In this document: piece after piece, positions 1-50,194 of the stretch
Numbering within the stretch: position 1 is the first letter of the stretch
Layout: each line of letters opens with the position of its first letter
Source: Syntrophus aciditrophicus
GTDB taxonomy: Bacteria > Desulfobacterota > Syntrophia > Syntrophales > UBA5619
Reading direction: 5' to 3'
DNA: 50,194 nucleotides
NCBI GenBank assembly: GCA_020726025.1
Contig: DYTH01000007.1
Span: 1 to 50,194, forward strand
The notes under the pieces: model-generated
Told to the model about the DNA's origin: nothing
Seen by the model: the letters and a program-made list of their open reading frames with translations, nothing else
Databases searched by the model: none
Position numbers and translations under genes: made by a program

Positions 1-41
1 AATGACAAAAGGGGACAAAATCGACTTTTGACGAGACCATC
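1..41 (-). mobile_element. Right end of a MITE copy (copy A), cut by the window edge
   Basis: The bases read into the conserved right terminal repeat GACTTTTGACGAG-NN-CATC, ending at position 41 and preceded by the AATGACAAAAGGGG block seen inside the other copies. The 6 bp that follow (AAACTT, 42-47) match the AAGCTT-like target duplications of other copies. The left half lies outside the window, so the duplication cannot be checked. Confidence 0.8.
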
Positions 42-95
42 AAACTTCGTTTTCCGTGTCAAGCCTGGAATGACAAAAGGGGGTAAAACCGCGTT
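42..95. repeat. Degenerate half of an older MITE that copy A inserted into
   Basis: AAACTTCGTTTTCCGTGTCAAG at 42-63 corresponds to half of the 21-bp unit followed by the MITE interior, as in the copy at 37567-37719. After about position 75 the sequence drifts and the terminal repeat is no longer recognisable. This is the same nested arrangement that is intact at 8304-8595. Confidence 0.55.
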
Positions 96-179
96 CAAAA
101 TAACCCCGTCAAACGGTAATTGGCGACAGGCTCTTATGCCCAGGGGCTGTCAACGGGAAAAATAGTTATTCCGGACATG

Positions 180-208
180 TTGACTTTTGCAGCGCTTTCT
201 TTCATAAT
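180..208 (+). promoter_or_regulatory. Sigma-70-type promoter for the deoxyhypusine-synthase-like gene
   Basis: TTGACT (180-185) and CATAAT (203-208) are separated by 17 bp and lie about 115 bp upstream of the ATG at 323. Only the spacing and hexamers support the call. Confidence 0.5.
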
Positions 209-322
209 GACGTCCACTGAATCTGCGGAGCGTGGCGGATCAAGCCTCATCAAGACGGAGCAGTCCATGTCAGGTAAAAAATTGCAGCGTACGGCTTTGA
301 ACACCAATAAACAGGAGAAGTT

Positions 323-1360
323 ATGAAGACAAAGGGGAAGAATAACGAAAAGAAGGAATTGCTGAAGAGTCCGGTGCAGCACATTGACATCGCCTCGTTC
401 GACGCGACGCCGATCGTGGAGGCGATGAAGGGGATGTCGTTCACAGCCCGCGATCTGGCCGTTGCGTCCGACACTTACGACCGGATGCTTGCCGAGAAAA
501 AGTGCGGGATCATTCTGACGATCGCCGGGAGTACCAGCGCCGCCGGGTGCATGCAGATTTACGTCGATATGGTGAAAAACAACATGGTCGATGCGATTGT
601 CGCGACCGGGGCGACCGTTGTCGATATGGACTTCTTTGAGGCGCTCGGGTTCCGTCATTACCAGGGTACGCCGTTCATTGACGACCGCATTCTGCGCAGC
701 CTTTACATCGACCGGATATACGACACCTATATCGATGAGGACGAGCTTCAAATCTGCGACAAGACGATTCAGAAGATCGCCGACAGCCTTGAGCTGCGGC
801 CGTACTCGTCGCGCGAATTTATCCGCGAGATGGGGCGCTACCTTGTCGAGAATTCCGTCAAAAAGGAATCCCTCGTGCAGACGGCCTTCGAGCATGACGT
901 GCCGATTTTCTGCCCCGCCTTTTCGGACAGCAGCGCCGGTTTCGGCCTGGTCATGCATCAGGTGCAAAAGCCGAAGAAACACCTGTCGATCGATTCGGTG
1001 AAGGATTTCCTGGAGCTGACACAGATCAAGATCAAGGCCAAAACCACCGGGCTTCTGATGATCGGCGGCGGCTCGCCGAAGAACTTCGCCCAGGACACGG
1101 TCGTCTGTGCCGAGATACTCGGGAAGGATGCCGATATGCACAAGTACGCCATCCAGATCACCGTGGCCGACGTCCGCGACGGCGCCTGCTCCAGCTCGAC
1201 GCTCAAGGAGGCGAACTCCTGGGGAAAGGTTGACTTGAGCAACGAGCAGATGGTCTATGCGGAGGCCACTTCGGTACTCCCGCTTCTGGCAAGTTACGCC
1301 TACCACAAGGGCAACTGGAGAAAGCGCAAGCCATGGCATTTTGCCACGCTGTTCGATTGA
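323..1360 (+). CDS. Deoxyhypusine synthase-like protein
   Basis: The 345-residue protein matches the deoxyhypusine synthase fold family (COG1899). It has the NAD-binding-type segment TIAGSTSAAG near residue 75, an IVATGATVVDMDFFEAL block, and a C-terminal SWGK motif whose lysine (residue 302) aligns with the catalytic lysine of eukaryotic DHS. In eukaryotes and archaea the enzyme transfers the aminobutyl group of spermidine to eIF5A. Bacteria lack eIF5A, and bacterial homologues are thought to act on small polyamines, so the substrate here is unknown. The start follows a good AGGAGA ribosome site. The gene is monocistronic, with a promoter at 180-208 and a terminator-like hairpin at 1451-1499. 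Confidence 0.85.
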   Translation: MKTKGKNNEKKELLKSPVQHIDIASFDATPIVEAMKGMSFTARDLAVASDTYDRMLAEKKCGIILTIAGSTSAAGCMQIYVDMVKNNMVDAIVATGATVVDMDFFEALGFRHYQGTPFIDDRILRSLYIDRIYDTYIDEDELQICDKTIQKIADSLELRPYSSREFIREMGRYLVENSVKKESLVQTAFEHDVPIFCPAFSDSSAGFGLVMHQVQKPKKHLSIDSVKDFLELTQIKIKAKTTGLLMIGGGSPKNFAQDTVVCAEILGKDADMHKYAIQITVADVRDGACSSSTLKEANSWGKVDLSNEQMVYAEATSVLPLLASYAYHKGNWRKRKPWHFATLFD

Positions 1361-1450
1361 TGAAGAGGCTGCCGAGAAGGAACAGCTCTTTGGCGCCGCA
1401 TCCAAAAGACGAGAAAACGGGCGCCAAACAGGAGATGATGGCTATAACAT

Positions 1451-1499
1451 AAATCGGCTATATAAATGTTTTTATTGAACAACTATAAAGCCGATTTTT
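1451..1499 (+). terminator. Hairpin terminator-like element after the DHS-like gene
   Basis: AAATCGGCT (1451-1459) pairs with AGCCGATTT (1488-1496), followed by T residues. The loop is long (about 28 nt) and itself AT-rich, so this is a plausible but not classical intrinsic terminator. Confidence 0.5.
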
Positions 1500-1826
1500 C
1501 ATGATACCCCCAAATTTCAAGGTGTATAAAAATTGATACGCATATTCCCCCCCCCACAAAAATCCCGGATTGGAACGTGAATTTTTGAAAGCACCTCGCG
1601 CGTATTGTGCTGAAAACTTGCCTTGCCTTCGTGGGGGGGGGGAGGGTATATACTATTTGCCAGTTAGTGGTGGGTCCATCGTGGAGCTACCTGAATAGTT
1701 ACGATTTATCAAGATCAACGAGGTCTTTTATTCATTTTGATGGTGAATCACGGTTTCTGACATGGATATTCCCCGGATATTACCGGCGTGTGTCTCTGGC
1801 AATAATCAAGTATGGCGCCCACGAAA
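1500..1826. other. Gene-free stretch with facing homopolymer C and G tracts
   Basis: No credible ORF is visible. A run of about 10 C (near 1547-1556) and a run of about 10 G (near 1632-1641) face each other roughly 80 bp apart, flanked by weakly matching AT-rich sequence (ATACGCATATT versus GGGTATATACTATT). The two tracts could pair as a hairpin or represent a decayed inverted repeat. The rest separates the DHS-like gene from the convergent leu operon. Confidence 0.5.
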
Positions 1827-2897
1827 TTAGACCTTTTCGGCAACAAGATCACCCATTGCCCTGGCGCCTACTATTGCGGCGCCTTCCTGTCGGATATCCA
1901 CCGTCCGGAAGCCCTCTTTCAGCACCAGACGAACGGCATTCTCGACGGCATTCGCCTCTTCGGACATGCCAAAAGAATGGCGGAGCATCATCGCCATCGA
2001 AAGGATCGCGGCAAGGGGATTGGCGATTCCCTTGCCGGCAATATCCGGGGCGGAACCGTGGCTTGGCTCGTACAGCGCCGTTTTTTCGCCTTGGCTGGCC
2101 GAGGGTTGCATTCCCAGCGAACCGGTCAGCATCGACGCCTCGTCGCTCAGGATGTCGCCGAACATGTTCGACGTAACGATCACGTCAAATTGCCCGGGAT
2201 TGCGTATCAGCTGCATCGCGCAGTTGTCCACATACATGTGCTGAAGTTCGACGTCCGGGTAGTCGCGTCCTGTTTCGGTCGCCACGTCCCGCCAGAGCTC
2301 TGTTGCCTCGAGGACGTTGGCCTTGTCCACCGAAAGGAGCTTTTTTTGCCGGCCCCTGGCCAGCTCGAAGGCGCTCTTCATTATCCGCCGGATATCCGCC
2401 TCGGCATACACCATCGTGTTGATCCCGATCCGCTGGCCGTTCTCCACACGCACACCCCGGGGCTGTCCGAAATAGATATCCCCCAGCAGTTCACGAACGA
2501 TGAGCAGATCGATCCCCCGGATCACCTCCGGCTTGAGGGGCGAGGCGTCTATCAACTCCTCAAAGACGACGACCGGCCGGAGATTGGCATAAAGACCAAG
2601 CCCCGAGCGAAGCCCGAGGAGAGCCCGCTCTGGCCGGAGGCTGTAATCGAGTGACTCCCACTTCGGCCCGCCGACGGCGCCCAGAAGGACGGCGTCGGCG
2701 GCCGCTGCCATCTCCAGGACGGCTGCGGGCAGGGGGATTCCGTAACGGTCGCAGGCTGCGCCCCCGACAAGCCCCTCCTCCATCTCGAACTGTACGCCGG
2801 CGTGTTTGGCCACGATCCCGAGAACCTTCTTGGCCTCATTCATGACCTCCGGCCCTATCCCGTCGCCCGGCAGAACCGCAATATTGTACTTTTTCAT
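1827..2897 (-). CDS. leuB: 3-isopropylmalate dehydrogenase
   Basis: This 356-residue NAD-dependent enzyme oxidatively decarboxylates 3-isopropylmalate to 2-oxoisocaproate, the third step of leucine synthesis. It shows the family N-terminus [13 protein letters not shown], the substrate-loop arginines ([19 protein letters not shown]), the metal-binding region [30 protein letters not shown] (cited by position, about residues 219-248), and the NAD-binding motif [18 protein letters not shown]. The length is normal for the family. Its ATG overlaps the leuD stop codon by 4 bp (ATGA), so translation is coupled, and it is the last gene of leuACDB. Confidence 0.97.
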
Positions 2898-3391
2898 TTC
2901 GCCCTCCCTTTCGCGATGTGATTCATCAGTCCGCCGTCGGCAATGAGTTCCTGCATAAAGGGAGGCACCGGCTGAATGCGGACAGGATCGGCGCTGACAC
3001 CAGGGATCCGGATCAGCCCGGTGTCGGCATCTACTTCGATCTCAGAACCATCGGTCACCTCACCCCAAAGAGTGCGGGATTCGAAAATGGGGAGTCCCAT
3101 ATTGAAAGAGTTTCGGTAGAAGATCCGGGCGAAGCTCCTGGCCACGACACAGGCGATCCCGGCCGCCTTGATCGCGATAGGGGCGTGTTCCCGCGAAGAA
3201 CCGCAGCCGAAATTCTCCCCACCGACAATGATGTCCCCCTTTTTCATCTTCTTCATGAAATCGGGATCGGCATCCTCCATGCAGTGTGCAGCCAGCCCCT
3301 GCGGATCCCGGATGTTCAGATACCGGGCCGGGATGATTGCGTCGGTATCGATGTTGTCGCCAAATTTCCATATTTTTCCTGTGAATTTCAT
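2894..3391 (-). CDS. leuD: 3-isopropylmalate dehydratase small subunit (homoaconitase-type)
   Basis: This 165-residue protein is the swivel domain that partners LeuC in isomerising 2- to 3-isopropylmalate. The start [18 protein letters not shown] and the motif [19 protein letters not shown] are the substrate-recognition hallmarks. It is the short LeuD class shared with archaea and with the homoaconitase branch, rather than the roughly 200-residue enterobacterial LeuD. It lies 30 bp after leuC and overlaps leuB by 4 bp. Confidence 0.95.
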
Positions 3392-3421
3392 ATCTTTACG
3401 TCCTTTCTTATCGGTTCCTCG

Positions 3422-4681
3422 TTACAATTGTTCCGGCCCGGCAAGGCGACCGGCCACTGCCGTTGCTGCGGCCACGGCCGGGCCGGCGAGGTAAACCTCA
3501 CTTTCCGGATGCCCCATCCGCCCGACAAAGTTACGATTCGTCGTCGAGACCGACCGCTCGCCCTTGGCAAGGATCCCCATATAGCCGCCCAGACAGGGAC
3601 CGCAGGTCGGCAGGCTGATCACACCGCCGGCATCAAGAAAGATATCAAAGAGTCCTTCTTTCATCGCCTGCCGGTAAATTGCGGGTGTCGCAGGGATGAT
3701 GATGAGCCGATGCCCGTAAGCAATATGCCGTCCCTTCAGGATTTCGGCGGCAACACGCAGATCCTCGATCCAACCGTTCGTGCAGGAACCGATGAACGAC
3801 TGGTCGATCGGGACGTTCCCGACCTCGCTGATCCCCTTCGTGTTGGAAGGAAGATGGGGGAAAGCGACCTGGGGCTCGATTTTCGTCACGTCGATATCGA
3901 TAGTCGAATGGTAAAGGGCATCGGGATCGGAGGTGTAAAATTCGTAGGGGCGCTCCGCACGTTTTCGGACATAGACTTCTGTAATCTCGTCGGGAATAAA
4001 TATCCCGCTTTTCCCCCCCGCCTCGACAGCCATGTTCGCCATCGTCATGCGGTCGGCCATCGGCAACACCCGGAAAATCTCGCCGACAAACTCCATAGCC
4101 CGGTAGAGGGCGCCGTGAACACCGATCCGGCCGATCGTATAGAGGATCAGGTCTTTCCCGGAAACCCAGGGACGAGCATTCCCGTGATAAATGAACTTTA
4201 TCGTCTCCGGCACCTTGAACCAGAGTTCGCCGGTAATCATCGCCGCAGCCAGATCCGTGCTCCCAACACCGGTGGCGAAGGCCCCCAGCGCCCCATACGT
4301 GCAGGTATGGCTGTCGGCGCCGATAACGACATCCCCGGGAACCACGATCCCCTTTTCCGGAAGGAGCGCATGCTCGATACCCGCCTCGCCGACCTCGAAA
4401 TAGTGGGTGATGGCCTGTTCATGGGCAAAATCCCGCATCAGCTTGCATTGTTCGGCCGAATCGATATCTTTATTGGGGGCAAAATGGTCGGGAACAAGAA
4501 CCACCTTCTTCGTATCGAACACCTCTTTTCCCCCTGCCTTCCGGAATGCGTCGATGGCAATCGGCGCTGTAATATCGTTTCCGAGGGCGATATCCACCCT
4601 GGCGTTGATCAGCATCCCGGGCCGCACCTCTTCAAGTCCCGCGTGCCGACTGAGTATCTTCTCCGTTATGGTCATTCCCAT
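3422..4681 (-). CDS. leuC: 3-isopropylmalate dehydratase large subunit (homoaconitase-type)
   Basis: This 419-residue aconitase-superfamily protein carries the [4Fe-4S] cysteines in GSCTNG and TCGPC and the active-site block [18 protein letters not shown]. Together with LeuD it converts 2-isopropylmalate to 3-isopropylmalate. The length (about 420 residues versus about 465 in enterobacteria) places it in the archaeal/homoaconitase-like LeuC group, matching the LeuD type next door. The protein begins MGMTI; either Met could be the start. It sits between leuA and leuD in the operon. Confidence 0.96.
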
Positions 4682-4738
4682 GTCTGTATTCTCCTTGAAT
4701 GATTCGTCTGTCGCCGCGAACCGCGGCTACCTGGTTGT

Positions 4739-6283
4739 TTATATAACCTTCACCTGCCGGGGGTTTTTGCCCAACCATTCCAGACGGTTCAAGGCATTGA
4801 TATAGGCCTTGGCCGACGCAACCAGAATGTCGGGATGGGCGCCCCACCCCACAGCGGAACGACCGTTGAACTTGAGCTGCACCGTCGCCTCCCCCTGGGC
4901 GTCGGTTCCGCCCGTCATCGCAGCTACTGCATACTTCAAAAGAGGGTAATCGGTCCTGGTGATCTTTCGGATCGCCGCGAAGGTGGCATCCACCGGCCCG
5001 ACGCCAAAACCTGCCTCCTGTACCATCTGTCCGTCCACCTCCATCTGCATCGTCGCCGTCGGCACCGCGGCATTCCCGCTGACCACGTTGAGGTAGAGAA
5101 AACGGTACTTTTCCTCTTGCCGGGATGACTCCTCATAGAGGATTGCCTCGATGTCCTCGTCGAAGACCTCTTTTTTTATGTCGGCAAGTTCCTTGAAGCG
5201 GACGAAAATGCTGTTAATCTCCTCCTCCCCCAGCTCATATCCCATCTCCTGCAGGCGGTTGGCGATGGCGTGACGGCCCGAATGCTTGCCCATGACAATT
5301 TGCGTATCCGAGATCCCCACGGACTGAGGGGTCATGATCTCGTAGGTTGTCTTCTCCTTGATCATGCCGTCCTGGTGAATGCCTGACTCATGGGCAAAGG
5401 CATTGGCGCCGACTATCGCCTTGTTCGGCTGGACGGCGATCCCGGTAATCTGCGTGAGAAGGCGCGATGCCTGATGAATATACTCGCTCTTGATTCCGGT
5501 ATGGAAACCGAAGAGGTCTTTCCGGGTCTTAATCGCCATGACCACCTCCTCCATCGCGCAGTTGCCGGCCCTCTCACCGATCCCGTTGATCGTGCACTCC
5601 ACCTGGCGGGCGCCGTTTTGCACTGCGGCGAGCGTATTGGCCGTAGCCAGGCCCAGATCGTTGTGGCAATGGACCGAAACGACCGCCTGGCGGATGTTTG
5701 GCACCCGTGCGAAGAGCGTCGCGATCAGTTCACCGAACTCCTCCGGGATGGCATAGCCCACCGTGTCCGCGATGTTGATCGTTGTCGCACCTGCGGCAAT
5801 CACCGCCTCAACCACCTCGCAGAGATAATCCCTGTCGGTCCGGGTGGCGTCCATCGGCGAGAACTCCACGTTCCCGGTGTATCCACAGGCACATTTGACT
5901 GCCGCGACGGCTTCTTTGAGAACCTCTGCCCGGGTCTTCCGTAGCTGGTATTTAAGGTGGATGTCCGACGACGAAAGGAAGGTATGGATCCGGGGCATCG
6001 CCGCCCCGGAGATCGCCTCCCAGGCCCGCTTGATGTCGGCGGCATTCGCCCGGGCAAGCGCCGCGATCTGACACCCCCGGATTTCCCGTGCGATTCGCTG
6101 AACGGAGGCAAAATCACCGTCCGACGCCACCGGAAACCCGGCCTCGATGATATCCACGCCCATCTTCTCGAGCTGGCGCGCGACCAGCAGTTTTTCGTCC
6201 GGGTTCATGCTTGCCCCCGGCGACTGTTCTCCATCCCGTAACGTCGTATCAAAAATAAAAACCTTCCCCTTTGTTTCTTCCAT
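4739..6283 (-). CDS. leuA: 2-isopropylmalate synthase
   Basis: This 514-residue enzyme condenses acetyl-CoA with 2-oxoisovalerate, the committed and leucine-inhibited step. The N-terminal DRE-TIM barrel carries FDTTLRDGEQSPGASM and the HCHNDLGLATANTLAA metal-binding block. The C-terminal roughly 120 residues form the regulatory LeuA dimerisation domain (GEATVQLKFNGRSAVGWG). It is the first structural gene, 58 bp before leuC. The ATG follows GGAG, immediately downstream of the attenuator hairpin at 6311-6339, so expression should respond to charged tRNA-Leu through the leader. Confidence 0.97.
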   Translation of the reverse strand: MEETKGKVFIFDTTLRDGEQSPGASMNPDEKLLVARQLEKMGVDIIEAGFPVASDGDFASVQRIAREIRGCQIAALARANAADIKRAWEAISGAAMPRIHTFLSSSDIHLKYQLRKTRAEVLKEAVAAVKCACGYTGNVEFSPMDATRTDRDYLCEVVEAVIAAGATTINIADTVGYAIPEEFGELIATLFARVPNIRQAVVSVHCHNDLGLATANTLAAVQNGARQVECTINGIGERAGNCAMEEVVMAIKTRKDLFGFHTGIKSEYIHQASRLLTQITGIAVQPNKAIVGANAFAHESGIHQDGMIKEKTTYEIMTPQSVGISDTQIVMGKHSGRHAIANRLQEMGYELGEEEINSIFVRFKELADIKKEVFDEDIEAILYEESSRQEEKYRFLYLNVVSGNAAVPTATMQMEVDGQMVQEAGFGVGPVDATFAAIRKITRTDYPLLKYAVAAMTGGTDAQGEATVQLKFNGRSAVGWGAHPDILVASAKAYINALNRLEWLGKNPRQVKVI

Positions 6284-6310
6284 AGCTGACTCCTTTCCCC
6301 AAAAATAAAA

Positions 6311-6339
6311 AAGGCCATGGGTTTTCCACCCATGGCCTT
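6311..6339 (-). terminator. Attenuator terminator of the leu operon
   Basis: On the minus strand a 12-bp perfect stem (AAGGCCATGGGT pairing with ACCCATGGCCTT, loop 6323-6327) is followed by a U-rich run (6301-6310), immediately before leuA. An 8-bp alternative pairing exists between CCACCCGT (6392-6385) and ATGGGTGG (6333-6326) in the terminator's own 5' arm. It would act as antiterminator when a ribosome stalls on the Leu codons upstream. Confidence 0.85.
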
Positions 6340-6364
6340 CAGATTTTGATCGTTTGATCGGTTG

Positions 6365-6502
6365 TCAGGAAAATCCTGGATGCGACGGGTGGCGGGGCCT
6401 GTTTGACAGGCGAATAAGAGCGAGGCCCAAAAGATTGGGCAACAAAATTATGCTGATTATGTTCACTCTCTGCGCTGCTGTCATTTCAAGAAAACCTCTC
6501 AC
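6365..6502 (-). CDS. leuL: Leucine-rich leader peptide of the leu operon
   Basis: A 45-codon ORF starts at GTG 6502 behind AGGAGG (6512-6507); an in-frame ATG at 6484 is an alternative start. It ends with TGA at 6367-6365. Between 6445 and 6407, seven of 13 codons are leucine (TTG, TTG, CTT, TTG, CTC, CTT, CTG), the signature of ribosome-mediated attenuation. The stop codon lies beyond the antiterminator strand (6392-6385). Full translation would therefore mask that strand and let the terminator form, while stalling on Leu codons frees it. Two small hairpins (6440-6425 and 6411-6397) overlap or follow the Leu codons and could pause polymerase. Confidence 0.82.
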   Translation of the reverse strand: MRGFLEMTAAQRVNIISIILLPNLLGLALIRLSNRPRHPSHPGFS

Positions 6503-6532
6503 CGTGCCTCCTGGTCTTTCCAGGTGGCGGCA

Positions 6533-6561
6533 ATCCTAAAATATATCAGGGACACTGTCAA
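6533..6561 (-). promoter_or_regulatory. Promoter of the leu leader-leuACDB operon
   Basis: TTGACA (6561-6556), a 17-bp spacer and TAGGAT (6538-6533) lie about 30 bp upstream of the leader peptide GTG. The -35 is a consensus match. A second TTGACA further upstream has no matching -10. Confidence 0.7.
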
Positions 6562-6715
6562 GCTCTTTTTGTCAACCTTTTTATCCACAGTCCCCCTTTC
6601 ACTTCACCGTCGAGAGTGCAAACTTGTATTTACCAGCAAGGCCTTTTTCAATGTTGCGCGAAACCATGCAATGGTTTATTGTTCCGCAAATCCTGATCAT
6701 AGTGGGGAAAAAAAC

Positions 6716-7891
6716 ATGACCGACAGCAGCCGCACCGACGTCAAAACGATATTCACGCTGACCATGCTCCACTTCATGGCGGATTTTTATATTTCCTTCA
6801 TCACGCCCCTCTATCCGGCATTTGTCGGCAAACTGTCCCTCTCCCTCGCCCAGATAGGCCTCATCGCCGGAACGATGCGGGTCATGGCCTTCGTCGTTCA
6901 GCCGGCAGTGGGCTATTTTGCCGACCGCTACCGCTCCCGGATTTTCATCATTGGAGGGCCGCTTCTCACGATACTCTTCGTCTCCCTGGCCGGGCGCGCC
7001 GAATCCTTTTACGGACTGCTTTTTTTCGTAATGATCGCCTCCATCGGCTCCTCCCTCTTTCACCCCTCCACGGCGGGCATGATCGCCAACTATGCCGGCC
7101 GCCATTTCGGCTTCTGCATTTCCATCTTCAACATGGGAGGAACCCTCGCCTTCGGCGTCGGCCCGCTTTTTATCACTGCTTTGGTCAACCGGTACGGGCT
7201 GGAATCGATGCTCTGGACTGCGGCTCCCGGAATGCTGCTGATGGCAGCGCTCTACAGGATAACGCCGCGTCCGCTGGGCGAAGGGCTCCGGGGGCAGGGA
7301 TTCACCGCCGCGATCAAGGCGGCCTTCGGCAAGGCGTGGAAAATGGTTCTTCTCATCTGGGCGGTTATGGTTCTTCGCACCTTCGTCACCCAGTCTTTTC
7401 TGACCTTTGCCCCGATCCATTTCTCCCGTCAGGGGTATTCCCTCGTCTCCATAGGATTGGTCATATCGCTTTTTACCACGGCGGGGGCCGTAAGCGGTCT
7501 TATTGCCGGACGTCTTTCCGACCGCATTGGGTACCGGCCGATTTTCACCTTCGCATTCATTCTGGCCACCCCGGCGCTGTATCTGCTGCTTTTGCTTCCC
7601 GGAAAATGGATTTACCCGGCGTCAGCCGTCGCCGGTTTTCTGATCTTCGCGACGCTGCCGCTTGGGCTGGTGATGGCGCAGAAACTGGCGCCGGATGGAA
7701 AATCCATGGTTTCCAGCCTGATGATGGGGCTGGGTCAGGGGATCGGGGGGATGCTCACCCCCATCGTGGGAATGGCCGCCGAAACCTTTTCCATTCCGAC
7801 GGTTCTTTATGTTCTGGCAACACTTCCGGTATTGAGCCTTGGCCTTGTGCGGCTCTTTCCGGAAGACCAACTGCGTGCGAAGGTAATCTAA
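6716..7891 (+). CDS. MFS transporter, fosmidomycin-resistance (Fsr)-like
   Basis: The protein has about 391 residues with around 12 hydrophobic segments. The N-terminal half has LHFMADFYISFITPLYPAF and an SSLFHPSTAGMIANYAG block resembling the FHP motif of Fsr-type drug exporters. The loop after the sixth segment and the RLSDRIGYRP motif between TM8 and TM9 are typical of the major facilitator superfamily. A longer reading frame runs upstream to 6524, but the ATG at 6716 follows GGGGA and gives the family N-terminus. It is divergent from the leu operon and 12 bp ahead of the cupin gene, so the two are probably co-transcribed. The substrate is unknown. Confidence 0.85.
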   Translation: MTDSSRTDVKTIFTLTMLHFMADFYISFITPLYPAFVGKLSLSLAQIGLIAGTMRVMAFVVQPAVGYFADRYRSRIFIIGGPLLTILFVSLAGRAESFYGLLFFVMIASIGSSLFHPSTAGMIANYAGRHFGFCISIFNMGGTLAFGVGPLFITALVNRYGLESMLWTAAPGMLLMAALYRITPRPLGEGLRGQGFTAAIKAAFGKAWKMVLLIWAVMVLRTFVTQSFLTFAPIHFSRQGYSLVSIGLVISLFTTAGAVSGLIAGRLSDRIGYRPIFTFAFILATPALYLLLLLPGKWIYPASAVAGFLIFATLPLGLVMAQKLAPDGKSMVSSLMMGLGQGIGGMLTPIVGMAAETFSIPTVLYVLATLPVLSLGLVRLFPEDQLRAKVI

Positions 7892-7903
7892 AAAGGAGAC
7901 GCC

Positions 7904-8245
7904 ATGACCGCCACCCACAACATTTTCTCCGACGTACCGGCTGAAATCAGAGGGGAATTCTTCCAGGACATCCTGCGGAGCGACCATGTCAGAATTGAGA
8001 GAATCGTCTCGCATGGAGAGAAAGCGAAGCTTAATGTTCACAAATCGCCGGACGGATTCTGGTACGATCAACAGGAAAATGAATGGGTTCTGCTGGTTGC
8101 GGGGACAGCGGAACTCTCTTTCGCAGACGGCCGCCGGGTTGCCCTTCTTCCCGGCGATCACCTGCTTATCCCGGCACACACACGGCACCGCGTGGAAAAA
8201 ACCGACCCGGAGCAAGACACCATCTGGCTGGCCGTCCATTTTTGA
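7904..8245 (+). CDS. Small cupin-domain protein with a 7-residue in-frame insertion
   Basis: This is a 113-residue single-domain cupin: GFWYDQQENEWVLLVAGTAELSF, then LLPGDHLLIPAHTRHRVEKT, and the terminal TIWLAVHF. The family is widespread and its substrate is unknown. As I recall the family, the segment before GFWYDQ runs SHG-x-x-SPxG. Here seven extra residues, KAKLNVH (40-46), are present. They are encoded by bases 8021-8041, a perfect codon-phased copy of the 21-bp unit found elsewhere in the window. The insertion falls in the loop before the first cupin motif, so the fold is probably kept. The ribosome site is AAGGAG. The gene follows the MFS gene by 12 bp. Confidence 0.85.
   Translation: MTATHNIFSDVPAEIRGEFFQDILRSDHVRIERIVSHGEKAKLNVHKSPDGFWYDQQENEWVLLVAGTAELSFADGRRVALLPGDHLLIPAHTRHRVEKTDPEQDTIWLAVHF
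8021..8041 (+). repeat. 21-bp dispersed repeat unit inside the cupin gene
   Basis: The 21 bases begin AAAGCGAAGCTTAATG and differ only in the last base from the reverse complement of 37643-37663. They are in codon phase (codons 40-46) and appear to interrupt the normal cupin sequence. Confidence 0.85.
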
Positions 8246-8303
8246 ACATAAAGCGCCATGTTCATAAAGCCTCAGGTTTGGAACAGACTGAAAAGACAAG
8301 GAT

Positions 8304-8595
8304 GATGCTCTCGTCAAAAGTCGATTTTGCCCCCTTTTGTCATTCCGTGCTTGACGCGGAAAGCGAAGCTTGATGCTCTCGTAAAAAGTCGTCACACCGG
8401 TGAAAACCGGTGTCCAGTGTTTTTGTAACGCGTTGAAATCTCTGGATTCCGGTTTTCACCGGAATGACGATTCCTGGACATTTTTGACTTTTGACGAGCT
8501 CATCAAGCTTAATGTTCATAATCCAGTGAATTTAGGTGCTTCTGGATTCCGGCTTTCGCCGGAATGACGGTTTTTGGACTTTTTACGAGAGCATC
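8304..8595 (+). mobile_element. MITE copy B (outer element, interrupted by an inner MITE)
   Basis: The left terminus GATGCTCTCGTCAAAAGTC starts at 8304 and the right terminus ends CATC at 8595. Removing the inner element and one 6-bp duplication leaves 153 bp, which equals the 132-bp standard MITE plus one 21-bp unit, exactly like copy F at 37567-37719. The flanking hexamers AAGGAT/AAAAAT are only a partial duplication. The right end abuts the HAD gene start, supplying its 5' untranslated sequence. Confidence 0.88.
8372..8504 (-). mobile_element. Inner MITE nested in copy B
   Basis: The element is 133 bp, with GATGCTCTCGTAAAAAGTC at the left and GACTTTTGACGAGCTCATC at the right. It is flanked by a perfect 6-bp duplication AAGCTT (8366-8371 and 8505-8510) that lies inside the 21-bp unit carried by the outer element. 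Its core combines a CACACCGG-type hairpin and a GGATTCCGG-type hairpin. Confidence 0.9.
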
Positions 8596-8599
8596 AAAA

Positions 8600-9514
8600 A
8601 TGACGGACAGACAGTATAATCCACAATATCTCGTAATATTGGATTATTCCGGCACACTGAGCGTCGAGGCCCCTGCCTTCGGGAGACCGGACAACCTTGT
8701 GCGGGCCCTTGCCGAAAGCGGCCTTGCCGCCTGCGGCGTTGCCACCCCCGCTGTCTTCTGGGAGAGCATCGTCTTTCCGACCTGGGACGAAGCGGGGAAA
8801 ACCGGCGTCGGCTTCGCCCGATCGATGGCAGACCGAATCGCGGAACTCGACCTTCCCGTTGCCATCCCCGCCGCAGGAAACACCCCCTCCCGCCCGGAAC
8901 GGCCCTCTCGTCCCTCATCCAGCAAACTGCCCCCTGCGTCGATTGCCGAAGCGGCAGAGCGGTTCGTCTCCATGTACCTCGCCCATTCCCGCCCGGAGCC
9001 CCTCTGGCGGTCCTTTCTCGAGAGGTTGCGAAAAGACGACAGGCTTGCCGTTATTGTCGCAACCGATCACTACGCCGAGGCGACACCGGCCATTGTCTGC
9101 TATCTGCGCGACTGGGGGATACCAGCCGAGCGGCTGAAAAACGACGCAGCGCCAACTCAGCCCCCGCCTTTCCTTGTCGCCAATTCGGCCGATCTTGGTT
9201 TCTGGAAGGCGGAGAGACCCTTCTGGGAGACCGTCAGGAAGCGCCTGCCTTACAACTTTCATCATATTGTTATTATAGACGATTTCGGATTCAACGAGGC
9301 GGACGTCGCCGGTTACGGAATGCTCTCCCGCGTCCGGGAGCGCCGAATCGACACAAAAGCCGTCCTGGAGGACGTATTTCAAACCGGCGTATCGGCGCTG
9401 CCGTTTCTGACGCAAAGGGGAGACAGGCGCCGGCGGGATGCCCTGCACGAACGCGTCCTGAAGACCATCAGAAAATTCGAGGGGTTGCTCGCGCTCCATC
9501 GTGTCCTGGGCTAA
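8600..9514 (+). CDS. HAD-superfamily protein
   Basis: The 304-residue protein shows HAD motifs in order: motif I ILDYSGTL (Asp15), motif II VIVATDHY, a motif III lysine in FWKAERPFW, and motif IV VIIDDFGF. The second aspartate of the phosphatase motif DxD is a serine, which resembles dehalogenase or phosphonatase branches more than ordinary phosphatases. The reaction cannot be assigned. The ATG at 8600 directly abuts the MITE right end, and the upstream in-frame codons (8564-8599) are repeat sequence. No clear Shine-Dalgarno remains. A proline/serine-rich stretch occupies about residues 95-115. Confidence 0.65.
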   Translation: MTDRQYNPQYLVILDYSGTLSVEAPAFGRPDNLVRALAESGLAACGVATPAVFWESIVFPTWDEAGKTGVGFARSMADRIAELDLPVAIPAAGNTPSRPERPSRPSSSKLPPASIAEAAERFVSMYLAHSRPEPLWRSFLERLRKDDRLAVIVATDHYAEATPAIVCYLRDWGIPAERLKNDAAPTQPPPFLVANSADLGFWKAERPFWETVRKRLPYNFHHIVIIDDFGFNEADVAGYGMLSRVRERRIDTKAVLEDVFQTGVSALPFLTQRGDRRRRDALHERVLKTIRKFEGLLALHRVLG

Positions 9515-9540
9515 ACGGCTCCACGTACAAGAATAATCTC

Positions 9541-9568
9541 TTGACACAACCCAGCCCTGTGTTAAGTG
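9541..9568 (+). promoter_or_regulatory. Possible promoter for rfbA
   Basis: TTGACA (9541-9546) and TAAGTG (9563-9568) are separated by 16 bp, about 100 bp ahead of rfbA. The -10 match is weak. Confidence 0.4.
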
Positions 9569-9665
9569 AACGCGACGTCCCGGTTGCCCCCTTTTTACGG
9601 CGGAAACGGGATCATGGAAGCGACGGCAACGCACTGAATATTTTTAACGATTACGGAGATTGATT

Positions 9666-10544
<879 letters not shown>

Positions 10545-11147
10545 CATGGCTCGGAAAAGTTGGTCGCCGGAAAGCGCCCGGCGAAAGCCGGGGGCCCCAA
10601 CGGGATGAAAAGTATGGATTATGAACATGAAGCTTCGGTTTCTTGTTTTTTTATGCGGAAGTTGAGGGCTAAGTCACTATAGCCGAGGGCGAAACCCGGG
10701 GAAGCTAATGTTTCCACGGATCGTCCTGATGATGGTTCGTTCTGTTTTCTCTGAACGTTAAAAATCCGAGCACCCTGATTTTTTTTGCGGCGCCAGATTC
10801 TGGCATTCAGAACTGCATGATATAATTAAGCGTTTCACGCGAGTTTGAAAATTTGCCTCTTCCGTAAATGACCGGCGGTCAGAAAAAACAGGGGCATGGT
10901 TCGGGACAGTTCCACGCGGTGAGGCGTCTTTGTCTGTCCCGGTGCGCGCCGACCTTTGCACGCAATTGCCGCGCAATCACAGCCCCATCAAAAAATGACG
11001 GACGACAACCAGGATGCAGGCAGCCCCTGTAATCTGCATGCATTTTTGCGATGCGGCTTATGAAAATGGCGGCAGGTTTCTCTTGCTATTTTGAACGGAA
11101 TATGGCGACGAATGAGCCATCGAAAATCACAGGGCGCAGGGGTAAAA
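10545..11147. other. Gene-free stretch with a GC hairpin and a dispersed repeat
   Basis: No convincing ORF is seen. A strong tetraloop hairpin GCCCGGC-GAAA-GCCGGGGGC lies at about 10587-10605, enclosed by TTGG/CCAA pairing, soon after the rfbA stop. A second G-rich motif lies near 10686-10700. A dispersed repeat occupies 10621-10680. The remaining sequence, including a GACAGTTCC...GTCTGTCCC region near 10908-10940, shows nothing I can assign. Confidence 0.5.
10621..10680 (+). repeat. ~60-bp dispersed repeat carrying the 21-bp unit
   Basis: This region matches 20962-21021 over about 60 bp. Both begin with the 21-bp unit (ACATGAAGCTTCG core), run into TTTCTTGTTTTTTTATGC and end in a TAAGTC-CTA block, with about ten differences. 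Both copies are intergenic and in the same orientation. Confidence 0.75.
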
Positions 11148-13288
11148 ATGCACATCGTGACAGCTTATTTTGAGGGCGCCGAACACAACGGGACGGGAAA
11201 TATCGATTTTCGCTTGGGGGAATCGGAACTCCGGAAATGGACGATCTGGCCGGACACCCCCGTGGCCGCCGAACGTCTGAGGATGCTTGCCTTGATCTGC
11301 GGCGGCAATAAATCCCCGCGCCTTTTCACGGCATTTTCACCCGCGGCGGGCAGCCCGGACAAAAACATCCTCAAACTGGAATTCGTCCTTGCCCGACACG
11401 CCCCCCGCGATATTCGGCGGGCAGATTTCCCCTCGTCTCGTCGGGCCTGGAGACGCTGCCTGAAGGCGGTCTGCGAACCCTGACAAAACAGGCCTGCTGC
11501 CGTTGCGACAGCGACATCCCGCATCGCAATAACCCGCTTGGAATCAGCCTGCGTAAAAATATCGCGCTGGCCTACGGACCCCGGTGGCAGCTCCATGACG
11601 GCACGGACTGTTTTGACTTTTCGCGGACAACCGATGCCTCCGACCGCCTGCTGCCCCTTTTCGACAGCGGGGCCCGTTTAACCGATCCCGTTTTTTTTCT
11701 TGAAAAACTCCGCTACCGGGTGCGCAAGGGGCGTCTGCCTGCCGTGCGGACAATGGAACTGCTGCGCGCCTTTTTCCGGACGGATTGCGGGGTGGATACG
11801 GAACGGTGGACGGACGGAGACGTTTCTTTTGCCGAAGAGTGGAAAAAATTGTCCCCCTGGCAGATACAGGCCGTCGCCCCCGTCATCGACGCCGTTCGCC
11901 ATCTGCTGGATGCCACGCCCCATGATCTGAACCCGATGGAGAGACCGGGCGTCATGCTGTGGCGGTTTTCTCCGTCATTCTGCCGCGATCTCCGTTTCAA
12001 CGAGTGGCTCAAGGCGCTGGATCGCCTGTTTCCCTCCATGCAGTTTGTGGTTGCGCTTCCGGCGGATGCAAAGGAGACGCTTCCCCGCGAGCCTGGGGAA
12101 AAGAGGCTGATGCTGCCCGCAGTCGTCGCCGGAAACGCAAAAACGAGGCCCCTTCATCTGGGGCGCATGGGCGCCGGGGAGATTCTGCTGATCGATGTGG
12201 ATGGAAACATTCCGAATGTCGCGCTGATGAAATTGAGCGCCTTTTACCGGCGCGAGGGCTTTAAAACGAGGCTGGCGCGGCGGGAGCGCTGGGATGTGGA
12301 GTCGGTGGAACAGGTTTTTGCAAGCTGCACCTTCCACTGCGACACATCGCGTAAACGGATGGCGCGGCTTCAAAAAAGGTTCGGGGAACGTCTGCGGGCA
12401 GGCGGCTCCGGGCTTGATCTGAAACTGCGGCTTCCCGCCGGAATCGAAGCCATGCCCGCCGATTACAGCCTGTACGACGAAACGGCGGAAAAGGCCGTCG
12501 GCTTTCTCACCCGTGGGTGCCCCTTTGCCTGCCCCTTCTGCCTTGTTCCCATCAAAGAAGGCTTACCGAAACAGGTCAGCGATTTTGACGATCTGCTTCA
12601 GGGCAGAACAAAACTTGTTCTTCTGGACGACAACATCCTTTCCCACCCCCGGGCGGATCAATTTCTGGAGGAGATGGCCGCAAGAAAGCTGGAGGTCAAT
12701 TTCAATCAGACACTGGATCTGCGGCTTGTGGACAGAACCCGGGCCGGGCTGCTTCGGCGCATTTCCTGCCGGAATTACCGTTTTTCCCGCGTCAACTACC
12801 ACTTCAGCCTCAACGGAACGGGGAATCTTGATCTGTTGCGGCGCAATTACGATTATCCGGGTTTTAGAAACAGAGAAGACAACGTCGAATTTGTCTGCAT
12901 GTACGGGTTTGATACGACACTGGCCGGGGATGTCGAGCGTTTTCAATTTCTGCGGTCGCTGTCTGGGGGGTATGTTTTTTTGCAGGAGTACATGCCCATT
13001 CCCGGGGGGGGCGAAGGCGGAAATCCCGCTTTCTTCGACGATCGGGCGGAAGAGCTCGTCAATCAGCTTATCAAAATCTGTTTTCCGCAGAACATGAAGA
13101 GCATGGAGAAGTACTATCGATGGCTGAGCCGCCTCTATTTTGAAAAATTCGGCACATTGCACATGCCGCTGGTCGATACAATTTTTCGCTACAACCACCG
13201 CGATCGCAAGGGGATGTACATCGCGGCGCATGAAAAGGCGCAGGGCAAAGGCCCCGGCGCAATGGTCAGCCCTCGCCGTTTCTATTGA
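11148..13288 (+). CDS. Radical SAM protein with B12-binding-like region, apparently frameshifted
   Basis: The radical SAM cysteines lie in RGCPFACPFC (CxxxCxxC, codons at 12518, 12530 and 12539). They are preceded by a segment resembling a cobalamin-binding Rossmann domain (EILLIDVDGNIPNVALMKLSAFY). The frame of this domain stays open upstream to about 11400, encoding a CCRC motif and clearly protein-like sequence. The only good start (ATG 11148 after AGGGG, MHIVTAYFEGAEH) is in another frame that ends at 11483. A single-base deletion between about 11390 and 11450, for example in the C run near 11400-11405, would join the two into a protein of about 713 residues. If the break is real, a shorter product could start near 11720. 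The function of the N-terminal region is unknown. Confidence 0.65.
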
Positions 13289-13733
13289 GCTCGACGGTGA
13301 CGCCGTCCGCCGCGGAGCCGGGCTCGAGTATCATCAACCGCACCCGCCCCGTCGCCGCCACCCGGCCCCGGTCGTCTTTTATCTCCGCTTCCCAGACATG
13401 GGAACGTCTGCCCATGAAAACGGGCCGTGCCGTGCCGCGCAGAACGCCGGATCGCACGGCGCGCAGAAAGGACGTGGAATTATCGAGCCCGACGGCGCTC
13501 TTGCCCTCGGAATAGACGCTCATCGCCGCGCCCGTACTGCAGAGCGTCTCGATCATGCCGCAGTAAACGCCGCCATGAACAATTCCGTAGGGCTGGCGAT
13601 GTTTGTCTTCGATGTCCAGTTCGGCAATGTATTCATCCTGTACGGCCTTGACGAAGCGAAGCCCCATGGACCTGTTAAAGCCGCCCATGATGTCGTTGAG
13701 CATTTCTACGGCATTTTCGGGGAAATTATCCAT
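13266..13733 (-). CDS. PaaI-family hotdog thioesterase
   Basis: This 155-residue hotdog-fold protein has the family motif GIVHGGVYCGMIETL, whose HGG loop binds the acyl-CoA thioester, and a C-terminal ATGRVRLMIL strand. It probably hydrolyses aromatic or medium-chain acyl-CoA; the substrate cannot be read from sequence. It is convergent with the radical SAM gene, overlapping its end by 23 bp. The ribosome site AAAGGAGA precedes the ATG. Confidence 0.88.
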   Translation of the reverse strand: MDNFPENAVEMLNDIMGGFNRSMGLRFVKAVQDEYIAELDIEDKHRQPYGIVHGGVYCGMIETLCSTGAAMSVYSEGKSAVGLDNSTSFLRAVRSGVLRGTARPVFMGRRSHVWEAEIKDDRGRVAATGRVRLMILEPGSAADGVTVELNRNGEG

Positions 13734-13765
13734 TTTTTCTTCTCCTTTATCAGCGGTGCAATATT

Positions 13766-13896
13766 GATGAACTCGTCAAAAGTCGATTTTGCCCCTTTTG
13801 TCATTCCGTGCTTGACACGGAATCCAGTGAATTTAGGTGCTTATGGATTCCGGCTTTCGCCGGAATGACGGTTTTTGGACTTTTGACGAGAGCATC
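13766..13896 (+). mobile_element. MITE copy C (standard form)
   Basis: This 131-bp element has left end GATGAACTCGTCAAAAGTC and right end GACTTTTGACGAGAGCATC, flanked by a perfect palindromic duplication AATATT (13760-13765 and 13897-13902). The interior holds two GGATTCC-type hairpins. It lies between the divergent thioesterase and rfbC genes. Confidence 0.95.
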
Positions 13897-13973
13897 AATA
13901 TTGGCGTCCGTCCATTCCATCGCATGATCGGCATCAGTGAAGCGCTGGCGCCGTTTACTATGCAAAACAGGAC

Positions 13974-14002
13974 TTGACAAGAAAAAACAGCTCCCCTATA
14001 CC
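13974..14002 (+). promoter_or_regulatory. Promoter for rfbC
   Basis: TTGACA (13974-13979), a 17-bp spacer and TATACC (13997-14002) lie 28 bp ahead of the rfbC ATG. Confidence 0.65.
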
Positions 14003-14030
14003 GCACGAAACAAAAAAGGGGGAAAAGCAC

Positions 14031-14573
14031 ATGAACATCATGGAGACAACCATCCCGGGAGCGCTGATCATCGAGCCGGATGTCTTCGGCGACGAACGGG
14101 GTTTTTTCTACGAGAGTTTCAACCAGAGAATCTGGGAGGAGAAAACGGGGCTGAAGACGCAATTTGTTCAGGACAACCATTCCCGCTCCGCCCGTCATGT
14201 GCTGCGGGGGCTGCACTACCAGGAAAAGCAGCCCCAGGGCAAGCTGACGCGCGTCATCATCGGCGAGGTTTATGACGTTGTGGTGGATATCAGAAAAAAT
14301 TCGCCGACTTTCGGAAAATGGGAGGCGGTCATCCTCTCCGCCGAAAACAAACGTCTGCTCTGGGTGCCGGAGGGGTTCGCCCATGGCTTTCTGGTGCTCT
14401 CCGATGTCGCTGAATTTCTCTACAAAACAACCGATTACTGGGCGCCCGCCCATGAGCGGACAATCCTCTGGAACGACCCCACCCTCGCCATCGACTGGCC
14501 CCTCACGGATGAACCAAACCTCTCCGCGAAGGACAGGGCAGGGCAGAAATGGAACGCGATTCCGTTTGAATAG
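14031..14573 (+). CDS. rfbC: dTDP-4-dehydrorhamnose 3,5-epimerase
   Basis: This 180-residue RmlC cupin shows the family opening IIEPDVFGDERGFFYESF, the catalytic-histidine region VLRGLHYQ, the basic motif KLTRVIIGEVYDVVVDIR and WVPEGFAHGFLVLSD. It epimerises dTDP-4-keto-6-deoxyglucose at C3 and C5 for rhamnose synthesis. A longer frame begins at 13974, but that start lies on the promoter. The ATG at 14031 follows GGGGGA and gives the standard family length. Confidence 0.95.
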   Translation: MNIMETTIPGALIIEPDVFGDERGFFYESFNQRIWEEKTGLKTQFVQDNHSRSARHVLRGLHYQEKQPQGKLTRVIIGEVYDVVVDIRKNSPTFGKWEAVILSAENKRLLWVPEGFAHGFLVLSDVAEFLYKTTDYWAPAHERTILWNDPTLAIDWPLTDEPNLSAKDRAGQKWNAIPFE

Positions 14574-14605
14574 CCCCATGCCCGGGCCGATTTTTTCTAC
14601 AGGAG

Positions 14606-15580
14606 CTAAAGACGGGCAAAGGCGTCTCGAATCGCCTCGAGAAAATGGCGGCGGTGAAACAAAAAAGCGCCGACATGACCGGTCTTGAGCCACTGCATCG
14701 AGGAGCCGGGCCAGTGCGAGTGAAGCAGATGGGCGGAGTACGGCGGCACGTATCCGTCGTTTTTTGCCCCCACAAGAAAGGAAGCCTCGGGCTTCCGGGG
14801 CGCGGGAAGCCGCGTCAGATTTGTGACGTCAAGAAACTCCCGCATGAATGCCCTTGCCTTTTCACCGCTGCCGAGTTCCTGGTCCAGCACGTCCCAGGCG
14901 AGATAACGGCTCAAGAGCCCCTCGGTGAAAACCGCGCTGGCCGAATGGGCGGCAAGGCAGCCGATCATGGCGACCGGCGATTCCTCAAGCGCCGCCACCC
15001 GCGCCGCGATGCTTCCCCCCATGCTGACGCCGCAGATGCCGGTTTTTTTGTACCCCTGCTTCTTCAGCCAGAATAAAAGGGAACGCCCCTCTTCGGCGGC
15101 AGCCCCGCCCATCGCCGCCAGATCGCTGAAGTGATTCAGCATCTTCTTCTGCTGTCCGGCAGGCCGGCGCCGCCCGTACCAGGGATTTTCCAGGATAACG
15201 GAACCGATGCCGTATTTCAAAAGCGGCAGGGCAAAAAACTGTCTGCGGCGGGAAAATCCCTCATCGCCGGTTGCGGCCAGATGGATGCATACGGGGGTTT
15301 CCGGCATGGCCTTCCGGGGCATAACCATCTCGAAAAAGGCCTGTTCACTTTCACGGGGAAGCGGCATGTCGCTGTACGGAGAAAGAAACGCGCCCTGACG
15401 GAAAACGGCGTCCGGTGTTTCCCGTGTTTGGCTCCAGACGACATCGATTGGCCGGGGGGCGCCTGGCTGATCGCCCCTTCGAATCATCTCGCAAAGGCGG
15501 GGCAAGTCGCCCCAGCCATCCTTGAAAAAAAGCAGCTTATTTGAATGGCTGGCGTAGATGCGGTCAAGGATGCTCGTCAT
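14606..15580 (-). CDS. ABHD18-like alpha/beta hydrolase
   Basis: This 324-residue protein has the nucleophile elbow GVSMGG, the ENPWYGRRRP motif typical of the ABHD18 (Abhydrolase 18-type) family and a late His in the KTGHVGAFLFHRR segment. It has no signal peptide. Members are found in bacteria and animals; the substrate is not established from sequence. It is convergent with rfbC and lies 23 bp downstream of the histidine kinase on the same strand, so the two may be co-transcribed. Confidence 0.82.
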   Translation of the reverse strand: MTSILDRIYASHSNKLLFFKDGWGDLPRLCEMIRRGDQPGAPRPIDVVWSQTRETPDAVFRQGAFLSPYSDMPLPRESEQAFFEMVMPRKAMPETPVCIHLAATGDEGFSRRRQFFALPLLKYGIGSVILENPWYGRRRPAGQQKKMLNHFSDLAAMGGAAAEEGRSLLFWLKKQGYKKTGICGVSMGGSIAARVAALEESPVAMIGCLAAHSASAVFTEGLLSRYLAWDVLDQELGSGEKARAFMREFLDVTNLTRLPAPRKPEASFLVGAKNDGYVPPYSAHLLHSHWPGSSMQWLKTGHVGAFLFHRRHFLEAIRDAFARL

Positions 15581-15603
15581 TCTTCAGCCTTCTTTCCGAC
15601 AGC

Positions 15604-18600
15604 CTATTTCATCACACGGGCAAGCTCCGCTTTCATGGCCTCCAGGCTGATGGGCTTTACCATCCGCCCCCGGAAGCCGTACCGCTCGAAATGGGCCATC
15701 ACCGGGTCGTTGGAGTAACCGCTTGCCACAATCACCTTCGCTTCGGGGTTGATCTCCAGGATATTTTGCACCGCCTCCTTACCGCCCATCCCGCCGGGAA
15801 TCGTCAGGTCCATCACCACCAGCGCGTAGGGGGCGCCGCTGGCCTGAGCCTCGCGGTATTTGGCCGTCGCCTCTTCGCCATCCCCGGCAAAATCAGCAGA
15901 ATAACCCAAAGCCTCAAACATGTCGCCCACGACCATTCTTACCAGCTCCTCGTCGTCCATGATCAGCACACGCCCACCGTCCGGGCGGGCGCCGTCCGGC
16001 TCTTCCCCGGAACCGGCGTTTGGGGTTTGTCCCGAACGATCCGCCGGCAGGTGAATGGTGAAGGTCGTCCCGCGACCCACCTCCGAAGTTATCCCTATAT
16101 GGCCGTTGTGCCTCTTGACGATGCTGTAAACCGTGGCAAGCCCCAGTCCGCTTCCGGTCTCTTTCGTCGTGAAATAGGGGTCGAAAATCATCCCCAGATG
16201 GTCGGGCGCAATCCCGACACCCTCGTCTTTGAGAGTCAGCTTCACGAAAGAACCGCTCGCTGGAAGTCCGGACGTCCCCACCGAATTCAGGCGCTCAACG
16301 TTCTCCCCCGCAATGTGAAGAACGCCCCCGTCGGGCATCGCCTGCCGGGCGTTGATCACCAGATTCGCGATTAACTGGCCGAACTGTCCGCTATCCGCCT
16401 TCAGCGGCCAGAGCTTCTCCGGAAAATCGAGAATGGCCTTCACGCTGCTTCCAGTCAAGTTGAAGGAGACAATCTTCTCGATGACCTCCTTCACCCCCAC
16501 CGCCTCCAGAATCGGCTCCCCTCCTCTGGAAAACGTCAACAACTGCTTTGTCAAATGCGTTGCCCGTTCCGTCGCCTCCCAGGCCCGGAAGATGTATTTG
16601 TGCGCCGGGTGATCCTCCGCAATCTTGAGTTTGGCCAGTTGGAGATTGCCAAAGATGCCGGTCATGATGTTATTGAAATCATGGGCGATCCCACCGGCCA
16701 GAATCCCCACCGACTCGAGTCTGTGCGCCCTGGCCCGCTCCTTCTCCGCTTGTTTGCGTTCACTTACATCCCGCAGGACAAGCAGCAGGGAGGCGACCCG
16801 GCCGTCCTCCATGAGCGGGGCGTAGCTGTTCTCCACTTCGAGGATATCTCCTTTTTTGCCTTTCAGGAGGAACTCGAACATGCCCGATTGCCTGGTTTCA
16901 ATGATCTTCTGAATCTCCGCGAAGCCCCGCTCCATGTCCTCTTCGCGGGCAAAATAGTTTGCGACACTGGTTCCGATGACCTCGGCCGGGGAGTGTCCGC
17001 TCCACACCTCTGCGGCGGGGCTTGCGTAGAGAATCGTCCCATCGAGGGAAATATGGAGGACAGCATCCAAGCTGCTTTCCGTAAGCAGACGGAACTTCTC
17101 CTCGCTTGCCAGAAGCGCCTGCTCGGCATTTTTCCGGGCGGTGATATCCTCCTTGACCGCCAGATAATTGGTGATCTTTTTATTTTCCTCGTCCCAGAGC
17201 GGGGAGATGGTCGCCTGCTCCCAGTACAGCTCGCCGTTTTTCTTTTTGTTGTGCAATTCGCCACTCCAGACACGCCCGGCGGAGATGGCGCCCCACATAT
17301 CTTCGTAGAGCGCGGCGGGCTGCGTACGGGCATTGAGAATCCGCGGGTTCAAGCCCTGCGCCTCGACCGCCGTGTAGCCGGTAAGTTCCGTGAACTTCGG
17401 ATTGACGTACTGGATGTTTCCGTCGGTATCGGTGATAACTATCGTGTTGGCGCTCTGTTCAACGGCCGTGGAGAGCGTGCGGAGCCTCTCCTCAAGCTCC
17501 TTGCGGGCGGTGATCTCAAAAAAGGATGTGATGACGGACGGTCTTCCCTTCCAGGTCATGGCGCCGGAAGAAATGTCCACCCAGATCGCGGCGCCGTCCT
17601 TGCGAGCAAGCTGGATTTCGTAACGCTCCGGGACATCTTCGCCGCGCTGGCGGGCCTCCCCCCGCTGCCGCACCAGTTTCTGAAAATCCGGGTGAACCGA
17701 TTCCCAGAAGTTCATCCGAAACAATTCTTCTTCCGAATATCCTATAATCCGCAGAGCGGTCGGGTTTGCATAGACAAATTTCCCGTCCTGGTGAACCATG
17801 ATCGCCGAAGCCGTCGATGCGGCCAGGGCCCGGAAGAGCCCCTCGCTCTGTCTGAGCGCCGCTTCCGCGCGCTTTTGTTCGGTCACGTCGCGAATGCTGC
17901 CGATGATCCTGACCGGCTTCCCCGCGGCATCGAACAGCAGTTTGGCGGAAACAGATCCCACCGCCGGGACGTCGGTTGCGTCATTCAAGGTGATGGGATA
18001 ATCAGAGACCTCTCCCTGGGCCTGTAATTGCCTTAAAAACGCCGCCCGCTCTTCAGGTTTGGCATAAAAATCCGTCACCCGTTTCCCGATGACCTGACTG
18101 CACGGGTATTTTAAAAATTTCTCGACGGAGGGGCTTATTTCCAGGATTTCTCCATCAAGCGTGGCCTCATAATACACGTCCAGAATGTTTTCAAAGATGC
18201 GTCTGTATTTTTCTTCACTTTCCCGCAGGGCCAGTTCTGTTTTTTTGCGCTCGGTGATGTCGATCGCCATCTCCACCAGCTCGATGATGGCGCCGCTTTC
18301 ATCCCGGAGTGGATAGCCGCTCACATCAAACCAGCGCAGCGAACCGTCCGGAAGCGGCACGGCATGTTCCTCGCGGGCAGGATGGTTGGTCTGCATTACC
18401 GTTCGGAGAACACATACCTCGCAGGGGGAGTCGCGCCTCCGGGAAACCTCGTAGCAGTATCTGCCGACCACCGCCTCCGCGGTCAGGCCAAGTGCGGACA
18501 GAAGCTTTTTGTTGGCGCGCAATACCTTGAAATCCGGGGTAATGACAAAGAGCATACCGGAACTGTGTTCAAAAATCAGCTCCATCCGGCGCTCTGCCGA

Positions 18601-18627
18601 TCGTGAATCAAACGGGTTATCCATCAT
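15604..18627 (-). CDS. Multi-PAS hybrid sensor histidine kinase
   Basis: This soluble kinase of about 1007 residues has five successive PAS domains (about residues 15-130, 140-260, 265-380, 390-510 and 515-630) with PAC tails ending in ITERKK-like segments. They are followed by a HisKA domain with GGIAHDFNN (phospho-His about 649), a HATPase domain (N box NLVINARQAM, G boxes DEGVGI and GSGLGLATVYSI) and a C-terminal receiver with phospho-acceptor Asp about 940 in VVMDLTIPGG. No membrane segment is visible, so it senses a cytoplasmic cue such as redox state or a ligand. No output regulator is adjacent. The ATG at 18627 follows GGGAG; a TTG lies one codon earlier. Confidence 0.92.
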   Translation of the reverse strand: MMDNPFDSRSAERRMELIFEHSSGMLFVITPDFKVLRANKKLLSALGLTAEAVVGRYCYEVSRRRDSPCEVCVLRTVMQTNHPAREEHAVPLPDGSLRWFDVSGYPLRDESGAIIELVEMAIDITERKKTELALRESEEKYRRIFENILDVYYEATLDGEILEISPSVEKFLKYPCSQVIGKRVTDFYAKPEERAAFLRQLQAQGEVSDYPITLNDATDVPAVGSVSAKLLFDAAGKPVRIIGSIRDVTEQKRAEAALRQSEGLFRALAASTASAIMVHQDGKFVYANPTALRIIGYSEEELFRMNFWESVHPDFQKLVRQRGEARQRGEDVPERYEIQLARKDGAAIWVDISSGAMTWKGRPSVITSFFEITARKELEERLRTLSTAVEQSANTIVITDTDGNIQYVNPKFTELTGYTAVEAQGLNPRILNARTQPAALYEDMWGAISAGRVWSGELHNKKKNGELYWEQATISPLWDEENKKITNYLAVKEDITARKNAEQALLASEEKFRLLTESSLDAVLHISLDGTILYASPAAEVWSGHSPAEVIGTSVANYFAREEDMERGFAEIQKIIETRQSGMFEFLLKGKKGDILEVENSYAPLMEDGRVASLLLVLRDVSERKQAEKERARAHRLESVGILAGGIAHDFNNIMTGIFGNLQLAKLKIAEDHPAHKYIFRAWEATERATHLTKQLLTFSRGGEPILEAVGVKEVIEKIVSFNLTGSSVKAILDFPEKLWPLKADSGQFGQLIANLVINARQAMPDGGVLHIAGENVERLNSVGTSGLPASGSFVKLTLKDEGVGIAPDHLGMIFDPYFTTKETGSGLGLATVYSIVKRHNGHIGITSEVGRGTTFTIHLPADRSGQTPNAGSGEEPDGARPDGGRVLIMDDEELVRMVVGDMFEALGYSADFAGDGEEATAKYREAQASGAPYALVVMDLTIPGGMGGKEAVQNILEINPEAKVIVASGYSNDPVMAHFERYGFRGRMVKPISLEAMKAELARVMK

Positions 18628-18750
18628 CAATTTCTCCCTGCCTCATTTTTTTTGCTGTCTTTTCAGCTTCCGCCATCACGCATCGCAAAGCGGAATCCTA
18701 TCGTCTCCCTGTCGGGCGGCATACCAATGGAAAGAGCGATAATCCTGGCG

Positions 18751-18780
18751 AACTAACGTGGGCTGCCGCCCGTAACCCAG
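18751..18780 (+). repeat. Hairpin repeat, AACTAACG family
   Basis: AACTAACGTGGGCTGCCGCCCGTAACCCA-type sequence at 18751-18779 matches 20854-20881, with the stem changed in a compensating way (CGTGGGC/GCCCG versus CGCGGGC/GCCCGC). It is a short dispersed hairpin in intergenic DNA. Confidence 0.65.
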
Positions 18781-18937
18781 GATTTTGAGATTAAAATGCA
18801 TCAGCAATTTGGTAGATTGGGATTAGCGAACCAAAAAACAAAAGAGGTGATGCGCAAGCGGGTTGATAGATAGATTCTGGAATTTTGTCAAGGGCTTGTT
18901 TCTGCCTCGGAGATTGTCTTGAGGACGAACAAATGTG

Positions 18938-18966
18938 TTGACACAAGGTGCGATAAAATGTAAACA
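18938..18966 (+). promoter_or_regulatory. Promoter for the DEAD-box helicase gene
   Basis: TTGACA (18938-18943), a 17-bp spacer and TAAACA (18961-18966) predict a 5' untranslated leader of about 175 nt. Confidence 0.55.
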
Positions 18967-19030
18967 GCGTCCGCTATTTAGCGAATACCGGGCGTGCATG
19001 ACTTGCAGTGCCGGCGGCGCGGGGAAAAAA

Positions 19031-19110
19031 GGCAGGGATGCCGGACAATCACGCCTGCCGGGTTTCATAGAGATTCTATGAGGGGTTAAGCGGGAGCTTG
19101 ACCCCTTTTT
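19031..19110 (+). promoter_or_regulatory. Structured 5' leader with a terminator-like hairpin ahead of the helicase
   Basis: Three hairpins follow one another: GGCAGG/CCTGCC (19031-19059), CATAG/CTATG (19066-19080), and AGGGGT-AAGC/GCTT-ACCCCT followed by five T (19081-19110). The last resembles an intrinsic terminator located upstream of, not after, a gene. This suggests attenuation or structure-dependent control of the RNA helicase. Confidence 0.5.
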
Positions 19111-19148
19111 GCATCTAAAACGTAGAAAAAATGATGAGGAGTATTTTA

Positions 19149-20546
19149 GTGAATTTTGAACAGTTTCAGTTAGATGTCCATTTGATGTCCGCAATCCGCG
19201 CGGAAGGGTACACAAACCCAACCCCCATTCAGGAAAAGGCGATTCCCCCGGTGCTTGCCGGCAGGGATGTCCTCGGATTGGCGCAGACCGGCACTGGCAA
19301 GACGGCAGCCTTCATGCTGCCCATTCTCCAGCGCCTTATCCAGGCGGAGGTTCCTGTCGCCAGCAGACGCGCCGGGGCAGGGGAGAAGCGACGCATCCGC
19401 GCGCTGATTGTCGCCCCCACCCGCGAGCTTGCCGAGCAGATACACCAGACAGCCGTGTCGCTCGGGCGCAACACCAGCATCAAGAGCTGCACGATCTACG
19501 GCGGCGTCAGCAAGGGGCCGCAGGTCATAACCCTCAAGCGCGGCGTGGAGATTGTCATCGCCTGTCCGGGACGACTTCTCGACCACATCGGCGAGGGCGC
19601 CATCGATTTGAGTCATGTTGAGATGCTCGTTCTCGACGAGGCGGACCGGATGTGCGACATGGGCTTTCTTCCGGATATTAAAAGGATTATCCGTTTTATT
19701 CCGGCAAAGCGCCAGACGCTCTTCTTTTCGGCGACGATGCCGGACGACATCCGCTTACTCGCGGATGGAATTTTGAGCAATCCCGTAAACGTCCAGATCG
19801 GTATGATCGCCCCGGCGAAGACCGTCACCCACGCCCTCTATCCGGCGCCGGATGGCCGTAAAACCGACCTGCTGATGGCAATGCTGGAAAAAACGGCGAC
19901 CGGACGTGTTCTGATATTCACCCGCACGAAGCACCGCGCCCGCAATCTTGCCAGCCATCTGGAAAAGAACAGCTATCGCGTCTCGGCCCTTCAGGGAAAC
20001 ATGACGCAGAATCGCCGACAGGACGCAATCAACGGCTTCAAGGGCGGCAAATACGACATTCTCGTCGCGACCGACATCGCCGCGCGGGGCATCGATGTCT
20101 CTGAAATATCACATGTCATCAACTACGATATGCCGGATACGGTTGATGCCTACACCCACCGGATAGGCAGGACGGGCAGGGCCCTGCAGACCGGCGAGGC
20201 CTTCACCTTCGCCTCACCCGCCGACGAGATCATCATCCGGCAGATCGAGCAGGTGCTTGGCAGCAGGATAGAGCGCCGCCGTCTCCCCGATTTCGACTAC
20301 GGAAACGAGATGCAGGAAAAGGCGTTTGTTCCGGCCCGGATCCAGCAGCCCCGACCGCAGACAAGCCGCCCGCGTCCGGCTGCCGGTCGCCCTTCATCGG
20401 GCTATAAGTCCAGCGGAGGCAGGTCGTCAGACGCAGGCAGGCAAAGAAGCGCCGCGCCGTCTGATTCCCGCCCTTCGCGAAACTCCGCCGCCCCGCAGCG
20501 TCGCAAATCGCTTCCCGCGTCTTCACCGGCGCGCCGTTCCTGGTAA
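19149..20546 (+). CDS. rhlE: DEAD-box ATP-dependent RNA helicase, RhlE type
   Basis: This protein of about 465 residues carries the Q motif (GYTNPTPIQ), Walker A AQTGTGKT, PTRELAEQ, DEAD, SAT, and motif VI HRIGRTGRA. A C-terminal tail of about 90 residues, rich in Arg, Pro and Ser, probably binds RNA. RhlE-type helicases remodel RNA in ribosome assembly and decay. In-frame ATGs lie at 19131 and 19134, but GTG 19149 follows GAGGAGT and gives the family start (V/M)NFEQF. The structured leader just upstream may control it. Confidence 0.92.
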   Translation: MNFEQFQLDVHLMSAIRAEGYTNPTPIQEKAIPPVLAGRDVLGLAQTGTGKTAAFMLPILQRLIQAEVPVASRRAGAGEKRRIRALIVAPTRELAEQIHQTAVSLGRNTSIKSCTIYGGVSKGPQVITLKRGVEIVIACPGRLLDHIGEGAIDLSHVEMLVLDEADRMCDMGFLPDIKRIIRFIPAKRQTLFFSATMPDDIRLLADGILSNPVNVQIGMIAPAKTVTHALYPAPDGRKTDLLMAMLEKTATGRVLIFTRTKHRARNLASHLEKNSYRVSALQGNMTQNRRQDAINGFKGGKYDILVATDIAARGIDVSEISHVINYDMPDTVDAYTHRIGRTGRALQTGEAFTFASPADEIIIRQIEQVLGSRIERRRLPDFDYGNEMQEKAFVPARIQQPRPQTSRPRPAAGRPSSGYKSSGGRSSDAGRQRSAAPSDSRPSRNSAAPQRRKSLPASSPARRSW

Positions 20547-20853
20547 AACACAATCCCACAGGCGTCTGCAGGCAACAACTCTGCCGATGCCTGTGGGCGT
20601 CTTCCGGCAGCTAATACCCGGACGCGGATAGCGACCGTCTGAAAATGCATGCAGCGATTACGGCTATTGACGGTTGTCAGGCGTGCGCGACCCAATCCCC
20701 CCACTCCCTCAAGTCCCTCCCGTCAACCAGGGGAGGTTCTATCGCCCTTTGCAAGACGTTCTTTTCATGTTAGTACAAGGCACAATTCGGGGGGCCATCT
20801 GATCAATTTTCATGTTGTGCAACGGGCTTGCCGGAAAATAGCAGCCAACCGTA

Positions 20854-20881
20854 AACTAACGCGGGCTTACGCCCGCAACCC
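20854..20881 (+). repeat. Hairpin repeat, AACTAACG family (second copy)
   Basis: AACTAACGCGGGCTTACGCCCGCAACCCA-type sequence; the partner is at 18751-18780. Confidence 0.65.
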
Positions 20882-20961
20882 ATTTCTCCAAGTTGTCGTT
20901 TGAAAATTTGTTGTTTAAAGCTTTTAATTTGCTTGCATTTTTTGCCATGTCCGATAATTTT

Positions 20962-21021
20962 ATAAACATGAAGCTTCGCTTTCTTGTTTTTTTATGCAGG
21001 AGTTGGGGAGTAAGTCGCTAA
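20962..21021 (+). repeat. ~60-bp dispersed repeat carrying the 21-bp unit (second copy)
   Basis: Partner of 10621-10680. It begins with the 21-bp unit (AAACATGAAGCTTCGCTTT) and continues through a T7 run into AGTTGGGGAGTAAGTCGCTA. Confidence 0.75.
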
Positions 21022-21183
21022 ATATTTCTTCGCATCCGGATCAGGTACAATTTGCGCCCTGTCTGACCCGATTCAGGGGACAGGGCGCGTCATCATGCAG
21101 GCCGATGGGATGCGTCATTTCAAGGATTCAGGTTTTTGACGAATCCAGCATCATCAGTTTTTGTTGAAAAGGAGTTTTTTAAA

Positions 21184-21807
21184 ATGCACCATCCCCGTGA
21201 TGAAAAGGTCGTTTGGCATCAAAAAACGGCTGAAGAGACAATGAAAAAACTCGGTTCCTCTATTTCCGGCATCAGCGTTGACGAGGCTGCCGCCCGTCTG
21301 GAAAAATACGGCCCCAACGCCCTCAAGGAGAAACCGAAGCGTGGCGCGCTGGCGCTGTTTTTCGATCAGTTCAAGGATTTCATGATTCTGGTCTTGATCG
21401 CCGCAGCGGTTGTCTCCGGCGCGATCGGCGAGCTGCTGGATACCTTCATCATCCTCGCCATTGTCTTTCTGAACGCGGTGATGGGTTTTATCCAGGAAAA
21501 CCGTGCCCAGAAGGCGATGGAGGCGCTGAAAAAGATGGCCGCGCCGTACGCCGTGGCGATACGGGACGGGCAGGCGGAAAGACGCTCCCTCGTCACGATG
21601 GGAATCCGCTCCAACCTGCCCCTTCTGTACGCGGTACTCCTGACGACAGGACTGCAGCTTGCAACCATTTACCTGCCGTTTATGAACAGGATATTCCACA
21701 CCGTCCCGCTGACGCCAACCGAGCTGGCCGCGGCTTTTGCGTTGTCAACGGTGGTCTTTTTAGCGGTAGAGGTTGAAAAGCTGATTCGTCGGAATCGCTC
21801 AACCTGA
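21184..21807 (+). pseudogene. P-type cation ATPase collapsed by an in-frame internal deletion
   Basis: The 207-residue frame starts like a calcium/cation ATPase (VVWHQKTAEETMKKLGSSISGISVDEAAARLEKYGPN, cited by region, then two membrane helices and IQENRAQKAMEALKK). Near residue 135 it jumps directly into the last transmembrane region of the same family (SLVTMGIRSNLPLLYAVLLTT... LSTVVFLAVEVEKL). The A-domain core, the DKTGT phosphorylation domain and the nucleotide-binding domain, about 650-700 residues, are missing. The frame is kept and a ribosome site (AAGGAG) is present, so a short membrane peptide could still be made, but it cannot pump. The 3' end overlaps the convergent AOR gene by 9 bp. 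Confidence 0.85.
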
Positions 21808-23583
21808 TGTTTCCCGCAGATGTCCCTCTTCATCCCAGCCCCGCAGACGGTAGTAATCCTGGATCATCCGCTTCAGATCGTCTTCGGAAATGGCCTTGCC
21901 GCTTTCGGGGAGCGGTTCGTTATGGAAACGGGGTGGAAGCGCGTCGTCTGCGGGGGTCATCCCCTCGCGCAGGTTGAACGCGCGGCAGCGGGAAAGCACA
22001 TGGCCGGCGTAACGGGCAAGCTCCTCTTTGCCCCAGTCTAATCCAGTTGTTATGCGGATTATGCGGGCCAGATCCTCCCAGGGGTAGAGGTCGCGGTAAA
22101 ACCGGCAGACGATCAGGCAGTCGGCGATCAAAAGACGGTCCTCGAAATCAACGAACAGCTCCGCCTTGCCGTCTATCTGATCGGGGGGGATCATTCCTGA
22201 CAGCTCCGGTTTGTAGAAGGTGGCGCGCAGATGGCAGGCCCCACGGTCGGACGTAGCGTAACCCAAACCCATCCCCTTGAGCACCCGCGGGTCATATCCC
22301 GCCGGCTCCATCCCCTTGACATGAATGGCGATATCCTCGAGTTCCCACCGGGCGGCGGCATGGCGTATCCCTTCGGCAAGAACCGCCCCGAGCCCCCGGC
22401 GATGGGCGATGTCTTCGAGCAATTGCGCAATCGCTTCAGTATCGCCGTAGGCGATCTTTTCGGCGATCTTTCCACGCAGGGAGGCCTCGATGGTCAGCCC
22501 GGCCAGGTTGCCGGCGGTGATTGTGTCGATGCCGAGACGGTCGCAGAGGTCATTGAGGTAAATGATTTCCTCGACGGTTTTAACGAGGCACAACCCCCCG
22601 AAAGAGTAGAGAGTTTCATACTCCGGTCCCTCGATTTTCAACCCCGCATGGGGGCCATTTCTGACAGTCGTCAGGCGGCCGCAGGCAATAAAGCAGCGGG
22701 CACAGGCCCGCGGCGTCACATGGCAGCGTTCGTTGAGCGACTCGGCGCTGATCTCTTCCCAGTTGTCGCGCACCCCCTTCGACCAGTACTGCGTAGGAAA
22801 CGCCTGCGCCTTGTTCAGCGCCGCCACCATCATCGGCGTGCCGAATTTTTTGTAGTTGGCGACACCGGCGTTGGATTTGCCCCTCTCCAGTATCTCTTTT
22901 GCAAAGATCGCGGCCTCTTCGGGAAAGGCAACGGTGCGTCTTTGATTGCCGTGAAAGCAAACCGCCTTGATTTTCTTGGAACCCATGACGGCGCCGACTC
23001 CCGTTCGTCCGGCCGATCGCCAGTAGTCGTTTTCGATCAGTGCGAAGCGGACCAGATTCTCCCCCGCCGGCCCGATGACGATCGCCGCGGCCCGCTCCGA
23101 TGGTACGCCGTTTCGCTTCTTGCCGATCTTTTCGAGCGCCCGGTCTTCCGCGGCGCAGGTGTCAAGTCCCCATAAATCGGTCGCGTCGTGAAAGATGACC
23201 CCGTCGTCGCTGATCTCGATAAAAACCGGCGTTGTTGCCGCGCCCCGGATAACGATTGCGTCGTAACCTGTCCGGCTGATTACCTCCGCCGCCTTGCCGC
23301 CGGAATATGATTCAGAGTAAAACCCTGTCTGGGGGCTCTTTGTGAAAATTCCGTACCGTGAAGAGCCGTAAATCGGGGTGTCCGTCACAGGCCCGAGCGC
23401 GATGATCAAATTGTTGTCCGGCGCCAGAGGATCGACCCCCGGCGGGTTTTCCTCCAGCAGCAGTTTTGTCCCCAGCCCCTTCCCGCCCAGGGATTCTTCC
23501 AGCTCCCGGTCGGACAGCTCCCTGATGGAATAAGAGCGTTCGCCCACATCTATTTTTAAAACGCGGTTGTAAAATCCGTGCAT
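21799..23583 (-). CDS. aor: Tungsten-containing aldehyde:ferredoxin oxidoreductase
   Basis: This 594-residue AOR-family protein oxidises aldehydes to acids with ferredoxin or, with low-potential electrons, reduces acids. The N-terminal domain has LGGKGLGTKLLLEENPPGVDPL and GPVTDTP...GRSRYGIFTKSP-like cofactor loops. The [4Fe-4S] cysteines are in CARCFIAC plus a later Cys in IADCLIVCRF. The KGMEPAGYDPR and DRGACH regions bind the bis-molybdopterin cofactor. Length is normal. It is preceded by 21 bp and the PNPOx-like gene, probably one transcript. The enzyme fits a fermentative or syntrophic anaerobe. Confidence 0.93.
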   Translation of the reverse strand: MHGFYNRVLKIDVGERSYSIRELSDRELEESLGGKGLGTKLLLEENPPGVDPLAPDNNLIIALGPVTDTPIYGSSRYGIFTKSPQTGFYSESYSGGKAAEVISRTGYDAIVIRGAATTPVFIEISDDGVIFHDATDLWGLDTCAAEDRALEKIGKKRNGVPSERAAAIVIGPAGENLVRFALIENDYWRSAGRTGVGAVMGSKKIKAVCFHGNQRRTVAFPEEAAIFAKEILERGKSNAGVANYKKFGTPMMVAALNKAQAFPTQYWSKGVRDNWEEISAESLNERCHVTPRACARCFIACGRLTTVRNGPHAGLKIEGPEYETLYSFGGLCLVKTVEEIIYLNDLCDRLGIDTITAGNLAGLTIEASLRGKIAEKIAYGDTEAIAQLLEDIAHRRGLGAVLAEGIRHAAARWELEDIAIHVKGMEPAGYDPRVLKGMGLGYATSDRGACHLRATFYKPELSGMIPPDQIDGKAELFVDFEDRLLIADCLIVCRFYRDLYPWEDLARIIRITTGLDWGKEELARYAGHVLSRCRAFNLREGMTPADDALPPRFHNEPLPESGKAISEDDLKRMIQDYYRLRGWDEEGHLRETSG

Positions 23584-23604
23584 GAAGATATCCTCGAGAT
23601 TTTA

Positions 23605-24081
23605 TTAACTTCCGGCTGCGTTACGGAATCCGGATTGCTTGCCCGAAATCTCCGTAATGTCTATTCTGATGACGACGATTTTGTCAACATCTGATTCGAG
23701 GAAGGTGAAATCGCGGGTTGTGTAGTGACTCATGATAGTCTGCACGGCCCGGATTTTTTCCGGGGCGTCTTCGATAAAAGATGCCGTACCGTATCCAATG
23801 ACGCTTCTGTAGCGCATGGTGAAGGCGCACGCCTGTTCGGCGGGAAGCGCCTCACAGTCCGTTTCGAACTCGAAGCAGACCCGGGGATTGCGCTTCAGAA
23901 TGTCAATTTTTTCCCCGTCGCGGGCGCTGTGCAGGTAGATATGTCCGTTTTCATAGCCGAAAGAAAGCGGGACAATGTAAGGCATCCCGCCGTCGCACAT
24001 GGCGATGCGGCATACCAGGGAATTTCGGATGACCAGATCGACAAGCGCCTGATCGGTTATTTTCTTTTCGGCTCTTCTCAT
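23605..24081 (-). CDS. Pyridoxamine 5'-phosphate oxidase-like flavoprotein
   Basis: This is a 158-residue split-barrel protein of the NimA/PNPOx-like family: RNSLVCRIAMCDGGMPYIVPLSFGYENGHIYLHSA, then VCFEFETDCEAL and a YRSVIGYGTASFIED strand. Such proteins bind FMN, F420 or heme; which one is not clear here. A longer frame reaches 24159, but that extension is the out-of-frame 3' end of a decayed livF. The ATG at 24081 lies one base after the livF TAG and gives the family N-terminus. It probably leads a two-gene unit with aor. Confidence 0.82.
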   Translation of the reverse strand: MRRAEKKITDQALVDLVIRNSLVCRIAMCDGGMPYIVPLSFGYENGHIYLHSARDGEKIDILKRNPRVCFEFETDCEALPAEQACAFTMRYRSVIGYGTASFIEDAPEKIRAVQTIMSHYTTRDFTFLESDVDKIVVIRIDITEISGKQSGFRNAAGS

Positions 24082-24082
24082 T

Positions 24083-24402
24083 CTAAATGCCCAAGTACGC
24101 CTCACGGATTTGAGAGTTCGATTCCATCTCGCCGGTCCCCTCTTTTGTCCTTCTACCATTTTTCAGGACTTAACAGTAGTCTGCAATCTTCAGCTCTTCA
24201 GCGTCTGATTGACGTTCATCGCCACGAGGAAAACGGTGAGTCCCTGCATGTGAAGCTCTTTGATGATTGTGAATATTTCCTGAACGAGAATCGGAGAGAG
24301 GCCCAGACTGGGCTCATCGAACATGATCAGGCGAGGTTCCTGCATCAGCACCCGGCCTGTTGCCAGCATCTGCTGCTCGCCGCGAAGTTTCCCCGCCCAC
24401 AT
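24083..24402 (-). pseudogene. livF: Remnant of livF (branched-chain amino acid ABC transporter ATPase)
   Basis: The fragment reads GEQQMLATGRVLMQEPRLIMFDEPSLGLSP...QEIFTIIKELHMQGLTVFLVAMNVNQTLK, i.e. LivF from the ABC signature through Walker B to the H-loop region. An exact 8-bp tandem duplication (TCTTCAGC twice, 24187-24202) then shifts the frame. The next frame continues KIADYC-stop-VLKNGRRT...SNSQIREAYLGI with a nonsense TAA at 24170-24172, ending at the normal LivF terminus. The N-terminal roughly 130 residues (Walker A) are absent, and the signature LSGGEQQ is damaged (KLRGEQQ). Confidence 0.88.
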
Positions 24403-24705
24403 TCAAGCAATGCTCCCGAACGTGATATAAATCGATAATCTTAGCAGCGCCATAAAATGGTTCATCAGCACTATTCCGCCCGGTTTGCTCAAGGGGAAGA
24501 TGGCGGTTGTTCAGCCGAACGTGTCCGGATTCGAGGAATTGGCGTCGGCCTTCAAGGAGCTCAATGTCCTGGCAATGCAGATGAGATTAGCGTTCTTGCC
24601 CCAACATAATCCTTACCAAACCCAATTAAAATACTATCAATACTTGTAATCCAACCCAAAAATTGTTATGCGATGCGAGTAAAAAGGATGCATGGAGGAT
24701 CCCTG
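24403..24705. other. Gene-poor stretch between livF remnant and HTH gene
   Basis: A short plus-strand open frame (about 24453-24645) reads FISTIPPGLLKGKMAVVQPNVSGFEEL..., which looks protein-like but has no start or ribosome site and I do not recognise it. It may be another gene fragment. After about 24600 the sequence becomes clearly more AT-rich, marking the edge of the accessory patch. Confidence 0.35.
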
Positions 24706-24900
24706 ATGAGCAACGAACCTGAAAACACAACGCCAGAGAAGTGGGTAAACCTTGAGGATATTGCCGTTCATCTCAGCATGAGCGAGGACACCGTTCGCAC
24801 ATGGGTCAAAGAAGGAAAGCTGCCGTTCTATCGGGCAGGGAAGCGATATAAATTTAAAATTTCTGAAGTTGACGCATGGGTGCGTGAGGGTAAAATTTGA
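24706..24900 (+). CDS. Excisionase/MerR-type helix-turn-helix protein
   Basis: The 64-residue protein KWVNLEDIAVHLSMSEDTVRTWVKEGKLPFYRAGKRYKFKISEVDAWVREGKI (region 13-64) matches the excisionase-family DNA-binding domain (winged HTH of the MerR/Xis type). The ATG follows GGAGG. Its stop codon uses the first bases of the MITE (AAA ATT TGA). Without the MITE and its duplication the frame would end at the same place with TAA, and fic would start 12 bp later. The two genes therefore originally formed a tight operon. Confidence 0.82.
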   Translation: MSNEPENTTPEKWVNLEDIAVHLSMSEDTVRTWVKEGKLPFYRAGKRYKFKISEVDAWVREGKI

Positions 24901-25030
24901 TGTACTCGTCAAAAGTCCAAAAACCGTCATTCCGGCGAAAGCCGGAATCCATTAGTGACTAAATTCACTGGATTTCGTGTCAAGCACGGAATGACAAAAG
25001 GGGACAAAATCGACTTTTGACGAGACCATC
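24899..25030 (-). mobile_element. MITE copy D, between the HTH and fic genes
   Basis: This 132-bp element is in the opposite orientation to copy C. It is flanked by a perfect palindromic duplication AAATTT (24893-24898 and 25031-25036). Its termini are GATGTACTCGTCAAAAGTC and GACTTTTGACGAGACCATC. Confidence 0.95.
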
Positions 25031-25050
25031 AAATTTAAAGAGTAAATCGA

Positions 25051-25968
25051 ATGAAAATCCAGGGAATCAATAGTATGCAGATCCCAGAGATGCTCGATAA
25101 TATGAGTAAAATTGTCAAGGACGACTTGAAGGAATCCAAATGGTGGTTTTCTGTGCTTGATATAGTCGGCGTCCTTCGCGGCGTGGATGAATACGAAAAA
25201 AATAGAAACTACTGGAAATATCTAAAAGCAAAGTTGAAAAGAGAGAACAATCAACTGGGTAGTGTGACTACCCAGTTCAAATTCACTGCGCCTGATGGGA
25301 AAAAGCATGCGGCAAATGTTCTTGATTATGCCGACATTATTGAGCTTGCAAAAAATTTTCCAGGCAAACAGGCAAATCGCTTTATCGAATGGTTCACATA
25401 CAGCGATGAAATGATTGACGGAAAGAGCAAATCCAAGGCGTATGCCCTTTTCGACAGTTCCTTGCTTGATATAATAGAAGTCGGTACAGTCAAAGGCTTG
25501 CAGCAGATTCACGGCTATTTGTTCGGTGGGCTTTATGACTTTGCAGGGCAAATCAGAACACTCAATATAGCAAAGGGTGACTTTCAATTTGCCATAGCTC
25601 GTTTCTTACCCGAAACGCTGAAAAATATTGATAAAATGTCCGAAAGCACTTTTGGTGAAATTGCGGATAAATATGTGGAGATGAATGTTGCCCATCCTTT
25701 TATGGAGGGCAACGGCAGAAGCACGCGCATTTGGCTTGACCTGATTCTGAAAAAGAACCTGAAATTGTGCGTGGATTGGAGCAAAATTAATAAAAAAGAC
25801 TATCTCCCCGCTATGGAAAAGAGCGTAACAAATCCCAAACAAATAAAAGCACTTTTGCGGTCTTCCTTAACAGATAAAATCAACGACCGTGAAATGTTTA
25901 TGAAAGGCGTAGATTATTCCTACTATTACGAGCAGGAAAATGAAATCGAAGGGGGTGACGGCGAATGA
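25051..25968 (+). CDS. BRO-N/Fic fusion protein (class III-like AMPylator)
   Basis: In this 305-residue protein, residues about 25-115 ([26 protein letters not shown]...) resemble the BRO-N/phage antirepressor DNA-binding domain. From about residue 130 a Fic domain follows, with [28 protein letters not shown] and the catalytic motif [12 protein letters not shown] (His215). The C-terminal helix carries S290-YYY-E294, the position of the class III inhibitory [S/T]xxxE motif known from Neisseria Fic, but with Gln where Gly/Asn is usual. Fic enzymes transfer AMP or related groups to target hydroxyls. The gene is AT-richer than its neighbours, was probably co-transcribed with the HTH gene, and ends against an IS remnant. 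Confidence 0.88.
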
Positions 25969-25969
25969 A

Positions 25970-26387
25970 ATTGCAATTCACATTCATCTACCACGGGCTC
26001 ATAGTAAATGCTGGATCACGATATCCCAAGAAGATCGGACTGGTGGCTTATCGATGTTTCACTATTGGTCTTGTCAATGAGCTGTAACTTCTCTTTATGG
26101 CTTAAGCCCAGATTTTTTTAAGCCAGTTAAGGTACTCATTCAACTGGCCAAGCTGAAGATAAAGCTCCTGGATCAACTCTTCCCGATCCCGCTCTCCTCT
26201 TTTTTACTCCCAAGTGTGATGGTCTCGTCAAAAGTCGATTTTGTCCCCTTTTGTCATTCCGTGCTTGACACGGAATCCAGTGAATTTGGCCACTTATGGA
26301 TTCCGGCTTTCGCCGGAATGACGGTTTTTGGACTTTTGACGAGTTCATCAAGTGTAACTTATCACACTATCCAGATTTCGGGGTCCA
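25970..26387 (-). mobile_element. Decayed IS3-family insertion sequence
   Basis: On the minus strand, an OrfA C-terminus (RDREELIQELYLQLGQLNEYLNWLKK, ending near 26104) is followed in another frame by an OrfB N-terminus: KEKLQLIDKTNSETSISHQSDLLGIS-stop-SSIYYEP. The LLGISRSSxYY signature of IS3 OrfB is interrupted by TGA in place of Arg. A terminal sequence TGGACCCCGAAATCTGG starts at 26387. Most of orfA, the orfB catalytic DDE region and the other end are gone. MITE copy E is inserted in it. A 40-codon plus-strand frame overlapping the fic stop (25965-26087) is the antisense of this remnant. Confidence 0.75.
26218..26349 (+). mobile_element. MITE copy E, inside the IS3 remnant
   Basis: This 132-bp element is flanked by perfect AAGTGT duplications (26212-26217 and 26350-26355), with termini GATGGTCTCGTCAAAAGTC and GACTTTTGACGAGTTCATC. 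Confidence 0.95.
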
Positions 26388-26496
26388 TTATAAAAAATTG
26401 ACTTGACTGACAAAGGCTTATTTCTCTATATAGCCAGCGGTAAAAAGGAGAGACGTGTCCTGTTGCACATAGAAACGCACGAAGAGAGGGTCAACC

Positions 26497-27414
26497 ATGA
26501 ACATCATTGTTTCCGGATCGCTTGCCTACGACAGGATTATGTCCTTTCCCGGACACTTTTCCGATCATATTCTGCCCGACAAGATTCACGTCCTGAACGT
26601 CTGTTTTCAGGTTAACGGAATGAAGGAGAAGTACGGCGGCACGGCGGGCAACATCGCCTACTCGCTGGGGCTCCTTGGAGAAAAGCCGGTGATATCGGCT
26701 ACGATCGGACAGGATTATCCGCGATATTTTGCCTGGCTGGAAAAAAACGGGATATCGACGGACGGCATAAAAATCATCGACGACGAATTCACCGCCGGCG
26801 CCTACATCACGACGGACCTTGCGGACAACCAGATTACCGGATTCAATCCGGGGGCAATGCAATTTGCCGCCGGGATGGCGTTTGACAACCTTGATGCCGC
26901 AAAGTCGATCGTCATTGTCTCGCCAGGCAATATGGAAGACATGGTCAACTACCCTGCCGTCTGCAGACAGAGGGGAATTGATTACATTTTCGACCCGGGT
27001 CAGTCGCTTCCCGTCTGGGATCCGATGGCGCTGCTCAAGGCGATCGAGGGGAGTAAAATACTGATCGTCAACGACTACGAGCTTGAACTGATCATGAATA
27101 AAACCGGAAAAAAGAAGAAAGAGCTGGTTGAAATGACCGGGGCTCTCATCACCACGCTCGGGGAAGTCGGCTCGCAGATTTCTACGACGGAAAGTGAAAT
27201 AAGCATCGCTCCGGCAAAGGCAAGAAAGGTCGTTGATCCGACCGGCGCGGGCGACTCCTACCGGGGTGGGCTGATCAGCGGCCTTGTCCGGGGACGGGAT
27301 ATCGCGCAGAGCGCGAAAATGGGAAGCGTCTGCGCGTCATTTGCCGTCGAGTGCTACGGGACCCAGGAATACAGCTTCACGCCCGAAGAGTTTTCCGAAC
27401 GGCTGAACAACTGA
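26497..27414 (+). CDS. PfkB-family carbohydrate/nucleoside kinase
   Basis: This 305-residue ribokinase-fold protein has the N-terminal GSLAYDRIMSFPG, the Gly-rich KYGGTAGNIAYSLGLLG motif, and the C-terminal ATP/catalytic motif DPTGAGDSYRGG. Overall it resembles adenosine-kinase-like PfkB proteins of anaerobes, but a sugar substrate cannot be excluded. It is convergent with tyrS; the two stop codons abut at TGATCA (27412-27417). Confidence 0.85.
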   Translation: MNIIVSGSLAYDRIMSFPGHFSDHILPDKIHVLNVCFQVNGMKEKYGGTAGNIAYSLGLLGEKPVISATIGQDYPRYFAWLEKNGISTDGIKIIDDEFTAGAYITTDLADNQITGFNPGAMQFAAGMAFDNLDAAKSIVIVSPGNMEDMVNYPAVCRQRGIDYIFDPGQSLPVWDPMALLKAIEGSKILIVNDYELELIMNKTGKKKKELVEMTGALITTLGEVGSQISTTESEISIAPAKARKVVDPTGAGDSYRGGLISGLVRGRDIAQSAKMGSVCASFAVECYGTQEYSFTPEEFSERLNN

Positions 27415-28710
27415 TCAGCGTGCGGGGGAAGAGACGGTAACGATCACGTAATTTTTCTTCCCCTTCCGGAGCAGTATCTCCCCTTTGGCGTTCATGTCGG
27501 AGAGGGTGATCTTTTCATCAAAGGCCGCGATCGGCCGGTCGTTCATGTATCCGCCCCCCTGCGACAGCAGCCTCCTTGCCTCGCTCCGGGAAGAACAGAG
27601 ACCGGCCTCATGAAACAGTTCAAAGGCGGGCACCCCGCATTCCAGCTCTGCCCTGCTTTTGCTGCACGAAGGGATGGCGTCGGTGTCCATCTCGCCGGAC
27701 GCGCGCGGGATGGCGCTGGAGGGGAAGAGTTCATTCTCGATGGGCTTCACGCCGAATGCCCCGGCTGAAGACTTCCATGCAGCGACTGCGGCCGCCTCGC
27801 CGTGGGTGATTCTGGTCGCCTCAAAGGCCAGCACCGTTTTGGCCATATTCAGGCGGGCATCTGCAAGAGATTTCACCGCCTCTATTTCTTCCATCGGCAG
27901 AAACGTAAAAAGGGCCAGAAACCTTGCCACATCGGTATCTTCCGTGTTGATCCAGAACTGGTAGTATTCGTAGGGGGAGGTAAGCCCGGCGTCCAGCCAG
28001 ACGGTTCCTTTCTCCGTCTTTCCCATCTTGTGCCCCTGTGCGGTGGTGATCAGGGGGAATGTCAGGCTGTAGGTCTTCTTTTCTTCCATCCGGCGGATGA
28101 GATCGATGCCGGCGACCATGTTGCCCCACTGGTCGTTTCCGCCCATCTGCATCAGGCAGTCCCAGTGTTTGAACAGGTGCAGGAAATCATAGGACTGCAG
28201 CAGCATGTAGTTGAATTCGATGAAATTGAGCCCTTTTTCAAGACGCATTTTGTAGCTTTCGGCGGCGAGCATCCGGTTGACGCTGAAATGGCGACCGATA
28301 TCCCTCAAAAATTCAATATAATTCAGTGGAACCAGCCAGTCGGCGTTGTTGAGCAGAAGGGCCCGGCCTTCGCTGAAATCAAGGTAATGGGAGAGCTGCC
28401 TCTTCAGTCCTTCGGCGTTGGCGTCAATCTGTTCCCGTGAGAGGATTTTGCGCATTTCTGTTTTTCCCGACGGATCGCCGATCAGGGCCGTCCCGCCGCC
28501 GACCAGCGCAATGGGGCGGTGTCCGTGCCGCTGCATGTGGGCCAAAGCCATGATCGGGACAAGTGAGCCTATGTGAAGCGAGGCCGCCGTCGGATCAAAC
28601 CCGATATAGCAGGTGATCGATTTTTCTCCGAGAAATTCGCTCATCTCCGTTTCGTCGGTGATCTGTTCGATGAAACCCCGTTCCCTGAATGTTTCGTAAA
28701 CGCTCTTCAA
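27415..28710 (-). CDS. tyrS: Tyrosyl-tRNA synthetase
   Basis: This 431-residue class I synthetase has YIGFDPTAASLHIGSLVP (HIGH-like motif), VGGGTALIGDPSGK, QMGGNDQWGN and KMGKTEKG (a KMSKS variant), plus a C-terminal S4 RNA-binding domain (ARRLLSQGGGYMNDRPI). It starts at TTG behind GGGAGG. It is the last gene of the zapB-zapA-rny-ymdB-tyrS strand block, 36 bp after ymdB. Confidence 0.96.
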   Translation of the reverse strand: MKSVYETFRERGFIEQITDETEMSEFLGEKSITCYIGFDPTAASLHIGSLVPIMALAHMQRHGHRPIALVGGGTALIGDPSGKTEMRKILSREQIDANAEGLKRQLSHYLDFSEGRALLLNNADWLVPLNYIEFLRDIGRHFSVNRMLAAESYKMRLEKGLNFIEFNYMLLQSYDFLHLFKHWDCLMQMGGNDQWGNMVAGIDLIRRMEEKKTYSLTFPLITTAQGHKMGKTEKGTVWLDAGLTSPYEYYQFWINTEDTDVARFLALFTFLPMEEIEAVKSLADARLNMAKTVLAFEATRITHGEAAAVAAWKSSAGAFGVKPIENELFPSSAIPRASGEMDTDAIPSCSKSRAELECGVPAFELFHEAGLCSSRSEARRLLSQGGGYMNDRPIAAFDEKITLSDMNAKGEILLRKGKKNYVIVTVSSPAR

Positions 28711-28746
28711 AACTCTTTTCCTCCCGATACTTCCTGCCTTCGCATA

Positions 28747-29529
28747 TCAGCGTCCCTGGAAGGGAACGCTCAATCGTTCAATGCCGGTGGCCCTGCCATC
28801 CGTCGCGACATCCACAATGACCCCCTGCAGCCGGACATCGCCCTTGGCGACGTCGAACTTGTTGGGAACCTGAAGCAAAAACCGCTGCACAATCGCGTCT
28901 TTCTGCATGCCGATCACCGAATCGAGGGGGCCTGTCATGCCGACATCGGTGATGCAGGCGGTGCCGCCGGGAAGGATCCGCTCGTCGGCCGTCTGCACAT
29001 GGGTGTGCGTCCCGAAAACGGCGCTTACCCGGCCTTCGAGATACCAGCCCAGGGCGATCTTTTCCGAAGATGCCTCCGCGTGCATATCCACAATAATGAT
29101 CTTTGCCTTTTTGAGTTTTTCAATCTCCCGGTCGGCCGTGCGAAACGGGCAATCGATCGGGCTCATGAAGATGCGCCCCTGGAGATTGATGACCCCGACG
29201 GGCGTTCCGTCTGAAGCATGGGCCAGCACGCTGCCGTGTCCCGGCGCCCCTTCGGGATAGTTGGCCGGACGCAGAAGCGTTTCGAAATGATCGATGAAGC
29301 CCATCACCTCTTTTTTGTCCCAGATATGGTTCCCTGATGTCAGGACGTCGATATTTGACCTGTAGAGTTCCTGGACGATCTCGGCGGTAACCCCGAAGCC
29401 GGCGGCGGCGTTTTCACAGTTGGCGATCACGAAATCGATGCCGCGTTCTTCGATGATCTCCGGGAGGAGTTCACGGACGGCAAGCCGCCCCGGTTTTCCA
29501 ACAATATCGCCAATAAAGAGAATTTTCAT
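28747..29529 (-). CDS. ymdB: YmdB-family metallophosphoesterase
   Basis: This 260-residue protein of the TIGR00282 family has FIGDIVGKPGR, NCENAAAGFG, SGNHIWDKKE and GTHTHVQTADE, which supply the binuclear metal ligands. Bacillus YmdB is a cyclic-nucleotide phosphodiesterase with effects on RNA levels. Its position 8 bp after rny is a widely conserved pairing, pointing to a shared role in RNA turnover. Confidence 0.93.
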   Translation of the reverse strand: MKILFIGDIVGKPGRLAVRELLPEIIEERGIDFVIANCENAAAGFGVTAEIVQELYRSNIDVLTSGNHIWDKKEVMGFIDHFETLLRPANYPEGAPGHGSVLAHASDGTPVGVINLQGRIFMSPIDCPFRTADREIEKLKKAKIIIVDMHAEASSEKIALGWYLEGRVSAVFGTHTHVQTADERILPGGTACITDVGMTGPLDSVIGMQKDAIVQRFLLQVPNKFDVAKGDVRLQGVIVDVATDGRATGIERLSVPFQGR

Positions 29530-29537
29530 GACAGTTC

Positions 29538-31097
29538 CTATCGCGCCAGCTCAGAGACGCGCGTTTCCCGGATTACCGTAACCTTGATCTGTCCCGGATA
29601 GGTCAATTCCGCTTCGATCCGCTTGACGATATCCTTGCAGAGCATGACCGCATCGCTGTCGGAAATCTTCTCGTTTTCCACCATGATGCGAATTTCCCGA
29701 CCGGCCTGAATGGCAAAGCACTTGTCCACGCCGCTGAACGAATTGGCGATATTCTCGAGTTCTTCCAGACGCTTGACGTAGTTTTCCAGCATCTCCCGGC
29801 GCGCCCCCGGCCGCGCGGCCGACAGGCTGTCCGCCGCCTGAATCAGGACCCCGAGCGGGGTGTTGATCATCGGATCTTCGTGGTGGGCGGCAATCGCCTG
29901 GACAATGCGCGGATGTTCCCCGAAGCGCTTGGCGTAATCGGCCCCGATCGCGGCATGGGAGCCCTCAATCTTGTGATCGATCGCCTTGCCGATGTCGTGG
30001 AGCAGCCCGGCCCTTTTGGCCTCCTTGACGTTCATCCTCAGTTCCGAGGCCATCATGCCGGCCAGATGCGCCACTTCGATGGAGTGCTCGAGGACATTCT
30101 GGGAGTAGCTCGTTCGGTACTTGAGGCTGCCGAGCATCGCCACAAGCTCCGGATGGAGGTCGTGAACGCCCACGTCGAAAGAGACCCGCTCGCCGGTTTC
30201 CTTGATAATAACGTCCACTTCCGACCGCACCTTCTTGACGATTTCCTCGATCCGGCCGGGGTGAATGCGGCCGTCCGTGATCAGCCTCTCCAGAGACAGT
30301 CGGGCGACTTCCCGTCTCACCGGGTCAAAACTGGACAGAACAACGGCTTCCGGCGTATCGTCAACGATCAGATCGATCCCGGTTGCCGCCTCGATGGCCC
30401 GGATATTCCTTCCCTCCCGGCCGATAATGCGCCCTTTCATTTCGTCATTGGGCAGATTGACGACTGAAACGGTGTTTTCCGCAACGTAATCGTTGGAGTA
30501 GCGCTGAATCGCGTAGGCAATGACCTCTCTCGCCGACTTGTCCGCGGTGCGCCGGGCCTCCTCGTCTATCTTGCGGATCATCAGCGCGGCTTCGCGCCTG
30601 GCCTCGGCCTCCATGGACTGGATCAGGACGTTCTTCGCCTCTTCCGCAGTGAGGCCTGCGACCTGTTCAAGCTTCACTCTTTGCTCCTGAAGCAGACGCT
30701 CAATTTTTTCGTTCTTTTCGTTAATCTGCGCCTCTTTTTGAAGGCTTGCCTTCTCCCGGCCTTCCAGGGCGTTTTCCTTCTGGGAAAAAGCGTCTGAGCG
30801 TTTTTCGAGATTCTCCTCCTTGGAGCGCAGGCGCCTCTCCAGCGCCTCAAGTTCCTCTTTTCTCTCTTTGGCATCTTTCTCGAAGTCTGATTTGACCCTC
30901 AGCAGATTTTCCTTTGCCTGAAGAATCGAATCCTTTTTGATGGTTTCGGCTTCTTTTCTGGCCTCATCAAGAATCCTTGACGAGAGGCTTTCGGAAGATT
31001 CAAGCTTTTTTCTTGCCAGTTTCTGCTGCAGCAAAAATCCGATGATTCCCCCGGCGATCAGTCCTGCCAGCAGGGAAATGATGATTTTATATATCAA
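29538..31097 (-). CDS. rny: Ribonuclease Y
   Basis: This 519-residue endoribonuclease initiates mRNA decay. It has an N-terminal membrane anchor ([18 protein letters not shown]), a long charged coiled coil (about residues 30-200), a KH domain ([17 protein letters not shown]) and an HD domain with [11 protein letters not shown]. The length is typical. It starts at TTG after GGAGG. Its neighbours zapA and ymdB are the usual ones. Confidence 0.96.
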
Positions 31098-31361
31098 AGT
31101 GCCACCTCCTTAATGGTTGCCCGGACAAATAGAGAAGCCGCCGTCAAGCGGTCACGGTCCGGGAAATGCGCCTTGAAAAGTGGGGTGCCTGTGGAAGAAA
31201 AACGGTTCGTTGTTCTAATCGGCAATGGGGTTGAACGTATCGGGAGAGTGAACGCAAGATATCACATAGCTTTATGAAAACGGCGCGTACGTATTTTTAA
31301 ATGCACGGCCGAATTTTTCTATGCATCCATGGTGATAACCCTTGTCTTTGCAGAACCCTGG
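31098..31361. other. Non-coding stretch between zapA and rny
   Basis: No ORF is convincing. A stem CCCGGAC...GTCCGGG (about 31122-31163) with an inner CCGC/GCGG stem is visible. The 3' side of zapA is where 6S RNA genes lie in many proteobacteria, but I could not fold a convincing 6S structure here. Confidence 0.35.
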
Positions 31362-31637
31362 CTACCGCGAGTCGTTTATCGAACGAATCAACCGTTCCGC
31401 CTTGCTCTCCAGATTGTAGTAAGTATTTTCATTTTTTTCTGCAATCTGTAAATACTCATCCGCTATATTCAACGCAGCCAGTATGGCAACGGTCAGGGTA
31501 TTGCCGCCGGCAAAATCTTTTGCCTCTTCCACCTTGCTGCTGACGTAACGGACAACATTCTCTACATGCTCATCCCCGGAATCGCTTACCAAAGACAGTT
31601 CCTGCCCCAAAATAGTACATTCAAAGCGCTTGTGCAA
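31362..31637 (-). CDS. zapA: Cell division protein ZapA
   Basis: This 91-residue protein has the ZapA N-terminal strand region (FECTILGQELSLVSDSGDEHVENVVRYV) and the helix TLTVAILAALNIADEYLQI, followed by a short coiled coil. ZapA crosslinks FtsZ filaments at the Z ring. It begins at TTG behind GGGGAAGG, 34 bp after the zapB-like gene. Confidence 0.9.
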   Translation of the reverse strand: MHKRFECTILGQELSLVSDSGDEHVENVVRYVSSKVEEAKDFAGGNTLTVAILAALNIADEYLQIAEKNENTYYNLESKAERLIRSINDSR

Positions 31638-31671
31638 TGCCTTCCCCTCAACGAATCATGAACATTTGCCG

Positions 31672-31899
31672 TCAGGGCGTTTTTATTTCCTGGAGTAAAT
31701 CAAGAAGCGAATCCACTTTTGAGCGCACGGCATCCTTGTCTTCCCTTAATCCCTCAAGCTTTACGCTGGCTTCTTCCAGTTCTCTGTTTTTATTTTGAAG
31801 TTCTTCCTCCAGCTCGAGGTTTCTCTTCTTCAAGAGCGCATAATCACCCAAAAGACCGTTTATCTTGCTCTCCAGCTCTGAAAATTTCTGAAATTCCAC
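31672..31899 (-). CDS. zapB: ZapB-like coiled-coil division protein
   Basis: The 75-residue protein is almost entirely heptad coiled coil (LESKINGLLGDYALLKKRNLELEEELQNKNRELEEA region). Size and position directly upstream of zapA fit the ZapB-like proteins of Desulfobacterota. It starts at GTG with AAGGAG upstream at longer spacing. Sequence alone cannot separate ZapB from other short coiled coils. Confidence 0.78.
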   Translation of the reverse strand: MEFQKFSELESKINGLLGDYALLKKRNLELEEELQNKNRELEEASVKLEGLREDKDAVRSKVDSLLDLLQEIKTP

Positions 31900-32044
31900 G
31901 GTTCTAAAATCTCCTTTTCATCGTTATATTAACGTGATGCCCGCACAAACAGGCGCCACGAATTTGCGCGCGATTATGCCGGGATGCCTCTGGAAAGTCA
32001 AGAAGTTATTTGCGTAATGCATGCCATAGCGCTTCCTGGCCAGG

Positions 32045-32257
32045 AAGCTTCGCTTTGTGACCATTAAACTTGATGCTCTCGTCAAAAGTACATTTTCCCC
32101 TCCCCTTGCGGGAGGGGATTAAGGGGAGGGGAAAACGACATCCCGTAATACAGTCACTTATCGCCCCCACCCTGACCCTCCCCCGTGAAGGGGGAGGGAA
32201 TTTTAGACTTTTGACGAGTTCATCAAGCTTCGCTTTGTGACCATTAAGCTTCGCTTT
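32045..32257 (-). repeat. Tandem 21-bp units at the 3' end of dusB, split by a MITE
   Basis: Unit 1 is 32045-32065. The next unit is interrupted at AAACTT (32066-32071) by the MITE and resumes as 32225-32245. A partial third unit is 32246-32257. Each unit is AAGCTTCGCTTT plus a 9-nt variable tail (GTGACCATT here, ATGAACATT-like elsewhere). Before the MITE arrived this was a 2.6-unit tandem of period 21. The dusB stop codon (32244-32246) lies in it. Confidence 0.8.
32072..32224. mobile_element. MITE copy H with an unrelated core
   Basis: The termini GATGCTCTCGTCAAAAGTA and GACTTTTGACGAGTTCATC are those of the family, but the 115-bp interior is entirely different. It consists of CCCTCCCCTTGCGGGAGGGG- and CCCTCCCCCGTGAAGGGGGAGGG-type hairpins. 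Flanks AAACTT and AAGCTT are a near-perfect 6-bp duplication. This suggests that the ends, not the core, define the mobile unit. Confidence 0.85.
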
Positions 32258-33221
32258 CGTGTGCGATCTCGTGGAAATAGTCGCGCATGGCCGTGATGGT
32301 CGTTTCGCGGTCGGTTATCTGGCCGGCGGCCTCACGAAAGCGGGCGCCCCCTTTGAGCCCTTTGGTGTACCACAAGAGGTGCTTGCGAAAATCCCTGACG
32401 CCGGCCCGTTCTCCGTAAAAGGCCGCGGACATGTCGAGATGGCGGATGATAACCTCCTCCCGTTCAGCCAGGGTTGGCTCATGGTTGTGATTATCGTCGA
32501 TAAAGGAGAGAGCCTCCCCGATCAGCCAGGGGTTCCCCAGCGCCCCCCTGCCGATCATCGCGCCGTCGCATCGCGTCTCCTGAAACATGCGGGAGGCATC
32601 CAGCGGCTTGCGGATATCCCCGCTGCCGATCACGGGAATCCGGATATGCCCCTTCAGCCTGGCAATCAGCGTCCAGTCGGCGTGGCCGCTGTATCCCTGA
32701 TCCGCCGTACGGGCGTGGAGTGTGACGGCATCGCAGCCTGACTCCACGGCTATTTTACCGATTTCCAGGGCGTTGGCCTGTCGGGCGTTCCAGCCCGAAC
32801 GGATCTTGACGGTAAAGGGAAGCGCCGTGGCCTTTCGGATCGCCTGCATAATTGCCGCCGCAAGCGCCGGATCGGTCATAAGCGCTGCCCCGGCCCCCGT
32901 TTTCGTCACCTTTTTCACCGGACAGCCCATGTTCAAGTCAATCAAATCGGCGCCATGTTGCTCGGCGATTCGGGCCGCGTCTGCCAGCGTCTCCGGATCG
33001 CTGCCGAAGATCTGCACGCCGAGCGGCCGGTCGGAGGGGCTGGTGGAGAGATAACGGAGCGTCTTATCCGCCTTTCGGGCCAGTCCGATGGCGCTTACCA
33101 TCTCCGTGTAGGCCAGGCCGCAGCCGAACGACCGTACAACCGTTCGGAACGGCAGATCGGTGATCCCCGCCATCGGGGCGAGAAAGATGGAATTTTTTAA
33201 TTCCAGGCTGCCGATTTTCAT
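32244..33221 (-). CDS. dusB: tRNA-dihydrouridine synthase B
   Basis: The 325-residue FMN-dependent enzyme reduces uridine in the tRNA D-loop. It has LAPMAGITDLPFR, LNMGCPVKKVTKTGAGAAL with the catalytic Cys, HARTADQGYSGHADW and GSGDI/GRGALGNPW phosphate-binding motifs. The ATG at 33221 gives the standard start MKIGSL; a TTG-started extension to 33248 is less likely. The last residues (ESEA) and the TAA stop are encoded by the 21-bp repeat, so the C-terminus was probably altered by repeat insertion. It lies 49 bp after the glmU-like gene. Confidence 0.93.
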   Translation of the reverse strand: MKIGSLELKNSIFLAPMAGITDLPFRTVVRSFGCGLAYTEMVSAIGLARKADKTLRYLSTSPSDRPLGVQIFGSDPETLADAARIAEQHGADLIDLNMGCPVKKVTKTGAGAALMTDPALAAAIMQAIRKATALPFTVKIRSGWNARQANALEIGKIAVESGCDAVTLHARTADQGYSGHADWTLIARLKGHIRIPVIGSGDIRKPLDASRMFQETRCDGAMIGRGALGNPWLIGEALSFIDDNHNHEPTLAEREEVIIRHLDMSAAFYGERAGVRDFRKHLLWYTKGLKGGARFREAAGQITDRETTITAMRDYFHEIAHESEA

Positions 33222-33270
33222 ACGGGGCAACCCTGAGTTCGTGGACAAGCGCCGCCCGGGATGCTGAATT

Positions 33271-34014
33271 TCAAGACCTGACCCCCATTGCCGCTCGTTC
33301 GAGATCCTCCGGGGTGTTGATCCCCGCCACCTCGGCCGGATCGAAAACCGTCATGGTGGTCGCCTTTAATCCATTTTTGCATGCAATTTCGATGATATCG
33401 GTAAGATAGTACTCCCGCTGGGCGTTGTTGTCGCCGAGTGAGGCAACGGCGGCAAAGAGAAACGGGCTCAGGGCGCAGTAGATGCCGGTATTGATTTCCC
33501 GAACGAGCCTTTCGTCGGCGGTCGCGTCCTTCTCCTCGACGATTCTCTCCACGCGACCGTCACCGCTTTTTATCACCCGTCCGTATCCCTTCGGCTCCTC
33601 GACGATTGTTGTCAGGACGGTCACCGCCGCCCCGTCGCTTTTGCGTTTTTCGTAAAGCGCCCGGATGGTTTCTGGTTTGATCAGCGGGACATCCCCGCAG
33701 AGAATGACGATCTCCTCGTTTCGTTCCTCAAACGCCTCTTTCGCCTGAAGCACGGCATGACCGGTGCCCAGCAGTTCTTTCTGCTCAACGAAAATCAGCT
33801 CCGGATCCGAAAATTGTTCACGGATCGTCTCCCCCTGATGGCCGATGACGACGACGATTCTCGTGGAACCTGCCGCCCGCGCCGCCCGGAGCGGCCACGC
33901 CAGAAGGGGTTCTCCTTTGAGCGTGTGCAGCGCCTTGGCGATGTCCGACTTCATCCGGGTTCCTTTGCCGGCGGCGAGGATAATTGTAGAAAAGGGTGCA
34001 CTGATTTTTTCCAT
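33271..34014 (-). CDS. GlmU-like sugar nucleotidyltransferase (N-terminal domain only)
   Basis: The 247-residue protein has the pyrophosphorylase loop LAAGKGTRMKSDIAKALHTLKGEPLL, LGTGHAVLQA, GDVPL, NTGIY and the YLTDIIEIA segment of UDP-N-acetylglucosamine pyrophosphorylases. The left-handed beta-helix acetyltransferase half of bifunctional GlmU is absent; the frame ends normally, so this is not a truncation by frameshift. The acetyltransferase step must be supplied elsewhere, or the substrate differs. A longer frame reaches 34458, but ATG 34014 follows GGAGG and gives the domain start. Confidence 0.88.
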   Translation of the reverse strand: MEKISAPFSTIILAAGKGTRMKSDIAKALHTLKGEPLLAWPLRAARAAGSTRIVVVIGHQGETIREQFSDPELIFVEQKELLGTGHAVLQAKEAFEERNEEIVILCGDVPLIKPETIRALYEKRKSDGAAVTVLTTIVEEPKGYGRVIKSGDGRVERIVEEKDATADERLVREINTGIYCALSPFLFAAVASLGDNNAQREYYLTDIIEIACKNGLKATTMTVFDPAEVAGINTPEDLERAAMGVRS

Positions 34015-34582
34015 TGATGACCTCCGCGTTACGTCCTGTTCAATGTGTGTCACGGGTTTTCCCCGACCGTCGCGGGGCAGTCCGGCTGAAATTTTTAAGA
34101 GCGCAGGCGGCCACGGCGCATTTTCCACAGGCATCGACCATATCCCCCACCTCGTCTCTGTAGCGCGCGTCGCGTTCGTATCGGTCTTTTTTGATGGCCT
34201 ATCCCGGTTTTTGTTTCCATTGTATGCTGCCCTGTCGCTTGCCTCGAATGTATGCAGATGCATCGACCCGTTCCCGACCGCTCCTCTATGAACAGACATA
34301 AAGGCCTGGAGCGGGGAACCTTTATATGTAAAAGCGAAAAAATGTCCAACGAAATTTTCACGCGCCTTGCCCCGGTGAGACAGTGTCCGGGAAGGACATC
34401 CTTGTCCGGTAAAATCGTTCATCATCTGATAATGCGGAATGAAAAGGTAGTTCGCCATCGGGCACGATACGTATGAATTTTTTTCTCTGTCGCTTTGATT
34501 TGACTGAAAAGCACTTTTACGCTATGTAACGCCGCAAGTTGCAATAGTCTGCATAGTCCTTTGACGGTAAGGAGATTTCCCT
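34015..34582. other. Intergenic region between divergent glmU-like gene and purD
   Basis: A minus-strand open frame ending near 34041 would encode a short peptide with MVDACGKCAVAACAL (three cysteines), starting near 34142. It has only a weak ribosome site, so it is not called as a gene. The rest shows nothing I can assign apart from the purD promoter at 34500-34528. Confidence 0.4.
34500..34528 (+). promoter_or_regulatory. Promoter of the purD-purH-purE-tsaC operon
   Basis: TTGACT (34500-34505), a 17-bp spacer and TATGTA (34523-34528) lie 55 bp ahead of the purD ATG. No purine riboswitch-like structure is evident in the short leader. Confidence 0.6.
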
Positions 34583-35911
34583 ATGACGAGAGTACTGCTC
34601 ATCGGAAACGGGGCGAGAGAACATGCGATTGCCGAGGCGATTATGCGCTCGCAACAAAACCCCGTTCTCTACGCATTCATGAAGACAAACAATCCGGGAA
34701 TAGCAGCCTTGGCGGACGGGGTTCGTCTGGGACGCTATGATGATCTGCGGGCGATCACGGAGTTTGCCCGCGAAAGCGGGATTGATTTCGCCTTTGTCGG
34801 CCCGGAGGACCCGCTTAGCAACGGTGTCGTCGATGCGCTGACGGCCAGGGGAATCCCGGCGGTCGGGCCGACCAGATCACTGGCCCGGCTCGAAACGTCG
34901 AAGTCGTTTACGCGCAATCTGGTGGAGAAATACGGCATTGCCGGCAATCCCCGTTTCCGTAATTTCCCGTCCCTGGATGGCATCGCGGGTTTTGTGGACG
35001 AACTGAACGACATTGTTCTGAAACCGGACGGACTGACCGGTGGCAAGGGGGTGCTTGTCCAGGGCGACCATTTTCAGACAAAGCAGGAAGCGATGGATCT
35101 CTGCCGGGACATTCTTTCTGTTCATCCAAGTGTAACCATCGAGGAAAAGCTCGAGGGGGAGGAGTTTTCGCTGCAGTGTCTCTGCGACGGCTTTACGGTT
35201 GTTGCCACCCCGCCGGTTCAGGATCACAAGCGTCGCTTTGCCGGCGACCGCGGGCCGAACACCGGCGGGATGGGGTCATACTCCGACGCGAATCACCTGC
35301 TGCCTTTTCTCGACGCCTCCGCCGTTGCCGAAGGACTGGAGATTACCCGAAAGGTGGCCGAGGCGCTGCGCGTGGAAACGGGGGTTCCCTACAAGGGCGT
35401 GCTCTACGGCGGGTTCATGACGACCCGTGCGGGGGTAAGGCTGATCGAGTACAACGCCCGTTTCGGCGACCCCGAGGCGATGAACATCCTGCCGCTCCTC
35501 GAGACCGATTTTATCGAGGTGTCGAGGGCGATCATCGAAGGCCGGTTGGACAGCCTTGACGTCAAATTTGCAAACAAGGCGACGGTATGCAAGTATGTCG
35601 TGCCGAAGGGTTATGGTCTGGCGGAGGGCTCTTCGGGTGATGCTTCTCTTTCATCCCGTATAGAAATCGGCGACACGAAGGGGGCGAGGCTCTACTACTC
35701 CTCCGTGGACAAGCGGGCGGATGGTCTCTACATGACCTCATCCCGGGCGATCGGGGTTGTCGGAATCGCCGACGATCTTGACGCGGCGGAAAGAATGGCC
35801 GAGAGCGCCGCGGGCGCAATCGGCGGGCCGGTCGATCACCGGCCTGATATCGGAAGCCGGGAGCTGATCCAGAAACGCGTGGACCACATGAAAAGATTGA
35901 CAAACACATAG
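34583..35911 (+). CDS. purD: Phosphoribosylamine-glycine ligase, archaeal-type
   Basis: This 442-residue ATP-grasp enzyme joins glycine to phosphoribosylamine in purine synthesis. It has LLIGNGAREHAIAEAI, FVGPEDPLSNGVVDALTARGIPAVGPT, the ATP-grasp segment LKPDGLTGGKGVLVQG, and the metal-binding end RLIEYNARFGDPEAMNILPLL. The segment YAFMKTNNPGIA is, as I recall, characteristic of the archaeal PurD branch rather than the common bacterial one. It has the ribosome site AAGGAG and begins the purine operon. Confidence 0.95.
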   Translation: MTRVLLIGNGAREHAIAEAIMRSQQNPVLYAFMKTNNPGIAALADGVRLGRYDDLRAITEFARESGIDFAFVGPEDPLSNGVVDALTARGIPAVGPTRSLARLETSKSFTRNLVEKYGIAGNPRFRNFPSLDGIAGFVDELNDIVLKPDGLTGGKGVLVQGDHFQTKQEAMDLCRDILSVHPSVTIEEKLEGEEFSLQCLCDGFTVVATPPVQDHKRRFAGDRGPNTGGMGSYSDANHLLPFLDASAVAEGLEITRKVAEALRVETGVPYKGVLYGGFMTTRAGVRLIEYNARFGDPEAMNILPLLETDFIEVSRAIIEGRLDSLDVKFANKATVCKYVVPKGYGLAEGSSGDASLSSRIEIGDTKGARLYYSSVDKRADGLYMTSSRAIGVVGIADDLDAAERMAESAAGAIGGPVDHRPDIGSRELIQKRVDHMKRLTNT

Positions 35912-35956
35912 CAGGGGCGCGTCATGCCGTGTCCCTGAAGAATTCAGGAGGTTGGA

Positions 35957-37528
35957 ATGCAGCAGAATCTGATAAAAAGGGCGCTCATCAGCGTCACCGA
36001 TAAAACAGGAATCGTCGAATTCGCGCAGGGGCTTCAGACGTTCGGCGTCGAAATTCTCTCGACCGGTGGAACGGCGGCGCAGTTGCGCAAAGCCGGCGTG
36101 GAAGTCGTGGATGTCTCCGATTACACAGGGTTCCCGGAAATGATGGATGGCCGCCTCAAGACGCTCCATCCGAAGATTCACGGGGGGCTTCTGGCGCTCA
36201 GGGACAAGCAGGAGCACCTCGACGCGCTGAAAAAACATGACATCGGGCTCATCGACATGGCGGTCATCAACCTTTACCGGTTTGAGGATACGGTGGCCAA
36301 GCCCGGCTGCACGCTTGCGGAGGCTATCGAAAACATCGACATCGGCGGCCCGACGATGCTGCGCGCCGCCTCGAAGAACTACCGCTTCGTCTCCGTTGTC
36401 ACCGACCCGGTCGATTACGGCATGATCCTCGCCGCCATGAAGGAAAACGGGGGCCGGATTTCCGAGGCGACCAACTTCGAACTGGCGAAGAAGACCTTCC
36501 AGCTTACCGCCCGCTACGACGGGGCGATTTCCAACTATCTTGGACTGATTGCGGCCGACGTCGAGGAGAAGCGGGAGTTTCCGGACACATTTACCGTGCA
36601 GTTCTCACGGGCGCAGGATCTCCGCTATGGGGAAAACCCCCACCAGAAGGCCGCCTTCTACCGGGAGAACGACCCGAAAATCTCCGCCCTCTCCAACGCA
36701 CGGCAGTTGCAGGGGAAAGAGCTTTCCTACAACAACATCATGGACGGAGACGCCGCCTGGCAGGTTGTCTCCGATTTTGATCTTCCCGGCGCGGTGATTA
36801 TCAAGCACGCCAATCCCTGCGGGGCGGCGACGTCGGAAGGCGACATGGCGGAGGCCTTTCGGAAGGCGCTTGCCGGCGACCCGGTTTCCGCCTTTGGCGG
36901 GATTGTCGCCCTGAACCGCCCGGTCGATGCGAAAACGGCGGAGGAGATGACAAAAACCTTTTTCGAGGTGATCCTTGCCCCTGCCTATTCAGCCGAGGCG
37001 ACCAGAATTCTGGAAACAAAACAGAACGTCCGGGTGCTGGAAATCCCCTCCGCGTGCGACCGGCGCGCCTCGGGCTACGATTTCCGGCGGGTGATGGGAG
37101 GGCTCCTCTTGCAGGAGCGCGATATGGCCGCGTACGATATAAGAAAAGCCCGGGTTGCAACAAAACGCGCCCCGACCGAGACCGAATACCAGGCGCTCGA
37201 TTTTGCCTGGAGAATTGTCAAGCATGTGAAATCCAATGCGATTGTCTTTACGACGAACGACCAGCTCGTCGGCCTTGGCGCCGGCCAGACCAGTCGGGTC
37301 GATTCGGTGAAGCTCGCGATCATGAAGGCAGTCCTCCCCACGACGGGCGCCGTTGTCGGCTCGGACGCCTTTTTCCCGTTCCGCGACGGGATCGACATCG
37401 CCGCCAGGGCGGGCGTGACCGCCATTGTTCAGCCGGGCGGATCGATGAAGGACGATGAGGCGATCCAGGCGGCGGACGAGCACGGGATCGCCATGCTGTT
37501 TACCGGGATGAGGCATTTCCGGCATTGA
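35957..37528 (+). CDS. purH: Bifunctional AICAR formyltransferase/IMP cyclohydrolase
   Basis: This 523-residue enzyme catalyses the last two steps of IMP synthesis. The N-terminal MGS-like cyclohydrolase domain has [24 protein letters not shown] and [16 protein letters not shown]. The transformylase domain has [21 protein letters not shown] and [13 protein letters not shown]. The length is standard. It lies 45 bp after purD. In the ancestral arrangement purE began about 53 bp downstream, before MITE copy F inserted. Confidence 0.97.
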
Positions 37529-37566
37529 TGGCCGTAAAATGCAGGCATTTTTGAGATTAACATTTT

Positions 37567-37719
37567 GATGAACTCGTCAAAAGTACAAAAACCGTCATTC
37601 CGGCGAAAGCCGGAATCCAGAAGCACCTAAATTCACTGGATTATGAACATTAAGCTTCGCTTTCCGTGTCAAGCACGGAATGACAAAAAGGGGCAAAATC
37701 GACTTTTGACGAGTTCATC
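37567..37719 (-). mobile_element. MITE copy F between purH and purE, carrying the 21-bp unit
   Basis: This 153-bp element equals 132 bp plus a 21-bp insert. Perfect CATTTT duplications flank it (37561-37566 and 37720-37725). Orientation is opposite to copy C. The hairpin site GGATT/CCGTG is split by the 21-bp unit at 37643-37663. Removing the element restores a compact purH-purE junction. Confidence 0.95.
37643..37663 (-). repeat. 21-bp unit inserted inside MITE copy F
   Basis: Relative to copies C and E, exactly 21 extra bases (containing ACATTAAGCTTCGCTTT) lie between GGATT and CCGTG. They are the reverse complement of the cupin insertion at 8021-8041 except for one end base. Confidence 0.88.
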
Positions 37720-37740
37720 CATTTTGTACAGGGTGAAAAT

Positions 37741-38244
37741 ATGCCAGAAAAATCGGACGTTTTAGTGAGTGTCGTGATGGGCAGCGACTCTGATCTGCCC
37801 GTGATGGAAGAGGCGGCAAAGATTCTGGAGTCTTTTGCTGTACCGTATGAGCTTTTTCTCACTTCGGCCCACCGGACCCCCGAGCGGACGACAACGTTTG
37901 CCCGCGGCGCCGCCGGACGGGGGATTCGGGTAATCATCGTCGGGGCGGGGGCCGCCGCCCATCTTGCCGGCGTGATCGCCTCCCAGACGCCCCTGCCGGT
38001 CATTGGCGTGCCGATCGACGCCACAGCCCTCCAGGGTTTGGATGCGCTTCTGGCAACGGTGCAGATGCCCGGCGGCATTCCCGTGGCGACGATGGCGATC
38101 GGCAAGGCCGGGGCGAAAAACGCCGCCCTTTTTGCCGTGCGCATCCTGGCTGGTGAAAACAGGGAGCTTGCCCTGCGGCTTGAAGGCTATGTTGCCAAAA
38201 TGGCCGAAGATGTGGAGAAAAAACAGGCGAATCTCTCAAGATGA
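37741..38244 (+). CDS. purE: N5-carboxyaminoimidazole ribonucleotide mutase (class I PurE)
   Basis: This 167-residue protein has VVMGSDSDLPVMEEAA, the active-site SAHRTPERT, GAGAAAHLAGVIAS and MPGGIPVATMAIG. It moves the carboxyl group from N5 to C4 of the imidazole ribonucleotide in purine synthesis. No purK is present in the window. Its 3' end overlaps tsaC by 4 bp. Confidence 0.95.
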   Translation: MPEKSDVLVSVVMGSDSDLPVMEEAAKILESFAVPYELFLTSAHRTPERTTTFARGAAGRGIRVIIVGAGAAAHLAGVIASQTPLPVIGVPIDATALQGLDALLATVQMPGGIPVATMAIGKAGAKNAALFAVRILAGENRELALRLEGYVAKMAEDVEKKQANLSR

Positions 38245-38885
38245 CGACCCTGATCGCGATTGATCCCCGGAGTCCTGCCCCGGATAAAATCGCCGAGGCC
38301 GTTGCCATTTTGAAGGGCGGCGGCGTCATTGCCTATCCCACGGAGACCTTCTACGGTCTCGGCGCGGATGCGCTCAACGAGAAGGCTATTGAGAAGATAT
38401 TTGTCGTGAAGGGGCGCGCGTTTAAAAATCCCGTTTCGGTCATTATTGCCACGGAAGGGGATATTCTCCCTCTCGTTTCGGAAGTTCCTGAAACGGCAAA
38501 GATACTGATGAAAACATTCTGGCCGGGGCCTCTAACTTTGGTTTTCACGGCATCTAACCGTGTTTCTCATCTCCTGACGGCGGGAAGCGGAAAAATAGGT
38601 ATCCGCGTTTCCAGCCACCCGATTGCCGCACTTCTGGTCCAGGCTCTCGGCGCCCCTTTGACCGCAACAAGCGCCAACCGCTCCGGGGAATCGGAAAACG
38701 CCTCCGCAAGCGGGGTTGTTAAATCACTCAGCGATCTTCCCGATGCGATCATCGATGGCGATGAAACCCCCGGTCAGCCCGGCTCAACCATTCTTGACGT
38801 CACTGTATTTCCCCCCCGGATTCTCCGCGAGGGGGCAATTCCCGGTAAAAAAATCCACTCCGCAATCGAACGTGTGTCCCGCTGA
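38241..38885 (+). CDS. tsaC: Threonylcarbamoyl-AMP synthase (Sua5/YrdC/TsaC family)
   Basis: The 214-residue YrdC-domain protein has GGVIAYPTETFYGLGADA, the KGRAFKNPVSVII basic motif, FWPGPLTLVF, and LTATSANRSGE. It activates threonine and bicarbonate to threonylcarbamoyl-AMP for t6A37 of tRNA. The C-terminal Sua5 domain is absent, as usual for the short form. The ATG overlaps the purE stop (ATGA), so it is translationally coupled. Confidence 0.93.
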   Translation: MTTLIAIDPRSPAPDKIAEAVAILKGGGVIAYPTETFYGLGADALNEKAIEKIFVVKGRAFKNPVSVIIATEGDILPLVSEVPETAKILMKTFWPGPLTLVFTASNRVSHLLTAGSGKIGIRVSSHPIAALLVQALGAPLTATSANRSGESENASASGVVKSLSDLPDAIIDGDETPGQPGSTILDVTVFPPRILREGAIPGKKIHSAIERVSR

Positions 38886-38946
38886 GGCGTTCATCTTTCG
38901 ATAACCCGTTGTGAGAGCTTGCATTTTTCATGAAATCAGCCAAATT

Positions 38947-39015
38947 GTCACACCGTCGAAAGACGGTGTCCAGTCCTTTTAATATCTTCTGAAACCCGGT
39001 CTTCGCCGGGGCGAC
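38947..39015 (+). repeat. MITE-core-like hairpin pair without MITE termini
   Basis: CACCGTC-GAAA-GACGGTG (38951-38968) followed by GTCCAG, then a CCCGG/CCGGG hairpin ending near GCGAC (39012), resembles the core of MITE copies B-inner and G. The GATG/CATC terminal repeats are missing. It may be a core that has not been captured or has lost its ends. Confidence 0.55.
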
Positions 39016-39102
39016 GCAAACGGGAATATTTCCAAATATCTCGCTGACTTCGGCTCCGTGATGTGGAAATTGACGGCGTTTTCAACGTTCCTGCGGCGGG
39101 GG

Positions 39103-41115
39103 TTAAACGGTGGCGGTTTGTGCAGACCGGCGGCTGCGCCACTGGTAGAGAAATCCCAGCGCCAGCATGGACAGACCGATCAGATCGGTAAAAGCGCCAG
39201 GATCAATCAAAAGCAGTCCTCCGGCCGCAAACCAGATTCGCTCCCACCACTTCATGTCTGTAAAACAGAACCCGATCATTGCGATGCCTACCCCCAGCAT
39301 TCCCCCTGAGGCGGTCAGCAGATTTCGTATAAGCAAAAGAGGCGTCGTCCCGATCAGAATCATCGCCGGATTGTAAACGAAGATGTACGGGATGATGAAG
39401 GCCCCGATAGCCAGTTTGGTGGACGTAACGCCCGTCCAGAAAGGATCCGATTTGGCAATGCCCGCTCCGGCGTAGGCGGCGAGGGCAACCGGTGGGGTGA
39501 TGTCCGCCACGATCCCGAAATAGAAGACAAAAAGGTGAGCGGCCAGAAGCGGCACCCCGAGCATGACAAGGGCGGGGGCGGCAATCGTCGAGGTGATGAC
39601 GTAATTGGCCGTCGTCGGGACCCCCATACCGAGAATCAGCGAGGTAATCATCGTGAAAAACAGGGTGAAGAAAAGATTGCCCCCTGCTATCTCAACAATG
39701 CCGTTGCCCATTTTGAGACCGATTCCGGTAAGCGTAACAACGCCGACGATGATTCCCGCTGTTGCACAGGCAATGGCAACGCCTACAGCGTTACGCGCAC
39801 CGTTCTGCAGGGCGGTGATGATGTCCCAGGGACTCATGCGGGTGAGCTTGTTAATCATCCCAGCCACGATGGATAATCCCAGTCCGACCAGGGCGGCGAA
39901 TGTCGGCGTGTAGCCCTCGGTGAGGACGTAGATGATGGCAAGAAGCGGGACAAAAAGATGACCTCTTTCCTTCATGACATTGAAAAATCGGGGCAACTGA
40001 TCGCGACTCATACCTTTGAGACCGCACCGCTTGGCCTCGAAATGAACCTCGATAAAGATGCCGAGAAAGTACAGACAGGCCGGAATGGTAGCGGCCTTGG
40101 CAATCGTTACGTAGGGGGTGTTGGTGAACTCGGCGATCAGAAAGGCCGCAGCTCCCATGATCGGAGGCATGATCTGCCCGCCGGTTGACGCGGATGCCTC
40201 AACGGCTGCGGCAAATTCCGGCCGGTAACCCAGTTTTTTCATCATGGGTATGGTAAAGCTTCCCGAGCCGACCGTATTGGCGACAGAGCTTCCCGAAACA
40301 GTGCCCTCCAGGGCGCTGGTAATGACGGCGACCTTTGCGGGGCCACCCGAAGCCCATCCGGCTATCGCGTCGGCAAGGTCGATGAAGAGCTTGCCGACCC
40401 CCGTTTTTTCAAGAAAAGCGCCGAAAAGTATGAAAAGAAAAATGAAAGTGGCCGACACGCCGAGCGGTATCCCCAGGACGCCCTCTGTCGTGAAGTACAT
40501 GTGCGAGACGATTCTCCGGATTGGATAACCGCGGTGGGCGAGAAACCCGGGGAAATAGGGGCCGAAATAGGAGTATAGAAGAAAAATGGAGGCAATGACG
40601 ACGATGGGAAGCCCCACGACGCGGCGGGCTGCTTCCAGCGTAAGCAGCACCCCGCAGGCGCCGACGATGAAGTCCATCTGGGTATAATCGCCTCCTGCCT
40701 CCATGATGCGGGTATAGTTTAGGGTCATGTAGGCGCCGACATAAACGGCAAAAGCGGCAAAGATATAATTGTACCACTGGAGTTTGTTGAGGGTTTTTTT
40801 TGCAGTCATCGGGTAGAGCAGAAAGACGAGGGCAAACGCAAACGAGAGGTGCACGGATCTCTGCATCTGGGCGGGGAGCATCCCGAACATTGCCGTATAA
40901 ATATGGAAGCATGAGAAGGCGACGGCAATCCAGAAAACAAGCCAGTGGTCGAAGCCGACAAGCTTGCGGAAGTTCGATTCCTTGTCAACCTTTTTGAGCA
41001 GCTCCTCCAGCTCTTCCTGCGACACCTCGGAAACCATCTCGCTGGTGCTGCCGATTGTCTGCAGCGGAAGCTGTTCCCCCGCCTTTTCCCGATCATTGCT
41101 CATTTCCATAGACAT
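39103..41115 (-). CDS. TRAP transporter permease, fused small and large subunits (4TM/12TM)
   Basis: This 670-residue membrane protein has a first third with four helices (the DctQ-like part, e.g. LVFWIAVAFSCFHIYTAMFGML). The rest is the DctM-like permease: ALEGTVSGSSVANTVGSGSFTIPMMKKLGYRPEFAAAVEASASTGGQIMPPIMGAAAF region and GMGVPTTANYVITSTIAAPALV region. This TIGR02123 fusion goes with TAXI-type binding proteins and drives ion-coupled uptake of organic acids. Start may be 41115 or 41109; the first overlaps the DUF1850 gene by 16 bp. Confidence 0.95.
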   Translation of the reverse strand: MSMEMSNDREKAGEQLPLQTIGSTSEMVSEVSQEELEELLKKVDKESNFRKLVGFDHWLVFWIAVAFSCFHIYTAMFGMLPAQMQRSVHLSFAFALVFLLYPMTAKKTLNKLQWYNYIFAAFAVYVGAYMTLNYTRIMEAGGDYTQMDFIVGACGVLLTLEAARRVVGLPIVVIASIFLLYSYFGPYFPGFLAHRGYPIRRIVSHMYFTTEGVLGIPLGVSATFIFLFILFGAFLEKTGVGKLFIDLADAIAGWASGGPAKVAVITSALEGTVSGSSVANTVGSGSFTIPMMKKLGYRPEFAAAVEASASTGGQIMPPIMGAAAFLIAEFTNTPYVTIAKAATIPACLYFLGIFIEVHFEAKRCGLKGMSRDQLPRFFNVMKERGHLFVPLLAIIYVLTEGYTPTFAALVGLGLSIVAGMINKLTRMSPWDIITALQNGARNAVGVAIACATAGIIVGVVTLTGIGLKMGNGIVEIAGGNLFFTLFFTMITSLILGMGVPTTANYVITSTIAAPALVMLGVPLLAAHLFVFYFGIVADITPPVALAAYAGAGIAKSDPFWTGVTSTKLAIGAFIIPYIFVYNPAMILIGTTPLLLIRNLLTASGGMLGVGIAMIGFCFTDMKWWERIWFAAGGLLLIDPGAFTDLIGLSMLALGFLYQWRSRRSAQTATV

Positions 41116-41654
41116 CCTTGTGTAAGTATTTGGAGTAAAGACTTTTTTTCAGAAGAAAAACAAAGGGTCCTTCCCGGATTCGCGAGAGACGCGAAGGGGA
41201 TTTCACGCCCTTTGAGATGAAGCTGGTGTTTTGCGACCCTTCCCACGAATATTCTGACGTCGAAAACGAGTCGGTTTACCGTGTATTCAAGCCACCCATC
41301 CTTCCCAACCCGCAGTGGATTTTCCGGGGTGGTTGTCTCCGGCATTCCTGCTCCGAAGGCATCATAACGGGAGCGGGCAATGAGCAGTTGTGTCCCCTGA
41401 ATCCGCAGATAATCGTAAACGGGGCGCTTGTTTACCGAGTGTATATAAGAAACAGCCCACTCTTCACCTTCGGTCATGCGGGCGCATAAAACGGTTGTTT
41501 CCGGGTTGAGTGTTTTTACGACCAGAGCAGATTGTGTGGGGGCCAGCAACAGATACAGCATGCCGAGGGCGATGACCGCTATAAACGCCCCCGGCATGTT
41601 TCTTTTAAAGTGTCCAACGAAAACAGGGGAGAGATGGGAACTTTTCTGTTCCAT
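41100..41654 (-). CDS. DUF1850 protein of a TAXI TRAP operon
   Basis: This 184-residue protein has one N-terminal membrane helix (AFIAVIALGMLYLLLAPTQSALVV) and the DUF1850 signature EEWAVSYIHSVNKRPVYDYLRI. Such proteins are regularly encoded between the binding protein and fused permease of TAXI TRAP systems; their role is unknown. It lies 16 bp after the receptor gene and overlaps the permease gene. Confidence 0.9.
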   Translation of the reverse strand: MEQKSSHLSPVFVGHFKRNMPGAFIAVIALGMLYLLLAPTQSALVVKTLNPETTVLCARMTEGEEWAVSYIHSVNKRPVYDYLRIQGTQLLIARSRYDAFGAGMPETTTPENPLRVGKDGWLEYTVNRLVFDVRIFVGRVAKHQLHLKGREIPFASLANPGRTLCFSSEKKSLLQILTQGCLWK

Positions 41655-41670
41655 CTTCGTTTCTCACCTG

Positions 41671-42645
41671 TTATTTCATTAAGCCCTTTTCTTTATAGTA
41701 CTTCGCCGCACCCGGATGAAAGGGAATGGAAACCCCGGACGATGCGGTTTTGATGTTCAGCTCTTTTCCCTTGGCGTGGGCGACGGCAAGCTCGCCCTGG
41801 TTTTCGAAAATGGCTTTAACCATACCGTACACCGCATCGGTCGAAAGATCCGTGCTTGCGATGAGAACTGCGTTGACGGCAACGGTCTTCACCGGAGATG
41901 CCTGATTTTTATACGTGTTGGCCGGTATGGTGAAGGAACTCAAAAAGGGATATTTTTTGACGATTGCAGACGCCTTGGCTTCGGAAATATTGACTATCTT
42001 GACGCTGCGCTGAGCGCCTATATCCATGATCGCCGCATTGGGGATGCCCGCCGTGACAATGAAAGCGTCAATGTGCTTGTCCTTGAACTGCTCGGCGCTC
42101 TCAGAAAAAGAAAGGTACTGGGCCTTCACGTCCTCTTTTTTGAGACCGTAGATGTCGCAGAGCTGGCGGAAGTTCGCTTCGGTGCCGCTCCCCGGTGCGC
42201 CGACCCCAACCTTCAACCCCTTCAAATCATCAAAACTGTCGATTTTGCTGTCTTCCCGGACAACTACCTGGATCACCTCCGGGTAAAGAACCGCCACGGC
42301 TGCCATTTTGGTCAGCTTTTCCTTGAAGGCCTCTTTGGCGTTGAAGGCGAAATCGACCGTATCGCTCTGGACGATGGCAAGCTCCGCTTCATTGCGGTTT
42401 ACAAGGCGCACATTTTCCACGGAGGCGCCGGTCGCCTGCGCTGTAACATTCATGCCAGGTATTTTGGAGTTCCATATCTTTGCCATGGCGCCTCCAAACG
42501 GATAGTAGGTTCCCGCAGTTCCCCCTGTTGCCAGCACGAGGTTATTGCCGGCCGCTCCGACCCCTGCGGCTGTTCCAGCAATCAGCAGTATAGAAACGCA
42601 GGTACTCAACAACATCTTCATAAAGCCCGCTCTGTTTTTCTCCAT
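41671..42645 (-). CDS. TAXI-family TRAP transporter substrate-binding protein
   Basis: The 324-residue protein has a signal peptide (KMLLSTCVSILLIAGTAAGVGAAG) and the TAXI signature LATGGTAGTYYPFGGAMAKIWN, then GVGAPGSGTEANFRQ. It captures an organic acid (unknown) in the periplasm for the fused permease. The ATG at 42645 follows GGAGG; an upstream in-frame extension to 42753 is not needed. It is the first gene of the three-gene transport operon. Confidence 0.95.
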   Translation of the reverse strand: MEKNRAGFMKMLLSTCVSILLIAGTAAGVGAAGNNLVLATGGTAGTYYPFGGAMAKIWNSKIPGMNVTAQATGASVENVRLVNRNEAELAIVQSDTVDFAFNAKEAFKEKLTKMAAVAVLYPEVIQVVVREDSKIDSFDDLKGLKVGVGAPGSGTEANFRQLCDIYGLKKEDVKAQYLSFSESAEQFKDKHIDAFIVTAGIPNAAIMDIGAQRSVKIVNISEAKASAIVKKYPFLSSFTIPANTYKNQASPVKTVAVNAVLIASTDLSTDAVYGMVKAIFENQGELAVAHAKGKELNIKTASSGVSIPFHPGAAKYYKEKGLMK

Positions 42646-42833
42646 CTTACGTCCTCCTTTTTTTTGTGCGAAAATTGACATTGGCGCGGGACTATATGGA
42701 CTTGCGGCGTTCATGTCAAGAAGATTATGATTCTTTTTCCCGGGCCTTGACATCGGGCATGGCCGCCCCTATATTCCCCGGCGATGCACGAAACGCAAGA
42801 GGAATACTTTTTCAGAGGTCAAGGAGGTAAGCG

Positions 42834-43034
42834 GTGCCGATTCACGAGTTCAAGTGCCAGAAATGCGGAAATGTTTTTGAATATCTGTGCCTTCGCAGCG
42901 ACGACAAATACCACGTGGTCTGTCCGGATTGCGGACATGGAAAGACGGATATCCAGTTATCCACCTTTGCATCGTCGGGAGGAAGCGCGGGCGGTTTTAC
43001 GTCATCCTGCGCCTCATCGGGCCGTTTTTCCTGA
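42834..43034 (+). CDS. FmdB-family zinc-ribbon regulatory protein
   Basis: This 66-residue protein has CQKC (Cys8, Cys11) and CPDC (Cys30, Cys33) forming a single zinc ribbon, then a Ser/Gly-rich tail. FmdB-type proteins are named as putative transcription factors, but the function is poorly known. It starts at GTG with a perfect AAGGAGG. It lies 71 bp before thioredoxin, probably in one transcript. Confidence 0.9.
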   Translation: MPIHEFKCQKCGNVFEYLCLRSDDKYHVVCPDCGHGKTDIQLSTFASSGGSAGGFTSSCASSGRFS

Positions 43035-43105
43035 GCAGGATAGTTCGCTGCGGTCCGCAGCGTAAACGGAACAACAAATGAAAGGTTGCAAGGAGGTTTT
43101 AACAG

Positions 43106-43423
43106 ATGGTTCACGAGGTAAATGACAGCAATTTCAAAGATGTGGTGCTCAGTGCCGAACTGCCGGCGCTTGTTGATTTCTGGGCGCCCTGGTGCGGTCC
43201 CTGCATCAAGGTATCGCCGGTCGTGGAAAAACTTGCCGGTGAATATGTCGGCAAGGCCCATTTCTGCAAGATAAACGTTGACGAAGCGCCGGAAGTTGCA
43301 ATCAATTACGGCATAAGAAGCATCCCGACATTGATGGTTTTCAAGGGCGGGGACAAGGTAAACCAGGTGATCGGGGCCGTGCCGGAATCGAAGATCAAGG
43401 CCATGCTTGACGAACATGTGTAG
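43106..43423 (+). CDS. trxA: Thioredoxin
   Basis: This 105-residue thioredoxin has the active site WCGPC at residues 29-33 and the cis-proline loop YGIRSIPTLMVFKGG. It is a standard-length cytoplasmic disulfide reductant. The ribosome site is AAGGAGG. A strong terminator follows at 43437-43489. Confidence 0.95.
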   Translation: MVHEVNDSNFKDVVLSAELPALVDFWAPWCGPCIKVSPVVEKLAGEYVGKAHFCKINVDEAPEVAINYGIRSIPTLMVFKGGDKVNQVIGAVPESKIKAMLDEHV

Positions 43424-43436
43424 GCAGGACAATCTT

Positions 43437-43489
43437 ATGCGAACGGCGAGGCGTGTTCCAAAAATTACCTCCCGTTCGCATCCTTTTTT
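43437..43489 (+). terminator. Intrinsic terminator after thioredoxin
   Basis: ATGCGAACGG (43437-43446) pairs with CCGTTCGCAT (43472-43481), followed by CC and six T. Confidence 0.85.
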
Positions 43490-43590
43490 ACATCCAGATC
43501 ATCCCGGTTTCAAGCAGCATCTCCATCCTTTTGTATAAAATATGATTTTTCCGCACAATATCAATACATTGCACAATCATGTTTTCGCAG

Positions 43591-43770
43591 GGGCAATTGT
43601 GGACATTAAGCTTGAGGAACTCGTCAAAAGTCGATTTTGCCCCTTTTTGTCATTCCGTGCTTGACACGGAATCCAGAGATTTCAACGTGTTACAAAAACA
43701 CTGGACACCGGTTTTCACCGGTGTGACGACTTTTTACGAGAACATCAAGCTTCGCTTTCACGAATTGCCC
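43591..43770. repeat. Hairpin with the 21-bp unit in its loop, interrupted by MITE copy G
   Basis: GGGCAATTGTG (43591-43601) is complementary to CAC-G-AATTGCCC (43759-43770). Without the MITE and its duplication, these arms enclose one copy of the 21-bp unit (left part 43603-43613, right part to 43758). This shows an uninterrupted-locus context for the unit: the loop of a hairpin. Confidence 0.65.
43614..43746 (+). mobile_element. MITE copy G
   Basis: This 133-bp element is flanked by perfect AAGCTT duplications (43608-43613 and 43747-43752), which lie inside a 21-bp unit. Left end GAGGAACTCGTCAAAAGTC (one change), right end CTTTTTACGAGAACATC. The core pairs one GGATTCC-type half with one CACCGG-type half, a chimera of the two core types. 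Confidence 0.93.
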
Positions 43771-43865
43771 TGCTCGGCGACCCCGTATCTGAAATTTTCA
43801 TCATGCGTTGTGCTCGCACCGGGCATGGCGGTTTGTAAGGGTAAAATGCGGATATCTACAGGTGT

Positions 43866-45809
43866 TTAACGTACGGCCGCGGCGCTATCGTCTCTGCCGT
43901 CGATTGTGCCGAGCAGACGCTTCAGCGAACGCTTTTTCCCCCCGGCAAGGGCCGCGTAGTAAACGGAGTTGGCAAGCACCTTCTTTACGTAGTTGCGCGT
44001 TTCCGTGAAAGGGATGGATTCTACATAGACAGCGCCTTCCATGGGCAGGGAATTTTTCCATCGCTGTGCCCGGTTCGGGCCGGCATTGTAGGCGGCTGCC
44101 GCCAGGGCGTAATTGGCGGAAAACCGGTCCAGCACCTGACGCAGATAGGATGTTCCCAGGCGGGCGTTGACGTCCGGTTTCGTCAGTTTGGATTTTTTGA
44201 AACCGCGCAGCCCGATTCCAAGCGCCACCCTCCGGGCCGTTTCCGGCATCAGTTGCATCAGGCCGGTTGCCCCGGCCGAAGAGCGGGCTTCTGTGTTGAA
44301 GAGGCTTTCCTGCCTCACCAGCCCGAGAACAACCGCTTCATCAAGGTTGCGGTCGCGGGCGTGTTTCAGGATGATTTCCCTGTGCGGCGACGGGTAACGG
44401 AGCGTGAAGTCGTGTTCGTCATCGGTCATTTCCGCCGTAAAAACACTACGGTCCCATATCCCGTTTTTCCGGGCCAGCTCTGAAGCGGCCAGCAACTGCC
44501 TGTCCGTCATTGCTTTCACACACCATCTCCACTCCCGGGCGGCATATCCCGGCAGATTGATCCTGTAGAAGGCCAGCGCCCGCGCGATGCCGGGCAACCC
44601 AGCGACCATCGACAGCTCTTCTTGTGTCGTCGGTCCCCTGGCCGATGGAAGATGAAGGGGAATTCCCAACTCCTCGGCGGCAAGAATCCCATAGAAATCA
44701 TGCTGTCCGGCAATCGATGTCAGCGCCTTTTTCCCGGCGTCCTTCTCGCCCGTCGCGCACAGCGACCTCCCCAGCCAGTACGTCCAGGCGGATTCGCCCT
44801 GCATCGACGCGGGCATCTCCTCTATCGCGGTTTTTACTTCTGTCCAGTCGCCCTGCCGGAGCGCGGAGCGGGTCCTCCACACAAGCTGGTCGCCGGAGAA
44901 GGACAGGCCTTTCTTAAACCACTCCAAAGCCTCTGGTCTGTGGAGGCGCGCCCCCCTGGCGGCGATATGTGCCCAGAGGAGCTGCTGATCCGTAAGCGGA
45001 AGGATCTTCAGAAATTTTCCTGCAACCATTTCCGCTGCGCCTGACAGGTCGTTTCTGGAGAGCGACACAAGAGCCGCGAAAGCAAGCTCTTTTGCCTCCG
45101 CGGTCTGCAGGATTGCGGCATCTTTGTTCAAAAAATCGGACGGGGTGCGAAAGACCTTCTCTATCTGTTTCGCCGACGGCAAATCATCGTGCGGGTAGAG
45201 CTCCCTCGTGCGCCGGGCTTCCAGGACAAGATTTTCCAGCAGCAGCAGCCGCAGCCGCTTTCGGACTTCATCGGAAGTGAGATGGCCCGAAACAGCCATG
45301 GCGGAGGCCACAGGAAGACACCCGTCCGGCAATGGCCGGGGGGTCTTCCAGATGGTTTTCATCTCTTCGGTTAAGCTGCTGTCGATCCCCTGTCGCAGCA
45401 TCCGTTCCTGCAGGCTGTAGCACGTTGTCTCGGCATCAACCTTCAGAAGCTTTGGAAACTGTTTGCGAAAGAGTTCCCACTTGCCCTTTTTGCCAAGCTC
45501 CACGAGCCATTCCTGACGCAGGTGTTCCTCAAGGGCCGTGCCTGCATTTTGATCAAGGAAATCGGCTATCTTGTCGGGTTCCTCCGTTTCAAGGCGCAGG
45601 CTGATTTCCCAGTAGCGGACATAGCTGTGAAGGATGTGATCCTCTGTTTTTTCCGCCTGGCGGGAAAGAGCCGCCGCATCACGGGCCATAAAAGCCCTGT
45701 GTGCGGCAAAAACGGCCTTGTCGCCGGCTGCGGCAACCGAAGTCAGAGGCGCCAGCAGCAGAATAAAGGCCGCTGATGTCTTGATCCAGAGGGTAAGCGA
45801 TTGAAACAC
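43866..45809 (-). CDS. slt: Soluble lytic murein transglycosylase
   Basis: The protein has about 647 residues, with a signal peptide (LWIKTSAAFILLLAPLTSVAAAG), a long alpha-superhelical U/L region and a C-terminal SLT domain with the catalytic glutamate in VRQESLFNTEARSSAGATGLMQLMPETA. It cleaves peptidoglycan glycan strands in the periplasm. GTG 45809 has GAGGG five bases upstream and directly follows the ndk stop; a TTG at 45821 is an alternative. Confidence 0.92.
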   Translation of the reverse strand: MFQSLTLWIKTSAAFILLLAPLTSVAAAGDKAVFAAHRAFMARDAAALSRQAEKTEDHILHSYVRYWEISLRLETEEPDKIADFLDQNAGTALEEHLRQEWLVELGKKGKWELFRKQFPKLLKVDAETTCYSLQERMLRQGIDSSLTEEMKTIWKTPRPLPDGCLPVASAMAVSGHLTSDEVRKRLRLLLLENLVLEARRTRELYPHDDLPSAKQIEKVFRTPSDFLNKDAAILQTAEAKELAFAALVSLSRNDLSGAAEMVAGKFLKILPLTDQQLLWAHIAARGARLHRPEALEWFKKGLSFSGDQLVWRTRSALRQGDWTEVKTAIEEMPASMQGESAWTYWLGRSLCATGEKDAGKKALTSIAGQHDFYGILAAEELGIPLHLPSARGPTTQEELSMVAGLPGIARALAFYRINLPGYAAREWRWCVKAMTDRQLLAASELARKNGIWDRSVFTAEMTDDEHDFTLRYPSPHREIILKHARDRNLDEAVVLGLVRQESLFNTEARSSAGATGLMQLMPETARRVALGIGLRGFKKSKLTKPDVNARLGTSYLRQVLDRFSANYALAAAAYNAGPNRAQRWKNSLPMEGAVYVESIPFTETRNYVKKVLANSVYYAALAGGKKRSLKRLLGTIDGRDDSAAAVR

Positions 45810-45810
45810 T

Positions 45811-46263
45811 TCAGCCCTCAAATATCCATGGATCCGTTGCCCGTTTCCAGGAAGTCAGCTCATCGTTTTTGAACCAGAGGGCCGTTTCATTCAAGCCGTT
45901 TTCGGGACTGTCCGAGGCGTGGGTCAGGTTGCGTCCGACCTCGAGCGCGAAATCATGGCGAATGGTCCCCGGCGCCGCCTCCAGCGGACGGGTGGCCCCC
46001 ATTGTCTGACGGATTGCCGCGATCGCGCTCGGCCCTTCCCAGGCCATCGCCATCACCGGCGAGGAGGTGATATAGGCGATGAGCCCCTCATAAAACGGCT
46101 TTCCCTTGTGGATGGCGTAATGCTCCTCGGCAAGCTCCCTGCTCACCTGCATGAACTTCGCCCCCACAAGCAAAAGCCCCCGTTTCTCCAGTCGGGCGAT
46201 GACCTCGCCGACAAGCCCGCGCTGAACGCCATCCGGTTTTACCAAAACTAATGATCTTTCCAT
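45811..46263 (-). CDS. ndk: Nucleoside diphosphate kinase
   Basis: This 150-residue protein has LVLVKPDGVQRGLVGE at the N-terminus and the active-site RNLTHASDSPENG; the phospho-histidine is in LTHASDS. It equilibrates NTP pools. It is slightly longer than the usual 140 residues at the C-terminus (TDPWIFEG). It precedes slt with one base between stop and the preferred slt start. Confidence 0.95.
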   Translation of the reverse strand: MERSLVLVKPDGVQRGLVGEVIARLEKRGLLLVGAKFMQVSRELAEEHYAIHKGKPFYEGLIAYITSSPVMAMAWEGPSAIAAIRQTMGATRPLEAAPGTIRHDFALEVGRNLTHASDSPENGLNETALWFKNDELTSWKRATDPWIFEG

Positions 46264-46305
46264 CTTTTCCCTCCATTTGGTTAGTGAAAATAAAATTGAT
46301 GCCCA

Positions 46306-47034
46306 TTATGCCATTTTCCCCTGTTTTATCATCGCCTCGCGTTCGAGATCGGCAAGAAAATCGTCTTTTTCCTTCGTGAAAAAGATCGGATAATCCTTTC
46401 TGAAGTGTTCCACGATCAGGGTGTAGGGAAGGTCGGGGAAATGTCCGTGATCGCGCACGTATTCAATATGGCGACGCCCTTTTTTGTCAAACTCCGCAAA
46501 CGTGGCGTCATGTATGCCGTCAAACTCCACCGGGACGATATCCAGTTTTTTGCACATGGCAAGGTTAAAGGCCGGGGTTGCCTTGACCCAGCAATCGTCA
46601 AGGAGCATCTCCGTATAGCCGTGCCAGGTGAAGAGGTCGGTCTTCATCACGTCCCTGAGTCGCTCCGGCGTCAAAAAATTGCGTATGTCCGCGAAACGCA
46701 GGCGCGTCGGTATCCCGAGTACCCGTGCCGCCGCCGTAAGCAGCATCGCCTTGGCCACGCAATAGCCGTATCCGTTCTGGAGAATGACGCTTGCCCTCAT
46801 TTTGTTCCGCGCCAGATCAATGCGGTACGGGTCGTATTTGATCCGGTCGCGAACCGCGTAAAAAATTCGGACCGCCTGCTGCTGGGGACTTCCCGCGTCG
46901 GCCGCCTCCCTGGCAAATGCAACGACGACCGGGTTGTCGGAATCGATAAACTCCGTCGGGCGCAGATACGTTTCTTGTTCTTTGGCAGCAGTTTGCGTCA
47001 TCAAAGGCATACCCCTTTTATCCATGTGATCCAT
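46306..47034 (-). CDS. Transglutaminase-like cysteine protease-fold protein
   Basis: The 242-residue protein has a transglutaminase core with Cys in GYGYCVAKAMLL, His in FTWHGYTEMLL, and the third triad position in WVKATPAFN, where Thr stands in for the usual Asp region. It has no signal peptide and is probably cytoplasmic; substrate unknown. Several Met codons near the start (47034, 47010, 47001) are possible. ATG 47001 has AAAGGGG at good distance, while the first overlaps the rnhA end by 17 bp. Confidence 0.85.
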   Translation of the reverse strand: MDHMDKRGMPLMTQTAAKEQETYLRPTEFIDSDNPVVVAFAREAADAGSPQQQAVRIFYAVRDRIKYDPYRIDLARNKMRASVILQNGYGYCVAKAMLLTAAARVLGIPTRLRFADIRNFLTPERLRDVMKTDLFTWHGYTEMLLDDCWVKATPAFNLAMCKKLDIVPVEFDGIHDATFAEFDKKGRRHIEYVRDHGHFPDLPYTLIVEHFRKDYPIFFTKEKDDFLADLEREAMIKQGKMA

Positions 47035-47818
47035 GGTCTGTTTGTCTTTGCTGCTTCAGATAACCGTCATCTTCGGATGGCTCCCGGCTGAGCGCAGCTT
47101 CGGTTGCCAGTGTGTCGCAGCGCTCATTTTCCCTGTTTCCCGCATGACCGCGCACCCAGACAAAGCGGACCCGGTGACGGGCGCAGAGATCAAGAAGTTC
47201 CGCCCAGAGATCGGCATTCAGCGCCGGCTCTTCGTTTGTCCGCATCCAGCCATTTCTCCTCCATTTTTTTGCCCACCCTTTTTCGATCCCCTTCACCACA
47301 TACTGGGAATCGCTGTGCAGGACAACATCGGAAGGGCGCGGCAGCGATGCAAGCGCGGCGATGCAGGCCATCAGTTCCATGCGGTTATTGGTTGTCAAGC
47401 GGAACCCACTGGAAAGCTCCCGGCGGCTGCGGCCTTCGAGGATCACCGCCCCGTAGCCTCCCGGTCCCGGATTTCTTTTGCACCCGCCGTCGGTGTAAAT
47501 GACCGTCTGGGCGAGGGGTGATGCCCCCGGCGCGTCGGCAGACGTCCCCGGCGGTGTTTCTTGCTTCTTCAGAAATGTCCCGCTTGCGGCTTTCCCGGAG
47601 CTGCGGCTGGCCATTTTTCCTGAAAATTTGTTATCGCGGGAAAAGGACTCCATTTCCTGAACCCAGCGTGTCGCCTCCTCCCGGCTGGTGAAACCCTTGA
47701 AAAGGGCATTTTCGTACCCCTTCACCTGCTCCTCGGCGCCGGCGGGTCCATACCAGGCAGTGTAAATGCCGGGGTGAAAGCCTCGCATGACGGCATAGTA
47801 TTTTTTGCTGCTCGCCAT
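47018..47818 (-). CDS. rnhA: Ribonuclease HI with N-terminal hybrid-binding domain
   Basis: In this protein of about 266 residues, residues 5-50 (KYYAVMRGFHPGIYTAWYGPAGAEEQVKGY region) form the viroplasmin-like RNA-DNA hybrid-binding domain. The RNase H fold follows, with Asp in IYTDGGCKRNPGPGGYG, Glu in NRMELMA, Asp in HSDSQYV and RGHAGNRENERCD. It removes RNA from RNA-DNA hybrids. ATG 47818 is preferred over an extension to 47845. It overlaps the transglutaminase-like gene. Confidence 0.93.
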   Translation of the reverse strand: MASSKKYYAVMRGFHPGIYTAWYGPAGAEEQVKGYENALFKGFTSREEATRWVQEMESFSRDNKFSGKMASRSSGKAASGTFLKKQETPPGTSADAPGASPLAQTVIYTDGGCKRNPGPGGYGAVILEGRSRRELSSGFRLTTNNRMELMACIAALASLPRPSDVVLHSDSQYVVKGIEKGWAKKWRRNGWMRTNEEPALNADLWAELLDLCARHRVRFVWVRGHAGNRENERCDTLATEAALSREPSEDDGYLKQQRQTDHGSHG

Positions 47819-47929
47819 AATCCATTCCCTGAAGTCCGCAAACAAGCGACCACCTTCACTTTAAAACTGAGCCCCTTTAATATAAACGGCCGTTTTTTTC
47901 CAGAACAGTTCGCAAAAAATCACATCTGC

Positions 47930-47954
47930 CCGTCATGCCTGACGGATGTTTTTT
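47930..47954. terminator. Hairpin between rnhA and serS
   Basis: CCGTCA-TGCC-TGACGG (47930-47945) is followed by ATGTTTTTT. On the opposite strand an A-rich stretch also gives T residues after the stem. It lies between divergent genes, so its role is unclear; it may shield serS from upstream antisense transcription. Confidence 0.45.
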
Positions 47955-47972
47955 GGCTGATCCATTTAAAGA

Positions 47973-48001
47973 TTGACTTCACATGGTCAAAATGATAAAA
48001 A
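47973..48001 (+). promoter_or_regulatory. Promoter for serS
   Basis: TTGACT (47973-47978), a 17-bp spacer and TAAAAA (47996-48001). A small hairpin CCCCC-TTGACA-GGGGG follows in the leader before the ATG at 48031. Confidence 0.5.
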
Positions 48002-48030
48002 TCACCCCCTTGACAGGGGGAAAAACAGAG

Positions 48031-49308
48031 ATGCTCGACATAAAATACCTCAGACAAAACATGGAGTTAGTTGTCGCAAAGATGCGCGAGCGGGGGCAGG
48101 AGATGAACTTTGAAAGGTTCTCTTCCCTTGATTCCCGCAGACGGGAGCTGCTTCAGGAGGTGGAACAGCTCCGCGGCGAGCGGAACGCCGTGTCGAAGCT
48201 GGTCGGAGAGAAGAAAAAACGAGGTGACGATGCGTCTGAAATTATTGCCCGGATGGGCGATGTTTCGGACCGGATCAAGCTTCTCGATGAAGAACTCAAG
48301 AAGACAGACGAGGATCTCGATGCGATTGTCATGACAATCCCGAATATTCCGCATGCGTCGGTGGTAAACGGCAGGGATGCAAACGACAACCCGGTTGTCC
48401 GTACCTGGGGAGACACGGCCTGTCCTGCCTTCAAGCCCCGTCCGCACTGGGAAATAGGCGAAGAATTGAAGATCCTCGACTTTGCCGTGGGGGCAAAGCT
48501 GACGGGGGCGCGTTTCACCCTGTACCGGGGGCTCGGCGCCCGCCTGGAACGGGCGCTGATAAACTTCATGCTCGATCTTCATACAACGGAGCACGGATAC
48601 ACCGAGATGCTGCCCCCCTTTATCGTCAACCGCGACAGCATGACCGCAACAGGGCAGCTCCCCAAGTTCGCGGAGGACCTCTTCAAGCTGGAAGGTCTCG
48701 ACTATTTTCTGATCCCGACGGCGGAGGTGCCCGTTACCAACATCCATCGCGGGGATATTCTTGATGAGGCGGAACTGCCGATCCGTTATGTGGCCTATAC
48801 CCCCTGCTTTCGGGCGGAGGCGGGTTCTTATGGAAAGGATACGCGGGGGCTGATCCGGCAGCACCAGTTCAACAAGGTCGAGCTGGTGAAGTTCTCGAAG
48901 CCGGAAGAGTCCTACGACGAGCTGGAAAAATTGACGTTAAATGCCGAAGAGGTTCTCAAGAGGATGAATGTCCCCTATCGGGTCATCAGTCTGTGTACCG
49001 GCGATATGGGCTTTTCATCCGCCAAAACCTATGATATAGAGGCGTGGCTTCCGGGTCAGAATACGTACCGGGAGATTTCCTCATGCAGTAATTTCGAGGA
49101 TTTTCAGGCTCGCCGGGCCTCGATTCGTTTCCGCCGGGAAGAAACCGGAAAGACGGAGCTGGTCCATACCCTGAACGGCTCGGGGCTGGCCGTCGGCAGA
49201 ACCGTCGTCGCCATTCTGGAGAACTTCCAGCAGGCCGACGGAAGCGTTGTGATTCCTGACGCGTTGCGCCCGTACATGGGCGGGGTGGATGTGATAAGCG
49301 CCCGATAG
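48031..49308 (+). CDS. serS: Seryl-tRNA synthetase
   Basis: This 425-residue class II synthetase has an N-terminal antiparallel coiled-coil tRNA-binding arm (about residues 25-105). The catalytic core has motif 2 [21 protein letters not shown] and motif 3 [16 protein letters not shown]. Length matches the family when started at ATG 48031 ([10 protein letters not shown]); an in-frame ATG at 47983 lies on the promoter. It is followed 15 bp later by a tRNA-Ser gene, its own substrate. Confidence 0.97.
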
Positions 49309-49323
49309 TGATTAGAATGGCCC

Positions 49324-49409
49324 GGAGGGATGGCCGAGTGGTCGATGGCGGCGGTCTTGAAAACCGTTGACCGAAAGGTTCGCGGGTTCGAATCCTGCTC
49401 CCTCCGCCA
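49324..49409 (+). tRNA. tRNA-Ser (anticodon TGA)
   Basis: The acceptor stem GGAGGGA pairs with TCCCTCC (ending 49405), the discriminator is G, and the CCA end is encoded (49407-49409). The anticodon loop CTTGAAA puts TGA at 49358-49360. A long variable arm (TTGACCGAAAGGTTCG region) is typical of serine tRNA, and the T-arm has GGGTTCGAATCC. Confidence 0.97.
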
Positions 49410-49452
49410 ATAGGTAGTTTTACCACGTTTTTTACAGTCCAGAGAAGAAGAG

Positions 49453-49479
49453 AAACCCGTTAGAAATAGCGGGTTTTTT
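49453..49479 (+). terminator. Intrinsic terminator after tRNA-Ser
   Basis: AAACCCG (49453-49459) pairs with CGGGTTT (49470-49476), leading into a T6 run. Confidence 0.85.
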
Positions 49480-49514
49480 CTTGCCATCTGCCCCAGGACG
49501 CGCAACGCGATTCA

Positions 49515-49625
49515 TCAAAATCCGGTAATTACGGGCGCCTGAAATCGTGTAAAGAGCTTCACCAGGCGCTGTGGATTGATCCTCTCTGCCATCTCGCCCA
49601 GGACAGTGACCACGTTGCCGATGCG
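49515..49625 (-). pseudogene. 3' fragment of an unrecognised gene
   Basis: An open frame with no start reads RIGNVVTVLGEMAERINPQRLVKLF... and ends with TGA at 49515-49517. It looks protein-like and runs in another frame from the PIN fragment it overlaps. This suggests a deletion that joined two genes. I do not recognise the family. Confidence 0.35.
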
Positions 49626-49696
49626 TCCTTTCCGTGTTCGTCCAAATGGATGATGGAACCGGTATCGCATACGATAGACCTGGGTTCCTCAGTCAT
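49559..49696 (-). pseudogene. Truncated PIN-domain toxin
   Basis: The frame starts within the antitoxin gene's stop region (ATGACTGA overlap) and reads MTEEPRSIVCDTGSIIHLDE, the first strand and acidic residue of a PIN domain. After residue 20 it departs from the family and stops at residue 45. A functional PIN nuclease needs about 130-150 residues, so the toxin is dead. Confidence 0.6.
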
Positions 49697-49883
49697 CGCC
49701 GTGAAGACCCCACTCGACGTCTTCGCGGATATTCTTTTCCATCAATTCCGATTGGTGGGTGTCGAGAAAGCGTCGGATTGCTTCCAAAAATACGTCTTTC
49801 TCGTCGCGGCGCCATCCCTCGTTCAACAGGGCCACGGCCTTGTTATAGAGTGCCTCGGGCACTTCAGCCTGAACGGTCTTCAT
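49689..49883 (-). CDS. Ribbon-helix-helix antitoxin-like protein
   Basis: The 64-residue protein MKTVQAEVPEALYNKAVALL... has a short beta strand followed by two helices, as in RHH antitoxins of PIN-type systems. The ribosome site AAGGAG is good. It overlaps the truncated PIN gene by 8 bp, the usual antitoxin-toxin arrangement. With the toxin broken, it is an orphan and may persist as a repressor. Confidence 0.7.
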   Translation of the reverse strand: MKTVQAEVPEALYNKAVALLNEGWRRDEKDVFLEAIRRFLDTHQSELMEKNIREDVEWGLHGDD

Positions 49884-50096
49884 CGTAAGACTCCTTGAAT
49901 TTCTTATTCAACCCGAAACGTGAACTGATCCTCCAACCCATCCTGTCCGTTGGCAATGTAACTCACTATGAGCAGTCATCTTCCCTGTTAAACCACAATA
50001 TGCAAGCAATTCTTTAACTCGCGCATTATAGAATCCATACTGTCCCCAGGCTGCCGTTTTTTCGCGATCTTAAGCCAATATCTTCAAACGCCGACC

Positions 50097-50194
50097 TTAA
50101 CGAAGAATCATTTTGATAACTTCATTTGCATCACAGCAGGGGATAAACAGCCGTTCTCTGGCCCTTGTTGCGGCCACATAGACCAGCTTCCGGA
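50097..50194 (-). CDS. C-terminus of a UvrD/Rep-like helicase (partial)
   Basis: The last 31 residues (RKLVYVAATRARERLFIPCC...ILR) contain motif VI of superfamily 1 helicases (VAxTRARE). The gene continues beyond the window. The short tail after motif VI suggests an accessory UvrD-like or AddA-like protein rather than full-length UvrD. Confidence 0.7.
   Translation of the reverse strand, partial: RKLVYVAATRARERLFIPCCDANEVIKMILR

Follow-up and report, generated by a model that had tools for sequence, protein, structure and literature searches.

A 21-bp unit inserted in frame in a cupin gene

The window analysed here, a stretch of 50,194 nucleotides forming contig 54 of a 2.16-Mb, 92% complete MAG (G000), encodes a cupin-domain protein whose gene contains a 21-bp unit, AAAGCGAAGCTTAATGTTCAC (Table 1). 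As a first-pass annotation of the window had claimed, the unit starts exactly on a codon boundary of the ORF at 7904–8245 ((8021 − 7904) mod 3 = 0) and codes for residues K40 to H46. The same annotation held that the family runs directly from SHG into SPxG, without the insert. The absence of seven residues was borne out: in the 22 other genomes with homologues, which range from about 70% down to 38% identity, none of the proteins has these residues, and the net gap is exactly seven in each full-coverage alignment (the most distant homologue, at 38% identity, has further gaps elsewhere). The directness was not, since the homologues read SHG-x-x-SP, a two-residue linker (E-A, H-A or Q-A) remaining at the point where the unit entered. 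The insert is likewise missing from the same-genus species G001.

Table 1. Positions of the cupin gene, of 21-bp units and of associated MITE sequences in the window
Feature	Positions	Strand	Evidence or remarks
Left half of a unit (AAAACGAAGTT), A-T stem type, adjoining a MITE end	43–53	−	
Cupin-domain gene, 113 aa, carrier of the insertion	7904–8245	+	Pfam PF07883 Cupin_2, E 8.8e-9; homologues in 22 related genomes
21-bp unit, in frame as KAKLNVH (residues 40–46), target G(8020)^AAA	8021–8041	+	7-residue gap in all full-coverage homologues
Minihairpin AAGC-GAA-GCTT of the cupin unit	8022–8032	+	Fold, G-C pair covariation, GNA minihairpin literature
Left half of a unit (AAAGCGAAGCT), split by the inner MITE	8360–8370	+	
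Inner MITE within the unit; AGCT duplicated at 8367–8370 and 8506–8509	8371–8505	+	
Right half (TAATGTTCAT) of the unit begun at 8360–8370; unit within outer MITE 8303–8597	8510–8519	+	
Unit with stem variant AAACCGAAGCTT, inside a longer repeat common to 20962	10621–10641	−	
Unit, 1 mismatch, inside a longer repeat common to 10621	20962–20982	−	
Third array unit, decayed, 3 mismatches	32036–32056	−	
Second array unit, right half, after AGTT duplication	32057–32066	−	
Second array unit, left half, interrupted by MITE 32071–32225	32226–32236	−	
Complete unit, first of a tandem array	32237–32257	−	
Unit in MITE copy F at CGG^AATCC	37643–37663	−	Unit-less MITE copies for comparison
Right half of the unit begun at 43748–43758; unit had entered a hairpin at G^AATTGCCCC	43599–43608	−	
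Left half of a unit split by MITE 43613–43747	43748–43758	−	

The cupin insert is, as had been noted, the sequence that distinguishes MITE copy F: the reverse complement of 37643–37663 is AAAGCGAAGCTTAATGTTCAT, which differs at the last base only, and MITE copies without the unit lie at 13787–13898, 24897–25008 and 26240–26351. All of the further variants listed by the first-pass annotation exist, those at 10621–10641, 20962–20982 and 32237–32257 as near-complete units and the others as halves separated by a MITE. The halves pair as 8360–8370 with 8510–8519, 32226–32236 with 32057–32066, and 43748–43758 with 43599–43608, in each case with a 4-bp duplication, AGCT or AGTT. The MITE has ends TGATGNNCTCGTCAAAAGTC (TGATG...CATCA) and 4-bp target duplications (ATAT, AATT, AGTG; e.g., 13764–13897, 24898–25033 and 26218–26351), and it repeatedly inserts at the AGCT of units. 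At 8303–8597 the nesting is twofold, with a MITE in a 21-bp unit that itself lies in another MITE copy.

Anatomy of the unit and its target

The unit and its surroundings follow the rule G^[AAAGCGNAGCTTNATGTTCAY]AAW, with a length that is always 21 bp and a target of G^AA(A/T), and no terminal inverted repeats were found in the unit. The base to the left is G, except within arrays and at a few sites, and AAA or AAT stands to the right in 43 of 52 site clusters. Where the 21 bp are removed, the remaining sequence makes sense, as in ATGAAAATAGTGGTTACATCG (MKIVVTS) and the hairpin CCGGTGAAAACCGG; the junctions share at most AA(A), and the gain is 21 bp. Because AA flanks both sides, a cut after G and a cut after GAA are both possible, and a 2-bp duplication looks the same as simple insertion. 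The unit can always be read through in two forward frames, and in the third for some variants.

Hairpin loops were considered as preferred targets and set aside, as arms of at least 7 bp were found at 2 of 38 sites compared with 1.3% of controls, which is too few. At two sites of G000, C46:21220 and C59:18111 (L012 and L026), the left half of one repeat family is combined with the right half of another, as if the units there were recombination joints.

Copy number and distribution

At up to two mismatches, G000 contains 142 copies of the unit and none of the reversed pattern; Markov resamples of the window put the chance expectation at 0.05 matches at this threshold. When the stem pair was left free, again at up to two mismatches, we found 168 copies in G000 and 261 in G001, with reversed-pattern controls of 0 in both. 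Free-stem copies were also found in G003 (25, control 1), G068 (18) and G104 (28). The genome-wide search for the 21-mer located it at about 150 sites, many of whose flanks are unrelated, rather than at a few places related by common descent.

Matches at up to one mismatch were present in 13 of 297 genomes, all belonging to one order. The exact pattern, scanned against 84,980 species, occurred in 25 stretches, every one from a MAG named Syntrophaceae, Syntrophus or, where unclassified, Deltaproteobacteria or Pseudomonadota; it is from these names that we take the order to be Syntrophales. Near-identical units are present in two families of the order, and the copy number among related genomes spans 0 to 261. 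Viruses were rejected as carriers of the unit, as neither of the two IMG/VR matches has the G^..AA context and both look fortuitous. Two composite repeats that are all but identical to their counterparts in G000 are present on a 3-kb contig assigned to a Syntrophus aciditrophicus bin (L074, DYRD01000179.1), for which misbinning or transfer are possible explanations. In the Syntrophus-type genome G068, most units lie within one longer repeat, ...CCCGTCACAAAGGGGGATG[unit]AAAATG... (L066, L069, L070, L077, L080, L081).

Insertions in protein-coding genes

Since 21 bp is a multiple of three, genes can take up the unit without a frameshift, as the first-pass annotation had anticipated, and we confirmed such entries in essential genes. 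The seven residues (ESAASWS) encoded by the birA unit (C30:9458) are missing in 19 of 19 BirA homologues, and ribE (C72:8991) has a tandem pair of units whose 14 residues are absent both from 19 of 19 RibE homologues and from the solved structures of riboflavin synthase. For the priA unit (C116:2568), seven residues are missing in 12 of 13 homologues, and the thirteenth aligns with six.

Further in-frame copies, beyond those in the cupin, BirA, RibE and PriA genes, were called from ORFs, codon bias and Pfam only. At the N-terminus or just past the start codon, these concern rpiB (two units), a pyruvate-oxidoreductase-type gene, penicillin amidase, two Nitro_FeMo-Co genes, and three genes that we take, by sequence recognition, to be der, rimI (three units) and an HD-domain gene (two units); close to the C-terminus, they concern nusB and a lactate-racemase-type gene. 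In G001, an ATG is directly followed by about five consecutive units, and another in-gene unit is read in the third forward frame; G104 has one unit in a cysteine desulfurase gene. These in-gene counts are lower bounds, as the copies were examined from genome stretches. Overall, 12 of 38 site clusters lie after an ATG, compared with 7%, and the genes carrying units have no pathway in common.

The confident in-gene copies are in the sense direction, a bias that we regard as suggestive only. A possible antisense copy lies in a signal-peptide-like region of G003:C152 (L185), which reads FA[LWTLSFA]LLLFAAAQA. In G001:C2 (L259), a broken group II intron-type reverse transcriptase has an apparent in-frame unit, YAE[KAKLNLH]NLDANL.

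A GNA minihairpin in the first half of the unit

The first half of the unit consists of a 4-bp stem, AAGC/GCTT, closed by a GNA loop, which is GAA, GGA, GCA or GTA in 132 of 136 copies. In the same 136 copies, the second stem pair is GC in 110 and AT in 18, with a mismatch or wobble in a handful; among 51 distinct units, it is GC in 37, AT in nine and TA in one. These distinct units have 96.6% of their stem cells paired, with one covarying pair, and double changes occupy 10 cells compared with 2.2 after shuffling, a value above that of every shuffle and of slid versions of the stem. Among the listed copies, the A-T type dominates in G001 and the G-C type in G000.

The replacement of the G-C pair by A-T in a subfamily argues that the paired structure is kept, and the conservation of the loop G and A, with a varying N, points to the forward strand as the folded one. 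The covariation supports conservation of the first half of the unit as a GNA-loop hairpin, although it comes down to little more than one pair and the A-T type may have been inherited as a single subfamily or derive from a few sources. The predicted folding energy is not special relative to shuffles (z −0.9); as far as we know, the folding program gives no bonus to GNA loops. The stem and loop of the unit correspond to the d(GCGNAGC) minihairpins of Hirao and co-workers, which are described as extraordinarily stable and nuclease resistant (PMC4686876); the structure is known for this stability in single-stranded DNA.

Tandem arrays

Within arrays, the units follow one another in the same orientation every 21 bp. 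In 16 adjacent unit pairs, three of which include a MITE-interrupted or decayed unit, the neighbours differ by 2.38 bases on average, compared with 2.47 for random pairs (permutation p 0.40), and only one pair is identical. Replication slippage was therefore rejected as the origin of the arrays: neighbours in an array resemble each other no more than random units do, which argues for repeated insertion. Most simply, separate insertions of differing unit variants at one site would have built the arrays, and such re-use of a site is expected if the target stays intact.

Comparison with known short repeats

The first-pass annotation had likened the unit to the small dispersed repeats (SDRs) of Nostoc, a fair resemblance in that both are very short, dispersed, high-copy repeats without inverted termini. 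According to the papers that cite Elhai et al. 2008 (PMC2884548, PMC3116915), the SDRs of Nostoc and other cyanobacteria are about 20 bp long, dispersed and proposed to be mobile, and the first of these papers describes them as tandemly repeated. At 21 bp and with 168 and 261 copies in two genomes, the unit falls within the bounds of this class (about 20–27 bp, dispersed, high copy, no inverted termini). It differs from the SDRs, as far as these are portrayed in the citing papers, in sequence and phylum, in its defined G^AAW target and covarying GNA minihairpin, in its exact seven-codon insertions in essential genes relative to homologues, and in its arrays built by repeated insertion. We know of no transposase for SDRs.

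The Rickettsia palindromic elements (RPE; Ogata et al. 2000), as summarized in PMC2229807, likewise insert in frame in conserved, expressed protein genes as well as in intergenic DNA, as the unit does in the cupin, BirA, RibE and PriA genes, but they are 105–146 bp long with long stem-loops, compared with 21 bp and a 4-bp stem here. REP/REPIN sequences, which are associated with RAYT/TnpA-REP, are high-copy hairpins of about 20–50 nt, some of them intragenic, and are thought to move single-stranded (PMC8266576, PMC3733652, PMC6006769). The unit shares their conserved hairpin; however, it has G-A 5′ of the hairpin and no GTAG in its consensus, where REPs have the tag GTAG (or CGTC/GTGG), its arrays are direct tandems rather than the inverted doublets of REPINs, and no cognate RAYT flanked by copies was found. 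The ends of IS200/IS605 elements (IS608, ISDra2) are hairpins with a short 5′ guide that act on single-stranded DNA and insert 3′ of a short target without duplication (PMC6006769). The unit, too, enters precisely on the 3′ side of a short target, G^AAW or GAA^W, and lengthens the site by 21 bp, possibly with duplication of the 2 bp AA; unlike these elements, it is made up entirely of a single hairpin followed by a tail and lacks both a second hairpin end and a gene. With no inverted termini and at most AA(A) in common at its junctions, the unit also lacks the terminal inverted repeats and target duplication of a MITE. It is far shorter than any IS200/IS605-type element known to us.

Proposed mode of movement and alternative explanations

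On the sequence evidence, the unit is almost certainly mobile DNA, which has entered about 100–250 places in some uncultured Syntrophales genomes and has done so repeatedly in essential genes that were left unbroken. As to how it moves, we lean towards single-strand movement by a hairpin-recognising enzyme, as the short target, the lack of inverted termini and of a clear duplication, the hairpin close to the 5′ end and the re-use of sites fit transposition of the IS200/IS605 or REP kind. The unit would then be a non-autonomous element of exactly 21 nucleotides, whose hairpin would be recognised by an enzyme provided in trans while the DNA is single-stranded, for instance at the replication fork. 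This enzyme would cut the target after G (or GAA) and the unit at its YAA end, and would then join the unit into the target, as in single-strand transposition of those types. A target that survived insertion could be entered again, giving rise to tandem arrays, and the unit would spread as a mostly neutral passenger, because genes tolerate seven additional codons where these encode part of a loop or directly follow the start codon.

No Y1/HUH transposase gene flanked by units was found, nor any such clade common to the unit-rich genomes. PF01797 gave 22 matches in 12 genomes, with units within 1.5 kb at one locus only, beside a broken fragment. The only Y1 gene of G000 is cut by a contig end and has its best relative in G011, a genome itself devoid of units at up to one mismatch. 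A RAYT/IS200 gene appears unlikely as the mobiliser: no clade is common to the unit-rich genomes, and the second type in G068 occurs in that genome alone of 26.

RNA-templated addition, in which a reverse transcriptase would prime at a nicked ...GAA end and copy a 21-nt RNA template into one or more repeats in a telomerase-like manner, would account for the start at GAA, the end in YAA, the strict 21-bp periodicity and the tandem arrays, and the sense direction of the confident in-gene copies also speaks for it. We nevertheless consider it unlikely, because G068, which is 100% complete and has 18 units, contains no PF00078 reverse transcriptase. Moreover, the differences between array members would require many different templates, and no intact reverse transcriptase lies beside a unit, the sole nearby fragment (L259) being the one that apparently carries a unit in frame.

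Slightly less plausible still is recombination or template switching between copies through short homology, with no dedicated enzyme. The joined halves of different repeats at C46:21220 and C59:18111 and the AA common to the junctions agree with such a process, but it would bring variable flank lengths, whereas the observed gain is 21 bp (or a multiple of it) and the left base is G.

That the unit is instead a functional signal under selection, such as an uptake sequence or a protein-binding or coding site, appears improbable. Its near-identity in two families and its enrichment after ATG would suit a signal; yet the copies arise as whole 21-bp insertions rather than by point changes, their number varies as widely as described above, the genes entered have no shared pathway, and the position of the cupin insert is not conserved in G001. 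Finally, it is very improbable that units are detached MITE ends spread with the MITE: the MITE end TTGATG resembles the TTNATG of the unit and many units touch MITEs, but the MITE is bounded by ends of its own, shows 4-bp duplications (ATAT, AGTG, AATT) at unit-free sites and enters units at AGCT, and lone units in genes with exact 21-bp empty sites, as well as tandem units 21 bp apart, contradict this origin.

Returning to single-strand movement, we tentatively entertain the broader possibility that this 21-nt GNA minihairpin with its tail is the smallest mobile DNA yet recognised, moved single-stranded by an undescribed enzyme and, as seven codons, rewriting essential proteins across Syntrophales, with a compensatory change in the stem that sets apart the families prevailing in two sister species.

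Significance

Consistent with the statement of the first-pass annotation that no description was known for this lineage, a literature search for a Syntrophus 21-bp repeat gave nothing relevant. Very short mobile repeats, and in-frame repeats in genes, are already known kinds of element; as far as we searched, the sequence of the unit, the order in which it occurs, its target rule, its exactness at 21 bp, its minihairpin and the evidence from its arrays are undescribed. Very short mobile repeats were proposed earlier in cyanobacteria, where movement and mechanism were left open. With its fixed target, its covarying hairpin, tandem arrays whose members are tagged by variants, and four genes that gained exactly seven or 14 residues, the unit offers a clean system in which to ask what moves 21 nucleotides. 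The unit also represents a route by which proteins acquire seven-residue segments without selection for them.

Follow-up and report, generated by a model that had tools for sequence, protein, structure and literature searches.

At positions 8304-8595 one MITE lies inside another, exactly within a 21-bp unit carried by the outer element, which raises the question of how the two came to be stacked and whether the unit acts as a landing site. The window (the whole stretch of 50,194 nucleotides analysed here) is contig C54 of a 2.16-Mb genome, G000, which comprises 149 contigs and is 92% complete; G001 denotes a congener. The nest described by the first-pass annotation is real, with an inner element of 133 bp inserted at the AAGCTT of the outer element's unit and a copy of AAGCTT on either side of it. 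As had been claimed, subtracting the inner MITE and one AAGCTT restores an outer element of 153 bp with the plan of another copy in the window, copy F; the two are identical at 145 of 153 positions. The parts of the nest and the two copies used for comparison are as follows.

8304..8371, + strand: outer MITE, left part together with the unit's hairpin half (145/153 match to copy F after removal of the inner element)
8360..8371, + strand: interrupted 21-bp unit, hairpin half AAAGCGAAGCTT
8366..8371, + strand: AAGCTT target duplication, left copy
8372..8504, + strand: inner MITE of 133 bp with a type C/B interior, tips (8372, 8486) matching GATGNNCTCGTMAAAAGTM and flanked by AAGCTT on both sides
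8505..8595, + strand: outer MITE, right part, preceded by the second AAGCTT
8505..8510, + strand: AAGCTT target duplication, right copy
8511..8519, + strand: interrupted 21-bp unit, tail half AATGTTCAT
13766..13896, + strand: copy B, the same MITE type without the unit, with empty site GG^AATCC and duplication AATATT
37567..37719, - strand: copy F, a unit-carrying MITE with no insertion in its unit (37643-37663)

The outer element's own target duplication is imperfect (AAGGAT / AAAAAT). Compared with copy B, the restored outer element and copy F each carry exactly 21 additional bp, inserted at GG^AATCC. The proposed order of events, in which a MITE received the unit and the unit then received a second MITE, is upheld with one step added: the unit-carrying MITE was amplified before the second MITE arrived. 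Among the matches listed, the unit lies inside 15 of 83 MITE copies, and in those of the A/B type it follows CACGG, as it does in copy F and the outer element. This shared position indicates that the unit entered a MITE, that the MITE multiplied, and that later MITEs struck the unit. A length of 153 bp was rejected as a mark of the unit, since 17 of the 32 long copies among the matches listed have the type D interior of copy H, described below, and lack it.

We consider it highly probable that the locus is a stack of mobile DNAs, in which IS1182-like non-autonomous MITEs and a separate 21-bp insertion are combined by a transposase that prefers the AAGCTT in the unit. The MITEs (~131-154 bp, with a 6-bp duplication) would be non-autonomous relatives of a 1.92-kb IS1182-like DDE transposon, and the unit would enter mostly at G^AA, whether in genes (as whole codons), palindromes or MITEs. 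One unit would have inserted into a MITE that was then amplified, and the transposase would favour AAGCTT within the unit far above its general taste for AANNTT, a preference that would have brought the second MITE to this position.

For the MITE family we read at least 83 two-ended copies shorter than 160 bp, in the window and in L-numbered stretches of DNA taken around listed copies; three longer spans, each containing a further element, were left out. The copies are short and non-coding, with inverted tips, and among the matches listed nearly all measure 131-154 bp (the exception being one of 85) and share tips GATGNNCTCGTCAAAAGTC despite three different interiors. Most two-ended copies have an exact 6-bp target duplication, including 24 exact duplications outside units among the matches listed, and these hexamers are A/T-rich, starting with A and ending with T (AANNTT-like). 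A MITE tip immediately past one hexamer was found in 20 copies, 18 of them within a unit (again among the matches listed), and the duplication made by an earlier MITE is re-used by later ones. As a side observation, MITE pairs spaced by exactly one 6-bp duplication occur on contigs C6, C31, C38, C42, C48, C62, C67, C103, C114 and C120.

MITE tips number 229 in G000 versus 10 in G001. The congener also holds a 1924-bp element (L267:2004-3927, or G001:C21:43503-45426) with the same tips as the MITEs and the duplication ATTGTT, which encodes a DDE transposase of 591 aa whose closest family is IS1182. The profiles PF13751, PF01609 and PF05598 all score over their cut-offs in this protein, so that the DDE domains are present. 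The element resembles the IS1182 family in several respects: its DDE transposase contains DUF772, its tips are inverted, and it has short direct repeats and MITE derivatives, of which those of ISMac2 are an example (PMC3852290). However, its score against the IS1182 profile NF033551 is 162.5 bits, under the curated cut-off of 270 bits, and we call it IS1182-like. A transposase of this type was not found in G000 (92% complete) or in four other genomes searched. The 1924-bp transposon is probably of the autonomous partner type of the MITEs, which would be moved by a transposase of the congener's type.

The unit, with consensus AAAGCGNAGCTTNATGTTCAY, has 7 matches in the window against 0.00 expected and 160 in the genome against 0 for a reversed control. 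One unit in the window lies before the nest.

8021..8041, + strand: 21-bp unit within a cupin gene (7904-8245), keeping its reading frame and adding 7 residues

These 7 residues correspond to exactly one unit and are missing from the cupins of all six relatives that have the gene (a seventh genome gave no match). In riboflavin synthase (L196:3583-4299, on contig C72 of G000) 14 extra residues correspond to two units and are missing in 7/7 relatives; PDB homologues of both proteins likewise lack the additional residues, and the DNA of the G001 riboflavin synthase gene has the empty site CGCTGTG^AAAAAGAC. Further in-frame units occur at the N terminus of RpiB and in a protein that we read as SWIM-type. 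The gains in the cupin and riboflavin synthase genes are of whole codons, in different reading frames. Rickettsia palindromic elements, repeats of roughly 100-150 bp that are inserted in frame in protein genes, share this habit with the 21-bp unit and are much longer.

The 21-mer is partly palindromic and tandemly repeated, as might be expected if it were a conserved motif bound by a protein and formed on the spot without any insertion, but such a motif would not account for genes having gained exactly 21 bp or 42 bp in comparison with relatives, as whole codons in different frames, nor for the difference of exactly 21 bp between copies B and F, and we regard it as extremely improbable. Equally hard to credit is dispersal of the unit solely as a passenger inside MITEs: the 15 unit-carrying copies are what it would predict, but most of the 59 non-redundant unit contexts among the matches listed are outside MITEs, G001 has 116 unit copies versus only 10 MITE tips, and the units gained by genes have no adjoining MITE. 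Judged by sequence comparison, the 21-mer is a dispersed insertion in its own right and not a passive site. At the junctions of the 59 contexts (among the matches listed) G is found at -1 in 46, A at +1 in 50, A at +2 in 56 and the full GAA in 39; because the unit itself starts with AA, an insertion of 21 bp without duplication is indistinguishable from one of 19 bp with duplication of AA.

In G000 the unit has 80 exact copies, and in G001 it has 18 exact copies and 116 with at most one mismatch. An exact 18-base match occurs in 10 of 155 genomes of the order, a few copies are found in a second genus (G149, G151-G153), and named matches to the 21-mer come for the most part from Syntrophaceae and other deltaproteobacterial MAGs. 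Unrelated phyla were also matched by the 18-base pattern (for instance Vibrio, Bacillota and Mariniradius); these matches were disregarded, their number being close to that given by chance (an estimate of about 7). Two tandem units were also seen in a Verrucomicrobia-binned contig of a SulCav MAG labelled Chthoniobacter (L090), which is possibly mis-binned. In G001, a multicopy repeat with CAATTGCAAAACT... ends has two inverted units at matching places (L279-L281, L283, L293), and in the window (10619-10679 and 20960-21020) and in L133 the unit is joined to a common A/T-rich stretch of ~40 bp, a further unit-carrying repeat type.

The claim that the unit is a preferred landing pad is borne out by a genome-wide count. 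Among the matches listed, contact with a half-unit is seen in 47 of the 83 MITE copies, a strong enrichment; 26 have it on both sides, 18 have a MITE tip on the other side, and 3 are one-sided and weak (L111, L125, L141). The motif of the 24 exact duplications outside units leads one to expect hits on units in 0.45% of copies, and in 3% when insertion is taken to be tolerated in just 15% of the DNA, against the 57% observed among the matches listed. Because the stretches had been chosen near units as well, we recounted in contigs C1-C115, which have complete tip listings and form the least biased subset, and found that 41 of 69 copies touch a half-unit when at least one exact tip is required and 30 of 50 when both tips are exact. 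In controls of the half-unit test, 59 of 50,000 random positions pass, as do 21 of the 186 AANNTT sites in the window, occupied ones included. The preference also exceeds that expected from the frequency of AAGCTT, since exact AAGCTT duplications lie in units in 28 of 28 cases among the matches listed versus 7 of the 16 AAGCTT sites in the window after removal of MITEs (p = 9e-11), the other 9 of 16 being outside units.

The same counts bear on whether survival alone explains the pattern, with units residing in harmless DNA and MITEs purged from everywhere else. Most units do appear to be intergenic or in repeats, and the MITE target is A/T-rich. However, even if all units were in the open 15% of the DNA the expectation is the 3% given above and not 57%, no exact AAGCTT duplication (0/28 among the matches listed) is outside a unit, and the base after the hexamer matters, so that this explanation is unlikely. 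That base is A in 25 of 33 hit units but, outside MITEs, in just 44 of the 110 units that were not hit (p = 3e-4), and MITEs of the A/B type have their B end at the hairpin half in 17 of 23 cases (p = 0.035), both among the matches listed. Together, the two biases suggest that recognition is wider than the palindromic hexamer, and the transposase would owe its preference to recognizing about AAGCTTAATG of the unit directly.

A MITE and a unit could also have spread as one block, making their association a product of co-amplification. Some outer contexts do recur, with 8 + 5 copies in GGGGCAATT palindromes among the matches listed. Yet the MITE-hit units are spread over 24 distinct outer contexts and three MITE interiors among the matches listed, a single context can hold MITEs of varied interiors and lengths (132, 133 and 153 bp), and many units are empty: 108 of 148 arrays among the matches listed are intact, a total in which two or three probable chance 4-mismatch matches (e.g. 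L263:1103, L138:1009) were kept. The excess of units over MITE tips in G001 also argues against joint spread, and co-amplification is largely refuted and, in our assessment, very unlikely. Only 1 of 7 elements read in G001 is in a unit (L273), and the preference is accordingly shown for one genome. In MAG USDV_maxbin.029, of another genus, similar MITE tips adjoin 21-bp units in L073 (one) and L080 (two), and the landing preference may therefore extend past this genome.

Three further places in the window had been connected with the unit.

1..95, - strand: second nest, cut by the contig start, with a MITE (1-41) in a unit variant (hexamer 42-47, half-unit 42-53) in a MITE (54 to ~95)
32072..32224, - strand: copy H, a MITE whose interior is of another type (D), in an array of three units
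43614..43746, + strand: copy G, a MITE in a unit within a GGGCAATT...AATTGCCC palindrome, duplication AAGCTT

The first-pass annotation had placed copies G and H at the same AAGCTT in other units. This holds for copy G, which has AAGCTT on both sides; copy H does lie in a unit array, but the hexamers on its two sides (AAACTT / AAGCTT) show a single-base difference. At 42-53, where a fourth case had been suspected, lies the hairpin half of a unit variant, AAAACGAAGTTT, adjoining the interior of another MITE that runs from 54 to ~95, so that the window opens with another nest, truncated and of the same plan as that at 8304-8595. Among the matches listed there are three clear nests (at 8372 and 1-95 in the window, and in L145), and most unit hits are outside MITEs. 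As far as we can see, nesting within a MITE is not specially favoured, three nests being in our judgement about the number expected if hits fall over all units. The GGGGCAATTCATGAATTGCCCC palindrome family, found at 43590-43775 of the window and in L119, L134, L144, L155, L164, L221 and others, frequently has the unit inserted at CATG^AATT and is frequently hit by MITEs.

In the core of the unit, AAGC-GNA-GCTT, positions 2-5 can pair with 9-12 around a GNA loop. Among 64 distinct units the pair 4-10 is G-C in 45, A-T in 11, A-C in 4, C-G in 1, G-T in 1 and other in 2; it covaries (Fisher p = 3.6e-8 for the four main types) and has the top mutual information of 210 column pairs, with 12 double-change cells versus 3.0 in shuffles. 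The covariation is confined to this one pair and may reflect few events. Strong folding is not supported, as standard DNA energies give only -1.7 kcal/mol (z -1.2). All four bases (A, G, C and T) are found at the N of the loop, and we know of no mobile element built on a d(GCGNAGC) mini-hairpin. That synthetic DNA hairpin is very stable, as described in PMC4686876, and the unit core GC-GNA-GC resembles it. The unit would move as a small hairpin-forming DNA. Tentatively, and as a reading that we hold less likely than not, the 21-mer may rank with the smallest mobile DNAs known. It would consist of a GNA mini-hairpin and a 9-nt tail, insert copies of itself at G^AA, possibly as nuclease-resistant ssDNA, add exactly 7 codons to genes, and provide a DDE transposon with its preferred place to land.

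No enzyme that moves the unit was found, as all five Y1 loci over the family cut-off are without a real neighbouring unit (one has a 4-mismatch chance match). A Y1/RAYT transposase was rejected as the mover for lack of adjacency at these loci, and the unit is not classed as a REP/REPIN sequence. A weak partial Y1 match in L293, below the family cut-off, has two units beside it. Many REP-type sites looked like hairpin loops, but loop targeting as a general rule was rejected, with stems of at least 5 in 5 of 59 contexts among the matches listed (and in 2 of the 48 that are singletons), compared with 182 of 2000 GAA sites used as controls.

Insertion sequences that target REP sequences are established (Tobes and Pareja 2006, PMC1525189). 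There, as here, a short dispersed repeat is hit by a transposase at a fixed position, and ISRm22, with 6-bp repeats at the palindrome axis, is a further likeness; unlike the cases described there, the present one involves a MITE family, the 21-bp repeat is itself an insertion, and many MITE copies are at other sites. Our literature searches found no 21-bp repeat in Syntrophus, no MITEs in Syntrophaceae and no MITE hot spots in REP sequences, nor the present combination with gene-level evidence of 21-mer insertion. Landing of insertion sequences in small repeats is already known, and nested targeting of a mobile 21-mer looks new.

The small dispersed repeats of cyanobacteria, reportedly described by Elhai and colleagues in 2008, are said to be ~21-27 nt long, to be mobile by an unknown mechanism, and to insert in other repeats. 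The unit resembles such repeats in length (~21-27 nt), dispersal and presence or absence at homologous sites; it differs in belonging to another phylum, in offering a DDE MITE a place to land and in lying in frame in housekeeping genes. The cyanobacterial work is cited in PMC3116915. The locus yields a datable series of nested insertions and a transposase whose strongly favoured target can itself move, in what would be a second clade besides cyanobacteria where DNA of ~20 bp clearly spreads, here with gene-level empty sites in relatives. Because the insertion site is defined as G^AA, and the unit with its variants is defined as well, the movement of so small a DNA becomes testable.

Two minor observations concern the window as a whole. 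Its sole Rfam match is a tRNA-Ser (TGA) at 49324-49409. Like many other contig ends in G000, its start (1-47) terminates 20-50 bp inside a MITE tip, where the assembly breaks.
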